The notes under the pieces: generated by a model
Told to the model about the DNA's origin: nothing
Databases searched by the model: none
The model's input: the letters and a program-made list of their open reading frames with translations, nothing else
Source: Rhodospirillaceae bacterium
GTDB taxonomy: Bacteria; Pseudomonadota; Alphaproteobacteria; Bin65
Direction of reading: 5' to 3'
DNA length: 64,000 nucleotides
NCBI GenBank assembly: GCA_009840595.1
Contig: VXNK01000070.1
Coordinates: 1 to 64,000, forward strand
Position numbers and translations under genes: made by a program
In this document: in pieces, positions 1 through 64,000 of the stretch
Position numbering within the stretch: the first letter of the stretch is position 1
How the letters are laid out: each line of letters begins with the position of its first letter

Positions 1-451
<451 letters not shown>

Positions 452-470
452 GGGGCGGGCGGCGGCGCCC

Positions 471-1196
471 ATGCGCATCGTCGCCTGGAATTGCGCCGGC
501 GCGCTTCATCGGAAATTCGAACCGCTGCTGGCGCTCAAACCTGACATTGCGGTCGTATCCGAATGCGCCGCGCCAGATGTGTTGGCGCGAAAATGCGATC
601 TGCCGGCTTTCTCCGCCCCGCCCATCTGGGTCGGGCGCAACCGGAATAAAGGACTGGCGGTTTTCCTTTTCAATTGCGCGGCAGCACACGCACACGGCCG
701 GATCGATCGCGGCCTGGAATGGTTGCTGCCGATCGAAGTTACGCTGCCGCGCCGCTTCAACCTTCTCGCCGTTTGGGCGCAAAACGGCCCGTGGCGCAAA
801 GCGGCACCCGGACCGCTGCGAAAGGCGCTGGATTCCTACCGCGAATTCCTGACGGATGAAGACGCCGTTATCGCCGGCGATCTCAACAACAACGCGATCT
901 GGGACAAACCCGGCTGGGCGATGAACCACCTGGACGCTGTGAATATCCTGAACGGCTTCGGCCTCGTCAGTGCCTATCACGCTGCGACAGGCGAGGCGGA
1001 GGGAGCCGAAACCGCCCCGACCCACTATTGGCGCGACCGCAGGAAAGACGGTCCGACCTACCATCTCGACTACATTTTTGTGCCGAGCGTTTGGACTGAA
1101 CATGGATCCAGTGTTCGGGTGGAGCCGTTCGAGCCGTGGACCGGCGCCGGTCTGAGCGATCATGTGCCGGTGATATTCGATACCGGCGGCGACTAG
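471..1196 (+). CDS. Endonuclease/exonuclease/phosphatase (EEP) family protein
   Basis: A 241-residue single-domain protein of the EEP (DNase I-like) metal-dependent phosphoesterase fold. The family signatures appear in order: [10 protein letters not shown] at the N-terminus (Asn metal/phosphate ligand), a Glu in VVSECAA (~res 33, metal-binding), [10 protein letters not shown] (~res 137-146) and the C-terminal SDHVPVIF with the catalytic Asp-His pair (~res 229-236). No signal peptide is seen, so it is probably cytoplasmic. The substrate cannot be told from sequence: the family includes DNA-repair nucleases and lipid or nucleotide phosphatases. It follows rpoD by 20 bp and could be read from the same transcript. 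Confidence 0.8.
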
Positions 1197-1291
1197 GCGC
1201 CCCGTCCCCAAAGCAACGAAGACAGCGTTTGCATGCGCCGCCGGTTGGCGTATTGCTGTCGCTTGAACGGAGCGCGGCGAAGGAGGGCGCC

Positions 1292-2341
1292 ATGATGCAG
1301 GAGCGGATCGAGGCGAAGTGGATCCGGGCGTTCGAGACGGTGTTCGGCCTGTGCGCGGTCGAGCCCGGCGATGCGGTCGCCATCCTGTCGGAGAGCCAGT
1401 CGCGCGGCATCAACGTGCAGCTGGCGGAACTGGCGCTGAGCGCGATGGGCGCCCGGCCGTTCCACGTCGTGCTGCCGACGCCGCCGCAATCGGCGCCCGT
1501 GCCGGTGCGCTCGACCGGGGCGAGCGACGCGGTGCAGGGGCTCGGGCCGGTGATCGAGGCGCTCGGCGCGTCGGCCCTGTTCGTCGACTGCACCGTCGAG
1601 GGCATGCTGCACGCGCCGGAGCTGCCGGAGATCCTCAAGAAGGGCACGCGCGGCCTGATGATCTCCAACGAGCATCCCGAAGCCCTGGAACGGCTGGCGC
1701 CGGACGCCGAGCTCGAAGGCCGGGTGAAGACAGGCATAAAGATGCTGCGCGGGGCCTCGGAAATGCGCGTCGCCTCCGACGCCGGCACCGACCTCACGAT
1801 CCGGGTCGCGGGCGCGGCGGCGGGCGGCGGCTGGGGCTTCACGAAACGGCCCGGCACCATGACCCACTGGCCCGGCGGCCTGTGCCTGTGCTTCCCGGCG
1901 ACCGGCAGCGTCAACGGGCGGCTGGTGCTCGACCGCGGCGACGTCAACCTCACCCTCAAGCGCTACATGGAGGCGCCGGTGACGCTGACCATCGAGGACG
2001 ACTACGTCACCGACATCGCCGGCGACAATCTCGATGCCGACCTGTTCCGCGCCTATATCGACGCCTGGGGCGACCGCGAGGCCTACGCCGTCAGCCATGT
2101 CGGCTGGGGCATGAACCCGGCGGCGCGCTGGGAATCGATGGCGCTCTACGACAAGACCGATTTCAACGGCACGGAGCTGCGCGCCTTCGCCGGCAATTTC
2201 CTCTATTCGACCGGGGCAAACGAGGTCGCCGGCCGGCACACCCTCGGCCATTTCGACCTGCCGCTGCGCCATTGCACGGTATCGCTGGACGGCCGCACCG
2301 TCGTCGACCGGGGCGTTTTGCAGGGCGACCTCGCCGCATGA
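1292..2341 (+). CDS. NicX-family ring-cleaving dioxygenase (2,5-dihydroxypyridine 5,6-dioxygenase-like)
   Basis: A 349-residue protein of the M29-aminopeptidase-like fold that resembles NicX, the Fe(II) enzyme opening 2,5-dihydroxypyridine to N-formylmaleamate in nicotinate breakdown. The C-terminal half carries the NicX pattern: THWPGG, SHVGWGMNP, and GHFDLPLR near the end. His269, His320 and Asp322 sit where NicX has its His-His-Asp iron ligands, with almost the same spacing (51 and 2 residues against 53 and 2, from memory of the Pseudomonas enzyme). The ATG at 1292 follows the purine run AAGGAGGG. It overlaps the next gene by ATGA. The substrate could be another hydroxylated N-heterocycle, and true M29-like peptidase activity is a less likely alternative. 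Confidence 0.75.
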   Translation: MMQERIEAKWIRAFETVFGLCAVEPGDAVAILSESQSRGINVQLAELALSAMGARPFHVVLPTPPQSAPVPVRSTGASDAVQGLGPVIEALGASALFVDCTVEGMLHAPELPEILKKGTRGLMISNEHPEALERLAPDAELEGRVKTGIKMLRGASEMRVASDAGTDLTIRVAGAAAGGGWGFTKRPGTMTHWPGGLCLCFPATGSVNGRLVLDRGDVNLTLKRYMEAPVTLTIEDDYVTDIAGDNLDADLFRAYIDAWGDREAYAVSHVGWGMNPAARWESMALYDKTDFNGTELRAFAGNFLYSTGANEVAGRHTLGHFDLPLRHCTVSLDGRTVVDRGVLQGDLAA

Positions 2342-3150
2342 ATGCGCCGCCGCTGCCGGACGTCCCGGCCTGCATCGAGGCCGGGGCGGGGCCGGGCACC
2401 GTGCTGTTCCTGCACGGCATCGGCGGCGACTCCGGCAGCTTCGCCGACAATCTGCCCGCATTGCCGGAAGGCTGGCGCGGCCTCGCCTGGGACGCGCCGG
2501 GTTACGGGAATTCGGCGCCGTTGGCGGAAATGACCTTCGAAACGCTGGCCGCCGCGGCGATCCGGCTGCTCGATGCGCAAGGCGTTCGCCGTGCCGTCGT
2601 CGTCGGCCATTCCATGGGCGGCATGATCGCCCAGGAGATCGCCGCCCGCTATCCGGAGCGCGTCCGGGGACTGGTCCTGTTCGCCACCAGCGCGGCCTTC
2701 GGCGGGCGCGACGCCATATTCCGCATGAAATTCCTCGCCGACCGTCTCGCGCCGCTCGACCGGGGGCTGACGCCGGGGGATATCGCCCGGCCGCTGGTTC
2801 CGAGCCTGTTCGGCCCCGAGCCGCCGCCCGGGGCCGTGGAGCGCGCCGTCGCGAGCATGGCGGCGCTGTCTTCGGCGACCTATCGCCAGGCGCTCAACTG
2901 CATCGTCCTGTTCGACCGCAAGGCCGATCTGGCGCGCATCGCGTGTCCGACCCTGGCGCTCGCCGCCGAACACGACAGGCTGGCCCCGCCGCGGACGATG
3001 GAACGGATGGCCGGGGCGATCCCCGGCGCGCGTTACCGTTGTCTCGCCGGGGCGGGCCATCTGGCCAACATGGAAGACCCGGCGGCGTTCAACGCCGAAA
3101 TCGGCGGCTTCCTGCGAGACATTCCCCGGCAGGACCCGGACCGGACCTAG
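2338..3150 (+). CDS. Alpha/beta-hydrolase
   Basis: A 270-residue alpha/beta-hydrolase-fold enzyme. Seen: oxyanion-loop HGIGGDSG (~res 25-32), nucleophile elbow GHSMGG (Ser ~res 90), a late acidic residue in AAEHDRL, and the catalytic His in GAGHLANME (~res 244). The start ATG overlaps the stop of the NicX-like gene (ATGA), so the two are translationally coupled. In nicotinate catabolism NicX is followed by the hydrolase NicD, an N-formylmaleamate deformylase, so a role in hydrolysing the ring-opened product is a reasonable inference. General esterase or C-C hydrolase roles cannot be excluded. Confidence 0.8.
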   Translation: MNAPPLPDVPACIEAGAGPGTVLFLHGIGGDSGSFADNLPALPEGWRGLAWDAPGYGNSAPLAEMTFETLAAAAIRLLDAQGVRRAVVVGHSMGGMIAQEIAARYPERVRGLVLFATSAAFGGRDAIFRMKFLADRLAPLDRGLTPGDIARPLVPSLFGPEPPPGAVERAVASMAALSSATYRQALNCIVLFDRKADLARIACPTLALAAEHDRLAPPRTMERMAGAIPGARYRCLAGAGHLANMEDPAAFNAEIGGFLRDIPRQDPDRT

Positions 3151-3159
3151 AGAGGCCGC

Positions 3160-4401
3160 ATGTCTGCTGCACTCATGGACATCCACGGGGCGGATGCGAC
3201 CGCCCGGCAAAAGGACCTGATCGGCCGGACCCGCGAACTGGGCCGCGACCGCTTCCGCCCGCGCGCCGCCGGTTTCGACGCGCGCAACGTCTTTCCGTTC
3301 GAAAACTATGCCGACCTGCGCGAGGCCGGCTTCTACGCCCTGACGGTCCCCGAAGATCACGGCGGCATGGGCGCCGACTACCAAACCTATGCGCTGGTCT
3401 CCGCCGAACTGGGCCGCTGGTGCCCGGCGACCGCGCTCACCTTCAACATGCATACCAGCACGCTTCTGTGGGCGTCGCGCCTGGCCGACGAGCTGGACAT
3501 GCCGGACGATGTGCGCGCCCAGCACAACATCCGCCGTGCGGACATTTTCCGCCGCGTGGTCGAGGACGGCATGCTGTTCGCCCAGCCCTTCTCCGAGCCG
3601 GACAGCGCGGCCGCGGCCGGCAAGGCGGCCTTCGGCACGACGGCGCGGCCGGTCGAGGGCGGCTACCGGGTCGATGGCATCAAGCATTTCGCCTCGCTCT
3701 CCGGCGCCGCGAGCCATTACGGCCTGGTCTGCACGCTGCAACAGGAAGGCGTCGAGCCGGTCCCGCAGAACACCATGTTCCTCGCCGTGCCGGCCGGTGC
3801 CGAGGGCGTGACGATCTTCGGCGAATGGGACGTCATGGGCATGCGGCCGACCGACAGCCGCTCGATCCGGTTCGAGAATGTCTTCGTGCCCGACGACCTG
3901 ACCATGCTGCCGCACGGCCTCTACTACCAGGCCGCGCTCAACTGGCCGCACATGTTCATGACCCTGACGCCGACCTATCTCGGCCTCGCCCATGCCGCCT
4001 TCCAGTTCACCGTGGACTATCTGCGCGGCGAGGTCGCCGGCGCACCGCCCGCCGGTTCCGCCCGGCACAGCCCGGCCAAGCAGCTTGCGGTGGCGGAGAT
4101 GCGCATCAAGCTGGAGCAGGCGACGGCCCTGTTCCGGCGCGCGATCGGCGAGGCCCGGCTGCGCCCGGCCAAGGAAGACCGGCTGCGCGCCTACGCCGCC
4201 CAGTTCACCGTGATGGAATACGCCAACGACATTGCCCGGCTCGGCCTGCGCACCTGCGGCGGCCGGGCGATCTTCCGGAATTTCGATATCGAGCGCTGGT
4301 ATCGCGACAGCCGCTGCGGTTCGCTGATGCTGCCCTGGACGGCGGAAATCTGTCTGGAGCGGCTGGGCCGGGAGAGCCTGTTCGAACGCGGCGAACAATG
4401 A
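3160..4401 (+). CDS. Acyl-CoA dehydrogenase family flavoprotein
   Basis: A 413-residue member of the acyl-CoA dehydrogenase superfamily, with an all-alpha N-domain (res ~15-130), a beta middle domain (AFGTTARPVEGGYRVDG, then FGEWDVMGMRPTDSRS) and a C-terminal helical domain ending LRTCGGRAIFRNFDIERWYRD. It has FAD-fold features, but I cannot place the catalytic Glu of typical short-chain dehydrogenases, so it could equally be a flavin-dependent monooxygenase of the same fold (DszC/HpaH-like). It starts 9 bp after the hydrolase stop and overlaps the ligase start by ATGA. It fits the operon as the step acting on a CoA-activated or free acid intermediate. Confidence 0.8.
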   Translation: MSAALMDIHGADATARQKDLIGRTRELGRDRFRPRAAGFDARNVFPFENYADLREAGFYALTVPEDHGGMGADYQTYALVSAELGRWCPATALTFNMHTSTLLWASRLADELDMPDDVRAQHNIRRADIFRRVVEDGMLFAQPFSEPDSAAAAGKAAFGTTARPVEGGYRVDGIKHFASLSGAASHYGLVCTLQQEGVEPVPQNTMFLAVPAGAEGVTIFGEWDVMGMRPTDSRSIRFENVFVPDDLTMLPHGLYYQAALNWPHMFMTLTPTYLGLAHAAFQFTVDYLRGEVAGAPPAGSARHSPAKQLAVAEMRIKLEQATALFRRAIGEARLRPAKEDRLRAYAAQFTVMEYANDIARLGLRTCGGRAIFRNFDIERWYRDSRCGSLMLPWTAEICLERLGRESLFERGEQ

Positions 4402-5966
4402 CGGCCGGACGGGCAGCGGGACACAGCCAGACCGACGTTTCCGGCTGGATCGCGCAGCGCGCCGGCTGGGCGCCGGACGATACCGCCATACGCTTCGAAG
4501 GGGCGGACATCTCCTACGCGGCGCTGGAAGACCGGATCGGCCGGACCGCTGGGGCGCTCGCCGGCGAACTCGGCATCGGCGAAGGCGGCCGGGTGGCGCA
4601 TCTCGGCGTCAACGCGCCGGAGACGATCGAGCTGCTGTTCGCCTGCGCCCGGCTCGGTGCGATCTTCGTGCCGCTGAACAATCGGCTGACCGTCGAGGAA
4701 CTGCTGTGGCAGTTGCAGGATTGCGGCGCCCGCCTGCTGTTCGTCGAACCGGATTTTTTCGACCGCGCCGCCGAATTGGCCGCGGCGTTGCCGGATCTGC
4801 GCCTCGCAACCTATGGCGGCGCCGACCCGCGCTGGCCCGGCCTGGAGCGGCTGCGCAAGGCGGCGAAACGCTGGCCGCCGTCGTTGTGCGCCGACCTGCG
4901 CCGCCCGGCGAAGATCGTCTACACCTCGGGTACGACCGGCCGGCCCAAGGGCGCGGTGCTGTCCCAGGAAGCCCTGTTCTACACCGCGCTCAACGGCCAG
5001 TCGGTCTTCGAGTTCCGGCGCGACGACCGCATCCTGACCGCGATCCCGCTGTTCCATGTCGGCGGCATGAACATCCAGACCCTGCCTGCCCTGCGCGCCG
5101 GCGCGGCGGTCATGCTCCACCGCCGGTTCGATCCGGCCGCGGTCCTGAAGACGCTGGTCGAGGAGCGGACGACCCTGCTCGCCATCGTGCCGACCATGGC
5201 GCGCGCCCTGTTCGCCCTGCCGGACTTCGCCGATGCCGACCTGTCGGGCCTGCGCTGCGTGTGCATGGGCTCGTCCTCGGTGCCGCCCGCCCTGTTCGCG
5301 CCGTGGCACGCCCGCGGCCTGCCGGTGAACCAGGTCTACGGGCTGACCGAGAGCGGACCGACCGCGGTGGCGCTGCCGATCGCCGACGGTTTCGCCCGCA
5401 GCGCCTCGGCCGGCAAGCCGGTGTTGCATTGCGCGGCGAAAGTCGTCGCCGACGACAGCGACCGGGAAGCGGTGCCCGGCGAGATCGGCGAAATCTGGCT
5501 GCGCGGCCCCAACCTGATGACGGAATACTGGGGCGACCCCGAAGCGACCGCCGACGCCTTTACCGAAGACGGCTGGTTCCGGACCGGCGACCTCGGCCGG
5601 GTCGACCGGGACGGCTATTTCTTCGTCGAGGATCGCAAGATAGACATGATCATATCCGGCGGCGAGAACATCTACCCGGCGGAACTCGAGCGGATCCTCG
5701 CCGAAGCGGACGATCTGGCCGAGTTCGCCGTGGTCGGGCGGCCGGACGAGAAGTGGGGCGAAACCCCGGTCTGCATTGCCGTGCCCAGGCCGGGTTCGGC
5801 AGTCACCGAGGAAACTGTCCTTGCGTTGTTCCACGGCCGGCTGGCCCGCTACAAGCGCCCGCGCGCGGTCGTGCTGACCCAAGGCCCCCTGCCCCGGACG
5901 CCGCTCGGCAAGGTCCGCAGGTTCGAACTGCGCCAGGCGTTGCTCGACGGCCGGCTCGGCGCGTAA
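4398..5966 (+). CDS. Acyl-CoA ligase (AMP-forming, ANL superfamily)
   Basis: A 522-residue adenylate-forming acid:CoA ligase. The P-loop YTSGTTGRPKGAV (~res 176), the A5 motif YGLTESGPT, the A7 motif GWFRTGDLG and the hinge/C-domain DRKIDMIISGGENIYPAE are all intact, as is the C-terminal catalytic Lys region TPLGKVRR. The start ATG overlaps the preceding stop, making this the fourth gene of a tightly coupled operon. The acid is unknown; family members include fatty, benzoic, cyclohexane- and dicarboxylic acid ligases. Together with the dioxygenase and dehydrogenase it suggests CoA-dependent processing of a ring-opened acid. Confidence 0.9.
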   Translation: MTAGRAAGHSQTDVSGWIAQRAGWAPDDTAIRFEGADISYAALEDRIGRTAGALAGELGIGEGGRVAHLGVNAPETIELLFACARLGAIFVPLNNRLTVEELLWQLQDCGARLLFVEPDFFDRAAELAAALPDLRLATYGGADPRWPGLERLRKAAKRWPPSLCADLRRPAKIVYTSGTTGRPKGAVLSQEALFYTALNGQSVFEFRRDDRILTAIPLFHVGGMNIQTLPALRAGAAVMLHRRFDPAAVLKTLVEERTTLLAIVPTMARALFALPDFADADLSGLRCVCMGSSSVPPALFAPWHARGLPVNQVYGLTESGPTAVALPIADGFARSASAGKPVLHCAAKVVADDSDREAVPGEIGEIWLRGPNLMTEYWGDPEATADAFTEDGWFRTGDLGRVDRDGYFFVEDRKIDMIISGGENIYPAELERILAEADDLAEFAVVGRPDEKWGETPVCIAVPRPGSAVTEETVLALFHGRLARYKRPRAVVLTQGPLPRTPLGKVRRFELRQALLDGRLGA

Positions 5967-5973
5967 GGCAGCC

Positions 5974-7011
5974 CTACGCCGCCGCCTGCAACGCGCCCCG
6001 CTCGATCATGGCTTCGGCGATCTGGATGGTGTTGAGCGCCGCGCCCTTGCGCAGGTTGTCGGAGACCACCCATAGCGCGAGGCCGTGCGGCACGGTCGGG
6101 TCCTTGCGGATGCGGCTGACATAGACCTTGTCGTCGCCCGCACATTCGACGGGCGTGACATAGCCCTCGTCGGCCCGGTGATCGATCACCGAAACGCCGG
6201 GCGCCGCCGCCAGGGCCTCGCGGGCCTCGTCCTCGCCGAGCGCGCCGTCGAATTCCAGATGCACCGCTTCGGCATGGCCGATGAAGACCGGCACGCGCAC
6301 GCAGGTCGCGATCATGTCGATGGCCGGGTCGAGAATCTTCTTCGTCTCGTTGACCATCTTCCATTCCTCCTTCGTCGAGCCGTCCTCCATGAAGACGTCG
6401 ATATGGGGAATGACGTTGAAGGCGATCTGCTTGGTGAACGTCGCCTTGTCCGCGCCGCCGCCGGCATAGATGTTGCGGGTCTGCTCGAACAGCTCGTCCA
6501 TGCCCGCCTTGCCGGCGCCGGAGACCGACTGGTAGGTCGCGACCGAAACCCGCCGGATGCGCGCCGCGTCGTGCAGGGGCTTGAGCGCGACGACGAGCTG
6601 GATCGTCGAGCAGTTCGGGTTGGCGATGATGTTGCGCCGGCCGTTGCGCGCCATGTAGCCGGCGAGCGCGTCGCCGTTCACCTCCGGCACGACCAGCGGC
6701 ACATCCGCATCCATGCGGAACTGGCTGGTGTTGTCGATCACCAGGCAGCCGGCGGCGGCGGCCCGCGGCGCGTATTCCTTCGAAATCTTCGCGCCGGGCG
6801 ACGAAAAGGCGATATCGACGCCGTCGAAATCGAAGGCCGCGAGGTTCTTCACCTCCAGCGTCCTGCCATTGAAATCGATCGGATCGCCTTCCGAGCGCGG
6901 CGAGGCGAGCGGGATCACCTCGTCGGCCGGGAACTTCCGCTCGGCCAGCAGGTCGAGCATTTCCCGGCCGACATTGCCGGTCGCGCCGACCACGGCTACG
7001 CGATAGCCCAT
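5974..7011 (-). CDS. asd: Aspartate-semialdehyde dehydrogenase
   Basis: A 345-residue NADPH-dependent enzyme reducing aspartyl-4-phosphate to aspartate semialdehyde, the branch point to lysine/diaminopimelate, threonine and methionine. It has the N-terminal nucleotide-binding GATGNVGREML and the active-site Cys134 in NPNCSTIQL; length and both domains are normal. The upstream GGAGTAAAGAGT is a good ribosome binding site. It converges with the catabolic operon (8 bp gap). In many Rhodospirillales asd lies next to leuCDB; here leuCD is 10 kb away and leuB is not seen. Confidence 0.96.
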   Translation of the reverse strand: MGYRVAVVGATGNVGREMLDLLAERKFPADEVIPLASPRSEGDPIDFNGRTLEVKNLAAFDFDGVDIAFSSPGAKISKEYAPRAAAAGCLVIDNTSQFRMDADVPLVVPEVNGDALAGYMARNGRRNIIANPNCSTIQLVVALKPLHDAARIRRVSVATYQSVSGAGKAGMDELFEQTRNIYAGGGADKATFTKQIAFNVIPHIDVFMEDGSTKEEWKMVNETKKILDPAIDMIATCVRVPVFIGHAEAVHLEFDGALGEDEAREALAAAPGVSVIDHRADEGYVTPVECAGDDKVYVSRIRKDPTVPHGLALWVVSDNLRKGAALNTIQIAEAMIERGALQAAA

Positions 7012-7161
7012 ACTCTTTACTCCGTTCCCACAGATCCATTCAGGACGGTCCGGCGCTTGAATTGGCGAACCGTCCGCCGCACTTCAAGATATCCTCATGC
7101 CGCGCGCAGCGGGGCGGATCGTCCCCGGACTGCGCGAGGCGCGCGCCGGGAGGCGAAAACG

Positions 7162-7521
7162 ATGCCCGATACGCCCGATACCACAGCTTCAGGCGACAAG
7201 ATCGCCACCTACCGGGAGTTCTGGCCCTTCTACCTCGGCGAACACCGCAAGCCGCTGACCCGCCGTCTGCACTATTTCGGCACGTCGCTTGGCATCGCCG
7301 CGGTGGTCGTCGCGCTGGTCACGCAAACCTGGTGGCTGCTCGCCGCCGCGGTGTTCTGCGGCTATTTCTTCGCCTGGATCGGCCATTTCTTCGTCGAGAA
7401 AAACCGGCCGGCGACCTTCACCTACCCGGTCTGGTCCCTGTTCAGCGACTTCCGGATGCTGTGGCGCTGGGCGACCGGCCGCCTCGCCGGCGACTACGAG
7501 CGCTTCGGCATTCCGCAATAG
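7162..7521 (+). CDS. DUF962 / Mpo1-like membrane protein
   Basis: A 119-residue protein with the DUF962 (Mpo1-like) layout: a conserved start YREFWPFYLGEH, LTRRLHYFGTSLG, two hydrophobic segments (~res 48-80, with IAAVVVALV and WWLLAAAVFCGYFFAWIGHFF) and a C-terminal aromatic tail FTYPVWSLFSDFRMLWRW. Conserved His residues (HYFGT, GHFFVEKN) match the metal-binding His pattern of yeast Mpo1, a 2-hydroxy fatty acid dioxygenase, but no activity can be assigned here. ATG 7162 was chosen because the family signature begins shortly after it. Asd lies divergently upstream. Confidence 0.8.
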   Translation: MPDTPDTTASGDKIATYREFWPFYLGEHRKPLTRRLHYFGTSLGIAAVVVALVTQTWWLLAAAVFCGYFFAWIGHFFVEKNRPATFTYPVWSLFSDFRMLWRWATGRLAGDYERFGIPQ

Positions 7522-7540
7522 GCCCTGCCGCCAAAACGCA

Positions 7541-7578
7541 AGACGGCTCCCCGCGATCCGCACCGCGGGAAGCCGTCT
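7541..7578 (-). terminator. Rho-independent terminator between convergent genes
   Basis: Arms AGACGGCTCCCCGCG and CGCGGGAAGCCGTCT pair over 15 positions with one wobble, around an 8-base loop. Read leftward, the stem is followed within a few bases by TTTT (bases 7533-7536), so it best serves the small minus-strand gene at 7651-7815. It may also stop transcription from the DUF962 gene. Confidence 0.7.
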
Positions 7579-7650
7579 GTTGAAACTGGGCGCTCCTCCC
7601 GCGGCGCCCTGTATGCGGGTCGGGGTCCGCGGGTCGGGCGCGGACCGGGC

Positions 7651-7815
7651 CTATTCCTGCTCGGCGGTCGTCGTGTTGGTCACGACCGTCTGCTCGACCT
7701 TCGGTTTGTCGCTCTGGGCCATGCCGGCCATCGGGCAGGCGAAGGCCGCACCGGCCGTGCCGAGCACGAAGCCGGCAACACAAAGGCCGAGGGCGGTTTT
7801 CTTGATAACGGGCAT
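7651..7815 (-). CDS. Small exported peptide, function unknown
   Basis: A 54-codon gene. It begins MPVIKKTALGLCVAGFV, a short basic N-region followed by a hydrophobic core LGTAGAAFA, i.e. a Sec signal peptide with a likely cut after AFA (~res 26). The mature part is only ~28 residues, with one Cys (CPMAGMAQSDKPKVEQ) and a Thr/Glu-rich tail. A purine-rich GGGGAG lies 7 bases before the ATG, and a terminator follows the stop. No homologue is recognised. The Cys just after the cleavage site could be a lipoprotein anchor, though the lipobox is poor. Confidence 0.6.
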   Translation of the reverse strand: MPVIKKTALGLCVAGFVLGTAGAAFACPMAGMAQSDKPKVEQTVVTNTTTAEQE

Positions 7816-7932
7816 GGGACTTCTCCCCACAGGAGGTTCGCAGAATATGCTATCCTGAACCTATACCGACTGCCGGCTCCGGTCAACGCGGATTGCTTGC
7901 GCGCTGCGCCGGACAGAAGGAGGGTACACGCC

Positions 7933-8268
7933 ATGATCTGCGCCGTCGTCCGCTACCGGCTGCCGCCGTCCATCGACCGGGCGGCCTGCCGCGACCATCA
8001 CGAGAAGATCGCGCCCGGTTTCCGCGAGGTGCCGGGCCTGTTCAGCAAGCATTTCATCTGCGCCGACAACGGGATCGCCGGCGGCGTCTACCAGTGGGAG
8101 AGCCGCGAGGCCGCCGAGGCCTTCTATTCCGGCCCGTGGCGCGACGGCATCGTCGAGCGCTACGGCATGGAGCCGGAGATCGAGTTTTTCTCCGTCTTCT
8201 GCGTCACCGACAATGTCGCCGGCGAAGTCCGGGTGCTCGAGCCGGCCCCGGCGATCGCGGCGGAATGA
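7933..8268 (+). CDS. Small dimeric alpha-beta barrel (ABM/YdhR-like) protein
   Basis: A 111-residue single-domain protein with the pattern of the dimeric alpha-beta barrel monooxygenase-like family (YdhR/ABM): a first strand MICAVVRYRL, a conserved FREVPGLFSKHFICADNGIAGGVYQWESREAAEAFY core and a C-terminal FFSVFCVTDN strand. Members are heme-free oxygenase-like or stress-related and often lack defined function. ATG 7933 is preceded by AAGGAGG, an ideal ribosome binding site, 10 bases upstream. It is monocistronic and converges with the yciB operon. Confidence 0.75.
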   Translation: MICAVVRYRLPPSIDRAACRDHHEKIAPGFREVPGLFSKHFICADNGIAGGVYQWESREAAEAFYSGPWRDGIVERYGMEPEIEFFSVFCVTDNVAGEVRVLEPAPAIAAE

Positions 8269-8284
8269 GCCGGGGCGCCTGCCC

Positions 8285-8908
8285 CTACTCCCCCTCCGCC
8301 TTCTCCCGCTTGAGGTCGCCGAACGGGCCGCCGTCGGTGGCGTAACGCTGGATCAGCGGCAGCTGCGAGAGCGCGAAGACGATGGTGATCGGCATGTTGC
8401 CGAACACCTTGAATGAGACCCAGAAGCTCTCGGTCTGGGTGCGCCAGACGATCTCGTTCAGCACGGCCATGAAGACGAAGAAGCAGGCCCAGCGGAAGGA
8501 CAGCTTGAACCAGCCCTCGTCGGTCAGCTGAAAGACCGGGCCGAACAGGTATTTCAGGAAGGCGCGGCCGAATAGCAGGCCGGCGAACAGGGTGAAAGCG
8601 AACAGGCCGTTCACTATGGTCGGCTTCATCTTGATGAAGGTGTCGTCCTGCAGGATCAGCGTCAGTCCGCCGAAGACGACGACCACCACCGTGGTGACCA
8701 GCGGCATCAGCGGCACCCGCCGCTCCAGCCGGATCGAAAAGAACAGGGAGACCAGCATCGCCGGGATGAAGGCGGCGGTCGCGACCATCAGGTCCCAGAC
8801 GAAATAGCAGACGAAGAAGGCGCCGAGCGGCCCGAACTCGATGAGCGTCCGGGTCAGCGGGTTGACCGTCGATTTTTCCGACGGATCGGCGGCGAATTTC
8901 AGTTTCAT
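8285..8908 (-). CDS. yciB: YciB/IspZ-family inner membrane protein
   Basis: A 207-residue polytopic membrane protein of the YciB (septation protein A, IspZ) family, implicated in cell envelope and division integrity. It has about five to six hydrophobic segments (FGPLGAFFVCYFVWDLMV, IPAMLVSLFFSI, PLVTTVVVVVFGGLTLI, FALFAGLLFGRAFLKYLF, FRWACFFVFMAVLNEIVW) and the family motif NEIVWRTQTESFWVSFKVFG. The first residues are charged and cytoplasmic. Its start overlaps the ftsY stop (ATGA), so it is the last gene of dapF-mtaB-ftsY-yciB, a common alphaproteobacterial arrangement. Confidence 0.92.
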   Translation of the reverse strand: MKLKFAADPSEKSTVNPLTRTLIEFGPLGAFFVCYFVWDLMVATAAFIPAMLVSLFFSIRLERRVPLMPLVTTVVVVVFGGLTLILQDDTFIKMKPTIVNGLFAFTLFAGLLFGRAFLKYLFGPVFQLTDEGWFKLSFRWACFFVFMAVLNEIVWRTQTESFWVSFKVFGNMPITIVFALSQLPLIQRYATDGGPFGDLKREKAEGE

Positions 8909-9939
8909 GCGGCCGCTTCCCGGTTTTCGTCCGTGCCCGCCCCCCCCGCCGGATCGAGGCCCATCAGGCTCCGGGCATAGTCCTGCGCTGCGAAGGGGCG
9001 CATGTCCCCGGCGCTCTCGCCGACGCCCACGGCATGGACCGGCAGGCCGAACTTCTCGGCCAGCGAAACGACCACGCCGCCGCGCGCCGTGCCGTCCAGC
9101 TTGGTGACGACCAGGCCGGTCACTTCGGCCATGTCGCGGAACGCCTCGACCTGGCCGTGGGCGTTCTGGCCCACGGTGGCGTCGAGTACCAGCAATACGT
9201 CGTGGGGCGCGCTGTCGTCGATCTTGCGCAGCACGCGCACGATCTTCGCCAGTTCGTCCATCAGCTCCTTCTTGTTCTGCAGGCGCCCGGCGGTGTCGAT
9301 CAGCAGCAGGTCGTGGCCGCCGTCCCGCGCCTGTTTCAGCGCGTCGAAGGCAAGGCCCGCGGCGTCGGCGCCGGGATCGCGCGCGACGATCGCGCTATCG
9401 GTGCGCTCGGCCCAGATTCTGAGCTGGTCGATCGCCGCCGCGCGGAAGGTGTCGCCGGCGGCCATCATCACGCTCAGGCCGGCGTCGCGATGGTTGCGGG
9501 CCAGCTTGCCGATGGTCGTCGTCTTGCCGCTGCCGTTGACGCCGACGACCAGCACGACATGGGGCCGGTGCGCCGGATCGACCGCCAGCGGCCGGGCGAC
9601 CGGTTCGAGAATGGCACCGATGTCGGCGGCGAACTCGGCGCGGATGTCCGTTTCCGACAGCTCCTGGTCGAACCGGCGCTTGCCGAGTTCGGCGACCAGC
9701 CGGGCCGCGGTGGAGGGGCCGAGGTCGGCGGTAATCAGGACGTCTTCGAGCGCTTCGAGCGTGTCGTCGTCGAGCCGCCGCCTGCCGCCGCCGAACAGGC
9801 CGCCGATCCCTTCGGTCAGCCGCGACGACGATTTGCCCAGCCCGGCGCGCAGGCGGCCGAGCCAGCCGCGTCTTTGCGCCGGTTCGGGTTCGCCGGCCGC
9901 CGGCGCCGGCGCGTCTTTCCTGCGGCGGAACAGGGCCAT
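8905..9939 (-). CDS. ftsY: Signal recognition particle receptor FtsY
   Basis: A 344-residue SRP receptor GTPase that docks ribosome-SRP complexes at the membrane. It has a short N-terminal charged region (no long acidic A domain), the N domain with a conserved LEDVLITADLG, then the G domain: G1 GVNGSGKTTTIGKLA, DTFRAAAIDQL, G3 DTAGR, G4 TKLDGTARGG and GVGESAGDM. The ATG shares a base with the mtaB stop (TAATG). The C-terminal ~20 residues after DPAGGAGTD look variable. Its partner Ffh is encoded divergently 2.4 kb away. Confidence 0.97.
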   Translation of the reverse strand: MALFRRRKDAPAPAAGEPEPAQRRGWLGRLRAGLGKSSSRLTEGIGGLFGGGRRRLDDDTLEALEDVLITADLGPSTAARLVAELGKRRFDQELSETDIRAEFAADIGAILEPVARPLAVDPAHRPHVVLVVGVNGSGKTTTIGKLARNHRDAGLSVMMAAGDTFRAAAIDQLRIWAERTDSAIVARDPGADAAGLAFDALKQARDGGHDLLLIDTAGRLQNKKELMDELAKIVRVLRKIDDSAPHDVLLVLDATVGQNAHGQVEAFRDMAEVTGLVVTKLDGTARGGVVVSLAEKFGLPVHAVGVGESAGDMRPFAAQDYARSLMGLDPAGGAGTDENREAAA

Positions 9940-11216
9940 TACGCAGGCAGCCGTTGCGCCGGACCGGCGAGCAACGTGTCTTCGGCTGCACCGGTAACGC
10001 GCATCGGGACGATGCCGCCGGCCGGACAACCGCCCGCAAAGGCGCTGCCGTCGAAGCGCACGGCGGCATAGTGTTCGCTGCGGCCCTTGCCCTCGCCCTC
10101 GATCAGCACGGCAATGTCGCGGCCGGTCTGGCCGGCGAGCCAGCGCCGCAGTGCCACCGCGCCCCGCGCGCGCAGCCGGGCGGCGCGTTCCTTGCGCACC
10201 GCCTTGGGCACCGCCGGCATTCGCGCCGCCGGCGTGCCGGGCCGCGCCGAATAGGGGAAGACGTGCAGGAAGACGAGGCCGCAGTCTTCGACCAGATCGA
10301 GTGTCCGGCCGAACATTTCCTCCGTCTCGGTCGGGAAGCCGGCGATCAGGTCGGCGCCCAGCGCGATGTCCGGGCGCAGGTCGCGCACCCGCCGGCAGAA
10401 GTCGACCGTCTGCCGCCGGCTGTGCCGCCGCTTCATGCGCTTGAGGATCAGGTCGTCGCCGGCTTGCAGGCTGAGATGCAGATGCGGCATCAGCCGCTCT
10501 TCCTCGGCGATCAGGCGCAGCAGCGTCTCGTCGACCTCGGCGCAATCGAGCGAGGTCAGGCGCAGGCGCGGCAGGTCCGGCACGGCGGCGAGCAGACGTT
10601 GGACCATCTGCCCGAGCGACGGCGTCCCCGGCAGGTCGGCGCCCCAGGCGGTGATGTCCACGCCGGTCAGCACGATCTCGCGATAGCCGTTTTCGACCAG
10701 CGAGCGCGCCTGCCCGACGATCGGGCCGAGCGGCGCCGAGCGGCTGTTGCCGCGGCCGTATGGGATGATGCAGAAGGTACAGCGGTGGTCGCAGCCGTTC
10801 TGGACCTGGACATAGGCCCGGGCGCGGCCGTCGAAACCGCCGGCCAGATGGCTTGCGGTCTCGCGCACCGCCATGATGTCGTTGACCTGCACCGGCGCGT
10901 CGTTCGCCGGCAGAAAAGTCGCCGGGTCCATCTTCTCGACATTGCCGACGACACGGTCGACCTCCGGCATCGCCGCCCAGGCGCCGGGATCGATCTGCGC
11001 CGCGCAGCCGGTCACGACGATGCGGGCGCCCGGCCGCTGCCGCCGCGCCCGTCGCACCGCCTGGCGGGCCTGGCGCTCGGCTTCGGCGGTCACGGCGCAG
11101 GTATTCACGATCACCGCATCGCCCAGCCCGGCGGCGTGCGCCGCGATCGCGCTCGATTCCGCCGCATTCAGCCGGCAGCCGAAGGTCACGATTTGCGGTT
11201 CGGGTTGCGCCGTCAT
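9939..11216 (-). CDS. mtaB: tRNA t6A37 methylthiotransferase MtaB
   Basis: A 425-residue radical SAM methylthiotransferase that converts t6A37 to ms2t6A in ANN-decoding tRNAs. Layout: an N-terminal UPF0004 domain with cluster Cys in TFGCRLN, NTCAVT and VTGCAAQ; the radical-SAM CX3CX2C motif CDHRCTFC (~res 146); and a C-terminal TRAM-like region (AVLIEGEGKGRSEHYAAVRF). The CRLNAAES N-terminus separates MtaB from MiaB and RimO. Its ATG overlaps the dapF stop and its stop overlaps the ftsY start, so translation is coupled throughout. Confidence 0.95.
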   Translation of the reverse strand: MTAQPEPQIVTFGCRLNAAESSAIAAHAAGLGDAVIVNTCAVTAEAERQARQAVRRARRQRPGARIVVTGCAAQIDPGAWAAMPEVDRVVGNVEKMDPATFLPANDAPVQVNDIMAVRETASHLAGGFDGRARAYVQVQNGCDHRCTFCIIPYGRGNSRSAPLGPIVGQARSLVENGYREIVLTGVDITAWGADLPGTPSLGQMVQRLLAAVPDLPRLRLTSLDCAEVDETLLRLIAEEERLMPHLHLSLQAGDDLILKRMKRRHSRRQTVDFCRRVRDLRPDIALGADLIAGFPTETEEMFGRTLDLVEDCGLVFLHVFPYSARPGTPAARMPAVPKAVRKERAARLRARGAVALRRWLAGQTGRDIAVLIEGEGKGRSEHYAAVRFDGSAFAGGCPAGGIVPMRVTGAAEDTLLAGPAQRLPA

Positions 11217-12067
11217 GCCAGGACGCCGCGGAAGCTGGTGGCGGTCGGGCCGGACATCAGGACGTGATCGTCCTCCGCCCAGTCGATGAACAGTTCGCCG
11301 CCGTCGACCTCGACCGTGACCTTGCGATCCGTCAGACCGCGGCGAACCGCAGCGACCGCGGCGGCGCAGGCGCCGGAGCCGCAGGCCTGGGTCAGCCCCG
11401 CGCCGCGCTCCCAAACGCGTAGGCGGATCCGGCCGGGGGCCTTGACCTGGGCGGCGCCGATGTTGGCCCGTTCGGGAAACAGCCGGTGATGTTCGAGGAC
11501 CGGGCCGATCCGTTCGATCGGCACCGCTTCGGCGTCCTCGACGAAGAAGACGGCGTGCGGATTGCCCATGCCGACGCCGACCGGATCGCTGAGCGGGCCT
11601 TCCGCGATGCCGAGATGCAGCGTGTCCCGGTCTTCCGAGAGCGGAATTTCGCGCCAGTCCGTCGCCGGCCGGCCCATGTCGACCGCCACGCTGCCGTCGC
11701 CGTTGCGCAGGCAGTCGAGCACGCCGGCTTCGCTTTCGAAGGAGATCTCCGACCTTCCGGTTTCGTCCATCAGCAGCGCGGCGGCGCAGCGGGTGCCGTT
11801 GCCGCAGGCGCCGGAGTCCGAACCGTCGCTGTTGAGGAAGAGCAGCCCGTAATCCGCCAGATCGGTCGGCGGCGGCACGATCAGGACGAGCTGGTCGCAG
11901 CCGACGCCCCTGCGGCGGTCGGCAATCCGCGCCGCAGTCCGGGCGCAGGGCGCCGCCGCGCCGTCCCGCAGGTCGAGCATCACGAAGTCGTTGCCCGCGC
12001 CGTGCATCTTGACGAAGGGAAAGCCGGTGGGCCGGAAGGCGGGCCTGGTCTGGTCGGTCTCGCTCAT
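11213..12067 (-). CDS. dapF: Diaminopimelate epimerase
   Basis: A 284-residue cofactor-independent epimerase converting LL- to meso-diaminopimelate for lysine and peptidoglycan. Both catalytic cysteines are present: CGNGTRC (~res 89) and ACGSGACAA (~res 232). The signatures GAGNDF, NSDGS and MGNPHAVFFV are normal. The start at 12067 puts the conserved FVKMHGAGND about 18 residues in. It is first in the leftward operon, and the promoter must lie in the 250 bp shared with the divergent ffh leader. Confidence 0.96.
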   Translation of the reverse strand: MSETDQTRPAFRPTGFPFVKMHGAGNDFVMLDLRDGAAAPCARTAARIADRRRGVGCDQLVLIVPPPTDLADYGLLFLNSDGSDSGACGNGTRCAAALLMDETGRSEISFESEAGVLDCLRNGDGSVAVDMGRPATDWREIPLSEDRDTLHLGIAEGPLSDPVGVGMGNPHAVFFVEDAEAVPIERIGPVLEHHRLFPERANIGAAQVKAPGRIRLRVWERGAGLTQACGSGACAAAVAAVRRGLTDRKVTVEVDGGELFIDWAEDDHVLMSGPTATSFRGVLA

Positions 12068-12164
12068 GGCCGGGGAGATATGGTGTTTCCGCCGCCTCTG
12101 TCCACGCGGCAGAGTGTTTGACGCGTCGGTTGCACATCGGCGGTCCGTTGCGGCGTTTGCCGGC

Positions 12165-12193
12165 TTGACCGGCCGGTTCCGCCCGCCTACATC
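12165..12193 (+). promoter_or_regulatory. Predicted promoter for ffh leader
   Basis: TTGACC (12165-12170), a 17-bp spacer and TACATC (12188-12193) form a good sigma-70 promoter by eye. A start near 12200 would give a leader of about 120 bases before the ffh ATG, beginning just upstream of the two hairpins annotated below. Confidence 0.5.
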
Positions 12194-12206
12194 GCGTCCC
12201 GAATTC

Positions 12207-12277
12207 AGCGCCGGAATGCCCGTGGCGCTCCCGAGGGGGCCCGCCCGTCTGCGAAGGTTCGCACACGGGCGCTTTTT
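12207..12277 (+). promoter_or_regulatory. Putative attenuator leader upstream of ffh: hairpin, intrinsic terminator, possible antiterminator
   Basis: Hairpin 1 has perfect 6-bp arms AGCGCC (12207-12212) and GGCGCT (12224-12229). The terminator stem follows: GCCCGT-C-TGCGAA (12243-12255), GG loop, TTCGCA-C-ACGGGC (12258-12270), with one C-C mismatch, then GC and TTTTT (12273-12277). The loop of hairpin 1 contains GCCCGT (12218-12223), identical to the terminator's 5' arm. It could therefore pair with ACGGGC and break the terminator, giving two mutually exclusive folds. The only plus-strand gene downstream is ffh and none lies upstream, so the terminator must act on the ffh leader or end a small RNA. 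The ligand or trigger is unknown. Confidence 0.5.
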
Positions 12278-12318
12278 GCATTGGGCAGGCCGGCGGAGAG
12301 GGGACACCGGGCACGCGC

Positions 12319-13782
12319 ATGTTCGACAGCCTGACGAGCAGACTGGGCGACGTTTTCGACACGCTGACCCGCCGCGGGTCGCTGAGCGAGTCGGATGTCA
12401 CCGCGGCGCTGCGCGAGGTTCGCGTCGCGCTGCTGGAGGCCGATGTCGCGCTGCCGGTCGTCCGGGACTTCGTCGACCGGGTGAAGGAACGCGCGGTCGG
12501 CGCCGAGGTCCTCCGGAGCGTCACGCCGGGCCAGCAGGTCGTCAAGATCGTCAACGACGAACTGGTCGAAACCCTGGGCCGCGAGGTCGAGGAGATCGAC
12601 CTGCGGGCCCAGCCGCCGGCCGTCCTGCTGCTCGTCGGCCTGCAAGGTTCCGGCAAAACCACGACGGCCGCGAAGATCGGCAAATATCTCACCGAGAAAG
12701 AGCGCAAGCGGGTGCTGATGGCCTCGCTCGATACGCGGCGGCCGGCGGCACAGGAGCAGCTGCGCGTGCTCGGCGAGCAAGCGCAGGTTGCGACGCTCCC
12801 GGTCGTCATGGGCGAGCCGCCGGATGCGATCGCCCGGCGCGCCCTTCAGACCGGCAAACTGGAAGCCTGGGACGTCGTCATCCTCGATACCGCCGGCCGG
12901 CTGCATATCGACGACGAGCTGATGAACGAGGTCGCCGGGATCGGCAAGGCGACCGCCCCGGTCGAGACCCTGCTGGTCGCCGACGCGATGACCGGCCAGG
13001 ACGCCGTGACCATCGCACAGGCCTTCGACGAGCAGGTCGGCATCACCGGCATCGTGCTGACCCGCATCGACGGCGACGCCCGCGGCGGCGCGGCGCTCTC
13101 CATGCGCGCGGTCACCGGCAAGCCGATCAAGCTGATGGGCACCGGCGAGAAGCTGGACGGGCTCGAACCCTTCCACCCCGACCGGATCGCGAGCCGCATC
13201 CTCGGCATGGGCGACGTCGTCAGCCTGGTCGAGAAGGCGGCCGAGACGATCGAGGAGGAGGAGGCCGAAAAGCTCGCCCGCAAAATCCAGAAGGGCAGCC
13301 TGGACCTGGAGGATATGCTCGGCCAGCTCCGCCAGCTCAAGAACATGGGCGGGCTCGGCTCCCTGATGAACCTGCTGCCCGGCGTCGCCCGGGCGAAGAA
13401 GCAGATGGCCGCCGCCAATGTCGACGAAAAGACGATCGGCCGGCAGGAGGCGATCATCCTGTCGATGACGGTGAAGGAGCGGCGCAGCCCGCAGATCATC
13501 CACGCCTCGCGCAAGAAGCGCATCGCCGCCGGCTCGGGCGTGAGCGTGCAGGACGTCAACAAGCTGCTGAAACAGTGGCAGGAAATGAACAAGGTCATGA
13601 AGCGCATGAAGAAGATGGGGAAGAAGGGCCGCCTGCCCGATCTCTCCCAGCTTCAGGAGGGCGCCCTGCCCGGCGACATGCAACTGCCGGGGCTCGGCGG
13701 CGGCCCTCTGGGCGGCGGCACCGGGCTGCCGGGCGGCCTCGCCAACCTGCCGCCCGGCTTCGGCAAGCGCCGCGTGAAATAG
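12319..13782 (+). CDS. ffh: Signal recognition particle protein Ffh
   Basis: A 487-residue SRP54 GTPase binding signal peptides and 4.5S RNA. It has an N domain (res 1-95), a G domain with GLQGSGKTTTAAKIG (G1, ~res 107), DTRRPAAQEQL, DTAGRLHIDDEL and TRIDGDARGGAALS, then the Met-rich M domain (MKRMKKMGKKGRLPD) with the RNA-binding stretch IIHASRKKRIAAGSG. The last ~50 residues are Gly/Leu/Pro-rich (PGLGGGPLGGG), longer than in E. coli Ffh. It heads the cluster ffh-rpsP-rimM-trmD-rplS. Confidence 0.97.
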   Translation: MFDSLTSRLGDVFDTLTRRGSLSESDVTAALREVRVALLEADVALPVVRDFVDRVKERAVGAEVLRSVTPGQQVVKIVNDELVETLGREVEEIDLRAQPPAVLLLVGLQGSGKTTTAAKIGKYLTEKERKRVLMASLDTRRPAAQEQLRVLGEQAQVATLPVVMGEPPDAIARRALQTGKLEAWDVVILDTAGRLHIDDELMNEVAGIGKATAPVETLLVADAMTGQDAVTIAQAFDEQVGITGIVLTRIDGDARGGAALSMRAVTGKPIKLMGTGEKLDGLEPFHPDRIASRILGMGDVVSLVEKAAETIEEEEAEKLARKIQKGSLDLEDMLGQLRQLKNMGGLGSLMNLLPGVARAKKQMAAANVDEKTIGRQEAIILSMTVKERRSPQIIHASRKKRIAAGSGVSVQDVNKLLKQWQEMNKVMKRMKKMGKKGRLPDLSQLQEGALPGDMQLPGLGGGPLGGGTGLPGGLANLPPGFGKRRVK

Positions 13783-13829
13783 CCGGATAGCCTCAAGAAC
13801 CTCGTAACGGAACCCGAGAGAACACCCAC

Positions 13830-14318
13830 ATGTCCCTACGCATCAGACTGGCCCGGGGCGGGGCGAAAAAACGCCCCTTCTACCGGATCGTCGTGGCCGA
13901 TTCGCGCATGCCGCGCGACGGCCGTTTCATCGAGCGCATCGGCTCCTACAACCCGATGCTGCCGAAAGATCATCCGGACCGGGTCGTCCTGAAGGAGGAA
14001 CGGGTCCGGCACTGGCTGGGCGTCGGCGCCCTGCCGTCGGACCGCGTGTCGCGGTTCCTGGGCACCGCCGGTCTCGCGGCCCAGCGCGCGGCGCCGGTCC
14101 AGACGAAGAAACACCTGCCGGGCGAGAAGACGCTGGAGCGCCGCCGCGAGCGCGAGGAGAAAGCGAAGGCGGGTGCGGCGGCCGCCGCCGAGGCGAAGGC
14201 CGAGGCCGAGACTGAAGTCGAAGTTAGGGCTGAAGCCGAAACCGGGGCTGAAGCCGAAACCGGGGCTGAAGCCGAAACCGGGGCCGAAGCCGAAACCAAA
14301 GCTGAGGCCGAAGGCTGA
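13830..14318 (+). CDS. rpsP: 30S ribosomal protein bS16 with long acidic tail
   Basis: Residues 1-80 are ordinary bS16 ([26 protein letters not shown] has the usual N-terminus, followed by [15 protein letters not shown]). The protein then runs to 162 residues through a charged helix ([29 protein letters not shown]) into an AEAETG repeat tail. bS16 is usually 80-100 residues, and alphaproteobacterial forms are often extended, but this tail is long and is made by a tandem DNA repeat (14229-14300). The tail is probably disordered and surface-exposed. It sits in the conserved operon before rimM. Confidence 0.95.
14229..14300 (+). repeat. 18-bp in-frame tandem repeat in the rpsP 3' end
   Basis: Four units of GCTGAAGCCGAAACCGGG (the last two diverge slightly) encode AEAETG repeats at the C-terminus of bS16. 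The period is a multiple of three, so unit gain or loss keeps the frame. Confidence 0.9.
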
Positions 14319-14349
14319 TCCGGCGGCGTCGCTGCCGGTCCGGCCGATC

Positions 14350-14889
14350 ATGTCGGAGCGCAAGATGGTCTGCATCGGGGCGGTTGCCGGGGCGCACGGG
14401 GTGCGCGGCAACGTCAGGATCAAGCCGTTTACGGACGTGCCGGAGGACGTCGCCGCCTACGGGCCGGTGAGCGATGCCGGGGGAGCGCGCGCCTTCGACC
14501 TGACGCTGGTCGGCGAATCCGGCGGCACGGTCATTGCGCGCCTGACCGGCATCGAGGACCGCGACGCGGCCGAAGCGCTCAGGGGTCTGCGCCTCCACGT
14601 CCCGCGCGAACGCCTGCCGGCGCCGGAGGAGGACGAATTCTACCACGCCGACCTGATCGGCCTTCGCGTCGTCGATTCGGAGGGCTGCGCCGCCGGAACC
14701 GTCCACGCGCTTTACGATTTCGGCGCCGGCGATCTGATCGAGATCCGCCGGCCGTCCCGTCCGCCGGTCCTTTTGCCCTTTACCCGTGCGGCCGTCCCCG
14801 AAATCGACCTGTCTGCGGGCGAGGTGACCGTCGATGCCGCGCACCTGGCGGAAGCCGATGCGGCGCCGGCGGCGGCAGACGACCTGTGA
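14350..14889 (+). CDS. rimM: Ribosome maturation factor RimM
   Basis: A 179-residue 16S rRNA processing factor that binds uS19 and helps mature the 30S head. It has an N-terminal RimM barrel ([23 protein letters not shown]) and a C-terminal PRC-barrel ([25 protein letters not shown]). ATG 14350 lies 31 bases after rpsP and puts the conserved GAHGVRG about 15 residues in. The stop overlaps the GTG of trmD. The final ~15 residues are an Ala-rich tail. Confidence 0.95.
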
Positions 14890-15617
14890 GCGGGCGCAAC
14901 ACCGTCTGGTCGGCCACGGTGCTGACCCTGTTCCCGGAGATGTTTCCGGGCTGCCTGGGCCATTCGCTCGCGGGCAAGGCACTGCACGACGGCCTGTGGT
15001 CGCTGAAGACCGTCGACATCCGGGGTTTCGCGCGCGACAGGCACGCCACGGTCGACGATACGCCCTTCGGCGGCGGGCCGGGCATGGTGATGCGGGCCGA
15101 CATCGTCGATGCGGCGCTGCGTTCGCCGGAGACCGGACCGGCGGACGGACGGCCGCGCATCTTCCTGTCGCCGCGCGGCGCCCCGCTGACCCAGCAGCGG
15201 GCGCACGAACTGGCGGCGGGGCCCGGCGCGGTCATCCTGTGCGGCCGCTACGAGGGGGTCGACCAGCGCGCGATCGAGGCGCACGGCCTGGAGGAAGTGA
15301 GCATCGGCGACTATGTCCTGTCCGGCGGCGAGCCGGCGGCGGCGGTGCTGATCGACGCCTGCGTGCGGTTGCTGCCCGGCGTGGTCGGCGACGCGCGCTC
15401 GCTGGCGGAGGAAAGTTTCGAGCGGGGGCTGCTGGAGCATCCCCATTATACCCGGCCGCAGACCTGGAACGGCATGACCGTCCCGGAGGTGCTGCTGTCG
15501 GGTCATCACGCGCGGGTCGCCGAATGGCGGCTGGCGCAGGCAGAGGACATCACCCGGTTGCGCCGGCCCGACCTGTGGGCCCGATATGCCGGGCAGCAAC
15601 CGGGGAAAGGCGTGTAG
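14886..15617 (+). CDS. trmD: tRNA (guanine-N1)-methyltransferase TrmD
   Basis: A 243-residue SPOUT-class methyltransferase making m1G37 in tRNA to prevent frameshifting. Signatures: [23 protein letters not shown], the trefoil-knot SAM site [11 protein letters not shown] and [14 protein letters not shown], and the C-terminal [10 protein letters not shown]. The GTG start at 14886 overlaps the rimM stop (GTGA); no better in-frame ATG precedes the conserved N-terminus. Catalytic Asp and Arg positions appear intact. Confidence 0.96.
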
Positions 15618-15621
15618 GCCG

Positions 15622-16221
15622 ATGAACATCATCCAGGAAATCGAGCAGGAACATCTCGCCGAGATTGCCGGCGACAAGGCGATTCCGGATTTCAGCCCCG
15701 GCGATACCGTGCGGGTCAACGTCCGGGTCGTCGAGGGCAACCGCGAGCGGGTCCAGGCCTTCGAGGGCGTGTGCATCGGGCGGCGCAATGCCGGCCTGAA
15801 CTCGTCCTTCACCGTGCGCAAGCTGTCCTACGGTGAGGGCGTCGAGCGCGTCTTCCCGCTCTACAGCCCGCGGGTCGAATCGATCGAGATTATCCGCCGC
15901 GGCAGGGTCCGCCGGGCGAAGCTCTATTATCTGCGCGGCCGGACCGGCAAGCGGGCCCGTATCGTCGAGCGGACGACGGGCCGCGGCATGAAGAAGGTTG
16001 AGGCGGTCGGGGAGGCCGCCGAAACCGTGGCGGCCGCGACGGCGGAAGTTCCCGCGGAGACTGCCGCCGAACCGGAAGCTCCTGCCGAAGCGGCGACCGC
16101 TGAGGTCGAAGCAGTGCCGGCCGAGGCGGAGACGGTTGCTGCGGAAACCGAATCGGCGCCGGCCGAGTCCGAGGCGACCGAGACCGGAGGCGCAGCCGAT
16201 ACGGCGGAAAAGGAAGACTGA
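15622..16221 (+). CDS. rplS: 50S ribosomal protein bL19 with Ala/Glu-rich extension
   Basis: Residues 1-125 are canonical bL19 ([56 protein letters not shown] has the usual core). A ~75-residue tail of Ala, Glu, Thr and Pro follows ([21 protein letters not shown]), giving 199 residues against the usual 115-130. The tail is likely disordered and resembles that on bS16 in the same operon, but here no short DNA period is obvious. bL19 sits at the 30S-50S interface. It starts 4 bases after trmD. Confidence 0.96.
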
Positions 16222-16307
16222 TCCATCCCCGAATCGTCCCGGCCGGCGCGATAGACGCAGCGCCGCAGCGGATCACGGGAGGAAAACCGGGCACGGAGGG
16301 GCAAGCA

Positions 16308-17714
<1,407 letters not shown>

Positions 17715-17738
17715 GCCGGCTCAAGCGGGAGAAGACGG

Positions 17739-18359
17739 ATGGAAAAGTTCACCACGCTCACCGGCGTCGCCGCGCCGCTGCCGATGGTCAACGTCGATAC
17801 CGATGCGATCATTCCGAAACAGTATCTGAAGACGATCAAGCGGACCGGTCTGTCCGCCGGCCTGTTCCATGAAATGCGCACCGACAGGAACGGTATCGTC
17901 ACCGGGGATTTCGTGCTCGACAAGCCGGCTTACAAGGACGCGAAGATCCTGGTCGCCGGCGACAATTTCGGCTGTGGCTCGTCGCGCGAGCACGCGCCCT
18001 GGGCCCTGCTCGACGCCGGCATCCGCTGCGTGATCTCGACCAGCTTCGCCGACATCTTCTTCAACAACTGCTTCAAGAACGGCATCCTGCCGGTCGTCCT
18101 GCCCCAGGCGGATGTCGACGCCCTGATGGCGGACGCGCAGATGGGCGCCAACGCGACCGTGACGGTCGACCTGGAGGCCCAGACCATCACCCGGCCGAAC
18201 GGCGAGACCGTCGCCTTCGAGGTCGAGCCCTTCCGCAAGCACTGCCTGCTCAACGGCCTGGACGATATCGGCCTCACCCTGCAGAAGGCCGCCAGCATCG
18301 ACAGCTTCGAGGCCCGCCACGCCCAGGACCGCCCCTGGATGACGCCGGCGATGACGTAG
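17739..18359 (+). CDS. leuD: 3-isopropylmalate dehydratase, small subunit
   Basis: A 206-residue swivel-domain subunit of isopropylmalate isomerase; it forms the active site with LeuC. Signatures: [14 protein letters not shown] near the N-terminus and the serine loop [17 protein letters not shown] (~res 70-86). Length is normal. leuB, which usually follows in related genomes, is absent here; the next 1.5 kb holds toxin-antitoxin-like genes instead. Confidence 0.97.
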
Positions 18360-18410
18360 AGGCAGTCGCGATTCGCTTTGAAATCGCTTCACGCAGGAAA
18401 AGCGGGAAAT

Positions 18411-18438
18411 ACCATGGTTGTCAATTGACAACCATGGT
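18411..18438. promoter_or_regulatory. Perfect 28-bp palindrome, probable operator
   Basis: The half-site ACCATGGTTGTCAA is followed directly by its exact reverse complement, with no spacer or mismatch. It contains TTGACA (18425-18430), which with a 17-bp spacer and TATCTG (18448-18453) forms a near-consensus promoter. A dimeric repressor bound here would block that promoter. It lies immediately before the two-gene module at 18453-19216, whose second gene is a predicted DNA-binding protein. A start near 18460 would fall inside the first gene, so either a second promoter lies upstream or the real start codon is further in. Confidence 0.65.
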
Positions 18439-18452
18439 TGGCGAGGCTATCT

Positions 18453-18707
18453 GTGCCGAGGAAGAGGCATCCGAACAAAGAAATCGAGTCTGCGTTGAAG
18501 GATCTCGAGTCGGCAGGCTGGATGGTTGAGGAGGCCAAGGGGCGAAGCGCCCATTCGTGGGGCTATGTCCTTTGCCCGGCGAATGCTGGGAATGTCTGCC
18601 GTTCCGGGACGTTCTGCCGGATGTCCGTGTGGAGCACGCCGCGCAATCCGCAAGCGCATGCGAGCGAGTTGCTTAGAAAGGCCAACGGCTGCGTCATGTT
18701 GGGATGA
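18453..18707 (+). CDS. Small basic protein of a conserved RHPNKEIE-type family, possible toxin or partner
   Basis: An 84-residue protein with the pattern RHPNKEIESALKDLESAGWMVEEA, a central HSWGYVLCP, two Cys in CRSGTFC and an ending SIWSTPRNP-like VWSTPRNPQAHASELLRKA. I recall small proteins with this pattern (HPNKEI, GHAWG, IWSTP) that recur next to the HTH-like gene found here, as in toxin-antitoxin modules; I cannot verify this. The overall size and HxW core recall HicA-like fold proteins. GTG 18453 has GAGG six bases upstream; TTG 18438 is the alternative. The stop overlaps the next start (ATGA). Confidence 0.65.
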   Translation: MPRKRHPNKEIESALKDLESAGWMVEEAKGRSAHSWGYVLCPANAGNVCRSGTFCRMSVWSTPRNPQAHASELLRKANGCVMLG

Positions 18708-19216
18708 CAGCGCCCATGTCTGAAACGAAGTTCGAGTTCGATCTGGTCTTCGCGCTTCCGGAAAAGACCGCGGATGAGGATGCCATTCTCGACGCCCTCT
18801 ACGAAGTCGGATGCGACGACGCGGCAGTCGGCGTCGGCGCGCCGAGTTTGATCGGACTCGGCTTCACGCGCGCCGGCCGGGAAGCCGAGGCGGTCATCTC
18901 GGATACGGTGAAACAGGTCCTGTCCGCCCTTCCGAAAGGGGCGGTGCTTCGGGAGGTAAAGCCTGACCTGGTCAGCCTTGCCGAAGTCGCTGCACGGCTG
19001 AAGGTGACCCGGCAGGCGCTGCAAAAGCGGCAAATGCCTCCGCCGTCCCTGGGCGGGCTGTATCGGGCGTCCGAAATGCCGCCTTACCTGGACTCGGTCA
19101 AAGGCAAGCTGCGCGATGGATTTCGCGATGCAAGCGCCTGGTTCGCCGCTGCGCCGGGCGCCCAGCGGGTCAACGCCAGGATCGGTCTCGGCGAGGCGGG
19201 CGGCGATAGTCGCTAA
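18704..19216 (+). CDS. Predicted DNA-binding protein paired with the RHPNKEIE-type protein
   Basis: A 170-residue protein. The N-terminal ~90 residues (FEFDLVFALPEKTADEDAILDALYEVGCDDAAVGVG, GLGFTRAGREAEAVISDTVKQV) look like a small alpha-beta domain. Residues ~93-125 (LVSLAEVAARLKVTRQALQKRQ) read as a MerR/XRE-like helix-turn-helix that would bind DNA. The ATG overlaps the previous stop, so the two are co-translated, the usual layout of a toxin-antitoxin or autoregulated pair. The palindrome upstream would be its natural operator. Function is inferred from context only. Confidence 0.65.
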   Translation: MTAPMSETKFEFDLVFALPEKTADEDAILDALYEVGCDDAAVGVGAPSLIGLGFTRAGREAEAVISDTVKQVLSALPKGAVLREVKPDLVSLAEVAARLKVTRQALQKRQMPPPSLGGLYRASEMPPYLDSVKGKLRDGFRDASAWFAAAPGAQRVNARIGLGEAGGDSR

Positions 19217-19234
19217 CGAGCCGCCACACGTCTT

Positions 19235-19654
19235 CTACGTCCCGATGCGGCCGCCGACCAGGGACAGGCCGCACTCGGCCGCGGCTTGTGCAAGAGCCTT
19301 GTCCAGCGTGGCCAGCGGCGCAGCATTCCGCAGGGCTGCTTCCAGATACGCGGCATCGTAGATGGTAAGTCTGTGCCTGTCGGCCAGATCGAAGGCCGTT
19401 TCCAGATCGGGTTCGACGTCGGTCCGGATCGGGAAGCGTTCAAGGGCGCGAAGCAGCTGCGCCGATGCATCGCGCGCAATCCGGCCCCGGCGCATTGCAA
19501 CGAGCAAACCGTTGCGGACCTCAAAATGCCAAAGCCGGGGAACCAGCGCGTCGCCGTCTTTCAGGCGCAGCCAAGCCCGGTCCGCCTGCGATCCGGCTTC
19601 CTCGTTCAGCAGCCATGCAAGCGCAATCGAAGCATCGAGGACAAAGAGATTCAA
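19235..19654 (-). CDS. VapC-type PIN-domain ribonuclease toxin
   Basis: A 139-residue PIN-domain protein. The acidic metal-binding residues are in place: Asp in FVLDASIALAW (res 7), Glu in FEVRNGL (~res 44), Asp in YDAAYLEAAL (~res 99) and Asp in ATLDKALAQ (~res 117). Such proteins cleave tRNA or rRNA when freed from antitoxin. It follows the Phd-type antitoxin with an ATGA-type overlap (19651-19654). It is in opposite orientation to the module at 18453-19216, 18 bp away. Confidence 0.9.
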   Translation of the reverse strand: MNLFVLDASIALAWLLNEEAGSQADRAWLRLKDGDALVPRLWHFEVRNGLLVAMRRGRIARDASAQLLRALERFPIRTDVEPDLETAFDLADRHRLTIYDAAYLEAALRNAAPLATLDKALAQAAAECGLSLVGGRIGT

Positions 19655-19902
19655 AGGCGATGGCCCTCATGGCGCGCCTGGAGTATTTCCTCGACCGACA
19701 TGCCGGCAGGCTTCCATTTTTCCCGAATCCGCAGAAAGTCAGCCATCGCCTGCTCCCGTTCGGCGCGGTCGGCCGCCTGTACGGGGACGACATGGGCGAT
19801 GGCTTCGCCGTGACGGGTTATCGCTACGGATTCGCCGCGCTCGACTGTGCGGAGCAATTCCGCCAGACGCGCTTTCGCTTCAGTGGCGCTGATGGTCTGC
19901 AT
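19651..19902 (-). CDS. Phd/YefM-family antitoxin
   Basis: An 83-residue antitoxin. The N-terminal Phd/YefM DNA-binding domain MQTISATEAKARLAELLRTVERGE is textbook, followed by VAITRHGEAIAHVVPV; the C-terminal ~35 residues (MADFLRIREKWKPAGMSVEEILQ) would wrap the PIN toxin. The upstream inverted repeat at 19914-19932 lies 12 bases before the start codon and suits autoregulation. It is coupled to the VapC gene. Confidence 0.9.
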   Translation of the reverse strand: MQTISATEAKARLAELLRTVERGESVAITRHGEAIAHVVPVQAADRAEREQAMADFLRIREKWKPAGMSVEEILQARHEGHRL

Positions 19903-19913
19903 GTCAAATTTTC

Positions 19914-19932
19914 ACCGGTTATATTAACTGGT
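19914..19932. promoter_or_regulatory. Inverted repeat, likely operator of the phd-vapC pair
   Basis: ACCGGTTA and TAACTGGT flank TAT; the arms match at seven of eight positions. The surrounding 19900-19960 is strikingly AT-rich for this genome (runs such as TTAAAATATTA), as expected for a promoter. Reading leftward, TATAAC lies within the repeat and could be the -10 box. Confidence 0.5.
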
Positions 19933-20035
19933 TATTTCAATTAAAATATTACTTCAGTCCGAATCCGTCAAGACGGTCGGACACGGGATCGCGGCAAGTC
20001 TGCCGGCCGCAATTCGCGGCCGCGACGCTCCGCAC

Positions 20036-20335
20036 TTACCCCAACACCGCCGCCAGCTTCATGGCGACGCCCATATCGCCGGTGACCTTGAGCTTGCCCA
20101 TCATAAAGGCGGTGGTCGGGTCGAGTTCGCCGGCCGCCATCTCCTTGAAATCGTCCAGCGACATGGCGACGACGCAGTCGGCGTCCGCGTCCTCGTTGGA
20201 GACGGCGTAGGGCTCGATTGTGCCGTCGAGATAGAGGCAGCCGTCGCCGCCGAAATCGAATTTCACCGTGGCGTCGAGGCCGGAGGCGTCGCCGATGCGC
20301 TCCCGCATCGCGGACGTGACGGCGGCAAGGGTCAT
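20036..20335 (-). CDS. SCP2 sterol-binding domain protein
   Basis: A 99-residue stand-alone SCP2 domain: ATVKFDFGGDGCLYLDG, then DADCVVAMSLDDFKEMAAGELDPTTAFMMGKLKVTGDMGVAMKL, the hallmark C-terminal motif. Such proteins form a hydrophobic tunnel and may carry acyl-CoA or lipids. It lies 55 bp downstream of the thiolase on the same strand and is probably co-transcribed, so a role with fatty-acyl intermediates is likely. Confidence 0.9.
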   Translation of the reverse strand: MTLAAVTSAMRERIGDASGLDATVKFDFGGDGCLYLDGTIEPYAVSNEDADADCVVAMSLDDFKEMAAGELDPTTAFMMGKLKVTGDMGVAMKLAAVLG

Positions 20336-20390
20336 GGACGGGTTCCTCGCTGGGCTCGCCCGGTGGCGCGGGCGAATGGGGAAGCAGGGT

Positions 20391-21602
<1,212 letters not shown>

Positions 21603-21710
21603 GGGGCGGGGTCCGCGATGGGGAAGCCGGGAATCGCCGAAGATATAGCGGGCGAGCCTGCGCAGGGGAAGCGCGGCATGGGGCGGCGGCACCACAGTTT
21701 TCCGACTGCG

Positions 21711-21739
21711 TTGCCGCCGGTGCGGGCCGTCGCTATGGT
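21711..21739 (+). promoter_or_regulatory. Predicted promoter of ubiX, possibly giving leaderless mRNA
   Basis: TTGCCG (21711-21716), a 17-bp spacer and TATGGT (21734-21739). A start 7 bases past the -10 box would fall on or next to the ATG at 21747. Much of the element matches the predicted hflK promoter (31144-31172): TTGCCGCCGG, then CGTCGCTATG in both. Confidence 0.45.
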
Positions 21740-21746
21740 CGCGGCC

Positions 21747-22391
21747 ATGAGCGGTACGGGAAAAAGCCCGGGGCAGAACGCCGGCAAGCGGCTGATCGTC
21801 GGTCTCAGCGGCGCGTCGGGCATCGTCTACGGCGTGCGGGTGCTGGAGGCGCTGCGCGGCACCGGTGTCGAAACCCATCTCGTGATGACGAAATCCGCCG
21901 AAGTTACGCTCGCCTACGAAATGACGGCCAAGGTGGCCGATATCCACGCGCTCGCCGATGTCGTCCATCCGGTCCACGATATCGGGGCGGCGATTTCGTC
22001 GGGCTCGTTCCGCACCGAGGGCATGATCATCGCGCCCTGCTCGGTCCGCACCATGTCGGAGATTGCGGCCGGCACGACGGCCAGCCTGATGACCCGCGCC
22101 GCCGACGTCGTGCTGAAGGAGCGCCGCCGCCTCGTGCTGCTGGTGCGCGAGACGCCGCTCCACACCGGCCACCTGCGCACCATGACGCGGCTGTCCGAGA
22201 TGGGCGCGATCGTCGCGCCGCCGGTGCCGGCCTTCTACCAGCGGCCGGAAACCGTCGACGATATCGTCAACCAGACGGTCGGCCGGGCGCTCGATCTGTT
22301 CGGCTTCGATCTCGGCCTGGTTAAGCGCTGGGGCGAACCGGCGGCGGACGGCGGCGTCGGCAAACCGGCCCGGAAACCCGCCAAATCCTGA
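21747..22391 (+). CDS. ubiX: Flavin prenyltransferase UbiX
   Basis: A 214-residue flavoprotein that prenylates FMN to make prFMN, the cofactor of UbiD-type decarboxylases. Seen: [19 protein letters not shown] (FMN/prenyl-phosphate site), [30 protein letters not shown] and the C-terminal [24 protein letters not shown]. The N-terminal ~14 residues and C-terminal ~20 ([10 protein letters not shown]) are extra. ATG 21747 was chosen over 21735 because it lies close to the predicted transcription start. A UbiD-family gene follows 171 bp downstream. Confidence 0.95.
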
Positions 22392-22562
22392 TCGGCGGTC
22401 CGGCGCCATTCCGAGCGAGGGCTGCGCCCTTTCCCGCCTTGACCGGTGCGGCATTTCGTCGGAAGAGAGACCGCTGATCGAGGGATGCGCGGCACGACGT
22501 CTGACAGAATCGCCCGGAAACCAGTCTGAAGAAGAACGGGCGGCGAGCGAAACGACGAGGCG

Positions 22563-24959
22563 ATGGCGGCAACCCATATTCACGACCTCGCGCTGATCGT
22601 CGAGGATCTGGAGCGCAGCGGGCGACTCGCCCGTGTTTCCAGCAGCGTCGATCTTCAGCACGATCTGGCCGGCCTCGCCGCCGAACTGGAGAGCGGGCCG
22701 CGCGCCGTCCTGTTCGAGAAGATCGCCGGCCACGAATGGCCGGTGCTGACCGGCCTCTACTGGTCGCGCGAATTGCTGGCCGACCTGTTGCGGCGCGAAG
22801 AGCGGACGCTGCCGCAATACGTCTCCGACTGCATCCGGCAATGGCAGCAGGCGCCGGTCGATCCCGTGGTCGTGCCGACCGGCCCGGTCCTCGACGTGAC
22901 GGAGCCGGATATCGACCTCGCGAAGATGCCGATCCCGATCCATGCCCAGAAGGACGGCGGCCCCTATTTCGACGCCGCCGTGGTGATCGCGAAAGATCCC
23001 GAAACCGGCGTGCGCAACGCCTCGATCCAGCGCTTCCAGGTCGTCGCCAAGGACCGGATGCACGTCAACATCGACGCCGGCCGCCATCTGGAACTCTACC
23101 TGGAGAAGGCTGAGGCGCGCGGCGAAACCCTGACCTTCACGCTCAACTGCGGCGTCGGCCCCGGCCTGCATTTCGCCGCCGCCGCGCCGGCCGAGGCCGC
23201 GCCGGCGGATGCCGACGAGCTCGGCATCGCCAGCGCCTTCCACGGCGCGCCGCTCGAACTGGTCAAGGCCTCGAACGGCCATGACGACATGGTCGCCCAC
23301 GCCATGTGGGCGCTGGAATGCGAGATGGTGCCCGGCGAAGTCGCCGACGAAGGGCCGTTCGCCGAGGTTACCGGCTACTACGCCACCGTGGCGCCGCGGC
23401 CGGTCGTTCATGTCCGCAAGATCCACCGGCGCGCGCAACCGGTGTTCCAGACCATCCTGTCGGGCGTCGAGGTCTGGAACTCCGTCGGCCTGCTCGGCGA
23501 AGCCAACATCCTGCAACTGCTGCAAAAGCAGGTGCCCGGCGTCACCGACGTCTATATGAGCCACGGCGGCGGCGGCTTCTATCACTGCATCGTCCAGCTC
23601 GCCCAGAAGCGCCAGGGCTGGTCGAAGCAGGCGATCCTCGCCGCCTTTTCCGCCTTCCCGCCGCTCAAGATGGTGACGATCGTCGACGACGACGTCGACC
23701 TGCGCAGCGCCCAGGACGTCGAATGGGCGATGGCGACGCGGCTCGACCCGACCAAGGGCATCGTCACGATCGACGAATCCTTCGGCCACGGGCTGAACCC
23801 GTCCTTCCCGGACTATCTCGGCCCCAAGGTCGGCTTCGACGCCACCAAGCCCTATCCGCCCACCTGGGCCTATGAGCGGGCGACCTACAAACCCATGTCT
23901 CTGGAGGCCGTGGAAATGGTGCAACCGGATATCGTTCGCCGGGCCGCCGCGCCCAAACGGGAAGCGCAGCAGGCCGGCGCGTCGCGCGCCGAGGCCGAAG
24001 CCTTCGAAGCCTCCCTCGCCCGGCCGCAGCCTATCGACCTGACGCCGGTCCGGGCGGACAGCGCCGGCGGTGCGGCGGCCGCGTCCGGCGACCCGGATGC
24101 GTGGATCGCCCGCCCGGCGCCCATCGATCTGACGCCGGTGCGCGCTTCGGGTGCTGCCGGTGCAGGCAGGGCCGCGGCTGCCGATCCCGACGCCTGGATC
24201 GTCCGGCCGCCGGCCATCGACCTCGGACCGGGCCATGTAGCAGGCGGGGCAGCAGGCCGGACAGCAGGCAGGCAGGCGTCGACGGCGGCGGAAGACCCGG
24301 ATGCATGGATTGCAAGGCCGGCGCCTGTCGACCTCGGGCCGCGCCGCGCGTCCGAAGCGAACCGCCGAACGGTCGCCGCGGAGGACGCCGATGCATGGAT
24401 CGCCCGGCCCGCCCCCGCCGACCTGACGCCGGCCGGTGCTTCCGCCGCCGCGGCGCGCGAAACGCCGGTGGTGGAGGAACCGGCCGATGCGGACGCCAGG
24501 ATCGCCCGCCCGGCGCCTGTCGACCTCGGTCCGGTTCGCGCGGAAGAGGCGAAGCCGGCGGCGGCCGGCAAATCGGCGCGGCGCGCGGCGAAATCGGAAA
24601 AGAAGAAGAAAAAGGCGGCCGGAAAGGGCGCGGCCCGCGGCAAGGCCGGCAACGGGTCGAAAAAACCGGCGGCCCCCGAGAGCAAACAGGGGGAAAGCAA
24701 ACAGGGGGAAGGCAAACAGCGCGAAAGCAAGCAGGCCGAACCCAAACGGACCGAACGCAAACCGGCGGCCCGGAAAAAGCGGTCGGACGGCCAACCGGAC
24801 AAGGATGCCGGAGACGCCGCAGGGCCGGGCGCTTTCTTCGACGGCCCGGTCAGGCCGTCCGCGCCGCCGCGCCGGGTCGTGCGCCGGATTGCGAAGAAGG
24901 ACCGCGCCCTGCGCACCGCCGTGTCGCCGAAGGCCGGCAGTTTCTTTGGCGACGACTGA
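22563..24959 (+). CDS. UbiD-family decarboxylase with long repetitive C-terminal extension
   Basis: A 798-residue protein; normal UbiD enzymes are ~450-510. Residues 1-460 are a full UbiD domain: [20 protein letters not shown], a prFMN/metal-site region [22 protein letters not shown] (Glu residues expected in catalysis), [14 protein letters not shown], and [20 protein letters not shown]. Residues ~486-661 then hold six copies of a unit like [19 protein letters not shown] with variable Ala-rich spacers. Residues ~665-755 are Lys/Ala-rich with GESKQ repeats. The last ~40 residues ([30 protein letters not shown], ending FFGDD) look ordered. The catalytic domain alone could be UbiD itself or a decarboxylase for another aromatic or unsaturated acid. 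It is paired with ubiX. Confidence 0.85.
24018..24546 (+). repeat. Six protein-level repeats ([18 protein letters not shown]-type) in the UbiD-like gene
   Basis: Units begin near residues 486, 516, 547, 583, 613 and 646 of the UbiD-like protein. The core [D[15 protein letters not shown]] is conserved, while 10-18 residue Ala/Gly-rich spacers vary, so selection appears to act on the core. The first copy lacks the DPDAW part. A 15-bp repeat (GESKQ) lies further down near 24680-24740. Confidence 0.85.
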
Positions 24960-25224
24960 GGCCGCCCGGCTTTCCGGGCTCTACCGCGTCCCCGGCCGCC
25001 GGGCGTCGGACGCCCCCGATCCGTTATCCTGCGCACGCCGTTGCCGCGCGCCATTGAACGACCCTCGACCGCTGCGGCGGGACCGGCCCGGTGCAGTGGA
25101 ACGCCCCGGTGCGGTTGAACGGCGCCGCGAAACCGCCTGTTCGGTCGCGCACGCCCGCGCTACAAGCGGTGCGTAGTGTCGGCGCTTGCGGTCGAAACTG
25201 CAGCAACCCCGGAGGTCCAGAGGC

Positions 25225-26865
25225 GTGACGAATACCGTCTATCCCGCGCGCAAGATCATCACCATGAACCCCGCGCGGCCGCACGCCAGCCATGTCGCAG
25301 TGCGCGACGGCCGGATCGTCGGCGCCGGCACGCTGGACGAGCTGACAGGGTGGGGCGCCTACACGCTCGACGACCGCTTTGCCGACAAGGTGCTGATGCC
25401 CGGCCTGGTGGAAGGCCACAGCCACACCATGGAAGGCACCCTCTGGGCCTATGTCTATTGCGGCTTCTTCGACCGGATGGACCCGGAAGGCACGGTCTGG
25501 CCGGGCCTCAGGTCGATCGACGAGATCGTGGAGCGGCTGCGCGAGGCCGCCGACCGGCTCGAAGACCCGGCCGCGCCGCTCGCCGGCTGGTCGCTCGATG
25601 CGATCTATTACGGCAACCGGCGCGTCGACCGGCACGACCTGGACCGGGCCTCGACGCAGCGCGCCATCGGCGTGCTGAATGCCTCGGGGCATATCCTCAA
25701 CGTCAACAGCAAGGCGCTTGAACTGGCCGGCCTGCTCAAGCCGGGCATCGACCATCCCGGCATCCCCTTGGGTGAGGACGGCCTGCCGACCGGCGAGATG
25801 AAGGGTCCGGACGCCATGGCGCCGCTCGGCCCCTTTACCGGGTTCGACCGCGACCTGCTGGCCTGCGACGAGCCCGGGTTGCGCCGTTTCGCCAGGCTGT
25901 GCGTACGCACCGGCGTGACGACGGCGGCCGACCTCGCCAACACGCTGCCCGACGACGCAGTGGACATGATGCTGCGGGTGACCGCCGAGCCGGACTATCC
26001 GGCGCGCATCGTCGCGCTGCGCCGCTTCTATGGCGTGACGCCCGAAGAACTGATCGACCGGGTGCTCGGCTTGCGCGACCGCAGTCAGGACAGCCTGCGC
26101 CTCGGCATTATCAAGGTGGTGGCCGACGGCTCGATCCAGGGCTTCTCGGCGCGGCTGCGCTGGCCCGGCTATTTCAACGGCGCGCCGGAAGGGCTGTGGT
26201 ACATCCCGCCGGAGCATCTGCTCGAAATCTACCAACGCGCCATGGCGGCCGGCGTACAGGTCCACACCCACACCAACGGCGACGAGGCGACGGAACTGGC
26301 GCTCGATTGCGTCGAGGCGGCCCTGCGCAAGCACCCGTCGCCGGACCATCGCTTCACGCTCCAGCATTGCCAGCTTGCCGACGCCGCCCAGTTCCGGCGC
26401 ATGACGAAACTCGGCATGTGCGTAAACCTGTTTCCGAACCATCATTTCTATTGGGGCGACCAGCATTACGGCATCACGGTCGGGCCGGAGCGCGCCGAAC
26501 GGATGAACGCCTGCGCGACGGCGCTTGCCGCCGGCGTGCCGCTCGCCATCCATTCCGATGCGCCGGTCACGCCGCTCGGCCCGCTGTTCACCGCCTGGTG
26601 CGCGGTCAACCGGCGCACCGCGACCGGGCGCACCCTCGGCGAGCACGAGCGGATCGGCGTCGCCGATGCCCTGCGCACGATTACCCTGGGTGCGGCCTAT
26701 ACCTTCAAGCTCGACGGCGAGATCGGCTCCATCGAGACCGGCAAGCGCGCCGATTTCGCCGTGCTGGAGGACGACCCCGAGACCGTCGGGGGCGAGGCGC
26801 TGAAGGATGTCCGGGTCTGGGGCACCGTGCAGGGCGGCCGTATCTTCCCGGCGGCCGAAATCTAG
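25225..26865 (+). CDS. Metal-dependent amidohydrolase (YtcJ-like, amidohydrolase 3)
   Basis: A 546-residue TIM-barrel hydrolase. The metal-binding GHSHTM (~res 71), VHTHTNGDEA (~res 350), LQHCQL (~res 382) and HSDAPVTP (~res 449) motifs are present, as is the C-terminal GSIETGKRADFAVLEDDP typical of YtcJ-like enzymes. No signal peptide. The GTG at 25225 follows GGAGGT by 8 bases and gives the usual start TNTVYPARKIITMNP. The substrate is unknown; relatives hydrolyse amides, carbamates or cyclic ureas. The stop is 2 bases before the COG0523 GTPase gene, implying coupled function. Confidence 0.88.
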   Translation: MTNTVYPARKIITMNPARPHASHVAVRDGRIVGAGTLDELTGWGAYTLDDRFADKVLMPGLVEGHSHTMEGTLWAYVYCGFFDRMDPEGTVWPGLRSIDEIVERLREAADRLEDPAAPLAGWSLDAIYYGNRRVDRHDLDRASTQRAIGVLNASGHILNVNSKALELAGLLKPGIDHPGIPLGEDGLPTGEMKGPDAMAPLGPFTGFDRDLLACDEPGLRRFARLCVRTGVTTAADLANTLPDDAVDMMLRVTAEPDYPARIVALRRFYGVTPEELIDRVLGLRDRSQDSLRLGIIKVVADGSIQGFSARLRWPGYFNGAPEGLWYIPPEHLLEIYQRAMAAGVQVHTHTNGDEATELALDCVEAALRKHPSPDHRFTLQHCQLADAAQFRRMTKLGMCVNLFPNHHFYWGDQHYGITVGPERAERMNACATALAAGVPLAIHSDAPVTPLGPLFTAWCAVNRRTATGRTLGEHERIGVADALRTITLGAAYTFKLDGEIGSIETGKRADFAVLEDDPETVGGEALKDVRVWGTVQGGRIFPAAEI

Positions 26866-26867
26866 AT

Positions 26868-27809
26868 ATGACGGCCGGCGGCACACAGTCCGGCCCGCTG
26901 CCCGTCACCGTCGTCGGCGGCTATCTCGGCGCGGGCAAGACGACGCTGGTCAACAACATGCTGCGCCAGGCCGGCGGACGGCGGCTCGCCATCATGGTCA
27001 ACGAGTTCGGCGCGCTGCCGATCGACAGCAGCCTCGTCGAGGCGGCGGACGACCGGATCGTCAGCCTGACCGGCGGCTGCGTCTGCTGCAGCTACGGTGA
27101 GGATATGGTGTCCTCGCTCGCCATGCTGGCCACCCTCGACCCCCGGCCCGACCATGTGCTGCTCGAGGCGAGCGGCGTCGCCCTGCCCGGCGCCATCGCC
27201 GGGACGGTCGGGCTGCTCAGCGACTTCGCACTGGATGGCACAGTGGTGCTGGCCGACGCCGAAACCGTCCAGCGCCGCGCCGGGGACCGCTATGTCGGCA
27301 GCACGGTCCGGCAGCAGATCGCCGAGGCCGACCTGATCCTGCTCAACAAATGCGATCTCGCGGCCGATCCCGACGCCGTCGAGGCCTGGCTGAGCGAGGC
27401 CGCGCCCGGCGCCCGGATCGTCCGGGCGGAGCAGGCCGACGTGCCGATCGACGCGGTGCTGGGGACGCGGACCGACGGAAGCACGCTCAGGGCCGACGGC
27501 CGGTTCCGGGATCACACCAGCGGTTATGTCGCCGCGGAGCTCGATCCGCCGGCCGGCGCCGACCCGGAGGCGCTCGCCCGTCTGCTGGCCGATCCGGCGC
27601 ACCGTTTGTTGCGGGCAAAAGGCTTCGTCCGGCGGCCGGACGGCGCGATGGCCGCCCTCCAGGTCGTCGGCAGCCGCTGGACGGTCTCGGAAGCGCCCGC
27701 CGGCGCGCTGCCCGGTCTGGTCTGCATCGGCCTCAAGGGCCAGGCCGATCTCGCGGCAGTTCAGCAGGCGGTCGGGGAAGCCAAAGCCAGCACGCCGGCT
27801 ACCGGCTGA
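26868..27809 (+). CDS. CobW/COG0523-family GTPase metallochaperone
   Basis: A 313-residue G3E GTPase. Walker A GGYLGAGKTTLVNNML (~res 18), NEFGALPID (Walker B-side), the metal-binding CxCC in GGCVCCSYGED (~res 67) and NKCDL (guanine specificity) are intact; the short C-terminal CobW_C domain ends near residue 300. The family loads Zn, Co or other metals into client proteins or transports them. It starts 2 bases after the amidohydrolase, itself a metalloenzyme, which is the obvious candidate client. The classic His-rich zinc-affinity stretch is absent. Confidence 0.9.
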   Translation: MTAGGTQSGPLPVTVVGGYLGAGKTTLVNNMLRQAGGRRLAIMVNEFGALPIDSSLVEAADDRIVSLTGGCVCCSYGEDMVSSLAMLATLDPRPDHVLLEASGVALPGAIAGTVGLLSDFALDGTVVLADAETVQRRAGDRYVGSTVRQQIAEADLILLNKCDLAADPDAVEAWLSEAAPGARIVRAEQADVPIDAVLGTRTDGSTLRADGRFRDHTSGYVAAELDPPAGADPEALARLLADPAHRLLRAKGFVRRPDGAMAALQVVGSRWTVSEAPAGALPGLVCIGLKGQADLAAVQQAVGEAKASTPATG

Positions 27810-27818
27810 GGCAGCGTC

Positions 27819-28031
27819 TCACCACTCTTCGTCGGACCGCAGGGACAATAACTGAACCCGCTCCAGGATTGTGTCGAGCGCCGAAGCGGATTCGTCTTCG
27901 CCGTAAACCGCGTTGAGCATTTCCGTCACGCTCTCAGCGCGATCGGGACGATGGACCGGAGTATGGCGAACGGCCTGGGAGGATGTCTGTCGGCCCCGTC
28001 TGCGGACCGGTTTTCCGTTGCGCCTTTTCAT
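27819..28031 (-). CDS. Hypothetical 70-residue protein, antitoxin-like
   Basis: A small basic-then-acidic protein: MKRRNGKPVRRRGRQTSSQ, then SVTEMLNAVYGEDESASALDTILERVQLL and the terminal Trp in SDEEW. The Lys/Arg head with an amphipathic acidic tail resembles small antitoxins or DNA-binding proteins, but no partner toxin is adjacent. The ribosome binding site is weak. It is convergent with the COG0523 gene. It may be real since it fills a gap and its composition is not a simple shadow of another frame. Confidence 0.4.
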   Translation of the reverse strand: MKRRNGKPVRRRGRQTSSQAVRHTPVHRPDRAESVTEMLNAVYGEDESASALDTILERVQLLSLRSDEEW

Positions 28032-28059
28032 CCGGCCTGCATGGGGACCCGCGGCCGCC

Positions 28060-28704
28060 TCAGGAAACGACCTCGCGGATGACGCATCCCCGCGGCTGGC
28101 GCATCCGGGTCCGCTTGCTGCTCTCGGTCAGTTCGGCCCCGGCGGTGGGGTAGGTCCGCTCCCAGGTCATCTCCGAACTCGGCCGCGCGAACTTGACGAC
28201 CCACCAGTGTTTGTAGCGCCCCGGCGGCGAATCCGGTGCGTAGAGATAGGCGGCGCCGGCGTGGAGATAAACATCCCGCAACAGCGCGAAGCGATGACAG
28301 GGGCTGGCCTTCAGATTGCCGACGGCGCCGCGCGCCGTGATCTGCCCGGCCGACAGGGTCTCGCCAACCTCGACCCAGTCATAGCCGGTCCGCGCCACGC
28401 GCTGACTGGGCGACGAGCCGTCGCTGCCGGCATGGTAGAAGCGCCAGTTCTTGCGGAAATCCAGCGCCTTGTCGTGCGCGGCCTTCATCACATGGGCTTC
28501 CAGAACCACCGGCGGCAGGCCGTTTGCCGTGCGGAATTCGTTGATGACCCGGATGACCATCTGGGCATGGCGCATCTGTTCCGGCGAAGGGTCGGCGACC
28601 CGGGCCGGACCGCGGTTGAATTCGGCAGTCCTGGTGCCCGTGCATCCGCCCAGAGCCAGGGCGCAGAGGAGGATGGCGGCAACAAGCGGAGTGGCGTATC
28701 TCAT
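28060..28704 (-). CDS. CAP-domain (SCP/PR-1) lipoprotein
   Basis: A 214-residue protein with a lipoprotein signal ending LALGGC (Cys ~20; predicted lipidation). The rest is a CAP domain: VIRVINEFRTANGLPPVVLEAHVMKAAHDKALDFRKN, WRFYHAGSDGSSPSQRVARTGYDWVEVGETLSAG. The CAP His-Glu-Glu-His set is only partly recognisable (FYHAGSD, GETL). Cys residues late in the chain (SPCHRF, PRGCVI) may form a disulfide. It is separate from but 87 bp downstream of the second CAP gene on the same strand. Confidence 0.8.
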   Translation of the reverse strand: MRYATPLVAAILLCALALGGCTGTRTAEFNRGPARVADPSPEQMRHAQMVIRVINEFRTANGLPPVVLEAHVMKAAHDKALDFRKNWRFYHAGSDGSSPSQRVARTGYDWVEVGETLSAGQITARGAVGNLKASPCHRFALLRDVYLHAGAAYLYAPDSPPGRYKHWWVVKFARPSSEMTWERTYPTAGAELTESSKRTRMRQPRGCVIREVVS

Positions 28705-28791
28705 GGCGCGCCTAAAGTAGCCGGACGGGCTGCCTGCGCAAGCCCCCGATTCCACAGCGCCCGATTCCGCCGCGTATCCGCCGGAGGCGCG

Positions 28792-29784
28792 TCATGGCGT
28801 CCGCGTCGCACCGCCCTGGAGGCCGGCCGGTCCATCCTCATTCCCGACCTTTTTCGCAGGCGCTTCCGGCTTTGCCGCCGCAGGCGGATCCGAAGGCGTT
28901 TCCGGGCAGTTTTTGCCGGCGCACGGCGCCGGCTTCTTCGGCCAGAGCCGGTCGCGCCACGGGTCGGGCGTTGCCATGATCAGCGTCCAGAAATGCTTGA
29001 TCGGGATGCCGCCGCGCGGCGGGTTCGGGTTGTAGTCGTAGGCGATTCCGGCTTCGGTCATGCCGGTCAGCGTCATCTGCATCAGGTGGACGGCGCTGCC
29101 CGTCCACTGCTGCATCGTGGCTTCCGCCGTCGCCCGGCCGCCGGCCAGGTTCTCGGCGATCCTCCTCCAGGTGTAGCCCTCGTCCCAGACCCGGTCGCCG
29201 AGTTGCGAACAGTCCGTGCCGGTATGCTGCATCAGGGCGTAACGCGCGATATCGAGATTGTGCCGCTTCGCCGCCACCATCAGGCGGGGTTCCAGCTTCA
29301 TGGTGGTGTGGCCGCGGCGCTCGCGCAGCCGGTTGATCAGCCGGAGCATGCGCAGAACCTTGGCGTCGATCAGCTGCGGGAACGCTTCGTCGGCGCGCCG
29401 CGCCGCTTCCTCCCGGCCCGGCCGGTCCGGTTTGCGCTTGTATTCCTCGGTATAGACAAACCGGTCCGGATCGTAGGGCCGCGGAATCCGGTCGGCGCCG
29501 TGATATTTCCAGGCCTTGCAGGCCAGCCGGTCCGGCCGCCCTTTGCGCGACGCTACCCGGCGCTGCGCGGCGCTGCGCGGCCGCGGCGTCGCCCGGACGG
29601 ACCTGTTCCGGTTCACCGCCCTCTCGCCTTCCTTCCGTGCAGGTTCGGCGGCACTTGCGGTGTCCGCGCCGGACAGGGCGGGCAGCACGGACAGCACAGA
29701 CGGGGCGGCCACGGCCGCCGCAATCGCCAGAGCGCCGGCCGCGGCCGCTTTCAGGCATCGGCCGGGCGGGCGGCCCTGCCTCAT
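28792..29784 (-). CDS. Secreted CAP-domain protein, coupled to mrp
   Basis: A 330-residue protein. It has a signal peptide (CLKAAAAGALAIAAAVAAP, cut near SAA ~res 45), a basic linker, and a CAP domain in residues ~140-285: MLRLINRLRERRGHTTMKLEPRLMVAAKRHNLDIARYALMQHTG, DRVWDEGYTWRRIAENLAGG, TMQQWTGSAVHLMQMTLTGMTEAGIAYDY. The conserved His (LMQHTG), Glu (AENLAGG) and His (AVHLMQM) of CAP proteins are visible. The C-terminus is Pro/Lys-rich. Its ATG overlaps the mrp stop. Bacterial CAP proteins have been linked to envelope processes; no activity is assigned. Confidence 0.85.
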   Translation of the reverse strand: MRQGRPPGRCLKAAAAGALAIAAAVAAPSVLSVLPALSGADTASAAEPARKEGERAVNRNRSVRATPRPRSAAQRRVASRKGRPDRLACKAWKYHGADRIPRPYDPDRFVYTEEYKRKPDRPGREEAARRADEAFPQLIDAKVLRMLRLINRLRERRGHTTMKLEPRLMVAAKRHNLDIARYALMQHTGTDCSQLGDRVWDEGYTWRRIAENLAGGRATAEATMQQWTGSAVHLMQMTLTGMTEAGIAYDYNPNPPRGGIPIKHFWTLIMATPDPWRDRLWPKKPAPCAGKNCPETPSDPPAAAKPEAPAKKVGNEDGPAGLQGGATRTP

Positions 29785-30989
29785 CGGATAACGATCTTCG
29801 GCGCCGGCTTCGCTGCGGTCGTGCCGGCGTCGAGCCGGTCGAGAACCTGCATGGCGATTTCGCGGTAGGCCGCGGCGTGGGCGCCGTCCGGTTCCGCAGC
29901 GACGATCGGCCGGCCGCCGTCCGACGTTTCCCGGATCGCGATATCCAGGGGGATCTCGCCCAGGAAGGGGACGCCGAGCCGCTCGGCCTCGCGCCGGGCG
30001 CCGCCATGCGAGAAGACATCGCTGCGCTCGCCGCAATGCGGGCACTGGAAGTAGCTCATATTCTCGACGATGCCGAGCACCGGGACATCGACCTTGCGGA
30101 ACATGTTCAGCCCCTTGCGCGCGTCGAGCAGCGCAATGTCCTGGGGCGTCGAAACGATGATCGCGCCGGAAAGCCGCGCGGTCTGGGCCAGCGTGAGCTG
30201 CGCGTCGCCGGTGCCGGGCGGCATGTCGACGACGAGAACGTCGAGCGGCCCCCACGCGACGTCGTGCAGGAGCTGCTGAAGCGCGCTCATGACCATGGGG
30301 CCGCGCCAGATCATCGGCGTTTCCTCATCGACCAGGAAACCCATGCTCATCAGCTTGACGCCGTGGCCCGTCATCGGGTCCAGCACCTTGCCGTCTGCGG
30401 TGGTCGGCTTGCCGCGGACGCCCATCATGCGCGGCATCGAGGGGCCGTAGATGTCGGCGTCGAGCAGGCCGGTCCGGGCGCCTTCGGCCATCAGGGCGAG
30501 GGCCAGGTTGGCCGCCGTCGTCGACTTGCCGACGCCGCCCTTGCCCGATGCGATGGCGACGATCGAGCCGATCCGGTCCGCGCCCGGCCCCCTCGGCGCC
30601 GGGCCCTGACTGGGGGCGGGGGCGGTTGCACCCGGCCCGCTTCCGCCCTGCCCGTCTCTTGCAGGTCCGTCTCTGGCAGGCCCGTCTCTGTCGGGACCGC
30701 CTCCATTCGGGCCGGCGCCGCCCGGAGCGGGCCCGGCCTTCCGGTGCGCGGTCAGGACCGCAGTGACGGAGGTCACGCCGTCCAGCGCGAAGACCGCCTG
30801 CTCGGCCGCCTTGCGCAGCGGTTCGGCGCCGGCGCCGCGCGCCGCATCGACTTCGACGGAGAAGCCGACATTGCCGTCCTTGATCGCCAGGCCGCCGATC
30901 ATGCCGAGGGACACCAGATCCTTGCCCCGTTCGGGGTCGCGCACCCGGCTCAACGCTTCCAGAACCCGTTCTTCGGTGATCTTCGCCAT
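29781..30989 (-). CDS. mrp: Mrp/NBP35-family Fe-S carrier ATPase
   Basis: A 402-residue P-loop ATPase that binds and transfers 4Fe-4S clusters. It has an N-terminal MIP18/DUF59 domain (ALSRVRDPERGKDLVSLGMI), a Gly/Pro-rich linker with RDGPA repeats (~res 98-115), the deviant Walker A ASGKGGVGKST (~res 149), MPPGTGDAQLTL and the C-terminal cluster motif FQCPHCGE. The C-terminal ~25 residues are extra. It is transcribed divergently from hflK, with the CAP-domain gene coupled downstream. Confidence 0.95.
   Translation of the reverse strand: MAKITEERVLEALSRVRDPERGKDLVSLGMIGGLAIKDGNVGFSVEVDAARGAGAEPLRKAAEQAVFALDGVTSVTAVLTAHRKAGPAPGGAGPNGGGPDRDGPARDGPARDGQGGSGPGATAPAPSQGPAPRGPGADRIGSIVAIASGKGGVGKSTTAANLALALMAEGARTGLLDADIYGPSMPRMMGVRGKPTTADGKVLDPMTGHGVKLMSMGFLVDEETPMIWRGPMVMSALQQLLHDVAWGPLDVLVVDMPPGTGDAQLTLAQTARLSGAIIVSTPQDIALLDARKGLNMFRKVDVPVLGIVENMSYFQCPHCGERSDVFSHGGARREAERLGVPFLGEIPLDIAIRETSDGGRPIVAAEPDGAHAAAYREIAMQVLDRLDAGTTAAKPAPKIVIR
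30652..30696 (-). repeat. 15-bp in-frame tandem repeat in the mrp linker
   Basis: Three units of CCGTCTCTGGCAGGC-type sequence (plus-strand reading) encode RDGPA repeats between the DUF59 and ATPase domains of Mrp. The period is a multiple of three. Confidence 0.8.
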
Positions 30990-31143
30990 GCTTGAATTCT
31001 CCGGGTTGCGCCCGATATCCCGAATGGTGGATCGACCGCGTCGGGAGTCGGCGAAGAACTAGACCCGACGCGGGAGGCGATCCAGCGCGGCGTATCGGGC
31101 TGCGCCCCTTCGCAGCAGCCGCGGTGCGGGTAGCCGGCGCACA

Positions 31144-31172
31144 TTGCCGCCGGAGACCGGCGTCGCTATGTA
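31144..31172 (+). promoter_or_regulatory. Predicted promoter of hflK-hflC
   Basis: TTGCCG (31144-31149), a 17-bp spacer and TATGTA (31167-31172). It lies ~100 bases before hflK in the 286-bp gap shared with the divergent mrp. It closely resembles the element before ubiX. No other structure stood out in this gap. Confidence 0.5.
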
Positions 31173-31275
31173 CCGGTATTCCGCATAGTCCCGCAATCCG
31201 GCGGGGAAGCGTGACGCAGTGCACCATCGCAGGGCGCGATAGACCCGAAAAGGGCCATTTCAGGACGGCGAAGAG

Positions 31276-32547
31276 ATGCCTTGGAAAAACCAGAGCGGCG
31301 GCTCGGGCGGCGGCGGGCCGTGGGGCGGCAACGGCGGCGGCAGGGGCCCGTGGGGCGCCGGCGGCGGCGGTAACGGCGGAGGCGGTCGTCGCCCCGGCGG
31401 TTTCGGAGGCGGCCGGGGCGGCCAGCCGCCGAATTTCGAGGACATGCTGCGGCGCGGCCAGGACGGCGTGCGCCGGGTGATGCCCGGCGGCGTCGGCACG
31501 CCCAAGGGCATTGCGCTGATCGCCCTGCTGGTGGTCGCGATCTGGATGGCGACCGGTTTCTACCGCGTCGACCCGAAGGAAGCCGGCGTCGAGCTGGTGT
31601 TCGGCGAGGTGGTCCACGTTTCGGCCCAGGGCCTGCACTGGAACTGGCCGTCGCCGATCGGCGAGACCGAGAAGCCGAAGATCACCGAAATTTCCAAGAC
31701 CAACGTCGGCTTCATCCAGCTGGGCGAATCGCGCCGGACCGAAGAGCAGGAAAGCCTGATGCTGACCGGCGACGAGAATATCGTCGACATCAAGGTCGTG
31801 GTGCACTGGCGGATCGACGCCCGGCCCGTGACCCGCACGGTCGACGGCGCCGAGATCACGAGTCAGCCCGGCATCCGCAACTACTTGTTCAATATCCGCA
31901 ATCCGGAAAAGACGCTCAAGGACGCGACCGAAAGCGCGATCCGCGAAATCGTCGGCAAGACGCCGTTCGAGGAAATCCGCACCGAGGGCCGGCTGAAGAT
32001 CGAGGGCGACGCCAAGCTGTTGATCCAGGGCATCCTCAACGAATACGGCGCCGGCATCGAAGTGGTCCGCGTCCAGCTTCTGGGCGCCGATCCGCCGGAC
32101 AAGGTGCTGGACGCCTTCCGCGACGTGCAGGCGGCCCGCGCCGACCGGGACAAGATGATCAACGAGGCGACCGCCTACCAGAAGCGGATCCTGGAGCGCG
32201 CGAACGGCCGGGCCGACCAGATCACCCGGGCGGCGGAAGCCTTCAAGCAGGAGCGCATCCAGATCGCCCAGGGCGAAACCAGCCGCTTCCTCGCGCTGTT
32301 GCGGGAGTATGAAGCGTCCAAGGACATCACCCGCAAGCGCATCTACATCTCCACGATGCAGAATATCCTCAAGAGCATGGAGAAGATCATCGTGGACCAG
32401 AACGGCGACCAGGGCGTCGTGCCCTACCTGCCGCTCGACGAATTGATGAAGCAGCGCGGCACGCCCAGGAACGAAGACGGCGAGGCGACGCCCGGAACGG
32501 GCGCGACGGTCGGCCGGCCGGAAGCCGACGCCAGCAGGAGCCAGTAA
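31276..32547 (+). CDS. hflK: FtsH protease activity modulator HflK
   Basis: A 423-residue inner-membrane SPFH protein that with HflC forms a cage around FtsH. It has a Gly-rich, basic cytoplasmic N-terminus (~60 residues), a single membrane span GIALIALLVVAIWMATGFY (~res 77-95), the band-7 domain (VDPKEAGVELVFGEV, EESLMLTGDENIVDIKVVVHWRI) and a coiled-coil region with Ala/Glu-rich helices. An AAGAG ribosome binding site precedes the ATG. hflC follows one base after the stop. Confidence 0.96.
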   Translation: MPWKNQSGGSGGGGPWGGNGGGRGPWGAGGGGNGGGGRRPGGFGGGRGGQPPNFEDMLRRGQDGVRRVMPGGVGTPKGIALIALLVVAIWMATGFYRVDPKEAGVELVFGEVVHVSAQGLHWNWPSPIGETEKPKITEISKTNVGFIQLGESRRTEEQESLMLTGDENIVDIKVVVHWRIDARPVTRTVDGAEITSQPGIRNYLFNIRNPEKTLKDATESAIREIVGKTPFEEIRTEGRLKIEGDAKLLIQGILNEYGAGIEVVRVQLLGADPPDKVLDAFRDVQAARADRDKMINEATAYQKRILERANGRADQITRAAEAFKQERIQIAQGETSRFLALLREYEASKDITRKRIYISTMQNILKSMEKIIVDQNGDQGVVPYLPLDELMKQRGTPRNEDGEATPGTGATVGRPEADASRSQ

Positions 32548-32548
32548 C

Positions 32549-33439
32549 ATGACCCGCACTCGTATCGCCCTGATCGCGTTCCTGGTCATCATCGGCGTCC
32601 TCGGCTACTCGGCCGTCTACACGGTTCACGAGCGCGACCAGGTTCTCGTCCTCCAGTTCGGCAAGGTCGTGCGCCAGGACAGCGATCCCGGCCTGCACTT
32701 CAAGCTGCCGTTCATCCAGAACATCCGCTATTTCGACCGGCGCGTGCTGGATCTGGACGTGGCGCCGGCGGAAATGCCGACCAGCGACCAGAAGCAGACG
32801 GTGGTCGACACGATCGCCCGCTACCGGATCGAGAATCCGCTGAAATTCTTCCAGGCGGCGCGGGCCGTGGCGGTGTTCGAACAGCAACTCGGCGACATCG
32901 TGAGCTCGACGACGCGGGCGGTATTCGCCCGGGTTCCGCTGTCGGAACTGCTGACCGCGAAACGCGCCGACATCATGCGCGACATCGCCAGCCGCGTGAG
33001 CGCGGCGGTGGAAAACCGCTATGGCGTCGACCTGATCGACGTGCGGGTCAAGCGGCTCGACCTGCCGCCGCAGAACAGCGAGCGGATCCTGCAGCGCATG
33101 GAATCCCAGCGGCGCCAGGAAGCGACGGGTATCCGCGCCAACGGCGAGCGCGAATCGGCCCGTATCCGGGCCGACGCCGACCGGGATTCGCGGATCACCG
33201 TCGCCAAGGCGGAGCGCCGGTCCCAGGAGCTGCGCGGCGAGGGCGAGGGCAAGGCGCAGGAGATCTACAACAAGGCCTACGGCCGCGACGGCGGCTTTTT
33301 CGAGTTCTGGATCTCGATGAACGCGCTACGCGATTCGCTGGGCGCCGAAAACACGCGCTATGTCGGCCCTGCCGCCGGCGATTTCTTCAAATTTTTCGGC
33401 AACATGACGGGCGAGAAGGCCGGCGGGGAAAAGAAATAG
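32549..33439 (+). CDS. hflC: FtsH protease activity modulator HflC
   Basis: A 296-residue SPFH/band-7 partner of HflK. It has an N-terminal membrane anchor IALIAFLVIIGVLGYSAVY (~res 5-23), the band-7 core (VHERDQVLVLQFGKVVRQDSDPGLHFKLPFIQNI) and a Glu/Arg/Ala-rich helical stretch (RANGERESARIRADADRDSRITVAKAERRSQE). The ending FFKFFGNMTGEKAGGEKK is typical of alphaproteobacterial HflC. A DUF2065 gene follows, as commonly seen. Confidence 0.96.
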   Translation: MTRTRIALIAFLVIIGVLGYSAVYTVHERDQVLVLQFGKVVRQDSDPGLHFKLPFIQNIRYFDRRVLDLDVAPAEMPTSDQKQTVVDTIARYRIENPLKFFQAARAVAVFEQQLGDIVSSTTRAVFARVPLSELLTAKRADIMRDIASRVSAAVENRYGVDLIDVRVKRLDLPPQNSERILQRMESQRRQEATGIRANGERESARIRADADRDSRITVAKAERRSQELRGEGEGKAQEIYNKAYGRDGGFFEFWISMNALRDSLGAENTRYVGPAAGDFFKFFGNMTGEKAGGEKK

Positions 33440-33520
33440 CCGCCGCGGCCTGCCCGTGCCCGGCGCCGGCAGGCGCGCCGGCGGCGGGCGCGTGCTGCCG
33501 GAAAGACGGATGAACGTCGC

Positions 33521-33703
33521 GTGAAGGAACTGCTGCTGGCGCTCTGCCTCGCCATCGTGCTCGAAGGCATGATCTATGCGCTGTTTCCCAACGGAATGCG
33601 CCGGCTGCTGCAAGCATTCCTCGAAGCCTCGGAAACGACGATCCGCGTGACCGGGCTGGGCGCTGCTGCGGTCGGCCTGGGGCTGATCTGGCTGATCCGC
33701 TGA
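33521..33703 (+). CDS. DUF2065-family small membrane protein
   Basis: A 60-residue protein with two hydrophobic segments: LLLALCLAIVLEGMIYALFP and VTGLGAAAVGLGLIWLIR. The motif EGMIYALFPNGMRRLL identifies DUF2065, a family regularly encoded just after hflK-hflC, often before a DegP-type protease (absent here). The GTG start is the only one compatible with the conserved N-terminus. The function is unknown, but the context suggests membrane protein quality control. Confidence 0.85.
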   Translation: MKELLLALCLAIVLEGMIYALFPNGMRRLLQAFLEASETTIRVTGLGAAAVGLGLIWLIR

Positions 33704-33860
33704 CGCACCGCCGCCGCTTCGGCGCCCACGCGCCTGCAACCGGCGCGGTGCGCCGTCCGGAATCGCCGATTGACCTGCGCCGCCGCCGGTCGGACACTGC
33801 GCCGGGCATTCGGGCGGTGGGTCGGCGGATCGGCCGCCCCCGCAGTTTCCGGGAGCAGGG

Positions 33861-34631
33861 ATGAGCGATTCCGACATTTCCGCTCTGGGCGGACGGATCG
33901 TACCGGGCGATCTGCCATGTCTGCTGTGCGAGGCCCGGTCGTCCGCCGTGTGCGGCGCACTCGGCGAGGACCGCATCGTCTGCCTGAACGACTACGTCGT
34001 TCGCCGCCGGATCGGCGCCGGCGAGCGCCTGTTCGACGAAGGTGACCGGGCGGGACATTATTTCGTCGTCACCGAAGGCGCCATGACGGTGTTCAAGGAA
34101 GCCTACGACGGCCGGCGGCAGATTACCGGCTTCCTGTATTCGGGCGACATGCTCGGGCTCAACCACCATCAGCGCTACGCCTATTCCGCGGAGGCGCTGA
34201 GCGCCTCCGTCGTCTGCCAGTACGAGATTGCCGACCTGAACCGGCTGTTCCGGGACTATCCGGAAATGGAACACTGGCTGCTGCGGCATTGTTCCGACGA
34301 ACTGGCGTCGGCCCACGACCAGATGTTCCTGCTCGGGCGCAAGAATGCGATGGAGAAGATCGCCAGCTTCCTGTGGTTCCAGATGCACCGGTTGAAGCTG
34401 CGCAGCCGAAACCGCACCCGGCTCGAACTGCCGATGTCGCGCCGGGATATCGCCGACTATCTCGGCCTGACCGTGGAAACGGTGAGCCGGACCCTGACCC
34501 GGATGCGCCGCGACGGCACAATCAGGACCATCGGCAAGCACGATGTCGACGTTCTGGATATCGAGGATCTGCGCGCACGCGCCGGCATCGATGCCGACTT
34601 CAGGCCGGCTACGGCAGAACGCGCGGCGTAG
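33861..34631 (+). CDS. FNR-type [4Fe-4S] oxygen-sensing transcription regulator
   Basis: A 256-residue Crp/Fnr-family regulator. Cys20, Cys23 and Cys31 (CX2CX7C, as in rhizobial FnrN and similar) together with Cys119 make a plausible 4Fe-4S ligand set. A cNMP-fold effector domain (FDEGDRAGHYFVVTEGAMTVFKEAYDGRRQITGFLYSGDMLG) is followed by a dimerisation helix and a winged HTH, RRDIADYLGLTVETVSRTLTRM. Its E--SR recognition pattern matches FNR and predicts TTGAT-N4-ATCAA sites. It would switch genes on when oxygen falls. No clear FNR box was found by eye in the window. It is monocistronic. Confidence 0.9.
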   Translation: MSDSDISALGGRIVPGDLPCLLCEARSSAVCGALGEDRIVCLNDYVVRRRIGAGERLFDEGDRAGHYFVVTEGAMTVFKEAYDGRRQITGFLYSGDMLGLNHHQRYAYSAEALSASVVCQYEIADLNRLFRDYPEMEHWLLRHCSDELASAHDQMFLLGRKNAMEKIASFLWFQMHRLKLRSRNRTRLELPMSRRDIADYLGLTVETVSRTLTRMRRDGTIRTIGKHDVDVLDIEDLRARAGIDADFRPATAERAA

Positions 34632-34651
34632 GGCGCACCGGCCCGCTCGGG

Positions 34652-35887
34652 CTACACCGCGACCGGCAGCGTGCTGAGACCCCGGAAGCGGGCGCGGCCG
34701 TGGAAGCGGCTCGGCCCGTCGCGCCGCAGGCCCGGGAAGCGCGCCACCAACTTGCCGATCGCCACCCGGCCCTCGATGCGGCCCAGCGTATTGCCCATGC
34801 AGACATGCTTGCCGGTGCCGAAGGCGATCTGCGGGTTGGGATTGCGGCCGATATCGACATTTTCCGGATCGTCGAAGACCTCGGGATCGCGGTTGGCCGC
34901 GGCGACGCCGCAGTGGATGAAGGTGCCGGCCGGCAGCGTGATCCGCCGGTAAGGCGGACCGAACGCGACATCCTCCATCGCCTTGCGGTTGCCGATCTGC
35001 AGCGGGCTCTGGTAGCGCAGCGCTTCCTCGACCGCCGTCGAGATCAGGTCGGGATCGTCGCGCAGGCGCTGCAATTGAACGGGATTGTCGAGCAGCATGT
35101 CGATGCAGTTGCCGACCAGGTTGGCGGTCGTCTCGTGGCCGGCGTTGAGCAGGAAGATGCAGTTCTGCACCAGTTCGACCGGCGACAGTTTCTCGCCGTC
35201 GACCTCGCCGAAGATCAGCGCCGCCAATACTTCGCCCTGGGCGCCGGAGGCGGGCTCGAGCCGCCGGTCGGCGATCAGCTCCTCCAGCATGGCGCCGAAT
35301 TCCCCGACCGCGTCATGGCCGGCCTGCATCTTCTCGGGCGACACCACCGGGTCGAGCGCGCCGAGAATCAGCGTCGAGAAATCGTGCAGCCGGTGGCGGT
35401 GCTCCTCGGGGATGCCGAGCATGAAGGAGATGATCGCCGTCGGCAGGGCGAGTGCATAGTCCCCGATCACGTCGAAACGGCCCTGCGCCGCCATGCGGTC
35501 CAGCAGGTCGTCGATCACCTCGTGGATCAGCGGCTCCAGTTCGCCGATCTTGCGCGGCGTGAAGGCCGCCGCCAGCAGGCGCCGGACCCGGGTGTGGATC
35601 GGCGGATCGTTGAAGACCAGGCTGGTGGTGTGGTGGGTGTAGAGCGGCCCGTCGCCGAACCGCGGCTTGAAATCGACCTTCTTGTCCGAACTCATCGCCG
35701 GGTGCTTGAACGACTGCACCACGTCTTCATAGCGGGTCAGCAGCCAGGTGCCGTCCGGGTTGCGGTGGACCGGGTCGTGCTCGCGCAGCGCCCGGTACAT
35801 CGGAAACGGATCGTCCAGGAAATCCTGGCCGATGGCGTTGAGATCGAAGGATTGCGCGGCCGCGCGGTCGGGCATGGCAGCGGTCAT
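34652..35887 (-). CDS. Cytochrome P450
   Basis: A 411-residue soluble bacterial P450. The heme-ligand motif is FGTGKHVCMGNTLGRIEG (Cys ~res 360), the I-helix NAGHETTANL (~res 254) provides the oxygen-activating Thr, and the K-helix ExxR is EEALRY. No membrane anchor, so it needs ferredoxin-type electron partners, none of which are encoded nearby. The ATG overlaps the stop of the upstream acetyltransferase reading frame (ATGA), so the two were one operon. The substrate is unknown. Confidence 0.93.
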   Translation of the reverse strand: MTAAMPDRAAAQSFDLNAIGQDFLDDPFPMYRALREHDPVHRNPDGTWLLTRYEDVVQSFKHPAMSSDKKVDFKPRFGDGPLYTHHTTSLVFNDPPIHTRVRRLLAAAFTPRKIGELEPLIHEVIDDLLDRMAAQGRFDVIGDYALALPTAIISFMLGIPEEHRHRLHDFSTLILGALDPVVSPEKMQAGHDAVGEFGAMLEELIADRRLEPASGAQGEVLAALIFGEVDGEKLSPVELVQNCIFLLNAGHETTANLVGNCIDMLLDNPVQLQRLRDDPDLISTAVEEALRYQSPLQIGNRKAMEDVAFGPPYRRITLPAGTFIHCGVAAANRDPEVFDDPENVDIGRNPNPQIAFGTGKHVCMGNTLGRIEGRVAIGKLVARFPGLRRDGPSRFHGRARFRGLSTLPVAV

Positions 35888-36414
35888 CCCGCAGCGTCGC
35901 AGGTCTTCGTCGGCAGGCCCGGTCCGCCGGCGCGCGGGCTGCGGCGCTCGAACAGCACGACGTCGTGCCACACGCCGTCGAGATGGCCGTAACGCTCCCG
36001 ATAGCCGACTTCGCGGAAGCCGCATTTCCTGTGCAGGGCGATGCTGGGCAGGTTCTCGACCATGATCTGCGCCTGCAGGGTCCAGTAGCCGTCGGCTTCG
36101 GAAGCCTCGATCAGGCCTTCCAGCAGGGCGGTTCCGGCGCCCGCCCCTTGCGCGCTTTCGCTGACATAGACGCTGACCTCAGCGACCCCGGCCGCGCCTC
36201 ATGTATCCGGCGCCGGCATAAGCGCCGCCCAGCCGACCGTGCGCCCGCCGCCGTCGCGGGCGACGAGCCGGCCGATCGGCAGGTGGCCCTTGTTCCAGGC
36301 CTTCCAGCTCGGCGGGTTCTTCATGAAGGCGGCGATGCCGGTCTTCAGGCCCGCGCGATAGATGGCCCGGACCTCGGGCCAGTCGCCGTCCCGCATCGCG
36401 TCGACCGCGATCAT
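35884..36414 (-). pseudogene. Phosphinothricin-type GNAT acetyltransferase, interrupted by an in-frame TGA
   Basis: Reading from 36414, 71 codons encode an intact N-terminus (VRAIYRAGLKTGIAAF, WAALMPAPDT), then TGA at 36201-36199, and the same frame continues without a gap: GVAEVSVYVSESAQGAGAGTALLEGLI, NLPSIALHRKCGFREVGYRERYGHLDGVWHDVVLFER, to a stop at 35886-35884 that overlaps the P450 ATG. The acetyl-CoA loop and family ending are present. By family comparison the stop sits in the short loop before GVAEVSVYV with no length change, so a single CGA-to-TGA change would explain it. It is either a recent nonsense mutation, a sequencing or assembly error, or (unlikely) readthrough. The intact protein would be 176 residues. 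Confidence 0.85.
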
Positions 36415-36418
36415 CGGA

Positions 36419-37477
36419 CTAACCGCCGGTCACGCTCATATGGCGGCTGACGGCCGGGGCGGTGCGGCGGCGGTCGATGACGAAATCGTGGCCCTTGGGC
36501 TTGCGCGTGATCGCCTCGCGGATCGCGGCGTCGAGCAGGTCGTCGTCGCCGCTGGCGCGCAGGGGCGCGCGCAGGTCGGCCGCGTCCTCCTGGCCCAGGC
36601 ACATATAGAGCGTGCCGGTGCAGGTCAGCCGGACCCGGTTGCAGGATTCGCAGAAATTGTGGGTCAGCGGCGTGATGAAGCCGAGGCGCCGGCCGGTCTC
36701 GCGCACCGTCCAGTAGCGCGCCGGGCCGCCGGTGGCATGGTCGCTTTCGTCCAGCGTCCAGCGTTCCTTCAGCCTGGCGCGCACCATCGAAAGCGGGAAG
36801 AACTGGTCGACCCGGTTGGCGGTGCCGACATCGGCGCCGATCTCGCCCAGCGGCATGACCTCGATGAAGGTGAGGTCGAATCCTTCGCCGCCCGCCCATT
36901 CGACGAGCCGGTGCAGTTCGTCCTCGTTGACGCCCTTGAGCGCAACCGTGTTGATCTTGACGGCGAGGCCCGCCGCCTTGGCTGCGGCCAGCCCCTCCAG
37001 CACCTTCTCCAGCCTGCCCCAGCGCGTGATGGCGGTGAATTTTTCCGGATCCAGCGTATCGAGCGAGACGTTGACCCGGCGCACCCCGGCGCGCACCAGC
37101 GCCTCGCTGTGTTTGGCGAGCTGGCTGCCGTTGGTCGTGAGCGTCAGTTCGTCGAGCGCGCCCCCGTTGCGACCGTCCGGGTCCAGCAGCGTGCCGAGCC
37201 GCTCGATCAGGGTCATGACCCCGCGGCGGACCAGCGGCTCGCCCCCGGTCAGACGCAATTTGCGCACGCCGAGGCGCACGAAGGCCCGGCACAGCCGCTC
37301 CAGTTCCTCGATCGACAGGACCTCCGACTTCGGCAGGAAGGTCATGTCTTCGGCCATGCAATAGACGCAGCGGAAATCGCACCGGTCGGTGACCGAGACG
37401 CGCAGATAGGTGATCGCCCGGGCGAACGGGTCGATCAGCGGCGCGGACTGGGGAAGGGTGCGAACGTCGTCCGGCAT
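36419..37477 (-). CDS. moaA: GTP 3',8-cyclase MoaA
   Basis: A 352-residue radical SAM enzyme starting molybdenum cofactor synthesis. The SAM-cluster motif CDFRCVYC (~res 31-38), [12 protein letters not shown], the second-cluster [13 protein letters not shown] (~res 280) and the C-terminal Gly-Gly (SVTGG) needed for activity are present. ATG 37477 gives the conserved [20 protein letters not shown] about 15 residues in. Moco made here would serve the xanthine and formate dehydrogenases. fdhD is divergent. Confidence 0.96.
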
Positions 37478-37522
37478 CGGCCTTGGGTGCGGTATGGGGC
37501 AACGGTCTGTATACCCGATTGC

Positions 37523-37551
37523 GATGTAGACCGTCCGGCCGCGCACGGCAA
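37523..37551 (-). promoter_or_regulatory. Predicted promoter of moaA
   Basis: Reading leftward: TTGCCG (37551-37546), a 17-bp spacer and TACATC (37528-37523), the same -10 sequence as proposed for ffh. The start would lie ~40 bases before the moaA ATG. I looked for a Moco riboswitch here and saw no convincing core. Confidence 0.45.
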
Positions 37552-37679
37552 CCGAGGGACGGATGCTGCGCAAGGTTTTGCAACCGTGCTCCAGGGCCGG
37601 CCGGATCGCCCGCCCGGCTTGCCTGCCGCGCGCCGGGTGCGCATGTTTGCGCCATGACGTCCGAACGCCGCGCGCAGCC

Positions 37680-38540
37680 ATGAACCGCCCCGCAACGGTC
37701 AAGCCGGCCGAAGCGGTCGGAGACCCGGGCCGTATCGTCCTGCCGGACCCGGGCGATCCCGCGCTCTCGGAGGCCGTCGCCGGCATCGACGAGACCGGCG
37801 CGCCGGTCGAAACGCGGGTCGCGGTCGAGCGCCCGCTCACCCTGTTCCTGAACCGGCAGGAAATCGTCACCGTGATGACGATCGGCGACCGGCCGGACTG
37901 GCTGGCCGTCGGCTATCTGAAGAACCAGCACATGCTGCGCGACGACGACCGGATCGTCGCCATCGAGCACGACGCGGATCTCGGCGCCGTCGTGGTTCGG
38001 ACCGAGCGGGAAACCGATTACGAGGAAAAGCTGCAGAAGAAGGTCCGGACCTCGGGCTGCGCCCAGGGCACCGTGTTCGGCGACCTGATGGAGAATTTCG
38101 AGGGCATCGCGCTGTCGCCGAGCGCGCGCATCCGGACGTCCTGGCTTTACGCCCTGATGAAGGCGATCAACACGACGCCGAGCCTCTATCTCGCCGCCGG
38201 CGCGATCCATGGCTGCGTGTTGTGCCGCGAGGACCGGGTGCTGCTCTACATGGAGGATGTCGGGCGCCACAACGCGGTCGACAAGATCGCCGGCTACATG
38301 GCGCTGCACGGCATCGAACCCGACGACAAGATTTTCTACACGACCGGCCGGCTGACCAGCGAGATGGTCATCAAATGCGTACAGATGCACATTCCGATCC
38401 TGGTCTCGCGCTCCGGATTCTCGGCCTGGGGCGTCGATCTCGCCCGCGAGGCCGGCCTCACCCTGATCGGCCGGGCCCGCGGCAAGCGCTTCGTCGCGCT
38501 CTCCGGCCAGGAGCGCATTGTGTTCGATAGTGAAGACTGA
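37680..38540 (+). CDS. fdhD: Formate dehydrogenase accessory sulfurtransferase FdhD
   Basis: A 286-residue protein that transfers sulfur to the molybdenum cofactor of formate dehydrogenases. Seen: [42 protein letters not shown], the conserved Cys pair HGCVLC (~res 180-183) and [15 protein letters not shown]. It is full length. ATG 37680 is preceded by a GC-rich stretch with no clear ribosome binding site. The dehydrogenase itself is not in the window. moaA is divergent, so this is a small Mo-cofactor locus. Confidence 0.93.
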
Positions 38541-38545
38541 AAATG

Positions 38546-38564
38546 TGTCGGCGGTCGGCCGACA
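38546..38564. promoter_or_regulatory. Inverted repeat in the fdhD-SDR gap
   Basis: TGTCGGC and GCCGACA flank five bases; a third GCCGACA follows at 38569-38575. It lies 6 bases after the fdhD stop and 45 before the SDR-like gene. It could be an operator of the downstream genes or a weak terminator; no T-run follows. Confidence 0.35.
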
Positions 38565-38608
38565 TCGCGCCGACAAGACGGCGGGCTTGAACGACTTGAG
38601 GCTTTGAA

Positions 38609-39379
38609 ATGGAGCAGAAACCGGTTTGTCTCGTTATCGGCGCCGGCGCCGGCATCGGCGGCAACGTCGGCATCCGCTTTGCCCGCGCCGGATACCATGC
38701 CGTGCTGTGCCGCCGAAGCGACGCCGAGGGCCTCGAAAGACTGGTCGAGACCATCAAGGGCGAGGGCGGCAGCGCCTCCGGTTTCCTGCTCAACGCCGTG
38801 AAACCCGGAACCATCGAGGACCGCGTCGCCGCCGTCGAGGCCGACATCGGCCCGATCCAGGTCGCGATCTACAATCTGGGCGCCCAGATCGGCGACCGCT
38901 CGCTTGCCGATACCAGCGACAAGGCCTTCGAGATGGGCTGGCGCCTCGCCACCTTCGGCCTGTTCCGTACGGCGCGCGCGGTTTGCCCGCTGATGGCGGA
39001 CCGGGGCTCCGGGACAATCATTGCGACTTCCGCCACCGCGGCCATGCGCGGCAACAAGGGCCAGCACAGCCATGCGGCGGCGATGGGCGGCCGGCGCATG
39101 CTCTGCCAGTCGCTCAACGCCGAGTTCGGCCCCAAGGGCGTTCACGTCGCGCATGTCGTGATCGACGGCGCGGTCGATGCGCCCGATACGCTGGGGCGGA
39201 TGCTCGGCCCCGAAGCGTTTCAGCAGCTGCGCGAAACCCGCGGCATGGAGCACGATGGGTTGCTGCTGCCGGCCGAAGTCGCCGAGACCTACTACCACCT
39301 GTCGCAGCAGCACCGCTCCGCCTGGACGCACGAAATCGACCTCCGGCCGTTCTCGGCGCTGCCCTGGTGGAACCACTGA
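38609..39379 (+). CDS. SDR-fold protein lacking the usual catalytic Tyr-Lys
   Basis: A 256-residue Rossmann protein of the short-chain dehydrogenase family. The dinucleotide loop GAGAGIGGNVGIRFA is present and YNLGAQIG takes the place of the NNAG motif, but the catalytic YxxxK is replaced: GQHSHAAAMGGRRML has His and Met at those positions, while the preceding Ser (ATSATAAMRG) remains. The C-terminus (WTHEIDLRPFSALPWW) suggests an oligomeric SDR. It overlaps the GST gene start (ATGA). It may be non-catalytic, use other residues, or bind NAD(P) only. Confidence 0.8.
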   Translation: MEQKPVCLVIGAGAGIGGNVGIRFARAGYHAVLCRRSDAEGLERLVETIKGEGGSASGFLLNAVKPGTIEDRVAAVEADIGPIQVAIYNLGAQIGDRSLADTSDKAFEMGWRLATFGLFRTARAVCPLMADRGSGTIIATSATAAMRGNKGQHSHAAAMGGRRMLCQSLNAEFGPKGVHVAHVVIDGAVDAPDTLGRMLGPEAFQQLRETRGMEHDGLLLPAEVAETYYHLSQQHRSAWTHEIDLRPFSALPWWNH

Positions 39380-40026
39380 TGAGCGGCCCGGCCATGAAGC
39401 TGTATATGGTGCCGCTGGCGCCGAACCCGACCAAGGTCATGCTTTACATCGCCGAGCGCGCCGCCGCGGGCACCGAGCTGCCGATCGAGCAGATCGTCGT
39501 GAACACGCTCAAGGGCCGGCACAGGGAGCCCGAGCATCTGGCGCGCAATCCGTTCGGCACCCTGCCGGTGCTGGAGCGCGAGGACGGTTCGCACCTGATC
39601 GAGTCCCTCGCCATCGTCGAATATCTGGAAGACCGGTTTCCCGACGGCGCGCTGCGCGAGGCGGATGTCGAGCGCCGCGCCCGGTCGCGGGATCTGGAAC
39701 GCATCGTCGACCTGCGCATTGCCGCGCCGATGTCGAACTACGTCCACGCCGCCAAATCGCCGCTCGGGCTGCCGCCCGATCCGGCGGCGGCGGCGGCGAT
39801 CGAAAAGGGCCTTCAAGCGCCTCTCGACTATCTCGAAGCGGCGCTGGAGGACGGGCGCCCGTTGCTGACCGGAGCGCACGCCGCTATCGCCGATTGCACG
39901 ATGCAGGCGGCGCTCCAGTTCCTCCGCTTCATCGACGCCGACCTGTTCGGCGACCGCCCGAACCTGCGCGCCTGGGACGCCCGCTACCGGGAGAGGCCGG
40001 CTGCGCAGGCGGTTCTGAAGTGGTGA
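39379..40026 (+). CDS. Glutathione S-transferase
   Basis: A 215-residue cytosolic GST with a thioredoxin-fold N-domain (MKLYMVPLAPNPTKVMLYIAER; cis-Pro/gamma-Glu-binding TLPVLEREDGSHLIESLAIVEYLEDRFP, with Glu-Ser contacting GSH) and a helical C-domain (TGAHAAIADCTMQAALQF, the N-capping box). It starts within the stop of the SDR-like gene. The class is uncertain; bacterial GSTs of this form act in detoxification or in aromatic-compound breakdown. Confidence 0.88.
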   Translation: MSGPAMKLYMVPLAPNPTKVMLYIAERAAAGTELPIEQIVVNTLKGRHREPEHLARNPFGTLPVLEREDGSHLIESLAIVEYLEDRFPDGALREADVERRARSRDLERIVDLRIAAPMSNYVHAAKSPLGLPPDPAAAAAIEKGLQAPLDYLEAALEDGRPLLTGAHAAIADCTMQAALQFLRFIDADLFGDRPNLRAWDARYRERPAAQAVLKW

Positions 40027-40065
40027 CCGAGGCCGGATCGTTTACAATTCATACGGGAAAATTGC

Positions 40066-40101
40066 TTGTTTTCCACATAATCTGACGCTATATTGCGTTA
40101 G
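40066..40101 (+). promoter_or_regulatory. Promoter and overlapping operator of the ParS-RES module
   Basis: TTGTTT (40066-40071), a 17-bp spacer and TATATT (40089-40094). The -10 box is the exact centre of an inverted repeat, CTGACGC (40082-40088) and GCGTTAG (40095-40101), one mismatch. Binding there would block the promoter, the expected autoregulation of a toxin-antitoxin operon. The region is AT-rich compared with its surroundings. Confidence 0.6.
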
Positions 40102-40125
40102 AATTTGCAGCAAATCGGAAATGTC

Positions 40126-40476
40126 ATGGCACTCGCGCAATATGCGGAAAACGGTTTGTTCGCGCCCAAAAAAATCGCGGTGGCGCTACGCACCACGAGC
40201 GACGAACTGGCACGTACCGTCGGTCTCGGCCGGGATGCCGTCCAGCGTAAAGATCGGATTCCCTCGGCCAGGACCCAGCGGCGCCTCCGCGAGATGATCG
40301 AAATCGTCAACAAGGTCGAGCCGCGCTTCGGATCGGCGCTGATCGCCTACGCCTGGTTTCGTTCCGAACCGCTGGCCGGTTTCGGCGGTCAGACGGCCAT
40401 GCAACTCGTCCGCGCCGGCCAGGCGGACCGGGTTCTCGACTATATCGACGCCGTCGACGCCGGCGTATACGCGTGA
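40126..40476 (+). CDS. Xre/MbcA/ParS-family antitoxin (DUF2384)
   Basis: A 116-residue protein with an Xre-like N-terminal HTH (FAPKKIAVALRTTSDELARTVGLGRDAVQRKDRI) and the C-terminal MbcA/ParS toxin-binding region, ending GGQTAMQLVRAGQADRVLDYIDAVDAGVYA, the DUF2384 hallmark. Antitoxin to the RES toxin, whose GTG overlaps its stop. ATG 40126 is preferred over an upstream TTG at 40105 because it lies ~25 bases after the predicted transcription start and follows CGGAAA. Confidence 0.88.
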   Translation: MALAQYAENGLFAPKKIAVALRTTSDELARTVGLGRDAVQRKDRIPSARTQRRLREMIEIVNKVEPRFGSALIAYAWFRSEPLAGFGGQTAMQLVRAGQADRVLDYIDAVDAGVYA

Positions 40477-40979
40477 CGGAATACCGCCACCGCGGCCTCC
40501 TGTATCGCGCCCTCAACCCCGTTTTCGCCCGCGAGCCGCTGTCGGGCCGCGGGGCGGAATTATATGGCGGGCGGTTCAACCGGAAGGGAACGGCAGCCCT
40601 CTATACCGCCCTTTCGCCCGAGACGGCGATCCGCGAAGCGAATCAGGTCGGCCACCTCCAGCCCACGCTGCTGCTGGCCTACGACGCCGATATCTCTCCG
40701 ATATTCGATACGCGCGATGGAGCCGCCCTGGCTGGGTGGTCGATGACAGCCGACGCATTGGCCGATCCGGACTGGCGGCGCAAGATGACCGACGGGGGAA
40801 AAGTGCCGACTCAGGAGTTCGCAGCGCAGCTTGCCGAAGACGGCTATGTCGGCCTGCTCGTTCGCAGTTTCGCGCCGGGCACGACGCCCGATCACCTCAA
40901 TGCGGTGCTCTGGCGTTGGAATACTGGCGGAAGCGACCGGCTGTCGCTGATCGACGACGAGAAGCGACTTCTCTCCTGA
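40473..40979 (+). CDS. RES-domain toxin (NAD+ phosphorylase type)
   Basis: A 168-residue RES-domain protein: LLYRALNPVFAREPLSGRGAELYGGRFNRKGTAALYTA contains the family's Arg (YRA) and GGRFN, and SPETAIREA provides the conserved Ser/Glu. Characterised RES toxins (MbcT type) degrade NAD+ with phosphate. The GTG start overlaps the antitoxin stop (GTGA). A strong terminator follows immediately. The protein appears full length and intact. Confidence 0.9.
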   Translation: MTEYRHRGLLYRALNPVFAREPLSGRGAELYGGRFNRKGTAALYTALSPETAIREANQVGHLQPTLLLAYDADISPIFDTRDGAALAGWSMTADALADPDWRRKMTDGGKVPTQEFAAQLAEDGYVGLLVRSFAPGTTPDHLNAVLWRWNTGGSDRLSLIDDEKRLLS

Positions 40980-40980
40980 G

Positions 40981-41013
40981 AAAAAAGGGCCCGGCGGTGA
41001 GCCGGGCCCTTCT
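40981..41013. terminator. Bidirectional terminator between the RES toxin and BMP genes
   Basis: A perfect 9-bp stem GGGCCCGGC (40987-40995) / GCCGGGCCC (41001-41009) around GGTGA. Leftward it is followed by AAAAAA (a six-U tract, 40981-40986), ideal for ending the eight-gene purine operon; rightward by TTCT, a weaker stop for the toxin genes. Confidence 0.85.
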
Positions 41014-41036
41014 CGTGTCGCTCGGGAGCGGGGCGC

Positions 41037-42122
41037 TTATTTCGGCAGCGACCCTTCGATACCCTGGACGTAGAAATTCATGCCGGCGAGCAGGCCGTCG
41101 GACGCCCTCTCTCCGGCTTTCAGGAACTGCTTGCCGTCCTGCTTGTTCAGCGGCCCGGTGAAGGGATGGAACTTGCCGCTGGCGATATCGGCCTGGACCT
41201 TTGCAGCCTGTTTCCGGACGTCGGCCGGAATGCGCTCGTGCACGCTGGCGATGTTCAGCATGCCGGCCCCGATGCCGCCCCAGGTGTCGGTCGACTTCCA
41301 GGTGCCGTCCATCACCGCCTTGACCCGCGCGACAACGTACGGCCCCCAGTTGTTGACCGCGGCAGCGAGCTGGGCCTTGGGCCCGAAGGCCTTCATGTTC
41401 GAGGCCTGGCCGATGGCGCTGATGCCGCGCTGTTCGGCCAGCTTCATGGCGGCCGGCGAATCCGTGTGCTGGAAGATCACGTCGGCGCCCTGGTCGGCCA
41501 GCGCCTTGGCGGCGTCGGCTTCCTTGCCGGGATCGAACCAGGTGCTGACCCAGACGATCTTGAACTTGACGTTCGGGTTGACCGATTTCGCGCCCAGATA
41601 GGCCGCGTTGATGCCGCGAACCACTTCCGGAATCGGGAAGGAGGCGATGTAGCCGATCGTGTTCGACTTGGTCATCTTGCCGGCGATCACGCCGTTGACG
41701 TAGCGGCCTTCGTAGTAGCGGATGTTGTAGGTCGCGACATTCTTCGCCCGCTTGAAGCCGGAGCAATGTTCGAATTTGACCTTCGGGAACTGCTTGGCGA
41801 CCTTGATCGTCGGGTTCATGAAACCGAAGGAGGTCGTGAAGATGATACTGTGGCCCTGCTGGGCGAGTTGCCGGGTCACGCGTTCGGCGTCCGGGCCCTC
41901 GGGCACGTTCTCGACATGGGTGGTTTCCACCTTGTCCCCGAAGGCCTTCTTGACGGCCAGCAGGCCCTGGTGGTGCTGGTAGCTCCAGCCGTGGTCGCCG
42001 ATCGGGCCGACATAGACGAAGCCGACCTTCATTTTCTCGGCCTGGACGGCGGCCGGCGCCGCAACGATGGCTGCAGCGGCCAACGCTGCCGCGGTGAGTT
42101 TGGCGAAAGTTCGATACCTCAT
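41037..42122 (-). CDS. BMP-family ABC transporter substrate-binding protein
   Basis: A 361-residue periplasmic binding protein with a Sec signal peptide (LTAAALAAAAIVAAPAAVQA). The Bmp/PnrA core is VGFVYVGPIGDHGWSYQHHQGLLAVKKAFGD, HSIIFTTSFGFMNPTI and GVIAGKMTKSNTIGYIASFPIPEV. The family binds nucleosides or related compounds. It is the last gene of the leftward operon, 51 bp after the permease. Given xanthine dehydrogenase in the same operon, purine nucleosides or nucleobases are the likely ligands. Confidence 0.92.
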   Translation of the reverse strand: MRYRTFAKLTAAALAAAAIVAAPAAVQAEKMKVGFVYVGPIGDHGWSYQHHQGLLAVKKAFGDKVETTHVENVPEGPDAERVTRQLAQQGHSIIFTTSFGFMNPTIKVAKQFPKVKFEHCSGFKRAKNVATYNIRYYEGRYVNGVIAGKMTKSNTIGYIASFPIPEVVRGINAAYLGAKSVNPNVKFKIVWVSTWFDPGKEADAAKALADQGADVIFQHTDSPAAMKLAEQRGISAIGQASNMKAFGPKAQLAAAVNNWGPYVVARVKAVMDGTWKSTDTWGGIGAGMLNIASVHERIPADVRKQAAKVQADIASGKFHPFTGPLNKQDGKQFLKAGERASDGLLAGMNFYVQGIEGSLPK

Positions 42123-42173
42123 CGGGAGCCTCCCTTTTTCTGGTTGAATGGATCGGAGTTGCGGACCGGCGGC

Positions 42174-43094
42174 TCAGGTCGCCGCGCGGAAGGGCTGGGT
42201 AAGACAGGCCGGTGCGTTCAGTTTCACCTTCAGCCGGTCGCTGGAAATGATCACCAGTACCGCGATGGTCGCCAGATAGGGAAGCATCGAAAGATACTGC
42301 GCTTCCACCTTAACACCGAAACCCTGGCTGTGCAGTTGCAGAATCGTGATTCCGCCGAAGAGATAGGCGCCGAGCAGCGCCCGGCCCGGCCGCCACGCGG
42401 CGAACACGACCAGCGCCAGCGCAATCCAGCCGCGCCCGGCGGTCATGCCCTCCGCCCAGAACGGCGTCTGGACGACGGAGAGATAGGCCCCGCCCAGCCC
42501 GGCGCAGGCGCCGCCGAACAGCAGGGTGAGATAGCGGTAGAAGACGACCGGATAGCCGATGGCGTGGGCGGCGTCGTGGTTCTCCCCGATCGCCCGGATA
42601 ATCAGCCCGCCGCGCGTCTTGCGGAAGAACCAGGAGACGCCCACGACAAGCAGGATCGAGAGGTAGACGAGATAATCCTGGCCGAACAGCAGCTTGCCGA
42701 CCAGCGGCAGGTCGCTCAACACGGGAATGTCCAGTTTCGGAAAGTTGCCGGCCGCCTTGCCGGAATAGTCCTGCCCCCACAGGGCGGCGAGGCCGAGGCC
42801 GAACATGGTGAGCGCCAGCCCGGTCGCGACCTGGTTGGCGAGCAGGGTCTGGGTCAGGACTCCGAACAGCAGCGCCATCAGCGCGCCGGCGACAAGGGCG
42901 GCGACGACCCCGGCCAGGTAGTTGCCGGTCTGAATCGTCACGGAAAATCCGGCAATGGCGCCGACGATCATCATGCCCTCGACGCCGAGGTTCAGGACGC
43001 CGGACTTCTCGACCACCAGCTCGCCGATGGCGGCAAAGACCAGCGGCGTCGCGGCGATGACGATTCCGAGCAGGATGTTGACGACCAGTTCCAT
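42174..43094 (-). CDS. ABC transporter permease (nucleoside-type, second)
   Basis: A 306-residue integral membrane permease of the BPD_transp_2 family, with about eight to nine hydrophobic segments. Characteristic stretches: GVEGMMIVGAIAGFSVTIQTGN near the N-terminus, TRGGLIIRAIGENHDAAHAIGYPVVFYRYLTLLFGGACAGLGGAYLS (coupling loop to the ATPase) and GRGWIALALVVFAAW. It matches the second permease of BMP/Nup systems. It lies 7 bp after the first permease. Confidence 0.93.
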   Translation of the reverse strand: MELVVNILLGIVIAATPLVFAAIGELVVEKSGVLNLGVEGMMIVGAIAGFSVTIQTGNYLAGVVAALVAGALMALLFGVLTQTLLANQVATGLALTMFGLGLAALWGQDYSGKAAGNFPKLDIPVLSDLPLVGKLLFGQDYLVYLSILLVVGVSWFFRKTRGGLIIRAIGENHDAAHAIGYPVVFYRYLTLLFGGACAGLGGAYLSVVQTPFWAEGMTAGRGWIALALVVFAAWRPGRALLGAYLFGGITILQLHSQGFGVKVEAQYLSMLPYLATIAVLVIISSDRLKVKLNAPACLTQPFRAAT

Positions 43095-43101
43095 GACGCC
43101 C

Positions 43102-44172
43102 CTACCCGGCCGCCTGCCGCGGAGCCCAGCGGATCCGCGAACCGACCAGCACGTCCATCGCCAGCAGGAAGAACAGCAGCATGCCCTGGAACACCCGGGT
43201 CGTCGCGCTCGGCAGGCTCATGGCGATCTGGGCCGCCTCGCCGCCGATATAGGTGAGCGCCATCAGCAGCCCGCCGAGCAGGATGCCGAAGGGATGCAGC
43301 CGGCCGAGAAACGCCACGATGATCGCGGTGAAGCCGTAGCCGATCGGCAGGGCCGGAACGAGCTGGCCGACCGGGCCGGCCGCTTCGATGGTGCCGGCAA
43401 GGCCGGCAAGCGCGCCCGAGGTCAGCAGGCACAGCCAGACGATGCGCTTTTCCGAATAGCCGGCGAAGCGCGCCGCCAGCGGCGCCTGGCCCTGCACCTT
43501 GATCTGGAAGCCCAGCAGGTGCCGCTCCATGAACAGCCAGGCGACGGCGATTGCGAGCAGGGCCAGGATGAATCCGACATGGGCCCGCGTGCCCTCGATC
43601 AGGATGGGCAGGGTCATCGACTCGCTGAACAGGCGGCTCTCCGGGAAATTCAGCCCTTCGGGGTCGCGTAGCGGACCGTGCACCAGCGCGCTGAGCAGCA
43701 GGATCGCGACATAGACCAGCATCAGGCTGGTCAGGATTTCGTTGGCGTTGAAGCGGGTGCGCAGGAAGGCCGGAACGGCCGCCCAAGCCATGCCGCCCAG
43801 CATGCCGGCGAGGCACATGAGCGGCATGATCCAGAGGCCGGCCGTCTCGTGCAGCGCCAGGGCCACGCTGCCCCCGGCCAGCGCACCGGCGACGAACTGG
43901 CCCTCGGCGCCGATGTTCCACACGCCGGCCCGGAAACCCATCGCCAGCCCGGCGCCGATCAGGATCAGCGGCGTGCCCTTCACCGTCAGTTCGGCCAGCG
44001 CATAGGTTTGGGTCAGCGGCTCGAAGAAAATCAGCCAGATCGCCCGGAACGGGTCTTTCCCCAGGATCGTGAACAGGACGAGACCGGCGATGATGGTGAG
44101 GGCGACGGCAAAGACCGGTGTCAGGACCTGCATCGCCTTCGACGGTTCGCGCCGCGGCTCCAGCCTAAGCAT
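43102..44172 (-). CDS. ABC transporter permease (nucleoside-type, first)
   Basis: A 356-residue membrane permease (BPD_transp_2). It has an N-terminal span VFAVALTIIAGLVLF, the conserved GFRAGVWNIGAEGQFVAGALAGG and NEILTSLMLVYVAILLL, and the coupling helix region HLLGFQIKVQGQAPLAARFAGYSEKRIVWL. It pairs with the gene at 42174-43094 as the two-permease core of a Nup-type importer. The ATG at 44172 overlaps the end of the ATPase gene by 8 bases; an upstream in-frame start at 44199 is less likely. Confidence 0.93.
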   Translation of the reverse strand: MLRLEPRREPSKAMQVLTPVFAVALTIIAGLVLFTILGKDPFRAIWLIFFEPLTQTYALAELTVKGTPLILIGAGLAMGFRAGVWNIGAEGQFVAGALAGGSVALALHETAGLWIMPLMCLAGMLGGMAWAAVPAFLRTRFNANEILTSLMLVYVAILLLSALVHGPLRDPEGLNFPESRLFSESMTLPILIEGTRAHVGFILALLAIAVAWLFMERHLLGFQIKVQGQAPLAARFAGYSEKRIVWLCLLTSGALAGLAGTIEAAGPVGQLVPALPIGYGFTAIIVAFLGRLHPFGILLGGLLMALTYIGGEAAQIAMSLPSATTRVFQGMLLFFLLAMDVLVGSRIRWAPRQAAG

Positions 44173-45718
44173 GAGCAGGCTCCGCCGCTCCCGGCGCATT
44201 CGCCCGGCCGCGCGCCTGTCCGCCCATGCGCAGGCCGATCTGCTCGATCGTGAGGGTGTCGACCGGGTCTGCGGCCGACAGGCGCCCGTTTGCGATCACC
44301 GCGATGCGGTCGCTGATCGCGAACAGTTCGTCGAGGTCCTGGGAGATGACCAGAACGGCCGTACCGTCCTTCGCGAGCTGGATCAGCGCTTCCTGGATGA
44401 AGGCGGCGGCGCCGGCATCGACCCCCCAGGTCGGCTGGGAGGCGACGAGCACGCTCGGCTCCTGCATGATCTCGCGGCCGACGACGAATTTCTGCAGGTT
44501 GCCGCCGGACAGGCTGCGCGCGGCATGGTCGACCCCCGCCGTCTTGACGCCGAAGCGCGCGACGACATCGCCGGCATAGCGGGCGGCGCGCTGCAGGTTG
44601 AGAAAGCTGTTACGCGACAGGTTCTTGCGCATCCGGGCCGACAGGATGACGTTCTCGGTGAGCGACATGTCGGGCACGGCGGCATGGCCCAGCCGTTCCT
44701 CGGGCACGAAACAGATGCCGGCCTTGCGGCGGCCGTGCGGCGGCAGGCGGCCGATCGGCCGGCCGTCCAGCCGGATCGCATCCGGGCGGGCGGCCCGGAC
44801 CTCGCCGATCAGCGCCGACATCAGCAGGGTCTGTCCGTTGCCCGCCACCCCGGCGATGCCGACGATCTCGCCGGACCGCACCTCCAGCGCGATATCTTCC
44901 AGATCGGTGCCGAACTGCGTCTCCGACGCCATGGAAAGCCCGTCGAGGCGTAAACGGACCTCGCCCGGCGTGCGCCGGTCCGTTGCCGGCGGGGAGAGCG
45001 ATTCTCCCAGCATCATTTCCGCCAGGCTGCGGGCGGTTTCCTCGGCCGGCGTGCAGGTCGCGACGACCTTGCCGCCGCGCAGGATCGTCGCGTGGTCGCA
45101 CAGGGCGCGGATTTCCTCCAGCTTGTGCGAGATATAGAGGATCGAGCAGCCCTCGCCGGCGAGCCGGCGCAGGGTCTCGAACAGGACCTCGACTTCCTGC
45201 GGCGTCAGGACCGAGGTCGGCTCGTCCATGATGATGAGTTGCGGATCCTGCAGCAGGCAGCGCACGATCTCGACGCGCTGGCGCTGGCCGACCGAAAGGT
45301 CGCCGACCATGAGGTCCGGGTCGAGCCGCAGGCCGTAGCGGGTCGAGACCTCGACGATCCGGCCGCGCAGGTCGCCCTTCGCCAGCTCCGGCGCCATGCC
45401 GAGCGCGATGTTTTCCGCGACCGTCAACGCCTCGAACAGCGAGAAATGCTGGAAGATCATGCCGATGCCTTCGGCCCGCGCCTCCGACGGCCGGTGCGGT
45501 GCGAATGGCTTGCCGCGCAATGTCATGGCGCCGGCGTCGGGCCGCAGCACGCCGTAGATGATCTTCACCAGGGTGGACTTGCCGGCGCCGTTCTCGCCGA
45601 GCAGGGCGTGGATTTCGCCTTTGCCGACACTGAACGATATGTCGTCGTTCGCCAGCACACCCGGAAACGCCCTGGCGATGCCGTCGAGTTCGAGCAGGGG
45701 TTCAGGCATGCCGCTCAT
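44165..45718 (-). CDS. ABC transporter ATP-binding protein (double-cassette, nucleoside-type)
   Basis: A 517-residue tandem ATPase typical of BMP/sugar-type importers. The first cassette has Walker A GENGAGKSTLVK (~res 39), signature LSVGQRQRVEIVRCLL and Walker B IMDEPTSVL; the second has VAGNGQTLLMSAL in place of a full Walker A, signature LSGGNLQKFVVGREI, and LVASQPTWGVD. It begins 14 codon-bases inside the 3' end of xdhC (overlap 17 bp), so purine oxidation and import genes are co-translated. ATG 45709 is an alternative start. Confidence 0.93.
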   Translation of the reverse strand: MSGMPEPLLELDGIARAFPGVLANDDISFSVGKGEIHALLGENGAGKSTLVKIIYGVLRPDAGAMTLRGKPFAPHRPSEARAEGIGMIFQHFSLFEALTVAENIALGMAPELAKGDLRGRIVEVSTRYGLRLDPDLMVGDLSVGQRQRVEIVRCLLQDPQLIIMDEPTSVLTPQEVEVLFETLRRLAGEGCSILYISHKLEEIRALCDHATILRGGKVVATCTPAEETARSLAEMMLGESLSPPATDRRTPGEVRLRLDGLSMASETQFGTDLEDIALEVRSGEIVGIAGVAGNGQTLLMSALIGEVRAARPDAIRLDGRPIGRLPPHGRRKAGICFVPEERLGHAAVPDMSLTENVILSARMRKNLSRNSFLNLQRAARYAGDVVARFGVKTAGVDHAARSLSGGNLQKFVVGREIMQEPSVLVASQPTWGVDAGAAAFIQEALIQLAKDGTAVLVISQDLDELFAISDRIAVIANGRLSAADPVDTLTIEQIGLRMGGQARGRANAPGAAEPAHA

Positions 45719-46736
45719 CCGCCCCGCTTACGGCCTCGGCGGTGGCGAGTCGATGCAGAAGCTGCGCGGCGACCGTGACGGCAATCGTCGCAGGTTCCTT
45801 GCCGGGAATGCCCGGAAGGCCGATGGGGCAGGCCAGCCGCGCCAGCGCGGCCTCGCCGAGACCGGCGTCGCGGAACCGCTTGAAGAAGCGCGCCCGCTTG
45901 GTCTCGGAGCCGATCAGCCCGGCGAAGCCGAAGCGGTTGCCGGCGAGCAGCGCGTGGCAGATGTCGTAATCCATCGCGTGGGAATAGGTCAGCACCAGAT
46001 GGAACGCGCCGTCCGGCGCCGCGGCGGCGATGCCGGCCGGATCGCGCGTCGCCAGCCGCCGTACACCGCCGGGAACGTCCGGCGGAAAGCGCGCTTCGTC
46101 GGTGTCGATCCAGGTCACGGCAAAGGGCAGCCCGTCCAGCGCCCGCACGATGGCCCGGCCGACATGGCCGGCGCCGTACAGGTAAAGCGGCGTGCCGGGC
46201 GGATCAACCGGCCGGAGCAGCCAGCGCTCCGCTTCGGGCGGCGTCAGGACGGTCGCGCGCGGCGCCTGGCCCGACAGGATTTCCACGGCGGGTTTCGCCG
46301 CTGCGAAGGGCAGCGCCTTCGCCGCCTGCCGGCCGGTCACGATCTCCACCGGCGGGCCGCTCGCCACCGGATGCAAAACGAGGCCGCCGTCGGCTGCCGG
46401 ACCCGGAATCTGTGCCAGTTCCTCCGGGCCGATCCGCTCGTAGAGCAGGCGCACGAAACCGCCGCAACACTGCTCGAGGTCCGGGCCGAGGGGATAGTCG
46501 CGCAGGTCGCGCAGCCACGGGCCGGCCGGCGCGGCCAGCATGTCGCGCGCGGTCCGCGTCGCCTCCCATTCCAGCCGGCCGCCGCCGACGGTGCCGGTCT
46601 GGCCCGTGGCATCCACCAGCATCCAGGCGCCGGGCTCGCGGGGCGCAGAACCGTCGGCGGCGGCGACGATCACGGAGACCAGGTCGCCGGCGGCGCTCGC
46701 CCGTTCGCGGACGGTATCGAGCCAGGCCGCGGTCAC
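45702..46736 (-). CDS. xdhC: Xanthine dehydrogenase accessory protein XdhC
   Basis: A 344-residue chaperone that binds and sulfurates molybdenum cofactor before insertion into XdhB. It has an N-terminal XdhC_CoxI domain (LVSVIVAAADGSAPREPGAWMLV, GTVGGGRLEWEA, EQCCGGFVRLLYE) and a C-terminal Rossmann domain (LYLYGAGHVGRAIVRAL, LTYSHAMDYDICHALL, FAGLIGSETKRARFFKRF, CPIGLPGIPGKEPATIAVTVAAQLL). The GTG start overlaps the xdhB stop (GTGA); no in-frame ATG precedes the conserved region. Confidence 0.94.
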   Translation of the reverse strand: MTAAWLDTVRERASAAGDLVSVIVAAADGSAPREPGAWMLVDATGQTGTVGGGRLEWEATRTARDMLAAPAGPWLRDLRDYPLGPDLEQCCGGFVRLLYERIGPEELAQIPGPAADGGLVLHPVASGPPVEIVTGRQAAKALPFAAAKPAVEILSGQAPRATVLTPPEAERWLLRPVDPPGTPLYLYGAGHVGRAIVRALDGLPFAVTWIDTDEARFPPDVPGGVRRLATRDPAGIAAAAPDGAFHLVLTYSHAMDYDICHALLAGNRFGFAGLIGSETKRARFFKRFRDAGLGEAALARLACPIGLPGIPGKEPATIAVTVAAQLLHRLATAEAVSGADERHA

Positions 46737-49147
46737 GCCGCCGCCCCCGATACGCCGACAGGGGCGTTCGCGCGTACCCGCTCCACGGCGAACAGCACCC
46801 GCTCCGGCGTCGCCGGCGCATCGAGGAACGGATAGATCTCGTATCCGCCGACGCTCGCCACGGCATCCGACAGGGCCATCAGCGCCGAGATGCCGAGCAT
46901 CAGCGGCGGTTCGCCGACCGCCTTGGAGCGGTAGATCGTGTCCTCGACATTCTCGCCGCGGTCGAACAGGCGGATATTCATCACCGGCGCGCGGTCGGAA
47001 CAGGCCGGGATCTTGTAGGTCGAGGGCGCATGGGTCGTCAGCCGGCCCTCGTCGTCCCACACCAGTTCCTCGGTGGTCAGCCAGCCGGCGCCCTGCACGA
47101 AGCCGCCCTCGATCTGGCCGAGATCGACCGCCGGGTTCAGGGACTTGCCGGCATCGTGCAGGATATCGACGCGCAGCAGCCGGTTTTCGCCGGTCAGCGT
47201 GTCGATCGCGACCTCGGTAACGGCGGCGCCGTAGGAGAAGTAGAAGAAGGGCCGGCCGCTCGCCGTCGCCTTGTCCCAGCGGATTTTCGGCGTGGCGTAG
47301 AAGCCGGTGGCCGACAGCGACACCCGGGCGGCATAGGCCTTGCCGATCGCCTCGTCGAAATCGAGCGATTCGCTGCCGACATGAATGCGGCCGGCCTCGA
47401 ATCTGACATCGGCCGGTTTCGCCTGATATTGTTCCGCCAGAAAATCCGCGAGCCGGCGCTTGATCTTGCCGACCGCCTCCTTCGCCGCCATGCCGTTCAG
47501 GTCGGAGCCGGAAGAGGCGGCGGTCGCCGAGGTGTTCGGCACCTTGCCGGTCGTCGTCGCGGTGATCTTGACCCGATCGAGATCGACCTGGAACTCCGAA
47601 GCCACGACCTGCGCCACCTTGACGAACAGGCCCTGGCCCATCTCCGTGCCGCCGTGGTTCAGGTGGATCGAGCCGTCGTTGTAGACATGGACCAGCGCGC
47701 CGGCCTGGTTCAGCATCGTATTGGTGAAGGAGATGCCGAATTTCACCGGCGTCATCGCGATGCCGCGCTTGAGGATCGGGCTCGCGCCGTTCCAGGCGCG
47801 GATTTCCGCCCGCCGCGCCGCATAGTCCGAAGCGGCCGCCAGTTCGGGCCAGATGTCCTGCATGATGCAGTCGCGGACGACCATGCCGTAGGGCGCCGTC
47901 TTGCCGGTATCGCCGGGGCTGTCCTTGTGGGCGTAGAAATTGGCGGCGCGGACCCCGGCCGGATCCTTGCCCAGATGCGCGGCGATATGGTCGAGCGCGC
48001 GCTCGATGCCGATCATGCCCTGCGGCCCGCCGAAGCCGCGGAAAGCCGTGTTGGACTGGGTGTGCGTCTTGCAGCGGTAGGACGTTATCCGGGCGCTCGG
48101 CAGATGGTAGCAGTTGTCGGCGTGGAACATCGCCCGGTCGGCGATCGGCCCGGACAGGTCCCAGGACATGCCGCAGCGCAGCGCCTGGTCGAACTCGATG
48201 CCGAGAATCCGGCCGTCGTCGTCGAAACCGGCGCGGTAGTCGATCCGGAAATCGTGCCGCTTGCCGGTGAGGAGCATGTCGTCGTCGCGGTCGTAAACGC
48301 ATTTCGCCGGCCGGCCGGTCAGCCGCACGGCCAGCGCCGCCGCTGCCGCGGGCAGGTTGCCCTGGCTCTCCTTGCCGCCGAAACCGCCGCCCATCCGGCG
48401 CACCTCGACGGTCACCGAATGGTTCGGCACGCCCAGCACGCCGGCGACGGTGTGCTGGATCTCGCTCGGATGCTGGCTCGAACAGTGGACGGTCACGTCC
48501 TCGTCCTCGCCGGGAATGGCGAGCGCGGCTTGGCCTTCGAGATAGAAGTGCTCCTGCCCGCCGATCTCGATCCGGCCCTCGATCGCGTGCGGCGCTGCCG
48601 CGATCGCCGCCGCCGCGTCGCCGCGGGCCAGCGTATAGGGCGGCTCCAGGAAGCTCTGCGCCGCCATCGCCTGTTCGATGGTGAGGATTGCGGGCAGGCC
48701 GTCATAGTCGACTTCGGCCTTCGCCGCGGCGGCCCGCGCCTGTTCGATGCTCTCCGCCGCCACGCCGAACAGGGACTGGCCGAAATATTCGACGAGGCCG
48801 GCGCCGCGGCCTTCGCCCGGCGCGGCGAACAGCGGATCGTCGCCGGCGAACGGGCTGACGTCGTTCCGGCCCGGAATGTCGCCGGCGGTCAGCACCGCCA
48901 CGACGCCGTCGCTGCGCCGGACCTCGCCGAGGTCGAGAGACGCGATCCGGGCATGGGCCCGCTCGCTGCGCGCGAGATAGACCTGCACTGTGCCGGGCGG
49001 CTCCGGGATGTCGTCGGTATAGATCGCCGTGCCCGAGACATGCTTGGCGGCGCTGTCATGGACCTGCGCCGCCCGCACGCCGCCCGCGATGCCCGGCGCG
49101 GCCCCGGCCGTATCCCCGACTGCGTCCCGGGCGGGAAGTTCGGTCAT
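46733..49147 (-). CDS. xdhB: Xanthine dehydrogenase, molybdopterin-binding subunit
   Basis: An 804-residue large subunit oxidising hypoxanthine and xanthine to urate. Features: [15 protein letters not shown] near the N-terminus, the substrate/Moco loops GGGFGGKE (~res 260) and [10 protein letters not shown] (~res 370), [16 protein letters not shown], and the catalytic-Glu motif [16 protein letters not shown] near the C-terminus. Length and domain order are typical. It overlaps xdhA and xdhC at each end by 4 bases. Confidence 0.96.
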
Positions 49148-50640
49148 GCGAAGGCCGCCTCCCGGCCGGCCAGCCGGGTTTCCCGCAGGGGCCGCCGGCT
49201 CTCGTGGAAGCAGCGCCGCAGCAGGTTCTGCGCCGCCAGCAGGCGGTAACGGGCCGAAGCGCGCATGTCGTCGATCGGCGTGAAATCCTGCGCGAAGGCG
49301 GGCAGCGCAGCCGCCACCGTCGCTTCCGTCCAGGGCCTGCCGAGCAGCGCCGCCTCGACCGCGGCGGCCCGTTTCGGCGTCGCCGCCATCCCGCCGTAGG
49401 CGATGCGCACCCGGGCGACCGCGCCGCGCTCGATGCGCAGGTTGAAGCAGCCGCACAGCGCCGAGATATCCTGGTCGAAGCGCTTCGAGACCTTGTAGCA
49501 CTTCAGCTCTTCCGCGCCGGTATCGAGCGGAATTTCCACGGCTTCGACGAACTCGCCGGGCTGCCGGTCCTGCTTGCCGTAGTCGAGGAAGAAGGCCTCC
49601 AGCGGCAGGCGCCGGCGCGCCGCGCCCTTGCGCAGGACCAGCGTCGCGCCGAGGGCGATCAGGGCCGGCAGGCTGTCGCCGATCGGCGAGCCGTTGGCGA
49701 TGTTGCCGCCGATGGTCCCGGCGTTGCGCACCTGGCGCCCGCCGAAGCGGCGCAGCAGTTCGCCGAAATCGGGCCAGCGTTCCGCAATAGCGTCGAAAGC
49801 GCCGGTACAGGTGACGCCGGCGCCGATGCGCAGGGTATCGCCGCTCACGCCCAGGTCGTTCAGTTCGCCGACCCGGCCGATGTCGATGACCGTATCGAGC
49901 CGCCGGTGCTGCTTGGTCACCCACAGGCCGACATCGGTCGCGCCGGCCACGATGGTCGCGTCGGGATTCGCTTCGTAGAGCGCCGACAATTCATCGAGCG
50001 TGGTCGGCCCGTACCAGCGCTGGCCGCCATACTCGTAGGCCAGCGGGCCGGCGTCCGCCGCCTCCTGCAACCGCCGGGCGGCCGCCTCCGCAACGGCGCG
50101 TTCTTCGCCCGGCGGGGCCGCCCCGTTGAGCGACAGCGTGGCGTCGACGATCGGCCCGTAGCCGGTGCAGCGGCACAAATTGCCGGCCATCAGGTCGTCG
50201 ACGCTGCGCTTGTCCAGCGGCTCGCCTTCCAGCCACGCCGCATAGGCCGACATGACGAAACCGGGGGTGCAGAAGCCGCACTGGGAGGCATGGCAATCGA
50301 CGAAGGCGCGCTGGACCGGGTGGAGCGCATCGCCCGCTGCACCGCCGCCGAGCCCCTCGACGGTCGTAACCGCCCGGCCGTGCACCATCGGCAGGAACAG
50401 GATGCAGGCGTTCGCCGCCCGGTGGCGTAACGTGTGGCGCAGCGTGCCATCCTCCGCCGGATCGCCCACGGGATCGCCCAGCACCACGGTGCAGGCGCCG
50501 CAATCGCCCTCGGCGCAGCCTTCCTTGGTGCCGGTCAGCCGCTTGCGGCGGCGCAGATACTGCAGCAGCGTCATGGTCGGCGGGACGTCCGAAACCGTCT
50601 CCACTGCGCCGTTCAGCAGGAAGGCGATCTCGCGCGCCAT
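49144..50640 (-). CDS. xdhA: Xanthine dehydrogenase, Fe-S/FAD subunit
   Basis: A 498-residue small subunit. The N-terminal plant-type 2Fe-2S domain contains [13 protein letters not shown]; the second 2Fe-2S domain contains [11 protein letters not shown] and CRCTGYGPI; the FAD domain ([51 protein letters not shown]) and a CO_deh_flav_C domain follow. Together these pass electrons from the Moco site to NAD+. It lies 5 bp downstream of uraH and is coupled to xdhB. Confidence 0.96.
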
Positions 50641-50645
50641 GGCCG

Positions 50646-50999
50646 TCAGCTGCCGCGGTAGGTGGAATAGCCGTAGGGCGAGATCAGCAGCGGCACATGG
50701 TAATGCTCGTCCGGCGCGGCGATGCCGAAGCGGATCGTTACGTCGTCCAGGAAGGGCGGATCGGGCAGGTCGGCGCCGCGCGCCCGGAAATAGGCGCCGG
50801 CGGCGAAGGTCAGTTCGTAACGGCCGGCGGCGAAGGCGTCGCCTTCGAGCAACGGCGCATCGCAGCGGCCGTCGCCGTTGGTGACGGTTTCGGCGAGCCG
50901 CACCGGCCCCCCGGCCTCCAGCCGGTCGAGCGCAATCGCGAGGCCGGCGGCCGGGCGGCCGGCGGCGGTGTCCAGGACATGGGTGGTCAAACGGCCCAT
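50646..50999 (-). CDS. uraH: 5-hydroxyisourate hydrolase (transthyretin-like)
   Basis: A 117-residue transthyretin-related enzyme hydrolysing 5-hydroxyisourate to OHCU. Active-site signatures: [14 protein letters not shown] (His near the N-terminus), a central Arg in [32 protein letters not shown] with the diagnostic C-terminal YRGS. No signal peptide, so it is cytoplasmic. It is the first gene of the leftward eight-gene operon. The next enzyme, UraD, is encoded divergently 131 bp away. Confidence 0.96.
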
Positions 51000-51130
51000 C
51001 GGGAGCGGACTCCGTGTCGGCAAGCCCGTTACTAGAGCCGATTTGCCCTTGTAAGACAATGCGCTACTGTCGGCGGGACGCTTCGGGAAAGCGTCACGGG
51101 GAAACGCCACAGGGAAACGCCCGCCGCGCC

Positions 51131-51646
51131 ATGCTGTCCCCCCGCCCTTCGACCCTCGACCGCGCCGCCTTCGTCGCGGCCTATGGCGGCGTCTACGAGC
51201 ATTCGCCCTGGGTGGCGGAGGCCGTCTACGACGCCGGCATCGGAACCGGCGACGACGCTGCGCCGGCGCTGGCCGGCCGGATGGCGCAGGTCGTCGACGC
51301 GGCGGACGGCGACGCGAAGCTGGCGCTGCTGCGCGCCCATCCGGAACTGGCCGGCCGGCTCGCCGTGGCCGGCAACCTGACGGCGGACTCGACGGCCGAA
51401 CAGGCCTCGGCCGGCCTCGACCGCTGCACGCCGGAGGAGTTCGCCGAGTTCCACGCCCTCAACACGCGCTACACCGCCCGCTTCGGCTTCCCCTTCATCG
51501 TCGCCGTGCGCGGGCTGACCCGGCAGGACATTCTGGAGGCATTCCGCAGCCGGGCCGGCAACGGCCGGGAAACCGAATTCGCCACGGCCCTCCGGCAGGT
51601 CCACCGCATCGCCCGCCTGCGCCTGGAGGCGATGGAGGGGACCTAG
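51131..51646 (+). CDS. uraD: OHCU decarboxylase
   Basis: A 171-residue 2-oxo-4-hydroxy-4-carboxy-5-ureidoimidazoline decarboxylase giving S-allantoin. The catalytic His is in [12 protein letters not shown] (~res 69), with the conserved ending [19 protein letters not shown] and [14 protein letters not shown] 51131 begins the conserved region; an upstream ATG at 51059 would add 24 basic residues. It is divergent from uraH and so shares its control region (51000-51130). Uricase is not in the window. Confidence 0.93.
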
Positions 51647-51681
51647 GTGGGATCGAAGCTATCGGCAGGCGTAGCGCAATC

Positions 51682-52122
51682 TCATGCGCCCGATCGGTCA
51701 TCGTCATATATCTGCCGCTTGAGTCCGGCCGGAGTCAGGATAGGCACGGCGAAGTCGTCCGCCAGCGCTTGCAGGTCGGTGTCGCCGGTCACCAGCGCAT
51801 CGGCACGGGCGGCAAGGGCAAGTTCGAGGAACGGCCGGTCGAACGGGTCGCGGCATTCGGGAACCGCGGGCAGCGGGTCAGGGACGGTCACGGTTTCGCA
51901 GAAGGGCAGATAGTCTTCGAGGATGTCCTGCCGGTCGGCGTCACTCAGCCGGAATTTCGGATACCCGAGCACGCGGATCAGTTCGGCCGCCGTCTCGCGG
52001 CCGACGAGCGGGCGGATGCGCCCGGAACTCCAAGCGCCGCGCAACCACGACAGCCGGCCGGAATGAAACAGAAGCGCCGAGACAAGGATATTGGTATCGA
52101 GGACCAAGCGCGGCGGCGTCAT
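51682..52122 (-). CDS. PIN-domain toxin (COG1569 type)
   Basis: A 146-residue PIN nuclease. Acidic residues: Asp in RLVLDTNILVSALLF (~res 9), Glu in GRETAAELIRVL (~res 44), Asp in CRDPFDRPFLELAL (~res 92-95) and Asp in VTGDTDLQAL (~res 113). The RDPFDR and GDTDL pattern belongs to the COG1569 putative-toxin group rather than classical VapC. It overlaps the upstream AbrB-like gene by ATGA. Confidence 0.88.
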   Translation of the reverse strand: MTPPRLVLDTNILVSALLFHSGRLSWLRGAWSSGRIRPLVGRETAAELIRVLGYPKFRLSDADRQDILEDYLPFCETVTVPDPLPAVPECRDPFDRPFLELALAARADALVTGDTDLQALADDFAVPILTPAGLKRQIYDDDRSGA

Positions 52123-52355
52123 TCGCCCGAGTGCGCCCCCGACCGAGCCCAGGCGACGGCATCGGCTACATCGGTCTCCATAATCCCGAGTTCGGCGAGC
52201 TTGGCGCGCACGGTCCCTGCACGGTTGACGCGCACCGGCGTGAGCACGATGCGGCCGTTTTCGGCGGCCACGTCGAAATAGTCGGCGGCGTCCACTGCGG
52301 CGACCGCAGCCTTGGGCAGGGTTAGCTGGTTCTTGGCGGTGAGTTTCGCGAGCAT
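52119..52355 (-). CDS. AbrB/MazE-like antitoxin
   Basis: A 78-residue protein with an N-terminal swapped-hairpin AbrB domain (AKLTAKNQLTLPKAAVAAVDAADYFDVAAENGRIVLTPV) and a C-terminal tail that would bind the PIN toxin (AKLAELGIMETDVADAVAWARSG). ATG 52355 is preceded by AAGGAGAT, a good ribosome binding site. It is the first gene of a two-gene toxin-antitoxin operon lying between uraD and ecm. Confidence 0.88.
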   Translation of the reverse strand: MLAKLTAKNQLTLPKAAVAAVDAADYFDVAAENGRIVLTPVRVNRAGTVRAKLAELGIMETDVADAVAWARSGAHSGE

Positions 52356-52445
52356 GACGATCTCCTTACAATCGGAATGTAAGGAAACAACCAATCCGGG
52401 ACAAGACCCTTTTGAGGCGCGCGCCAACGGTTCAGGCCGACCCCC

Positions 52446-54521
52446 TCACGCCGCCTCCCTTGTCCCCCGCTCCACGATGTCCACGATCTCGCCCATGATG
52501 GCCGTCAGGTCGAAGTCCTTGGGGGTGTAGACGGCGGCGACGCCGGCGGCCTTGAGGGCTTCGGCGTCGGCCGGCGGGACGATGCCGCCGACCACGACCG
52601 ACACGTCGGCCAGGCCCTGGTCCGCCAGCCGCGCCACCACGTCGCCGACCAGCGCGGCGTGGCTGCCCGACAGGATCGAGAGGCCGACGATGTGCACATC
52701 CTCCTGCACCGCGGCGTTGGCGATCTGCGCCGGGGTCAGGCGGATGCCCTCGTAGACCACCTCGATGCCGCAGTCCCGCGCCTTGACGGCGATCTGCTCG
52801 GCGCCGTTGGAATGGCCGTCCAGCCCCGGCTTGCCGACCAGCATCTTGAGCCGCCGGCCGAGCCGCCGGGACAGGGCCTCGACCCGGCCGCGCACCGCCT
52901 CCAGCGCGGCCATGCCGTCTTCGCTCGCGGGCCGGACCGCCGGCGCCGCGCCGACGCCGGTGGGCGCCCGGTAGAGGCCGAAGACGCCGCGCAACGCCCC
53001 GCCCCATTCGCCGGTCGTGACGCCGGCATGGGCGCAGGCGATGGACGGTTCCATGACGTTGCCCCCGTCGCGCACGGTGCGCTCCAGTTCGGCGATCGCC
53101 GCCTGCGCCGCGGCCTCGTCCCGCGCCGCGCGCCATTCCGCTAGGCTGGCGACCTGCGCCGCCTCGGCCGCCGGATCGACGGCGAGGAAGCCGCCGTCTC
53201 CGCTGCCGTCAGCCCCATCTCCGGGGTTTTCGGTGAGCGGCGAGGGCGCGCTCTCGGTCCAGCGGTTGACGCCGACCACGACCTGCTCGCCGGCCTCGAT
53301 CGCCGCGACCCGCCTTGCGTTGGACGCCACGAGCCGCTGCTTCATGTAACCGGATTCGACCGCGGCCACGGCGCCGCCCATCGCCTCGATCCGCGCCAGT
53401 TCGGCCGTCGCCTCGCGCTTCAGTTCGGCGACCCTGGCCGCGATCTCGGCCGAGCCGTCGAAGATGTCGCCGTATTCCAGCAGGTCGGTCTCGTAGGCGA
53501 GGATCTGTTGCAGGCGCAGCGACCATTGCTGGTCCCACGGCCGGGGCAGGCCGAGGGCCTCGTTCCAGGCCGGCAGCTGCACCGCCCGCGCCCGCGCGCC
53601 TTTCGACAGGGTGACGGCGAGCGCCTCGAGCAGGATGCGGTAGACGTTGTTCTCCGGCTGCTGCTCGGTGAGGCCGAGGGAATTGACCTGCACGCCGTAG
53701 CGGAAGCGGCGCAGCTTCGGATCCTCGACGCCGTAGCGCGTCTCGCAGATCTCGTCCCACAGTTCGGTGAAGGCGCGCATCTTGCAGATTTCGGTGACGA
53801 AGCGCAGCCCGGCGTTGACGAAGAAGCTGATCCGGCCGACCGCGGCGGGAAAATCCGCCGCCGGCACCGCATCGCGCACCCGGTCCAGCACGGCGACGGC
53901 GGTGGCGAGCGCGTAGGCCAGCTCCTGCACCGGCGTCGCCCCGGCCTCCTGCAGATGGTAGCTGCAGACGTTGACCGGGTTCCATTTCGGCATTTCGCGG
54001 CAGGTGAAGGCGATCGTGTCGGCGGTCAGCCGCATCGAGGGCTCGGGCGGGAAGATGTAGGTGCCGCGGGAGAGGTACTCCTTGACGATGTCGTTCTGGG
54101 TCGTGCCGGTGAGTTCGGCCCGCCGCGCCCCCTGCCGCTCCGCCGCCGCGATATAGAGGGCGAGCAGCCAGGGCGCCGTCGCGTTGATCGTCATCGACGT
54201 GTTCATCCGGGCGAGCGGGATATCGCGGAACAGGGTCTCCATGTCGCCGAGATGGGACACCGGCACGCCGACCTTGCCGACCTCGCCGCGGGCCAGCGCA
54301 TCGTCGGCGTCGTAGCCGGTCTGGGTCGGCAGGTCGAAGGCGACCGACAGCCCGGTCTGTCCCTTGGCCAGGTTGGTCCGGTACAATTCGTTCGACGCCG
54401 CGGCCGAGGAATGGCCCGAATAGGTCCGCATGATCCAGGGGCGGTCCTTTCGGGGGCGGTCCTTTTGGGGGCGGTCCTGCTGAGAGCGGGCGGGCGGCGG
54501 GCGGTCGGTCATGGTCTGCAT
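52446..54521 (-). CDS. ecm: Ethylmalonyl-CoA mutase
   Basis: A 691-residue adenosylcobalamin mutase converting (2R)-ethylmalonyl-CoA to methylsuccinyl-CoA in the ethylmalonyl-CoA pathway. The start of the barrel, RPWIMRTYSGHSSAAASNELYR, and LSVAFDLPTQTGYD are MeaA/Ecm-like; the C-terminal B12 domain has GLDGHSNGAEQ (the DxHxxG motif, His lower ligand to cobalt) and VVGGIVPPADAEAL. Single-chain mutases of this size are Ecm rather than the two-subunit methylmalonyl-CoA type. The N-terminus carries DRPxK repeats. It is divergent from ccr, the preceding pathway step. ATG 54512 is an alternative start. Confidence 0.92.
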   Translation of the reverse strand: MQTMTDRPPPARSQQDRPQKDRPRKDRPWIMRTYSGHSSAAASNELYRTNLAKGQTGLSVAFDLPTQTGYDADDALARGEVGKVGVPVSHLGDMETLFRDIPLARMNTSMTINATAPWLLALYIAAAERQGARRAELTGTTQNDIVKEYLSRGTYIFPPEPSMRLTADTIAFTCREMPKWNPVNVCSYHLQEAGATPVQELAYALATAVAVLDRVRDAVPAADFPAAVGRISFFVNAGLRFVTEICKMRAFTELWDEICETRYGVEDPKLRRFRYGVQVNSLGLTEQQPENNVYRILLEALAVTLSKGARARAVQLPAWNEALGLPRPWDQQWSLRLQQILAYETDLLEYGDIFDGSAEIAARVAELKREATAELARIEAMGGAVAAVESGYMKQRLVASNARRVAAIEAGEQVVVGVNRWTESAPSPLTENPGDGADGSGDGGFLAVDPAAEAAQVASLAEWRAARDEAAAQAAIAELERTVRDGGNVMEPSIACAHAGVTTGEWGGALRGVFGLYRAPTGVGAAPAVRPASEDGMAALEAVRGRVEALSRRLGRRLKMLVGKPGLDGHSNGAEQIAVKARDCGIEVVYEGIRLTPAQIANAAVQEDVHIVGLSILSGSHAALVGDVVARLADQGLADVSVVVGGIVPPADAEALKAAGVAAVYTPKDFDLTAIMGEIVDIVERGTREAA
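54437..54481 (-). repeat. 15-bp in-frame tandem repeat at the ecm N-terminus
   Basis: Three near-identical 15-base units (GGGGCGGTCCTTTTG in plus reading) encode DRPQK-DRPRK-DRPW just before the conserved WIMRTYSGH. Frame-neutral and in a variable N-terminal tail. Confidence 0.8.
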
Positions 54522-54681
54522 CCGGCGGGCGGCGGGCTTTGCCGCACTGCATCAAGAATGCGCCCCGGCGGCCGGCGGACGCAAGCGGCGAAACGCCAAT
54601 TTTCACATATTTGTCGCAAGGGACGCGAAATCACGAAACATTGACCAATTATTCGCCCCGCATACGCAACATTATTTCTTT

Positions 54682-54710
54682 TTGCATCGCAACATGAAAT
54701 GGAGTAGCGT
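54682..54710 (+). promoter_or_regulatory. Predicted ccr promoter with inverted repeat in the ecm-ccr gap
   Basis: TTGCAT (54682-54687), a 17-bp spacer and TAGCGT (54705-54710). The -35 box is inside the small inverted repeat TTGC-ATC-GCAA (54682-54692). CGCAACAT occurs twice (54665-54672 and 54688-54695), 23 bp apart, roughly two helical turns, as if for a regulator binding on one face. The 269-bp gap is AT-rich at its centre (54630-54700). Confidence 0.4.
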
Positions 54711-54790
54711 GCGGCTGCCGCCTCGAGGGACGCCATCTTGGGCGGCCCGACGTCCAGACCCGGTCCGGGTCCAGTCCAGGAGTGCGAACG

Positions 54791-56098
54791 ATGAGCAATG
54801 CCTCCCCCGCCGTCGAACTGGCCGAGCACCGGGAACCGGCCGACCCGCTGCTGCGCGGCGAGAAGAAGGATCTCTACGAGGTCGGCGAGATCCCGCCGCT
54901 GGGCCATGTGCCGAAGCAGATGTACGCCTGGGCGATCCGGCGCGAACGGCACGGCGAGCCGGAGACGGCGATGCAGGTCGAGGTCGTCGACATCCCGGAG
55001 CCGGACAGCCGCGAGGTGCTGGTGTTCGTGATGGCTGCGGGCGTCAACTACAACGGCATCTGGGCCTCGCTCGGCACGCCGGTCTCGCCCTTCGACATCC
55101 ACAAGGCGCCGTTCCACATCGCCGGGTCCGACGCCAGCGGCATCGTCTGGGCGGTCGGCGAGAAGGTGCGCAACTGGAAGGTCGGCGACGAGGTCGTCAT
55201 CCACTGCAACCAGGACGACGGCGACGACGAGGAATGCAACGGCGGCGACCCGATGTTCTCGACCTCCCAGCGCATCTGGGGCTACGAGACTCCGGACGGC
55301 TCCTTCGCCCAGTTCACCTGCGTCCAGGCCCAGCAGCTCATGCACCGGCCCAGGCACCTGACCTGGGAGGAGAGCGCCTGCTACACGCTCACCCTGGCGA
55401 CGACCTGGCGGATGCTGTTCGGCCACCGGCCGCACATCCTGCGGCCGGGCCACAACGTGCTGGTCTGGGGCGCCTCGGGCGGGCTCGGCTCTTTCGCGGT
55501 CCAGCTCTGCGCCGCGACGGGGGCGAACGCGATCGGCGTGATCTCCGACGAGGACAAGCGCGAGTTCGTCATGTCGCTGGGCGCCCGCGGCGTCATCAAC
55601 CGCAAGGACTTCGACTGCTGGGGCCAGCTTCCGGAGGTCGGCACCGACGCATACCGCGCCTGGTTCGCCGAGGTGCGCAAGTTCGGCAAGGCGATCTGGG
55701 ACATCACCGGCAAGGGCAACAACGTCGATTTCGTCTTCGAGCATCCGGGCGAGGCGACCTTCCCGGTCTCGACCTTCGTGGTCAAGCGCGGCGGCATGGT
55801 CGTCTTCTGCGCCGGCACTACGGGCTACAACATCACCTTCGACGCGCGCTATGTCTGGATGCACCAGAAGCGCATCCAGGGCAGCCATTTCGCCCATCTC
55901 CAGCAGGCGGCGCAGGCCAACAAGCTGGTGATCGAGCGGCGCATCGATCCGTGCATGTCCGAGGTCTTCGCCTGGGAGGACATCCCCGAAGCCCACATGA
56001 AGATGCGCCGCAACGAGCACAAGCCCGGCAACATGGCCGTGCTGGTGAGCAGCAAGCGCCCCGGCCTGCGCACCATCGAGGACGCGATCGAGGAGTAG
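54791..56098 (+). CDS. ccr: Crotonyl-CoA carboxylase/reductase
   Basis: A 435-residue MDR-family enzyme reductively carboxylating crotonyl-CoA to ethylmalonyl-CoA, the key step of the ethylmalonyl-CoA pathway. Seen: GEIPPLGHVPKQMYAWAIRRERHGEP (Ccr N-terminus), VNYNGIWASLGTPVSPFD, the NADPH-site VWGASGGLGSFAVQL, and HPGEATFPVSTFVVKRGGMVVFCAGTTGYNI with the conserved Phe/Glu/His CO2-binding region. Length is exact for Ccr and larger than ordinary crotonyl-CoA reductases. The ATG 54791 start has no strong ribosome binding site. Confidence 0.96.
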   Translation: MSNASPAVELAEHREPADPLLRGEKKDLYEVGEIPPLGHVPKQMYAWAIRRERHGEPETAMQVEVVDIPEPDSREVLVFVMAAGVNYNGIWASLGTPVSPFDIHKAPFHIAGSDASGIVWAVGEKVRNWKVGDEVVIHCNQDDGDDEECNGGDPMFSTSQRIWGYETPDGSFAQFTCVQAQQLMHRPRHLTWEESACYTLTLATTWRMLFGHRPHILRPGHNVLVWGASGGLGSFAVQLCAATGANAIGVISDEDKREFVMSLGARGVINRKDFDCWGQLPEVGTDAYRAWFAEVRKFGKAIWDITGKGNNVDFVFEHPGEATFPVSTFVVKRGGMVVFCAGTTGYNITFDARYVWMHQKRIQGSHFAHLQQAAQANKLVIERRIDPCMSEVFAWEDIPEAHMKMRRNEHKPGNMAVLVSSKRPGLRTIEDAIEE

Positions 56099-56106
56099 GG
56101 GACGGA

Positions 56107-57003
56107 CTACCCCCGCCGCCAGGCGCGCGGGGTCCGCCAGGTTGCGACGGCGACGCCGGCGAGGATGGTCAGCGTCGCGGCGATTTTCGTCCAGGTCACC
56201 GGCTCGGCGAGGAACAGGGCGCCCCAGGCGACGCCGACCAGCGGCGCGATATAGTTGTTCATGGCGACGAAGTTCGGCCCGGTCCGCTGGATCAGCGTGA
56301 ACATCAGAAGGATGTTCAGGCCCGTGCTGAGCACCGCCAGGGCGAGCAGCGCGAGGACCGGCAGCAGCGCCGGTTTCGTCGCCAGCGGGTCGCCGATCGC
56401 GAAAGACGCCGGCAGGAGCAGGACCGCCGCCAGCGCCAGCGACCAGCCGGCGCTGACCGCCGGGTCGACGCCCGCCATCGTCCGGCGCGTGATCGTCAGC
56501 GCCACGGCGAAACAGGCCGCGCCGCCGATCACCAGGAGCTGGCCGGCCAGCGCGCCGCCGACCCCCTCGCCGATCCCCTTGGGCACCGCCGGGCCGAGCA
56601 GGATGAGCACGCCGGCGAAGCCCAGCGCCACGCCGGTCAGCTTGCGCCAGGTGAACTTGTCGTCGGAAAAGAAATGCGCAACGCCGAGCGTGAACAGCGG
56701 CACCGTGGTGATCAGGATCGCGCTCAGGCTGATGTCGATGAAGCGCTGGCCGCTGTTGATCATGACGAACGGCAGGGCGTTGCCGATCAGGCCCAGCACC
56801 AGCAGCATGAGCCAGAGCCGGCGCTCGCGCGGCGGCCGTTTGCCCAGGAGCAGGCCGACGGCGATCAGGAAGCCGCCGCCCAGCACCGTGCGCCACAGGG
56901 CGAGGGTCGCCGGGTCGAAGGCCGGCAGCGCCAGCTTGATGAACAGGAAGGACGAGCCCCAGACCGTGCCGAGCGTCAGCAGCATGAGATAGTTGACGAA
57001 CAT
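56107..57003 (-). CDS. EamA/DMT-family transporter
   Basis: A 298-residue membrane protein with ten predicted helices in two EamA halves: it begins LMLLTLGTVWGSSFLFIKLAL and its second half has AMNNYIAPLVGVAWGALFLAEPVTWTKIAATLTILAGVAVA, the standard EamA ending. DMT transporters export amino acids, metabolites or drugs; the substrate is unknown. It converges with ccr, with 8 bp between stops, and is divergent from clpS. Confidence 0.9.
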   Translation of the reverse strand: MFVNYLMLLTLGTVWGSSFLFIKLALPAFDPATLALWRTVLGGGFLIAVGLLLGKRPPRERRLWLMLLVLGLIGNALPFVMINSGQRFIDISLSAILITTVPLFTLGVAHFFSDDKFTWRKLTGVALGFAGVLILLGPAVPKGIGEGVGGALAGQLLVIGGAACFAVALTITRRTMAGVDPAVSAGWSLALAAVLLLPASFAIGDPLATKPALLPVLALLALAVLSTGLNILLMFTLIQRTGPNFVAMNNYIAPLVGVAWGALFLAEPVTWTKIAATLTILAGVAVATWRTPRAWRRG

Positions 57004-57197
57004 GGGCGGGGGTTACGGCCGGTTCACGGATCGCCGTCCTGGGCGGGCAAGGCGGCGGCGCCCGAACGGACTGAGGCACGGACTGGGGGCCGGACTGGGG
57101 GCCGGACGGATCGAACGGCGGCGCAGGCTGTGCTAGTATCGCAACCGAGCGCCCCGGACGGAAACGCCCACGGAACCGCCGACGGAACCGCCGATCC

Positions 57198-57515
57198 ATG
57201 TCCGACATCGACACGAAGCCCCGTACCGACACGCGCCCGAAGACGCGGAAGAAGACGCAGCGCCCGCGGCTGCACAAGGTCATCCTGCTCAACGACGACT
57301 ACACGCCGCGCGAATTCGTCGTGCAGGTCCTCAAGGCCGTGTTCCGCATGAGCGAGGACCAGGCCTACCGGGTGATGATGACCGCCCACCGGCGCGATGC
57401 CTGCGTCGTCGCCGTCTATACGAAGGACGTCGCGGAGAGCAAGGCGAGCGAGGGCACGGAAGAAGGCCGCAGGGCCGGCCATCCCCTGACCTTCACGACC
57501 GAGCCGGAGGAGTAG
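57198..57515 (+). CDS. clpS: ATP-dependent Clp protease adaptor ClpS
   Basis: A 105-residue N-degron adaptor delivering N-end-rule substrates to ClpAP. It has a basic disordered N-tail (~26 residues), then LHKVILLNDDYTPREFVVQVLKAVF (N-end pocket residues Asn-Asp-Asp-Tyr), MTAHRRDACVVAVYTKDVAESK and the alphaproteobacterial ClpS1 ending HPLTFTTEPEE. At the usual HxxG position the Gly is replaced by Asp. clpA, often next to clpS, is not in the window. Confidence 0.95.
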   Translation: MSDIDTKPRTDTRPKTRKKTQRPRLHKVILLNDDYTPREFVVQVLKAVFRMSEDQAYRVMMTAHRRDACVVAVYTKDVAESKASEGTEEGRRAGHPLTFTTEPEE

Positions 57516-57592
57516 GCAGTGCCGGCTTTGGGCCGGTTCGGCCCGAATGCTTCGCCCCGGTGTCGCCACCCATGGCACGTCTCTCCCCAATA

Positions 57593-57736
57593 CCTCCCCC
57601 TCTTCAGAGGGGGAGGCCAGGTGGGGGTGCAGCGGCACCGGGCACGCGCAGCTGCAAGGCGGTATTTTCGCAATATCCACAGCACCCCCATCCCCTTCGC
57701 TGCGCTCAGGGACTTCCCCCTCTAAAGAGGGGGAAG
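57593..57736. repeat. Paired palindromic (REP-like) intergenic repeats
   Basis: Two near-identical hairpins: CCTCCCCCTCT-TC-AGAGGGGGAGG (57593-57616) and CTTCCCCCTCT-AA-AGAGGGGGAAG (57713-57736), 96 bases apart, with a further GTGGGGGTG copy after the first and CTTCGCTGCGCTCAGGGA before the second. The layout resembles the dispersed palindromic repeats of many alphaproteobacteria. It fills the gap between the convergent clpS and malyl-CoA lyase genes, where it may also end transcription. Confidence 0.7.
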
Positions 57737-57778
57737 GATATTGTCGCGCGACATGCGCGGTTCGGCTGGTGGCGCGTC

Positions 57779-58759
57779 CTACCCTTTCACCGCGATCGCA
57801 TCGGCCATCGCCACGAGGTGCTCGGCCTGGCGGATCGAGGCATAGTCGATCAGCTTGCCGTCGAGCGCCGCGGCGCCGGCGCCGGCGGCCTCGCTCTCCC
57901 GCATGGCGGCGATGATCGCCCGCGCCTTCTCCACCTCGCCGGCCGGCGGCGTGAAAATGTCGTTGGCCGGGGCGATCTGGCTCGGATGGATCGCCCATTT
58001 GCCGTCGCAGCCCAGCACGGCGGCGCGCCGGGCGTGGGCCTCGAACGCCCCGGCGTCGGAGAAGTCTCCGAACGGTCCGTCGCACGGCCTGAGGCCGTTC
58101 GCCCGCGCGGCGACGACCATGCGCGCGATCGCGTAATGCCACATGTCGCCCCAGTGGAAGTCGCGCGCGCCGCTGGCGTCCGGATCGGTCAGCACGCCGT
58201 AGTCCGGGTTGGCGCCGCCGATCTGGACCGTGCGCATCCGGGTCGAGGCGGCATAGTCCGCCGCGCCGAAATGCAGGCTCTCGTTGCGCGGGCTGGCGGC
58301 GGCGATGTCGGCGATATTCTGCATCCCGAGCGCCGTCTCGACGATCAGCTCGAAGCCGATCCGCTTCTTCCGCCCCGCCGCCATTTCGACCTGGCTGACC
58401 AGCGCATCGACGGCGTAGACATCCGCCGCCGTGCCGACCTTCGGGATCATGATGAGATCGAGCCGCTCGGCGCAGGTCTCCAGCAGGTCGACGACGTCGC
58501 GGTACATGTACGGCGTATCGAGCCCGTTGATCCGCACCGACAGCGCCTTCTCGCCCCAGTCGCAGTCGCCGATCGCCTCGATGACGTTCGCGCGCGCCTC
58601 GGCCTTGCGGTCCGGCGCCACCGCGTCCTCGAGATCGAGAAACACGACATCGGCGTCGCCGGCCGCCGCCTTCTCGAAAAAGCGCGGGCTGGAGCCCGGC
58701 ACGGCAAGTTCGCTGCGGTTCAGGCGCGCGGGTGCGGGCGCGATCTGGGTATGGGACAT
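57779..58759 (-). CDS. L-malyl-CoA/beta-methylmalyl-CoA lyase (Mcl1-like)
   Basis: A 326-residue CitE/HpcH-fold enzyme. It matches Mcl1 of the ethylmalonyl-CoA pathway well: NRSELAVPGSSPRFFEKAAAGDADVVFLDLEDAVAPD, VRINGLDTPYMYRDVVDLLE, MIPKVGTAADVYAVDAL, a Mg-binding Glu in FELIVETALGM, DGPFGDFSD and KWAIHPSQIAPANDIF. It splits beta-methylmalyl-CoA to glyoxylate and propionyl-CoA and/or condenses acetyl-CoA with glyoxylate. A related thioesterase (Mcl2) is the alternative. It lies 1.7 kb from ccr, so three pathway genes sit together. Confidence 0.88.
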   Translation of the reverse strand: MSHTQIAPAPARLNRSELAVPGSSPRFFEKAAAGDADVVFLDLEDAVAPDRKAEARANVIEAIGDCDWGEKALSVRINGLDTPYMYRDVVDLLETCAERLDLIMIPKVGTAADVYAVDALVSQVEMAAGRKKRIGFELIVETALGMQNIADIAAASPRNESLHFGAADYAASTRMRTVQIGGANPDYGVLTDPDASGARDFHWGDMWHYAIARMVVAARANGLRPCDGPFGDFSDAGAFEAHARRAAVLGCDGKWAIHPSQIAPANDIFTPPAGEVEKARAIIAAMRESEAAGAGAAALDGKLIDYASIRQAEHLVAMADAIAVKG

Positions 58760-58857
58760 GGCGGCATCCGGTTCGGAAAGGCGAGACGGCGCGCACCATA
58801 GGCGGCGGCGAACCGGCATCGGAGCATGGAAAGTGTCGCGCCGGCCGCCCCCGCGAC

Positions 58858-59832
58858 TTAGCTTTGGGGGCCTGACTTCGGGAGCTTGACTTCGGGGGGC
58901 CTGACCTCGGGCGCCTGTTTCGCCGCGCGGCCGGCAAGCGGATGGTGGTCTTCGACCAGCCGGCGCAGCCGCTCGTCCAGCACATGGGTGTAGATCTGGG
59001 TCGTCGAGATATCGGCGTGGCCCAGCATCTGCTGTACGCTGCGCAGATCGGCGCCGCGGTTGAGCAGATGGGTGGCGAAGGCGTGGCGCAGGACGTGGGG
59101 CGACACCTTCGCCCGGTCGATCCCCGCTTCGGCCGCCAGATCCTTCAACATCTGGCCGAAGCGGTGGCGGGTCAGATGGCCGGTCCCCGAGCGCGACGGA
59201 AACAGGAACGGCGCGGCGGCGAGGCGCGGATTTTGCGCCCGCACCTCGATCCAGGCCTGCACCGCCTCGCGCGCCGCGTCGTTCAGCGGAACCACCCGCT
59301 CCCTGCCGCCCTTGCCGCGCACCTGGATCAGGTTCGGATCGCGCACCAGCGCCGCGAGCGGCAGGCTGACCAGTTCGCTGACCCGCATCCCCGTCGCGTA
59401 GAGCAGCTGCACCAGGGCGTCGAGCCGCACGCCGCCCGGTCCCCCGCGCCCGGCGGCGGCCCGCAACAGGTCGTCGACCTCGTCTTCGGACAGAAATTTG
59501 GGCAGGGCCCGGCCGCGCTTCGGCGCGTCGAGGGTCGCCGTCGGGTCGTCGCCGCGGCGGCCTTCGGCAAACAGGAAGCGATAGAACTGGCGCATGGCGG
59601 ACAGGCGGCGCGCCGCCGTGCGCGGCGCCATGCCGGCGCGGTCGAGCGCCGCCAGATAGGCGTGCAGGTCGGCCGGGCCGGCGCTGTCGAGGGCGGCGCC
59701 GTTGTCGCCCAGGAAGGCCGCGAGATGGGCGAGGTCCCGGCGATAGGCGTCGACGGTGTTGTCCGAGGCGCCGCGCTCGGCGCGCAGCATTTCCTCGAAC
59801 GGTCCGACCGACGGCGGCAGGGCGGCGGCCAC
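58858..59832 (-). CDS. xerD: Site-specific tyrosine recombinase XerD
   Basis: A 324-residue tyrosine recombinase for dimer resolution at dif. The N-terminal SAM-like core-binding domain has FEEMLRAERGASDNTVDAYRRDLAHL; the catalytic domain has Arg in LLYATGMRVSELVSL, Lys in RGKGGRERVVPL, HVLRHAFATHLL (His-x-x-Arg), GHADISTTQ and the nucleophile Tyr in IYTHV. Full housekeeping XerD architecture, not phage-like. GTG 59832 starts 5 bases after the upstream stop; the C-terminal ~20 residues are extra. Confidence 0.93.
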   Translation of the reverse strand: MAAALPPSVGPFEEMLRAERGASDNTVDAYRRDLAHLAAFLGDNGAALDSAGPADLHAYLAALDRAGMAPRTAARRLSAMRQFYRFLFAEGRRGDDPTATLDAPKRGRALPKFLSEDEVDDLLRAAAGRGGPGGVRLDALVQLLYATGMRVSELVSLPLAALVRDPNLIQVRGKGGRERVVPLNDAAREAVQAWIEVRAQNPRLAAAPFLFPSRSGTGHLTRHRFGQMLKDLAAEAGIDRAKVSPHVLRHAFATHLLNRGADLRSVQQMLGHADISTTQIYTHVLDERLRRLVEDHHPLAGRAAKQAPEVRPPEVKLPKSGPQS

Positions 59833-59837
59833 CGCGC

Positions 59838-61655
59838 TCAGAGCTGCCGGACCAGGGCGGCCTCGACCGCAAGCCGGCGGGCCTCCTCGTCCAGGCCGAC
59901 GGCGCGCAGGCCGAACACGGCGTCGCGCAACAGCCGGCGCGGCAGGCGCCGCAGCGAGCGGCCGTTCACCAGCGTCAGGACGCGCAGCACCGTCAGCCCG
60001 CGCTGGCCGGCCGCCGCGACCGCCAGCAGGGCGGGATCGCGGCGCGCGGCGACCGATCTCGAAGCCGCCGTTTCCCCGATGGCTGAGTCCCCGGCGGTCG
60101 TTTCCCGGACGTCGGCGCCGTCCGACAGAAGCGGAAAATCGTCGATCCGGCCGAGCCCTTCCAGCAGCGCCTTGAGATCGGCGATCGGGGCGGCGGCGGT
60201 TTTCGCCGTCCGCCAGCGCTTGTACCGGATCCAGGTCGCGACCGAATCGATGGAGTCTTCGCTCGTCGGCGTCGCCAGGGCGGCCAGCGCGGTGAGGCGG
60301 TGCAGATCGGCCGGATTGCGGAACGGCGCCTGTTTCAGATAGCGGTACCAGGCCAGCGCCTGCCCGGTCCGGCCGGTCGCGAAGCAGGCCCGCGCGATAT
60401 GCGCCGCGTGGTCCTGGTGAGCCGGCGCCGGCTCGATGCCGCCGAGCAGCGGGACGGTCTGCTGGGCCGCGAGGATTTCGGCGCCGTCGTCGCCCCGCGC
60501 CGCCGCGGCCGCCGCGAGGCGCCACCACGCCGCCAGGATGCGCAGGCGCCGGGGCACGTCCTTCGCCGCGGCAGCCGCCAGATACAGGCGCAGCCTCGCC
60601 CGGGCGTCGAAGTCGCGCAGCCGGACCGACGCCGCGTCTGCGATGTCCTTCGCCGGCAGGCGGACGCCGGCGTAGAGGGCCGCCAGTTCGCGCCCGACCG
60701 GCGCGCCCCGCGCCGCCGCCCGCTCCAGCGCGCCGATCCGCACCCGGCGCAGCGCCTCCGCATTGGCCCCCAGGGCAATCAGCGTACCGGTGGACAGGCG
60801 CTTCAGTTCGGCCGGCTTGACGCCCATCCGGTGGCGGCTGAGCAGCGTCAGGGTGAGCGGGTAGGGTTTCGCAAGGCGCCCGGGCGCCCGCCCGGCCGCC
60901 ACCGCCAGGACCGCATTCTCGAAGGGCGCCGGCGGCGGCGCGCCCTGATCGTGGAGCAGGCGCAACGCGATTTCCGCCCGCTCGCCGTGGCCGTTCAGGA
61001 CGTGGCAGGCAATCCGCGCCTGCTCGATAAAGGGCGCCGTGGAACCGGGAACGGTCGCGACCGCGGCGCAGGCCTTCTTGCCGTCGCCGGCAAGGAAATG
61101 CGCGCGGATCGCCGGGAACGGCGCTTCCGGTTTCGCGCGGGTGCGCGCCGCCAGCGCCGCGGTATCGCGGATCGCGCCCATGCGGAGCAGGGCGGCGAGG
61201 CGCGCCCGGACGAAGCCGGCCCGTGTTTCGCCAGACGGGGCCAGGGCGATCGACAGCAGCAGGCGGCGCTGGAGGTCGTGCAGCACCGGCGACCGGTGCG
61301 CCGCCGGCAGCCGGTCGATCAGGGCCGCGACCTCGTCCGCGGCGGCGCCGCGCCACAGGCCGGCACCGAGGCCGCCGCTCCCGTCGCCGAGGGTGCCGGT
61401 CGATCCGGAGCCCGGCGCCCCGAGTTCCTCGACGCGGACCGTCGGCCGCCGCGCCGAAGTATCGGCCCCGGCCCCGGACCGGTCGATGCGGGTCGGGGCA
61501 TTGGCGTCCTGCGCCAGCGCCGGCCCGCCGGTCCAGCCGGCGAAACCGAACGGACCCGCCGCCAGCACGACCGGCACGACCCGCACGAGCAGCGCCGCAA
61601 GCGGCCCGCCGCGCCGGGTCCGGAGGAAAACGGGTCGGGGTTTCGTTCGTGCCAT
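59838..61655 (-). CDS. Secreted protein of unknown function, upstream of xerD
   Basis: A 605-residue protein with an N-terminal signal (VRVVPVVLAAGPFGFAGWTGG to AQDANA) and then ~550 residues of Ala/Arg/Leu-rich helices with no metal or catalytic motif. It looks like a helical repeat (TPR-like) solenoid: successive pieces such as LHDLQRRLLLSIALAP, IARACFATGRTGQALAWYRYLKQ and DLKALLEGLGRIDDFPLL have the A-to-A/Y spacing of TPRs. It precedes xerD by 5 bp and diverges from aroKB. The start could also be ATG 61670. Confidence 0.7.
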   Translation of the reverse strand: MARTKPRPVFLRTRRGGPLAALLVRVVPVVLAAGPFGFAGWTGGPALAQDANAPTRIDRSGAGADTSARRPTVRVEELGAPGSGSTGTLGDGSGGLGAGLWRGAAADEVAALIDRLPAAHRSPVLHDLQRRLLLSIALAPSGETRAGFVRARLAALLRMGAIRDTAALAARTRAKPEAPFPAIRAHFLAGDGKKACAAVATVPGSTAPFIEQARIACHVLNGHGERAEIALRLLHDQGAPPPAPFENAVLAVAAGRAPGRLAKPYPLTLTLLSRHRMGVKPAELKRLSTGTLIALGANAEALRRVRIGALERAAARGAPVGRELAALYAGVRLPAKDIADAASVRLRDFDARARLRLYLAAAAAKDVPRRLRILAAWWRLAAAAAARGDDGAEILAAQQTVPLLGGIEPAPAHQDHAAHIARACFATGRTGQALAWYRYLKQAPFRNPADLHRLTALAALATPTSEDSIDSVATWIRYKRWRTAKTAAAPIADLKALLEGLGRIDDFPLLSDGADVRETTAGDSAIGETAASRSVAARRDPALLAVAAAGQRGLTVLRVLTLVNGRSLRRLPRRLLRDAVFGLRAVGLDEEARRLAVEAALVRQL

Positions 61656-61743
61656 GGAATTGACCGTCATCCCGGTGCCGCCATGTCGGGCCGTGCCGCT
61701 GCCGGCACGCCTGCGGCGCCCCGGCAAAGAAAGCCGTGCAAAG

Positions 61744-61772
61744 AAAATACTGGCGCCGCCGGACTATCCGAA
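61744..61772 (-). promoter_or_regulatory. Predicted promoter for the secreted-protein/xerD operon
   Basis: Reading leftward: TTCGGA (61772-61767), a 17-bp spacer and TATTTT (61749-61744), in the AT-richest part of the 61.7-61.9 kb gap. Also in this gap, a perfect 9-bp hairpin (61880-61888 / 61894-61902) stands just before the aroKB start. Confidence 0.35.
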
Positions 61773-61930
61773 CGACATATTACGGCGACATTGCGGCGCG
61801 GACGGCTGCGGTTGCGCCCCGGTTCCCGCCGGGCGGCCGCGCCGCAGCCCCCGAACCATAGCCCAACCCTCAGCCCCGGGCCGGCGTTGCCGGAACGCCG
61901 GCGCAAGAACAGGTGCAGTATCGCACAAAG

Positions 61931-63643
61931 ATGACGGCCCGTAGCGAAACAACCCGGTTGCGCCCCGGCAGGGCCATCGTTCTCGTCGGCCTGATGGGCG
62001 CCGGCAAGTCCGCTGTCGGCCGGCGGCTGGCCCGGCGCCTCGACCTGCCGTTCATCGACGCCGACGCCGAGATCGAGGCGGCCGCGGGCACCACCATCGA
62101 GGAATTGTTCGCGCTGCACGGCGAGGACGCGTTCCGCGCCGGCGAGCGCCGGGTGATCGCCCGCCTGCTCGACGGCGAGCCCCATGTCCTTGCAACCGGC
62201 GGCGGCGCCTTCATGGATGCGGAAACGCGCAGCCTCGTCAAATCGCGGGGCATCTCGATCTGGCTGAACGCCGACCTGGACACCCTGGTCGAGCGGGTCA
62301 GCCGCCGCAACAACCGGCCGCTGCTCAAGAACGGCGACGCGCGCCGGATCCTCTCGGACCTGATGGCGGTGCGCAATCCGTTCTATGCCGAGGCCGACAT
62401 CGCCGTGACCAGCGCCGACCGGCCGCTGGGCGAGATGACGGATCGGGTGGCCGATGCCCTGCGGGACTGGATGGCCGCGCATCCGGACCGGGCCCGGCGC
62501 CCGGCGCCGGTCATGGCTGCGGGAGCGGCGGCGCGCGTCCGGGTGCCGCTGGCCGAACGCAGCTACGACATTCTGATCGGCGACGGGCTGCGCCGGCGGT
62601 TCGCGGCGGAAATCGCGCCGGTCCTGGCCAGGCCCCGGGCGATCGTCGTCACCGACGAGAATGTGGCCGCACACTATCTTGCGCCGCTGATGGCGGACCT
62701 TGCCGCGGCCGGCGTGCGGGCCGATTCGGTCGTGCTGCCGCCGGGCGAGGAGACCAAGTCCTTCGCCCATCTGGAGCGGCTGACCGCGCGGTGCCTCGAT
62801 CTGGGCCTGGAGCGGCGCGATACGCTGATCGCGCTCGGCGGCGGCGTGATCGGCGACCTGGCCGGGTTCGCCGCGGCGGTCCTGCTGCGCGGCGTCGCCT
62901 GCATCCAGCTGCCGACGACGCTGCTCGCCCAGGTCGATTCCTCGGTCGGCGGCAAGACCGCCATCGACATGCCCGGCGGCAAGAACCTGGTCGGCGCGTT
63001 CCACCAGCCCAGCCTCGTGCTGATCGACCCGGAGACGCTGGATACGCTCGACCGGCGCCAGCGCCTGGCCGGCTACGCCGAGACCGTCAAATACGGGCTG
63101 ATCCGCGACCGCGCCTTCTTCGAATGGCTGGAGGCGAACGGCCGCGCCGTGGTCGACGGCGGCGGGGAGGGCGGGAACGGCGCGCGGGTGCGGGCCATCG
63201 AGACCGCCTGTGCGGCCAAGGCCGACGTGGTTGCCCGCGACGAGCGCGAATCCGGCGAGCGTGCGCTGCTGAATCTCGGCCATACCTTCGCCCACGCGCT
63301 CGAAACAGCGACCGGCTACAGCGACCGCCTGCTGCACGGCGAAGCCGTCGCCATCGGCATGTGCATGGCGTTCGACCTGTCGGCCGCCCTCGGCTGGACC
63401 GGCGGACAGGAGGCGACGCGCGTCCGCGCCCATCTCGATTCCGTCGGCCTGCCGACCGCGCCGGCCGCCGTCGAAGGCCTCGGCCTCACGCCCACCGCAG
63501 CAATCGGCCTGATGCGCCGGGACAAGAAGGTGACCGACGGGCGGATCGCCTTCGTCATGGTCCGCGGCATCGGCGAGGCCTTCGTCACCGCCGCGGTCGA
63601 AGAGAGCGACCTGGAGTCCTATCTCTCGAAGGTATTGGGCTGA
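61931..63643 (+). CDS. aroKB: Bifunctional shikimate kinase / 3-dehydroquinate synthase (AroKB fusion)
   Basis: A 570-residue fusion of two shikimate-pathway enzymes. Residues ~15-185 are shikimate kinase: Walker A GLMGAGKSAVGRRL, IDADAEIE and ATGGGAFMD. Residues ~205-570 are dehydroquinate synthase: VLPPGEETKSF, GGGVIGDLAGFAAAVLLRG, TTLLAQVDSSVGGKTAIDMPGGKNLVGAFHQP, and the zinc-binding His in NLGHTFAHALE and HGEAVAIGM. The joining linker is ~20 Pro/Ala-rich residues. The two are usually separate adjacent genes (aroK-aroB). GTG 61913 is an alternative start adding six residues. Confidence 0.95.
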   Translation: MTARSETTRLRPGRAIVLVGLMGAGKSAVGRRLARRLDLPFIDADAEIEAAAGTTIEELFALHGEDAFRAGERRVIARLLDGEPHVLATGGGAFMDAETRSLVKSRGISIWLNADLDTLVERVSRRNNRPLLKNGDARRILSDLMAVRNPFYAEADIAVTSADRPLGEMTDRVADALRDWMAAHPDRARRPAPVMAAGAAARVRVPLAERSYDILIGDGLRRRFAAEIAPVLARPRAIVVTDENVAAHYLAPLMADLAAAGVRADSVVLPPGEETKSFAHLERLTARCLDLGLERRDTLIALGGGVIGDLAGFAAAVLLRGVACIQLPTTLLAQVDSSVGGKTAIDMPGGKNLVGAFHQPSLVLIDPETLDTLDRRQRLAGYAETVKYGLIRDRAFFEWLEANGRAVVDGGGEGGNGARVRAIETACAAKADVVARDERESGERALLNLGHTFAHALETATGYSDRLLHGEAVAIGMCMAFDLSAALGWTGGQEATRVRAHLDSVGLPTAPAAVEGLGLTPTAAIGLMRRDKKVTDGRIAFVMVRGIGEAFVTAAVEESDLESYLSKVLG

Positions 63644-63739
63644 CCGGCCGGCCGCTCCGGCCCGGAGCGGCGCGCGCGCCGGCCGGCCCCTCCCCGCGGC
63701 GTCCCGCTGACTCTTCCTGTGGCAGCCCCAATAGCAATC

Positions 63740-64000
63740 ATGGAACTCTTCCTCGATATCCTTCCGATTCTCCTGCTGGTGATGCTCTCGGCCTTCTTCT
63801 CCGGGTCCGAGACCGCGATGACGGCGGCCTCGCAGCCCCGGATGCTGGAGCTCGAGCGCCAGGAGGTCGCCGCGGCCGGCATCGTCAACCGGCTGCGCGC
63901 CCGGACCGACCGGCTGATCGGTGCCATCCTGTTCGGCAACAATCTGGTGAACATCCTGGCGTCGGCGCTGGCGACCGGCCTGTTCATCGGCTGGTTCGGC
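63740..64000 (+). CDS. CNNM/CorC (HlyC/CorC)-family membrane protein, N-terminal part
   Basis: The first 87 residues of a gene cut by the right window edge. It begins with a membrane span LDILPILLLVMLSAFFSGSETAMTAASQPRM, the DUF21/CNNM signature (FFSGSETA), followed by ERQEVAAAGIVNRLR and the second span RLIGAILFGNNLVNILASALATGLFIGWFG. Members have DUF21, two CBS and a CorC_HlyC domain and are linked to Mg2+ or other cation efflux. It starts 96 bp after aroKB, beyond a GC-rich inverted repeat (63644-63690) without a T tract. Confidence 0.9.
   Translation, partial: MELFLDILPILLLVMLSAFFSGSETAMTAASQPRMLELERQEVAAAGIVNRLRARTDRLIGAILFGNNLVNILASALATGLFIGWFG

Follow-up and report, generated by a model that had tools for sequence, protein, structure and literature searches.

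The ubiD locus

The window (the whole 64,000-nt stretch of DNA from a Rhodospirillaceae bacterium, probably a sponge symbiont, that was analyzed here) contains a gene for a UbiD-family decarboxylase with a long C-terminal tail, which is preceded by the gene for the prFMN synthase UbiX and, on the opposite strand, by genes for a thiolase and a stand-alone SCP2-domain protein (Table 1).

Table 1. Features of the ubiD locus in the window, with the corresponding tail region of a third genus (last line)
Feature	Coordinates	Strand	Evidence or comment
Stand-alone SCP2-domain protein	20039..20335	-	neighbor in three genera with Trp-motif tails (g1, g2, g3)
Acetyl-CoA acyltransferase (thiolase), divergent neighbor	20394..21602	-	same place in second genus
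ubiX (prFMN synthase), directly upstream of ubiD	21747..22391	+	only ubiX match in window genome
UbiD-family decarboxylase ORF	22563-24959	+	ATG to TGA, single 798-aa frame
UbiD-family prFMN decarboxylase core, residues 1-455	22563..23927	+	Pfam, TIGR00148, 7P9Q alignment; bears R157, E263, E268, D171
Ala-rich lead-in, residues 456-484	23928..24014	+	alignment; end matched in second genus by TRAEVLAWEAG
Half unit LARPQPIDL, residues 485-493, without DPDAW	24015..24041	+	motif search, alignment
Unit 1, residues 510-523	24090..24131	+	motif search, alignment
Unit 2, residues 541-554	24183..24224	+	motif search, alignment
Unit 3, residues 578-591	24294..24335	+	motif search, alignment
Unit 4, residues 608-621	24384..24425	+	motif search, alignment
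Unit 5, residues 642-655, Trp replaced by Arg	24486..24527	+	motif search, alignment
Lys-rich linker, residues 656-753	24528..24821	+	15-nt tandem repeat inside, 24677-24762
Conserved end, residues 754-798; contains GAFFDG, terminates in GSFFGDD	24822..24956	+	comparison with relatives
UbiD tail of g3 orthologue, three DWDENRWWQRELEEMKRERS-like units and GGFFRG end	L039:6300-6899		

We compared this locus with other members of the same genus (g1), with three further genera of the family (g2, g3 and g4) and with more distant relatives. ubiX was found directly upstream of ubiD in every tailed species examined, whereas in organisms with untailed orthologues of the enzyme it was located elsewhere, not near ubiD; most genomes had one ubiX match (two in G294). 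This association of the tail with UbiX was confined to one clade and may represent one evolutionary event. The thiolase neighbor was common to g1 and g2. The gene downstream of ubiD is outside any fixed unit, because its identity varied between species. In the seventh g1 member (G006), the order of the SCP2, thiolase and ubiX genes was retained and ubiD was absent from the locus; a glycosyltransferase-like gene, identified by eye (L109:206-1117), was present behind ubiX in its place. An antisense open frame of 1467 aa (minus strand, 20391-24794) passes through ubiD, its tail region included, and through ubiX, and reaches into the gene for the thiolase. Since the thiolase of relatives starts at MTDAYIFD (403 aa), the part of this frame beyond the thiolase is a by-product of GC-rich DNA.

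Catalytic core and enzyme class

All three Pfam domains of the family (UbiD_N, PF20695; the Rift-related UbiD, PF01977; UbiD_C, PF20696) were over their cut-offs, with matches ending at residue 427, and so was TIGR00148. A PDB search identified 7P9Q, the indole-3-carboxylate decarboxylase of Arthrobacter nicotianae (AnInD; PMC8988006), as the nearest solved relative by sequence, which could be aligned over residues 6-454 (552.8 bits, E 5.7e-165, compared with 1e-73 for the second-best match). In AnInD, R155 and E266 are catalytic, and D169 contacts the substrate, its mutants being severely impaired (PMC8988006). As read from the alignment, R155, E261, E266 and D169 of AnInD correspond to R157, E263, E268 and D171 of the window enzyme. 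No variation was observed among ten aligned relatives in R157, E263 and E268, which constitute the E(D)-R-E catalytic triad, and D171 is the counterpart of the Asp needed for activity, a residue that may not be specific to the AnInD subfamily. Because AnInD is the nearest solved match and the counterparts of its catalytic Arg and Glu and of Asp169 are kept, the window enzyme is likely to act as an indole-3-carboxylate decarboxylase. Two other assignments were rejected: 4-hydroxy-3-polyprenylbenzoate decarboxylase, the UbiD of ubiquinone synthesis (PRK10922, 138 bits, cut-off 788), and the hydroxyarylic acid decarboxylase VdcC (NF041204, 249 bits, cut-off 650). Unlike the window enzyme, the solved AnInD chain has 461 residues and no comparable tail.

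Structure of the C-terminal tail

The first-pass annotation, which was made from the sequence of the window, had placed the end of the catalytic domain near residue 460 and a continuation of about 340 residues behind it, in good agreement with the core (to about residue 455) and the tail of 343 aa (residues 456-798) delimited here. Beyond the UbiD core, one half unit and five full units are followed by a Lys-rich linker, and the last 45 aa of the tail form a conserved end. Thus, the repetition noticed earlier was real, but the number of copies was 5.5 (five full units and one half) instead of six. The 14-residue unit has the consensus DPDAWIxRPxPxxL, and the repeats are spaced in register by 90, 93, 111, 90 and 102 nt in the DNA. 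A comparison of 20 units, taken from two genera, showed no variation in I, P and L and hardly any in D, P, D, A, W, R and P. The repetition of the tail was far above chance: the best 16-residue self-match scored 338, compared with 121 ± 9 (maximum 149) in 60 composition-preserving shuffles. With regard to the end of the protein, the last 45 residues were 67-96% identical to the window copy among relatives, so that conservation of this part was evident, the ordered state proposed for about 40 of these residues being putative.

No match to the tail was found in the PDB, the tails of two sister genera had no Pfam match over the cut-off, and tblastn searches of plasmids with either the core or the tail gave no match. 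AlphaFold2 prediction of the full protein gave a mean pLDDT of 38, a value that carries little weight since the known core also failed (10-row alignment), and the FoldIndex of the repeat region alone was slightly positive (0.15). Based on low-complexity composition and the absence of both Pfam or PDB matches and predicted structure, we infer that the tail is intrinsically disordered. The first-pass annotation knew of no such architecture, which agrees with our limited comparison of libraries, PDB and literature; no UbiD with a comparable C-terminal extension was found in the literature covered, which included few subscription journals.

Distribution and origin of the tail

Seven members of g1 were examined, and the tail was kept in all six species that carry the gene; in the five other than the window species, four tails were complete and that of G005 was split over two contigs. 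Close relatives with a UbiD of about 470 residues, named by the first-pass annotation as one case against its reading, were absent from the genus, and such stops occurred only in other families. Those of these five with a named record derive from MAGs labeled Rhodospirillaceae or Alphaproteobacteria, part of which are sponge-associated, and bin65 was obtained from the sponge Aplysina aerophoba (PMC5649159). In the second genus (g2, represented by G007), a half unit and four full units of the same motif were followed by the contig end. In the third genus (g3), a different Trp motif (D-W-D-E-N-R-W-W-Q-R-E-L) occurred in three copies, and the tail ended in GGFFRG; its core was 72% identical while the motif was completely changed. 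In the fourth genus (g4, G009), a 170-aa tail without evident repeat was observed, with ubiX next door.

Untailed orthologues were found in other families only (Stella sp. ATCC 35155, G011, G088, G134, G237, G294 and SI053). Their cores were 65-73% identical, but a stop followed within about 50 residues of the core. In the enzyme tree, all nine tailed enzymes formed one clade, delimited by a supported branch (97/96), and a draw of 398 genomes of the phylum contained no further close core. These sequence comparisons indicate that the tail was gained within one alphaproteobacterial family, in one clade. The untailed orthologues G088 and G237 terminate with short Gly-Phe peptides (GGFKGGGM and GAFNGAAM) similar to the Phe-Phe end of the tailed enzymes. 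From these few sequences, a Gly-Phe terminus may be older than the tail; in that case, the tail would have grown as a linker that separates the core from this terminus.

The Lys-rich linker showed a different pattern. Its basic composition was common to the species, but its sequence was not, and the GESKQ stretch emphasized there is a 15-nt tandem repeat at the DNA level. With 31% Lys/Arg and a net charge of +16 over 93 residues, and with its presence in the five complete species tails and the G005 fragment, the basic stretch might be thought to hold the enzyme by charge on a polyanion, such as the nucleoid, RNA or a membrane, the units serving as adapters or spacers. We consider this improbable: both sequence and length of the stretch drift freely, g3 has no comparable Lys block (the g2 contig ends before this region), and the conservation of the units would be left unexplained. 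Specific recognition through the stretch is unlikely because its sequence drifts.

Selection on units and spacers

In the two closest pairs, whose alignment is unambiguous, units and spacers were equal in synonymous divergence, but nonsynonymous change was less frequent in units than in spacers by a factor of 4-6. In one pair, 4 of 174 nonsynonymous sites had changed in units and 24 of 192 in spacers (p 2.5e-4); for pooled pairs the counts were 7/350 and 31/372 (p 1.6e-4). In most pairs, dN/dS was 0.13-0.20 for units and 0.36-1.2 for spacers, in support of the earlier view that selection rather than noise had shaped the repeats; the exception was the short partial pair G004-G005 (37 unit codons), with a unit dN/dS of 1.06. 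Unit copies within one protein differed mostly at synonymous sites (pS 0.40-0.62, pN 0.05-0.13), and they are therefore old and held by selection, not recently copied DNA. The tail is real and selected.

A non-adaptive origin, in which slippage in GC-rich DNA produced a low-complexity extension that was tolerated, would account for the tandem repeat in the linker, for a dN/dS near or above 1 of spacers and lead-in in one pair, and for the repeat-less tail of G009 within the family. However, the units and the end are constrained and the spacers between units are not, and the unit copy number and the end were retained in the complete tails of the genus; hence such an origin appears quite unlikely.

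Between clades, synonymous divergence of the tail (window 24015-24956) was 0.3-0.7 and exceeded the values for the core and neighboring genes (about 0.13-0.3) by a factor of about two to four, which suggests turnover of units, recombination or misalignment. For this reason, and because units are partly shuffled between clades (e.g., WIVRPP occurs in full unit 2 of G000 and in full unit 3 of G001), dN/dS values between clades are approximate.

Search for compartments

The cargo of Family 2 encapsulins consists of otherwise ordinary enzymes with a long disordered extension in which short motifs are conserved (PMC8346489), a similarity that raises the question of whether the tail targets the enzyme to an encapsulin or a bacterial microcompartment shell. 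In contrast to such cargo, the window enzyme has no matching shell protein, an unrelated motif and more copies of it. Within the family, encapsulin (PF04454) was found only in G010 (L073; G010:C348:1649-2404; classical type, E 7.7e-91), a genome without such a UbiD gene, and encapsulin targeting was thus rejected; PF19307 (SrpI-type encapsulin) gave no match, its positive control being silent as well. Microcompartment shell genes (PF00936) occurred in six of the seven g1 members, all with the tailed enzyme, and were absent from the one that lacks it. However, none were found in other genera of the family, including g2 (G007, genome 75% complete), which has the motif, as well as g3 and g4, and ubiD lies outside the shell locus. 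Given this misfit across genera and the separation of the loci, we did not accept a link to the microcompartment, and a compartment of either kind seems highly improbable.

The microcompartment locus of the window genome (L078:8314-17898, contig C77) contains genes for a TauD-family dioxygenase, an aldehyde dehydrogenase and BMC-domain shell proteins (one BMC-H, one or two BMC-T-like and, by eye, an apparent EutN-like vertex protein), together with an AraC-type regulator and TRAP transporter genes. A possible role of the locus is to metabolize an aldehyde set free from taurine or a compound like it. For 'alphaproteobacterium bin65', which may belong to the same genus, tauD has been reported as upregulated by day in a sponge (PMC12879404).

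Possible function of the tail

The anatomy of the tail fits a disordered tail of short linear motifs, and we read it as a multivalent binding tail because conserved short motifs are combined with drifting spacers and no fold or family match. With moderate confidence, we propose that this prFMN decarboxylase uses the tail as a tether that would cluster the enzyme with a partner, most likely UbiX. According to this model, an AnInD-type decarboxylase would have gained a disordered C-terminal tail in one alphaproteobacterial family. The tail presents copies of a 14-residue linear motif, separated by Ala-rich spacers of drifting sequence, ahead of a basic stretch and the conserved Phe-Phe terminus. 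UbiD enzymes are hexameric, and since each chain has 5.5 units, a hexameric particle, expected here by homology to AnInD, would display about 33 motifs. Each motif might bind one partner site weakly, and many copies would provide avidity and thereby cluster the enzyme with its partner. UbiX, the maker of labile reduced prFMN, would be the first candidate because it is encoded directly upstream and must hand over this labile cofactor.

The main rival of this tether model is self-interaction, in which the units would bind back to their own UbiD, each docking in a groove of the hexamer, and would either control how the domains open or join hexamers to form a polymer. As expected for self-interaction, the motif was confined to the tailed UbiD protein: an HMM of the unit searched over 11 genomes of the family found only the tailed ubiD gene above noise, so that the partner proteins bearing the motif core that the first-pass annotation had envisaged did not appear, and neither the g3 Trp motif nor the 45-aa end was found in other proteins. 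In AnInD, moreover, the natural C-terminal loop packs against the neighboring subunit, where it touches the prFMN domain (PMC8988006). Nevertheless, the motif was wholly changed in g3 despite the similar core, and no core surfaces specific to tailed enzymes were found, the AlphaFold model being too poor for docking. We therefore regard self-binding as rather unlikely.

An extended form of the tether model is a long shot: the tail could serve as a built-in multivalent scaffold by which UbiD hexamers are brought together with UbiX in a cluster or condensate, so that labile reduced prFMN passes from maker to user, the motif having been re-invented in a sister genus. If true, it would represent a dedicated cofactor-delivery body. 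To our knowledge, it is poorly understood how cells transfer unstable reduced prFMN from UbiX to their UbiD enzymes. A selected repeated-peptide tail on a UbiD next to ubiX thus offers a handle on prFMN transfer, and the peptide could be used as bait. Enzymes with disordered short-linear-motif tails are known; what is new is such a tail, restricted to one lineage, on an otherwise ordinary UbiD. The family provides a clear bacterial case in which an ordinary metabolic enzyme, in one clade, acquired what appears to be a multivalent motif tail; the motif itself differs between genera.
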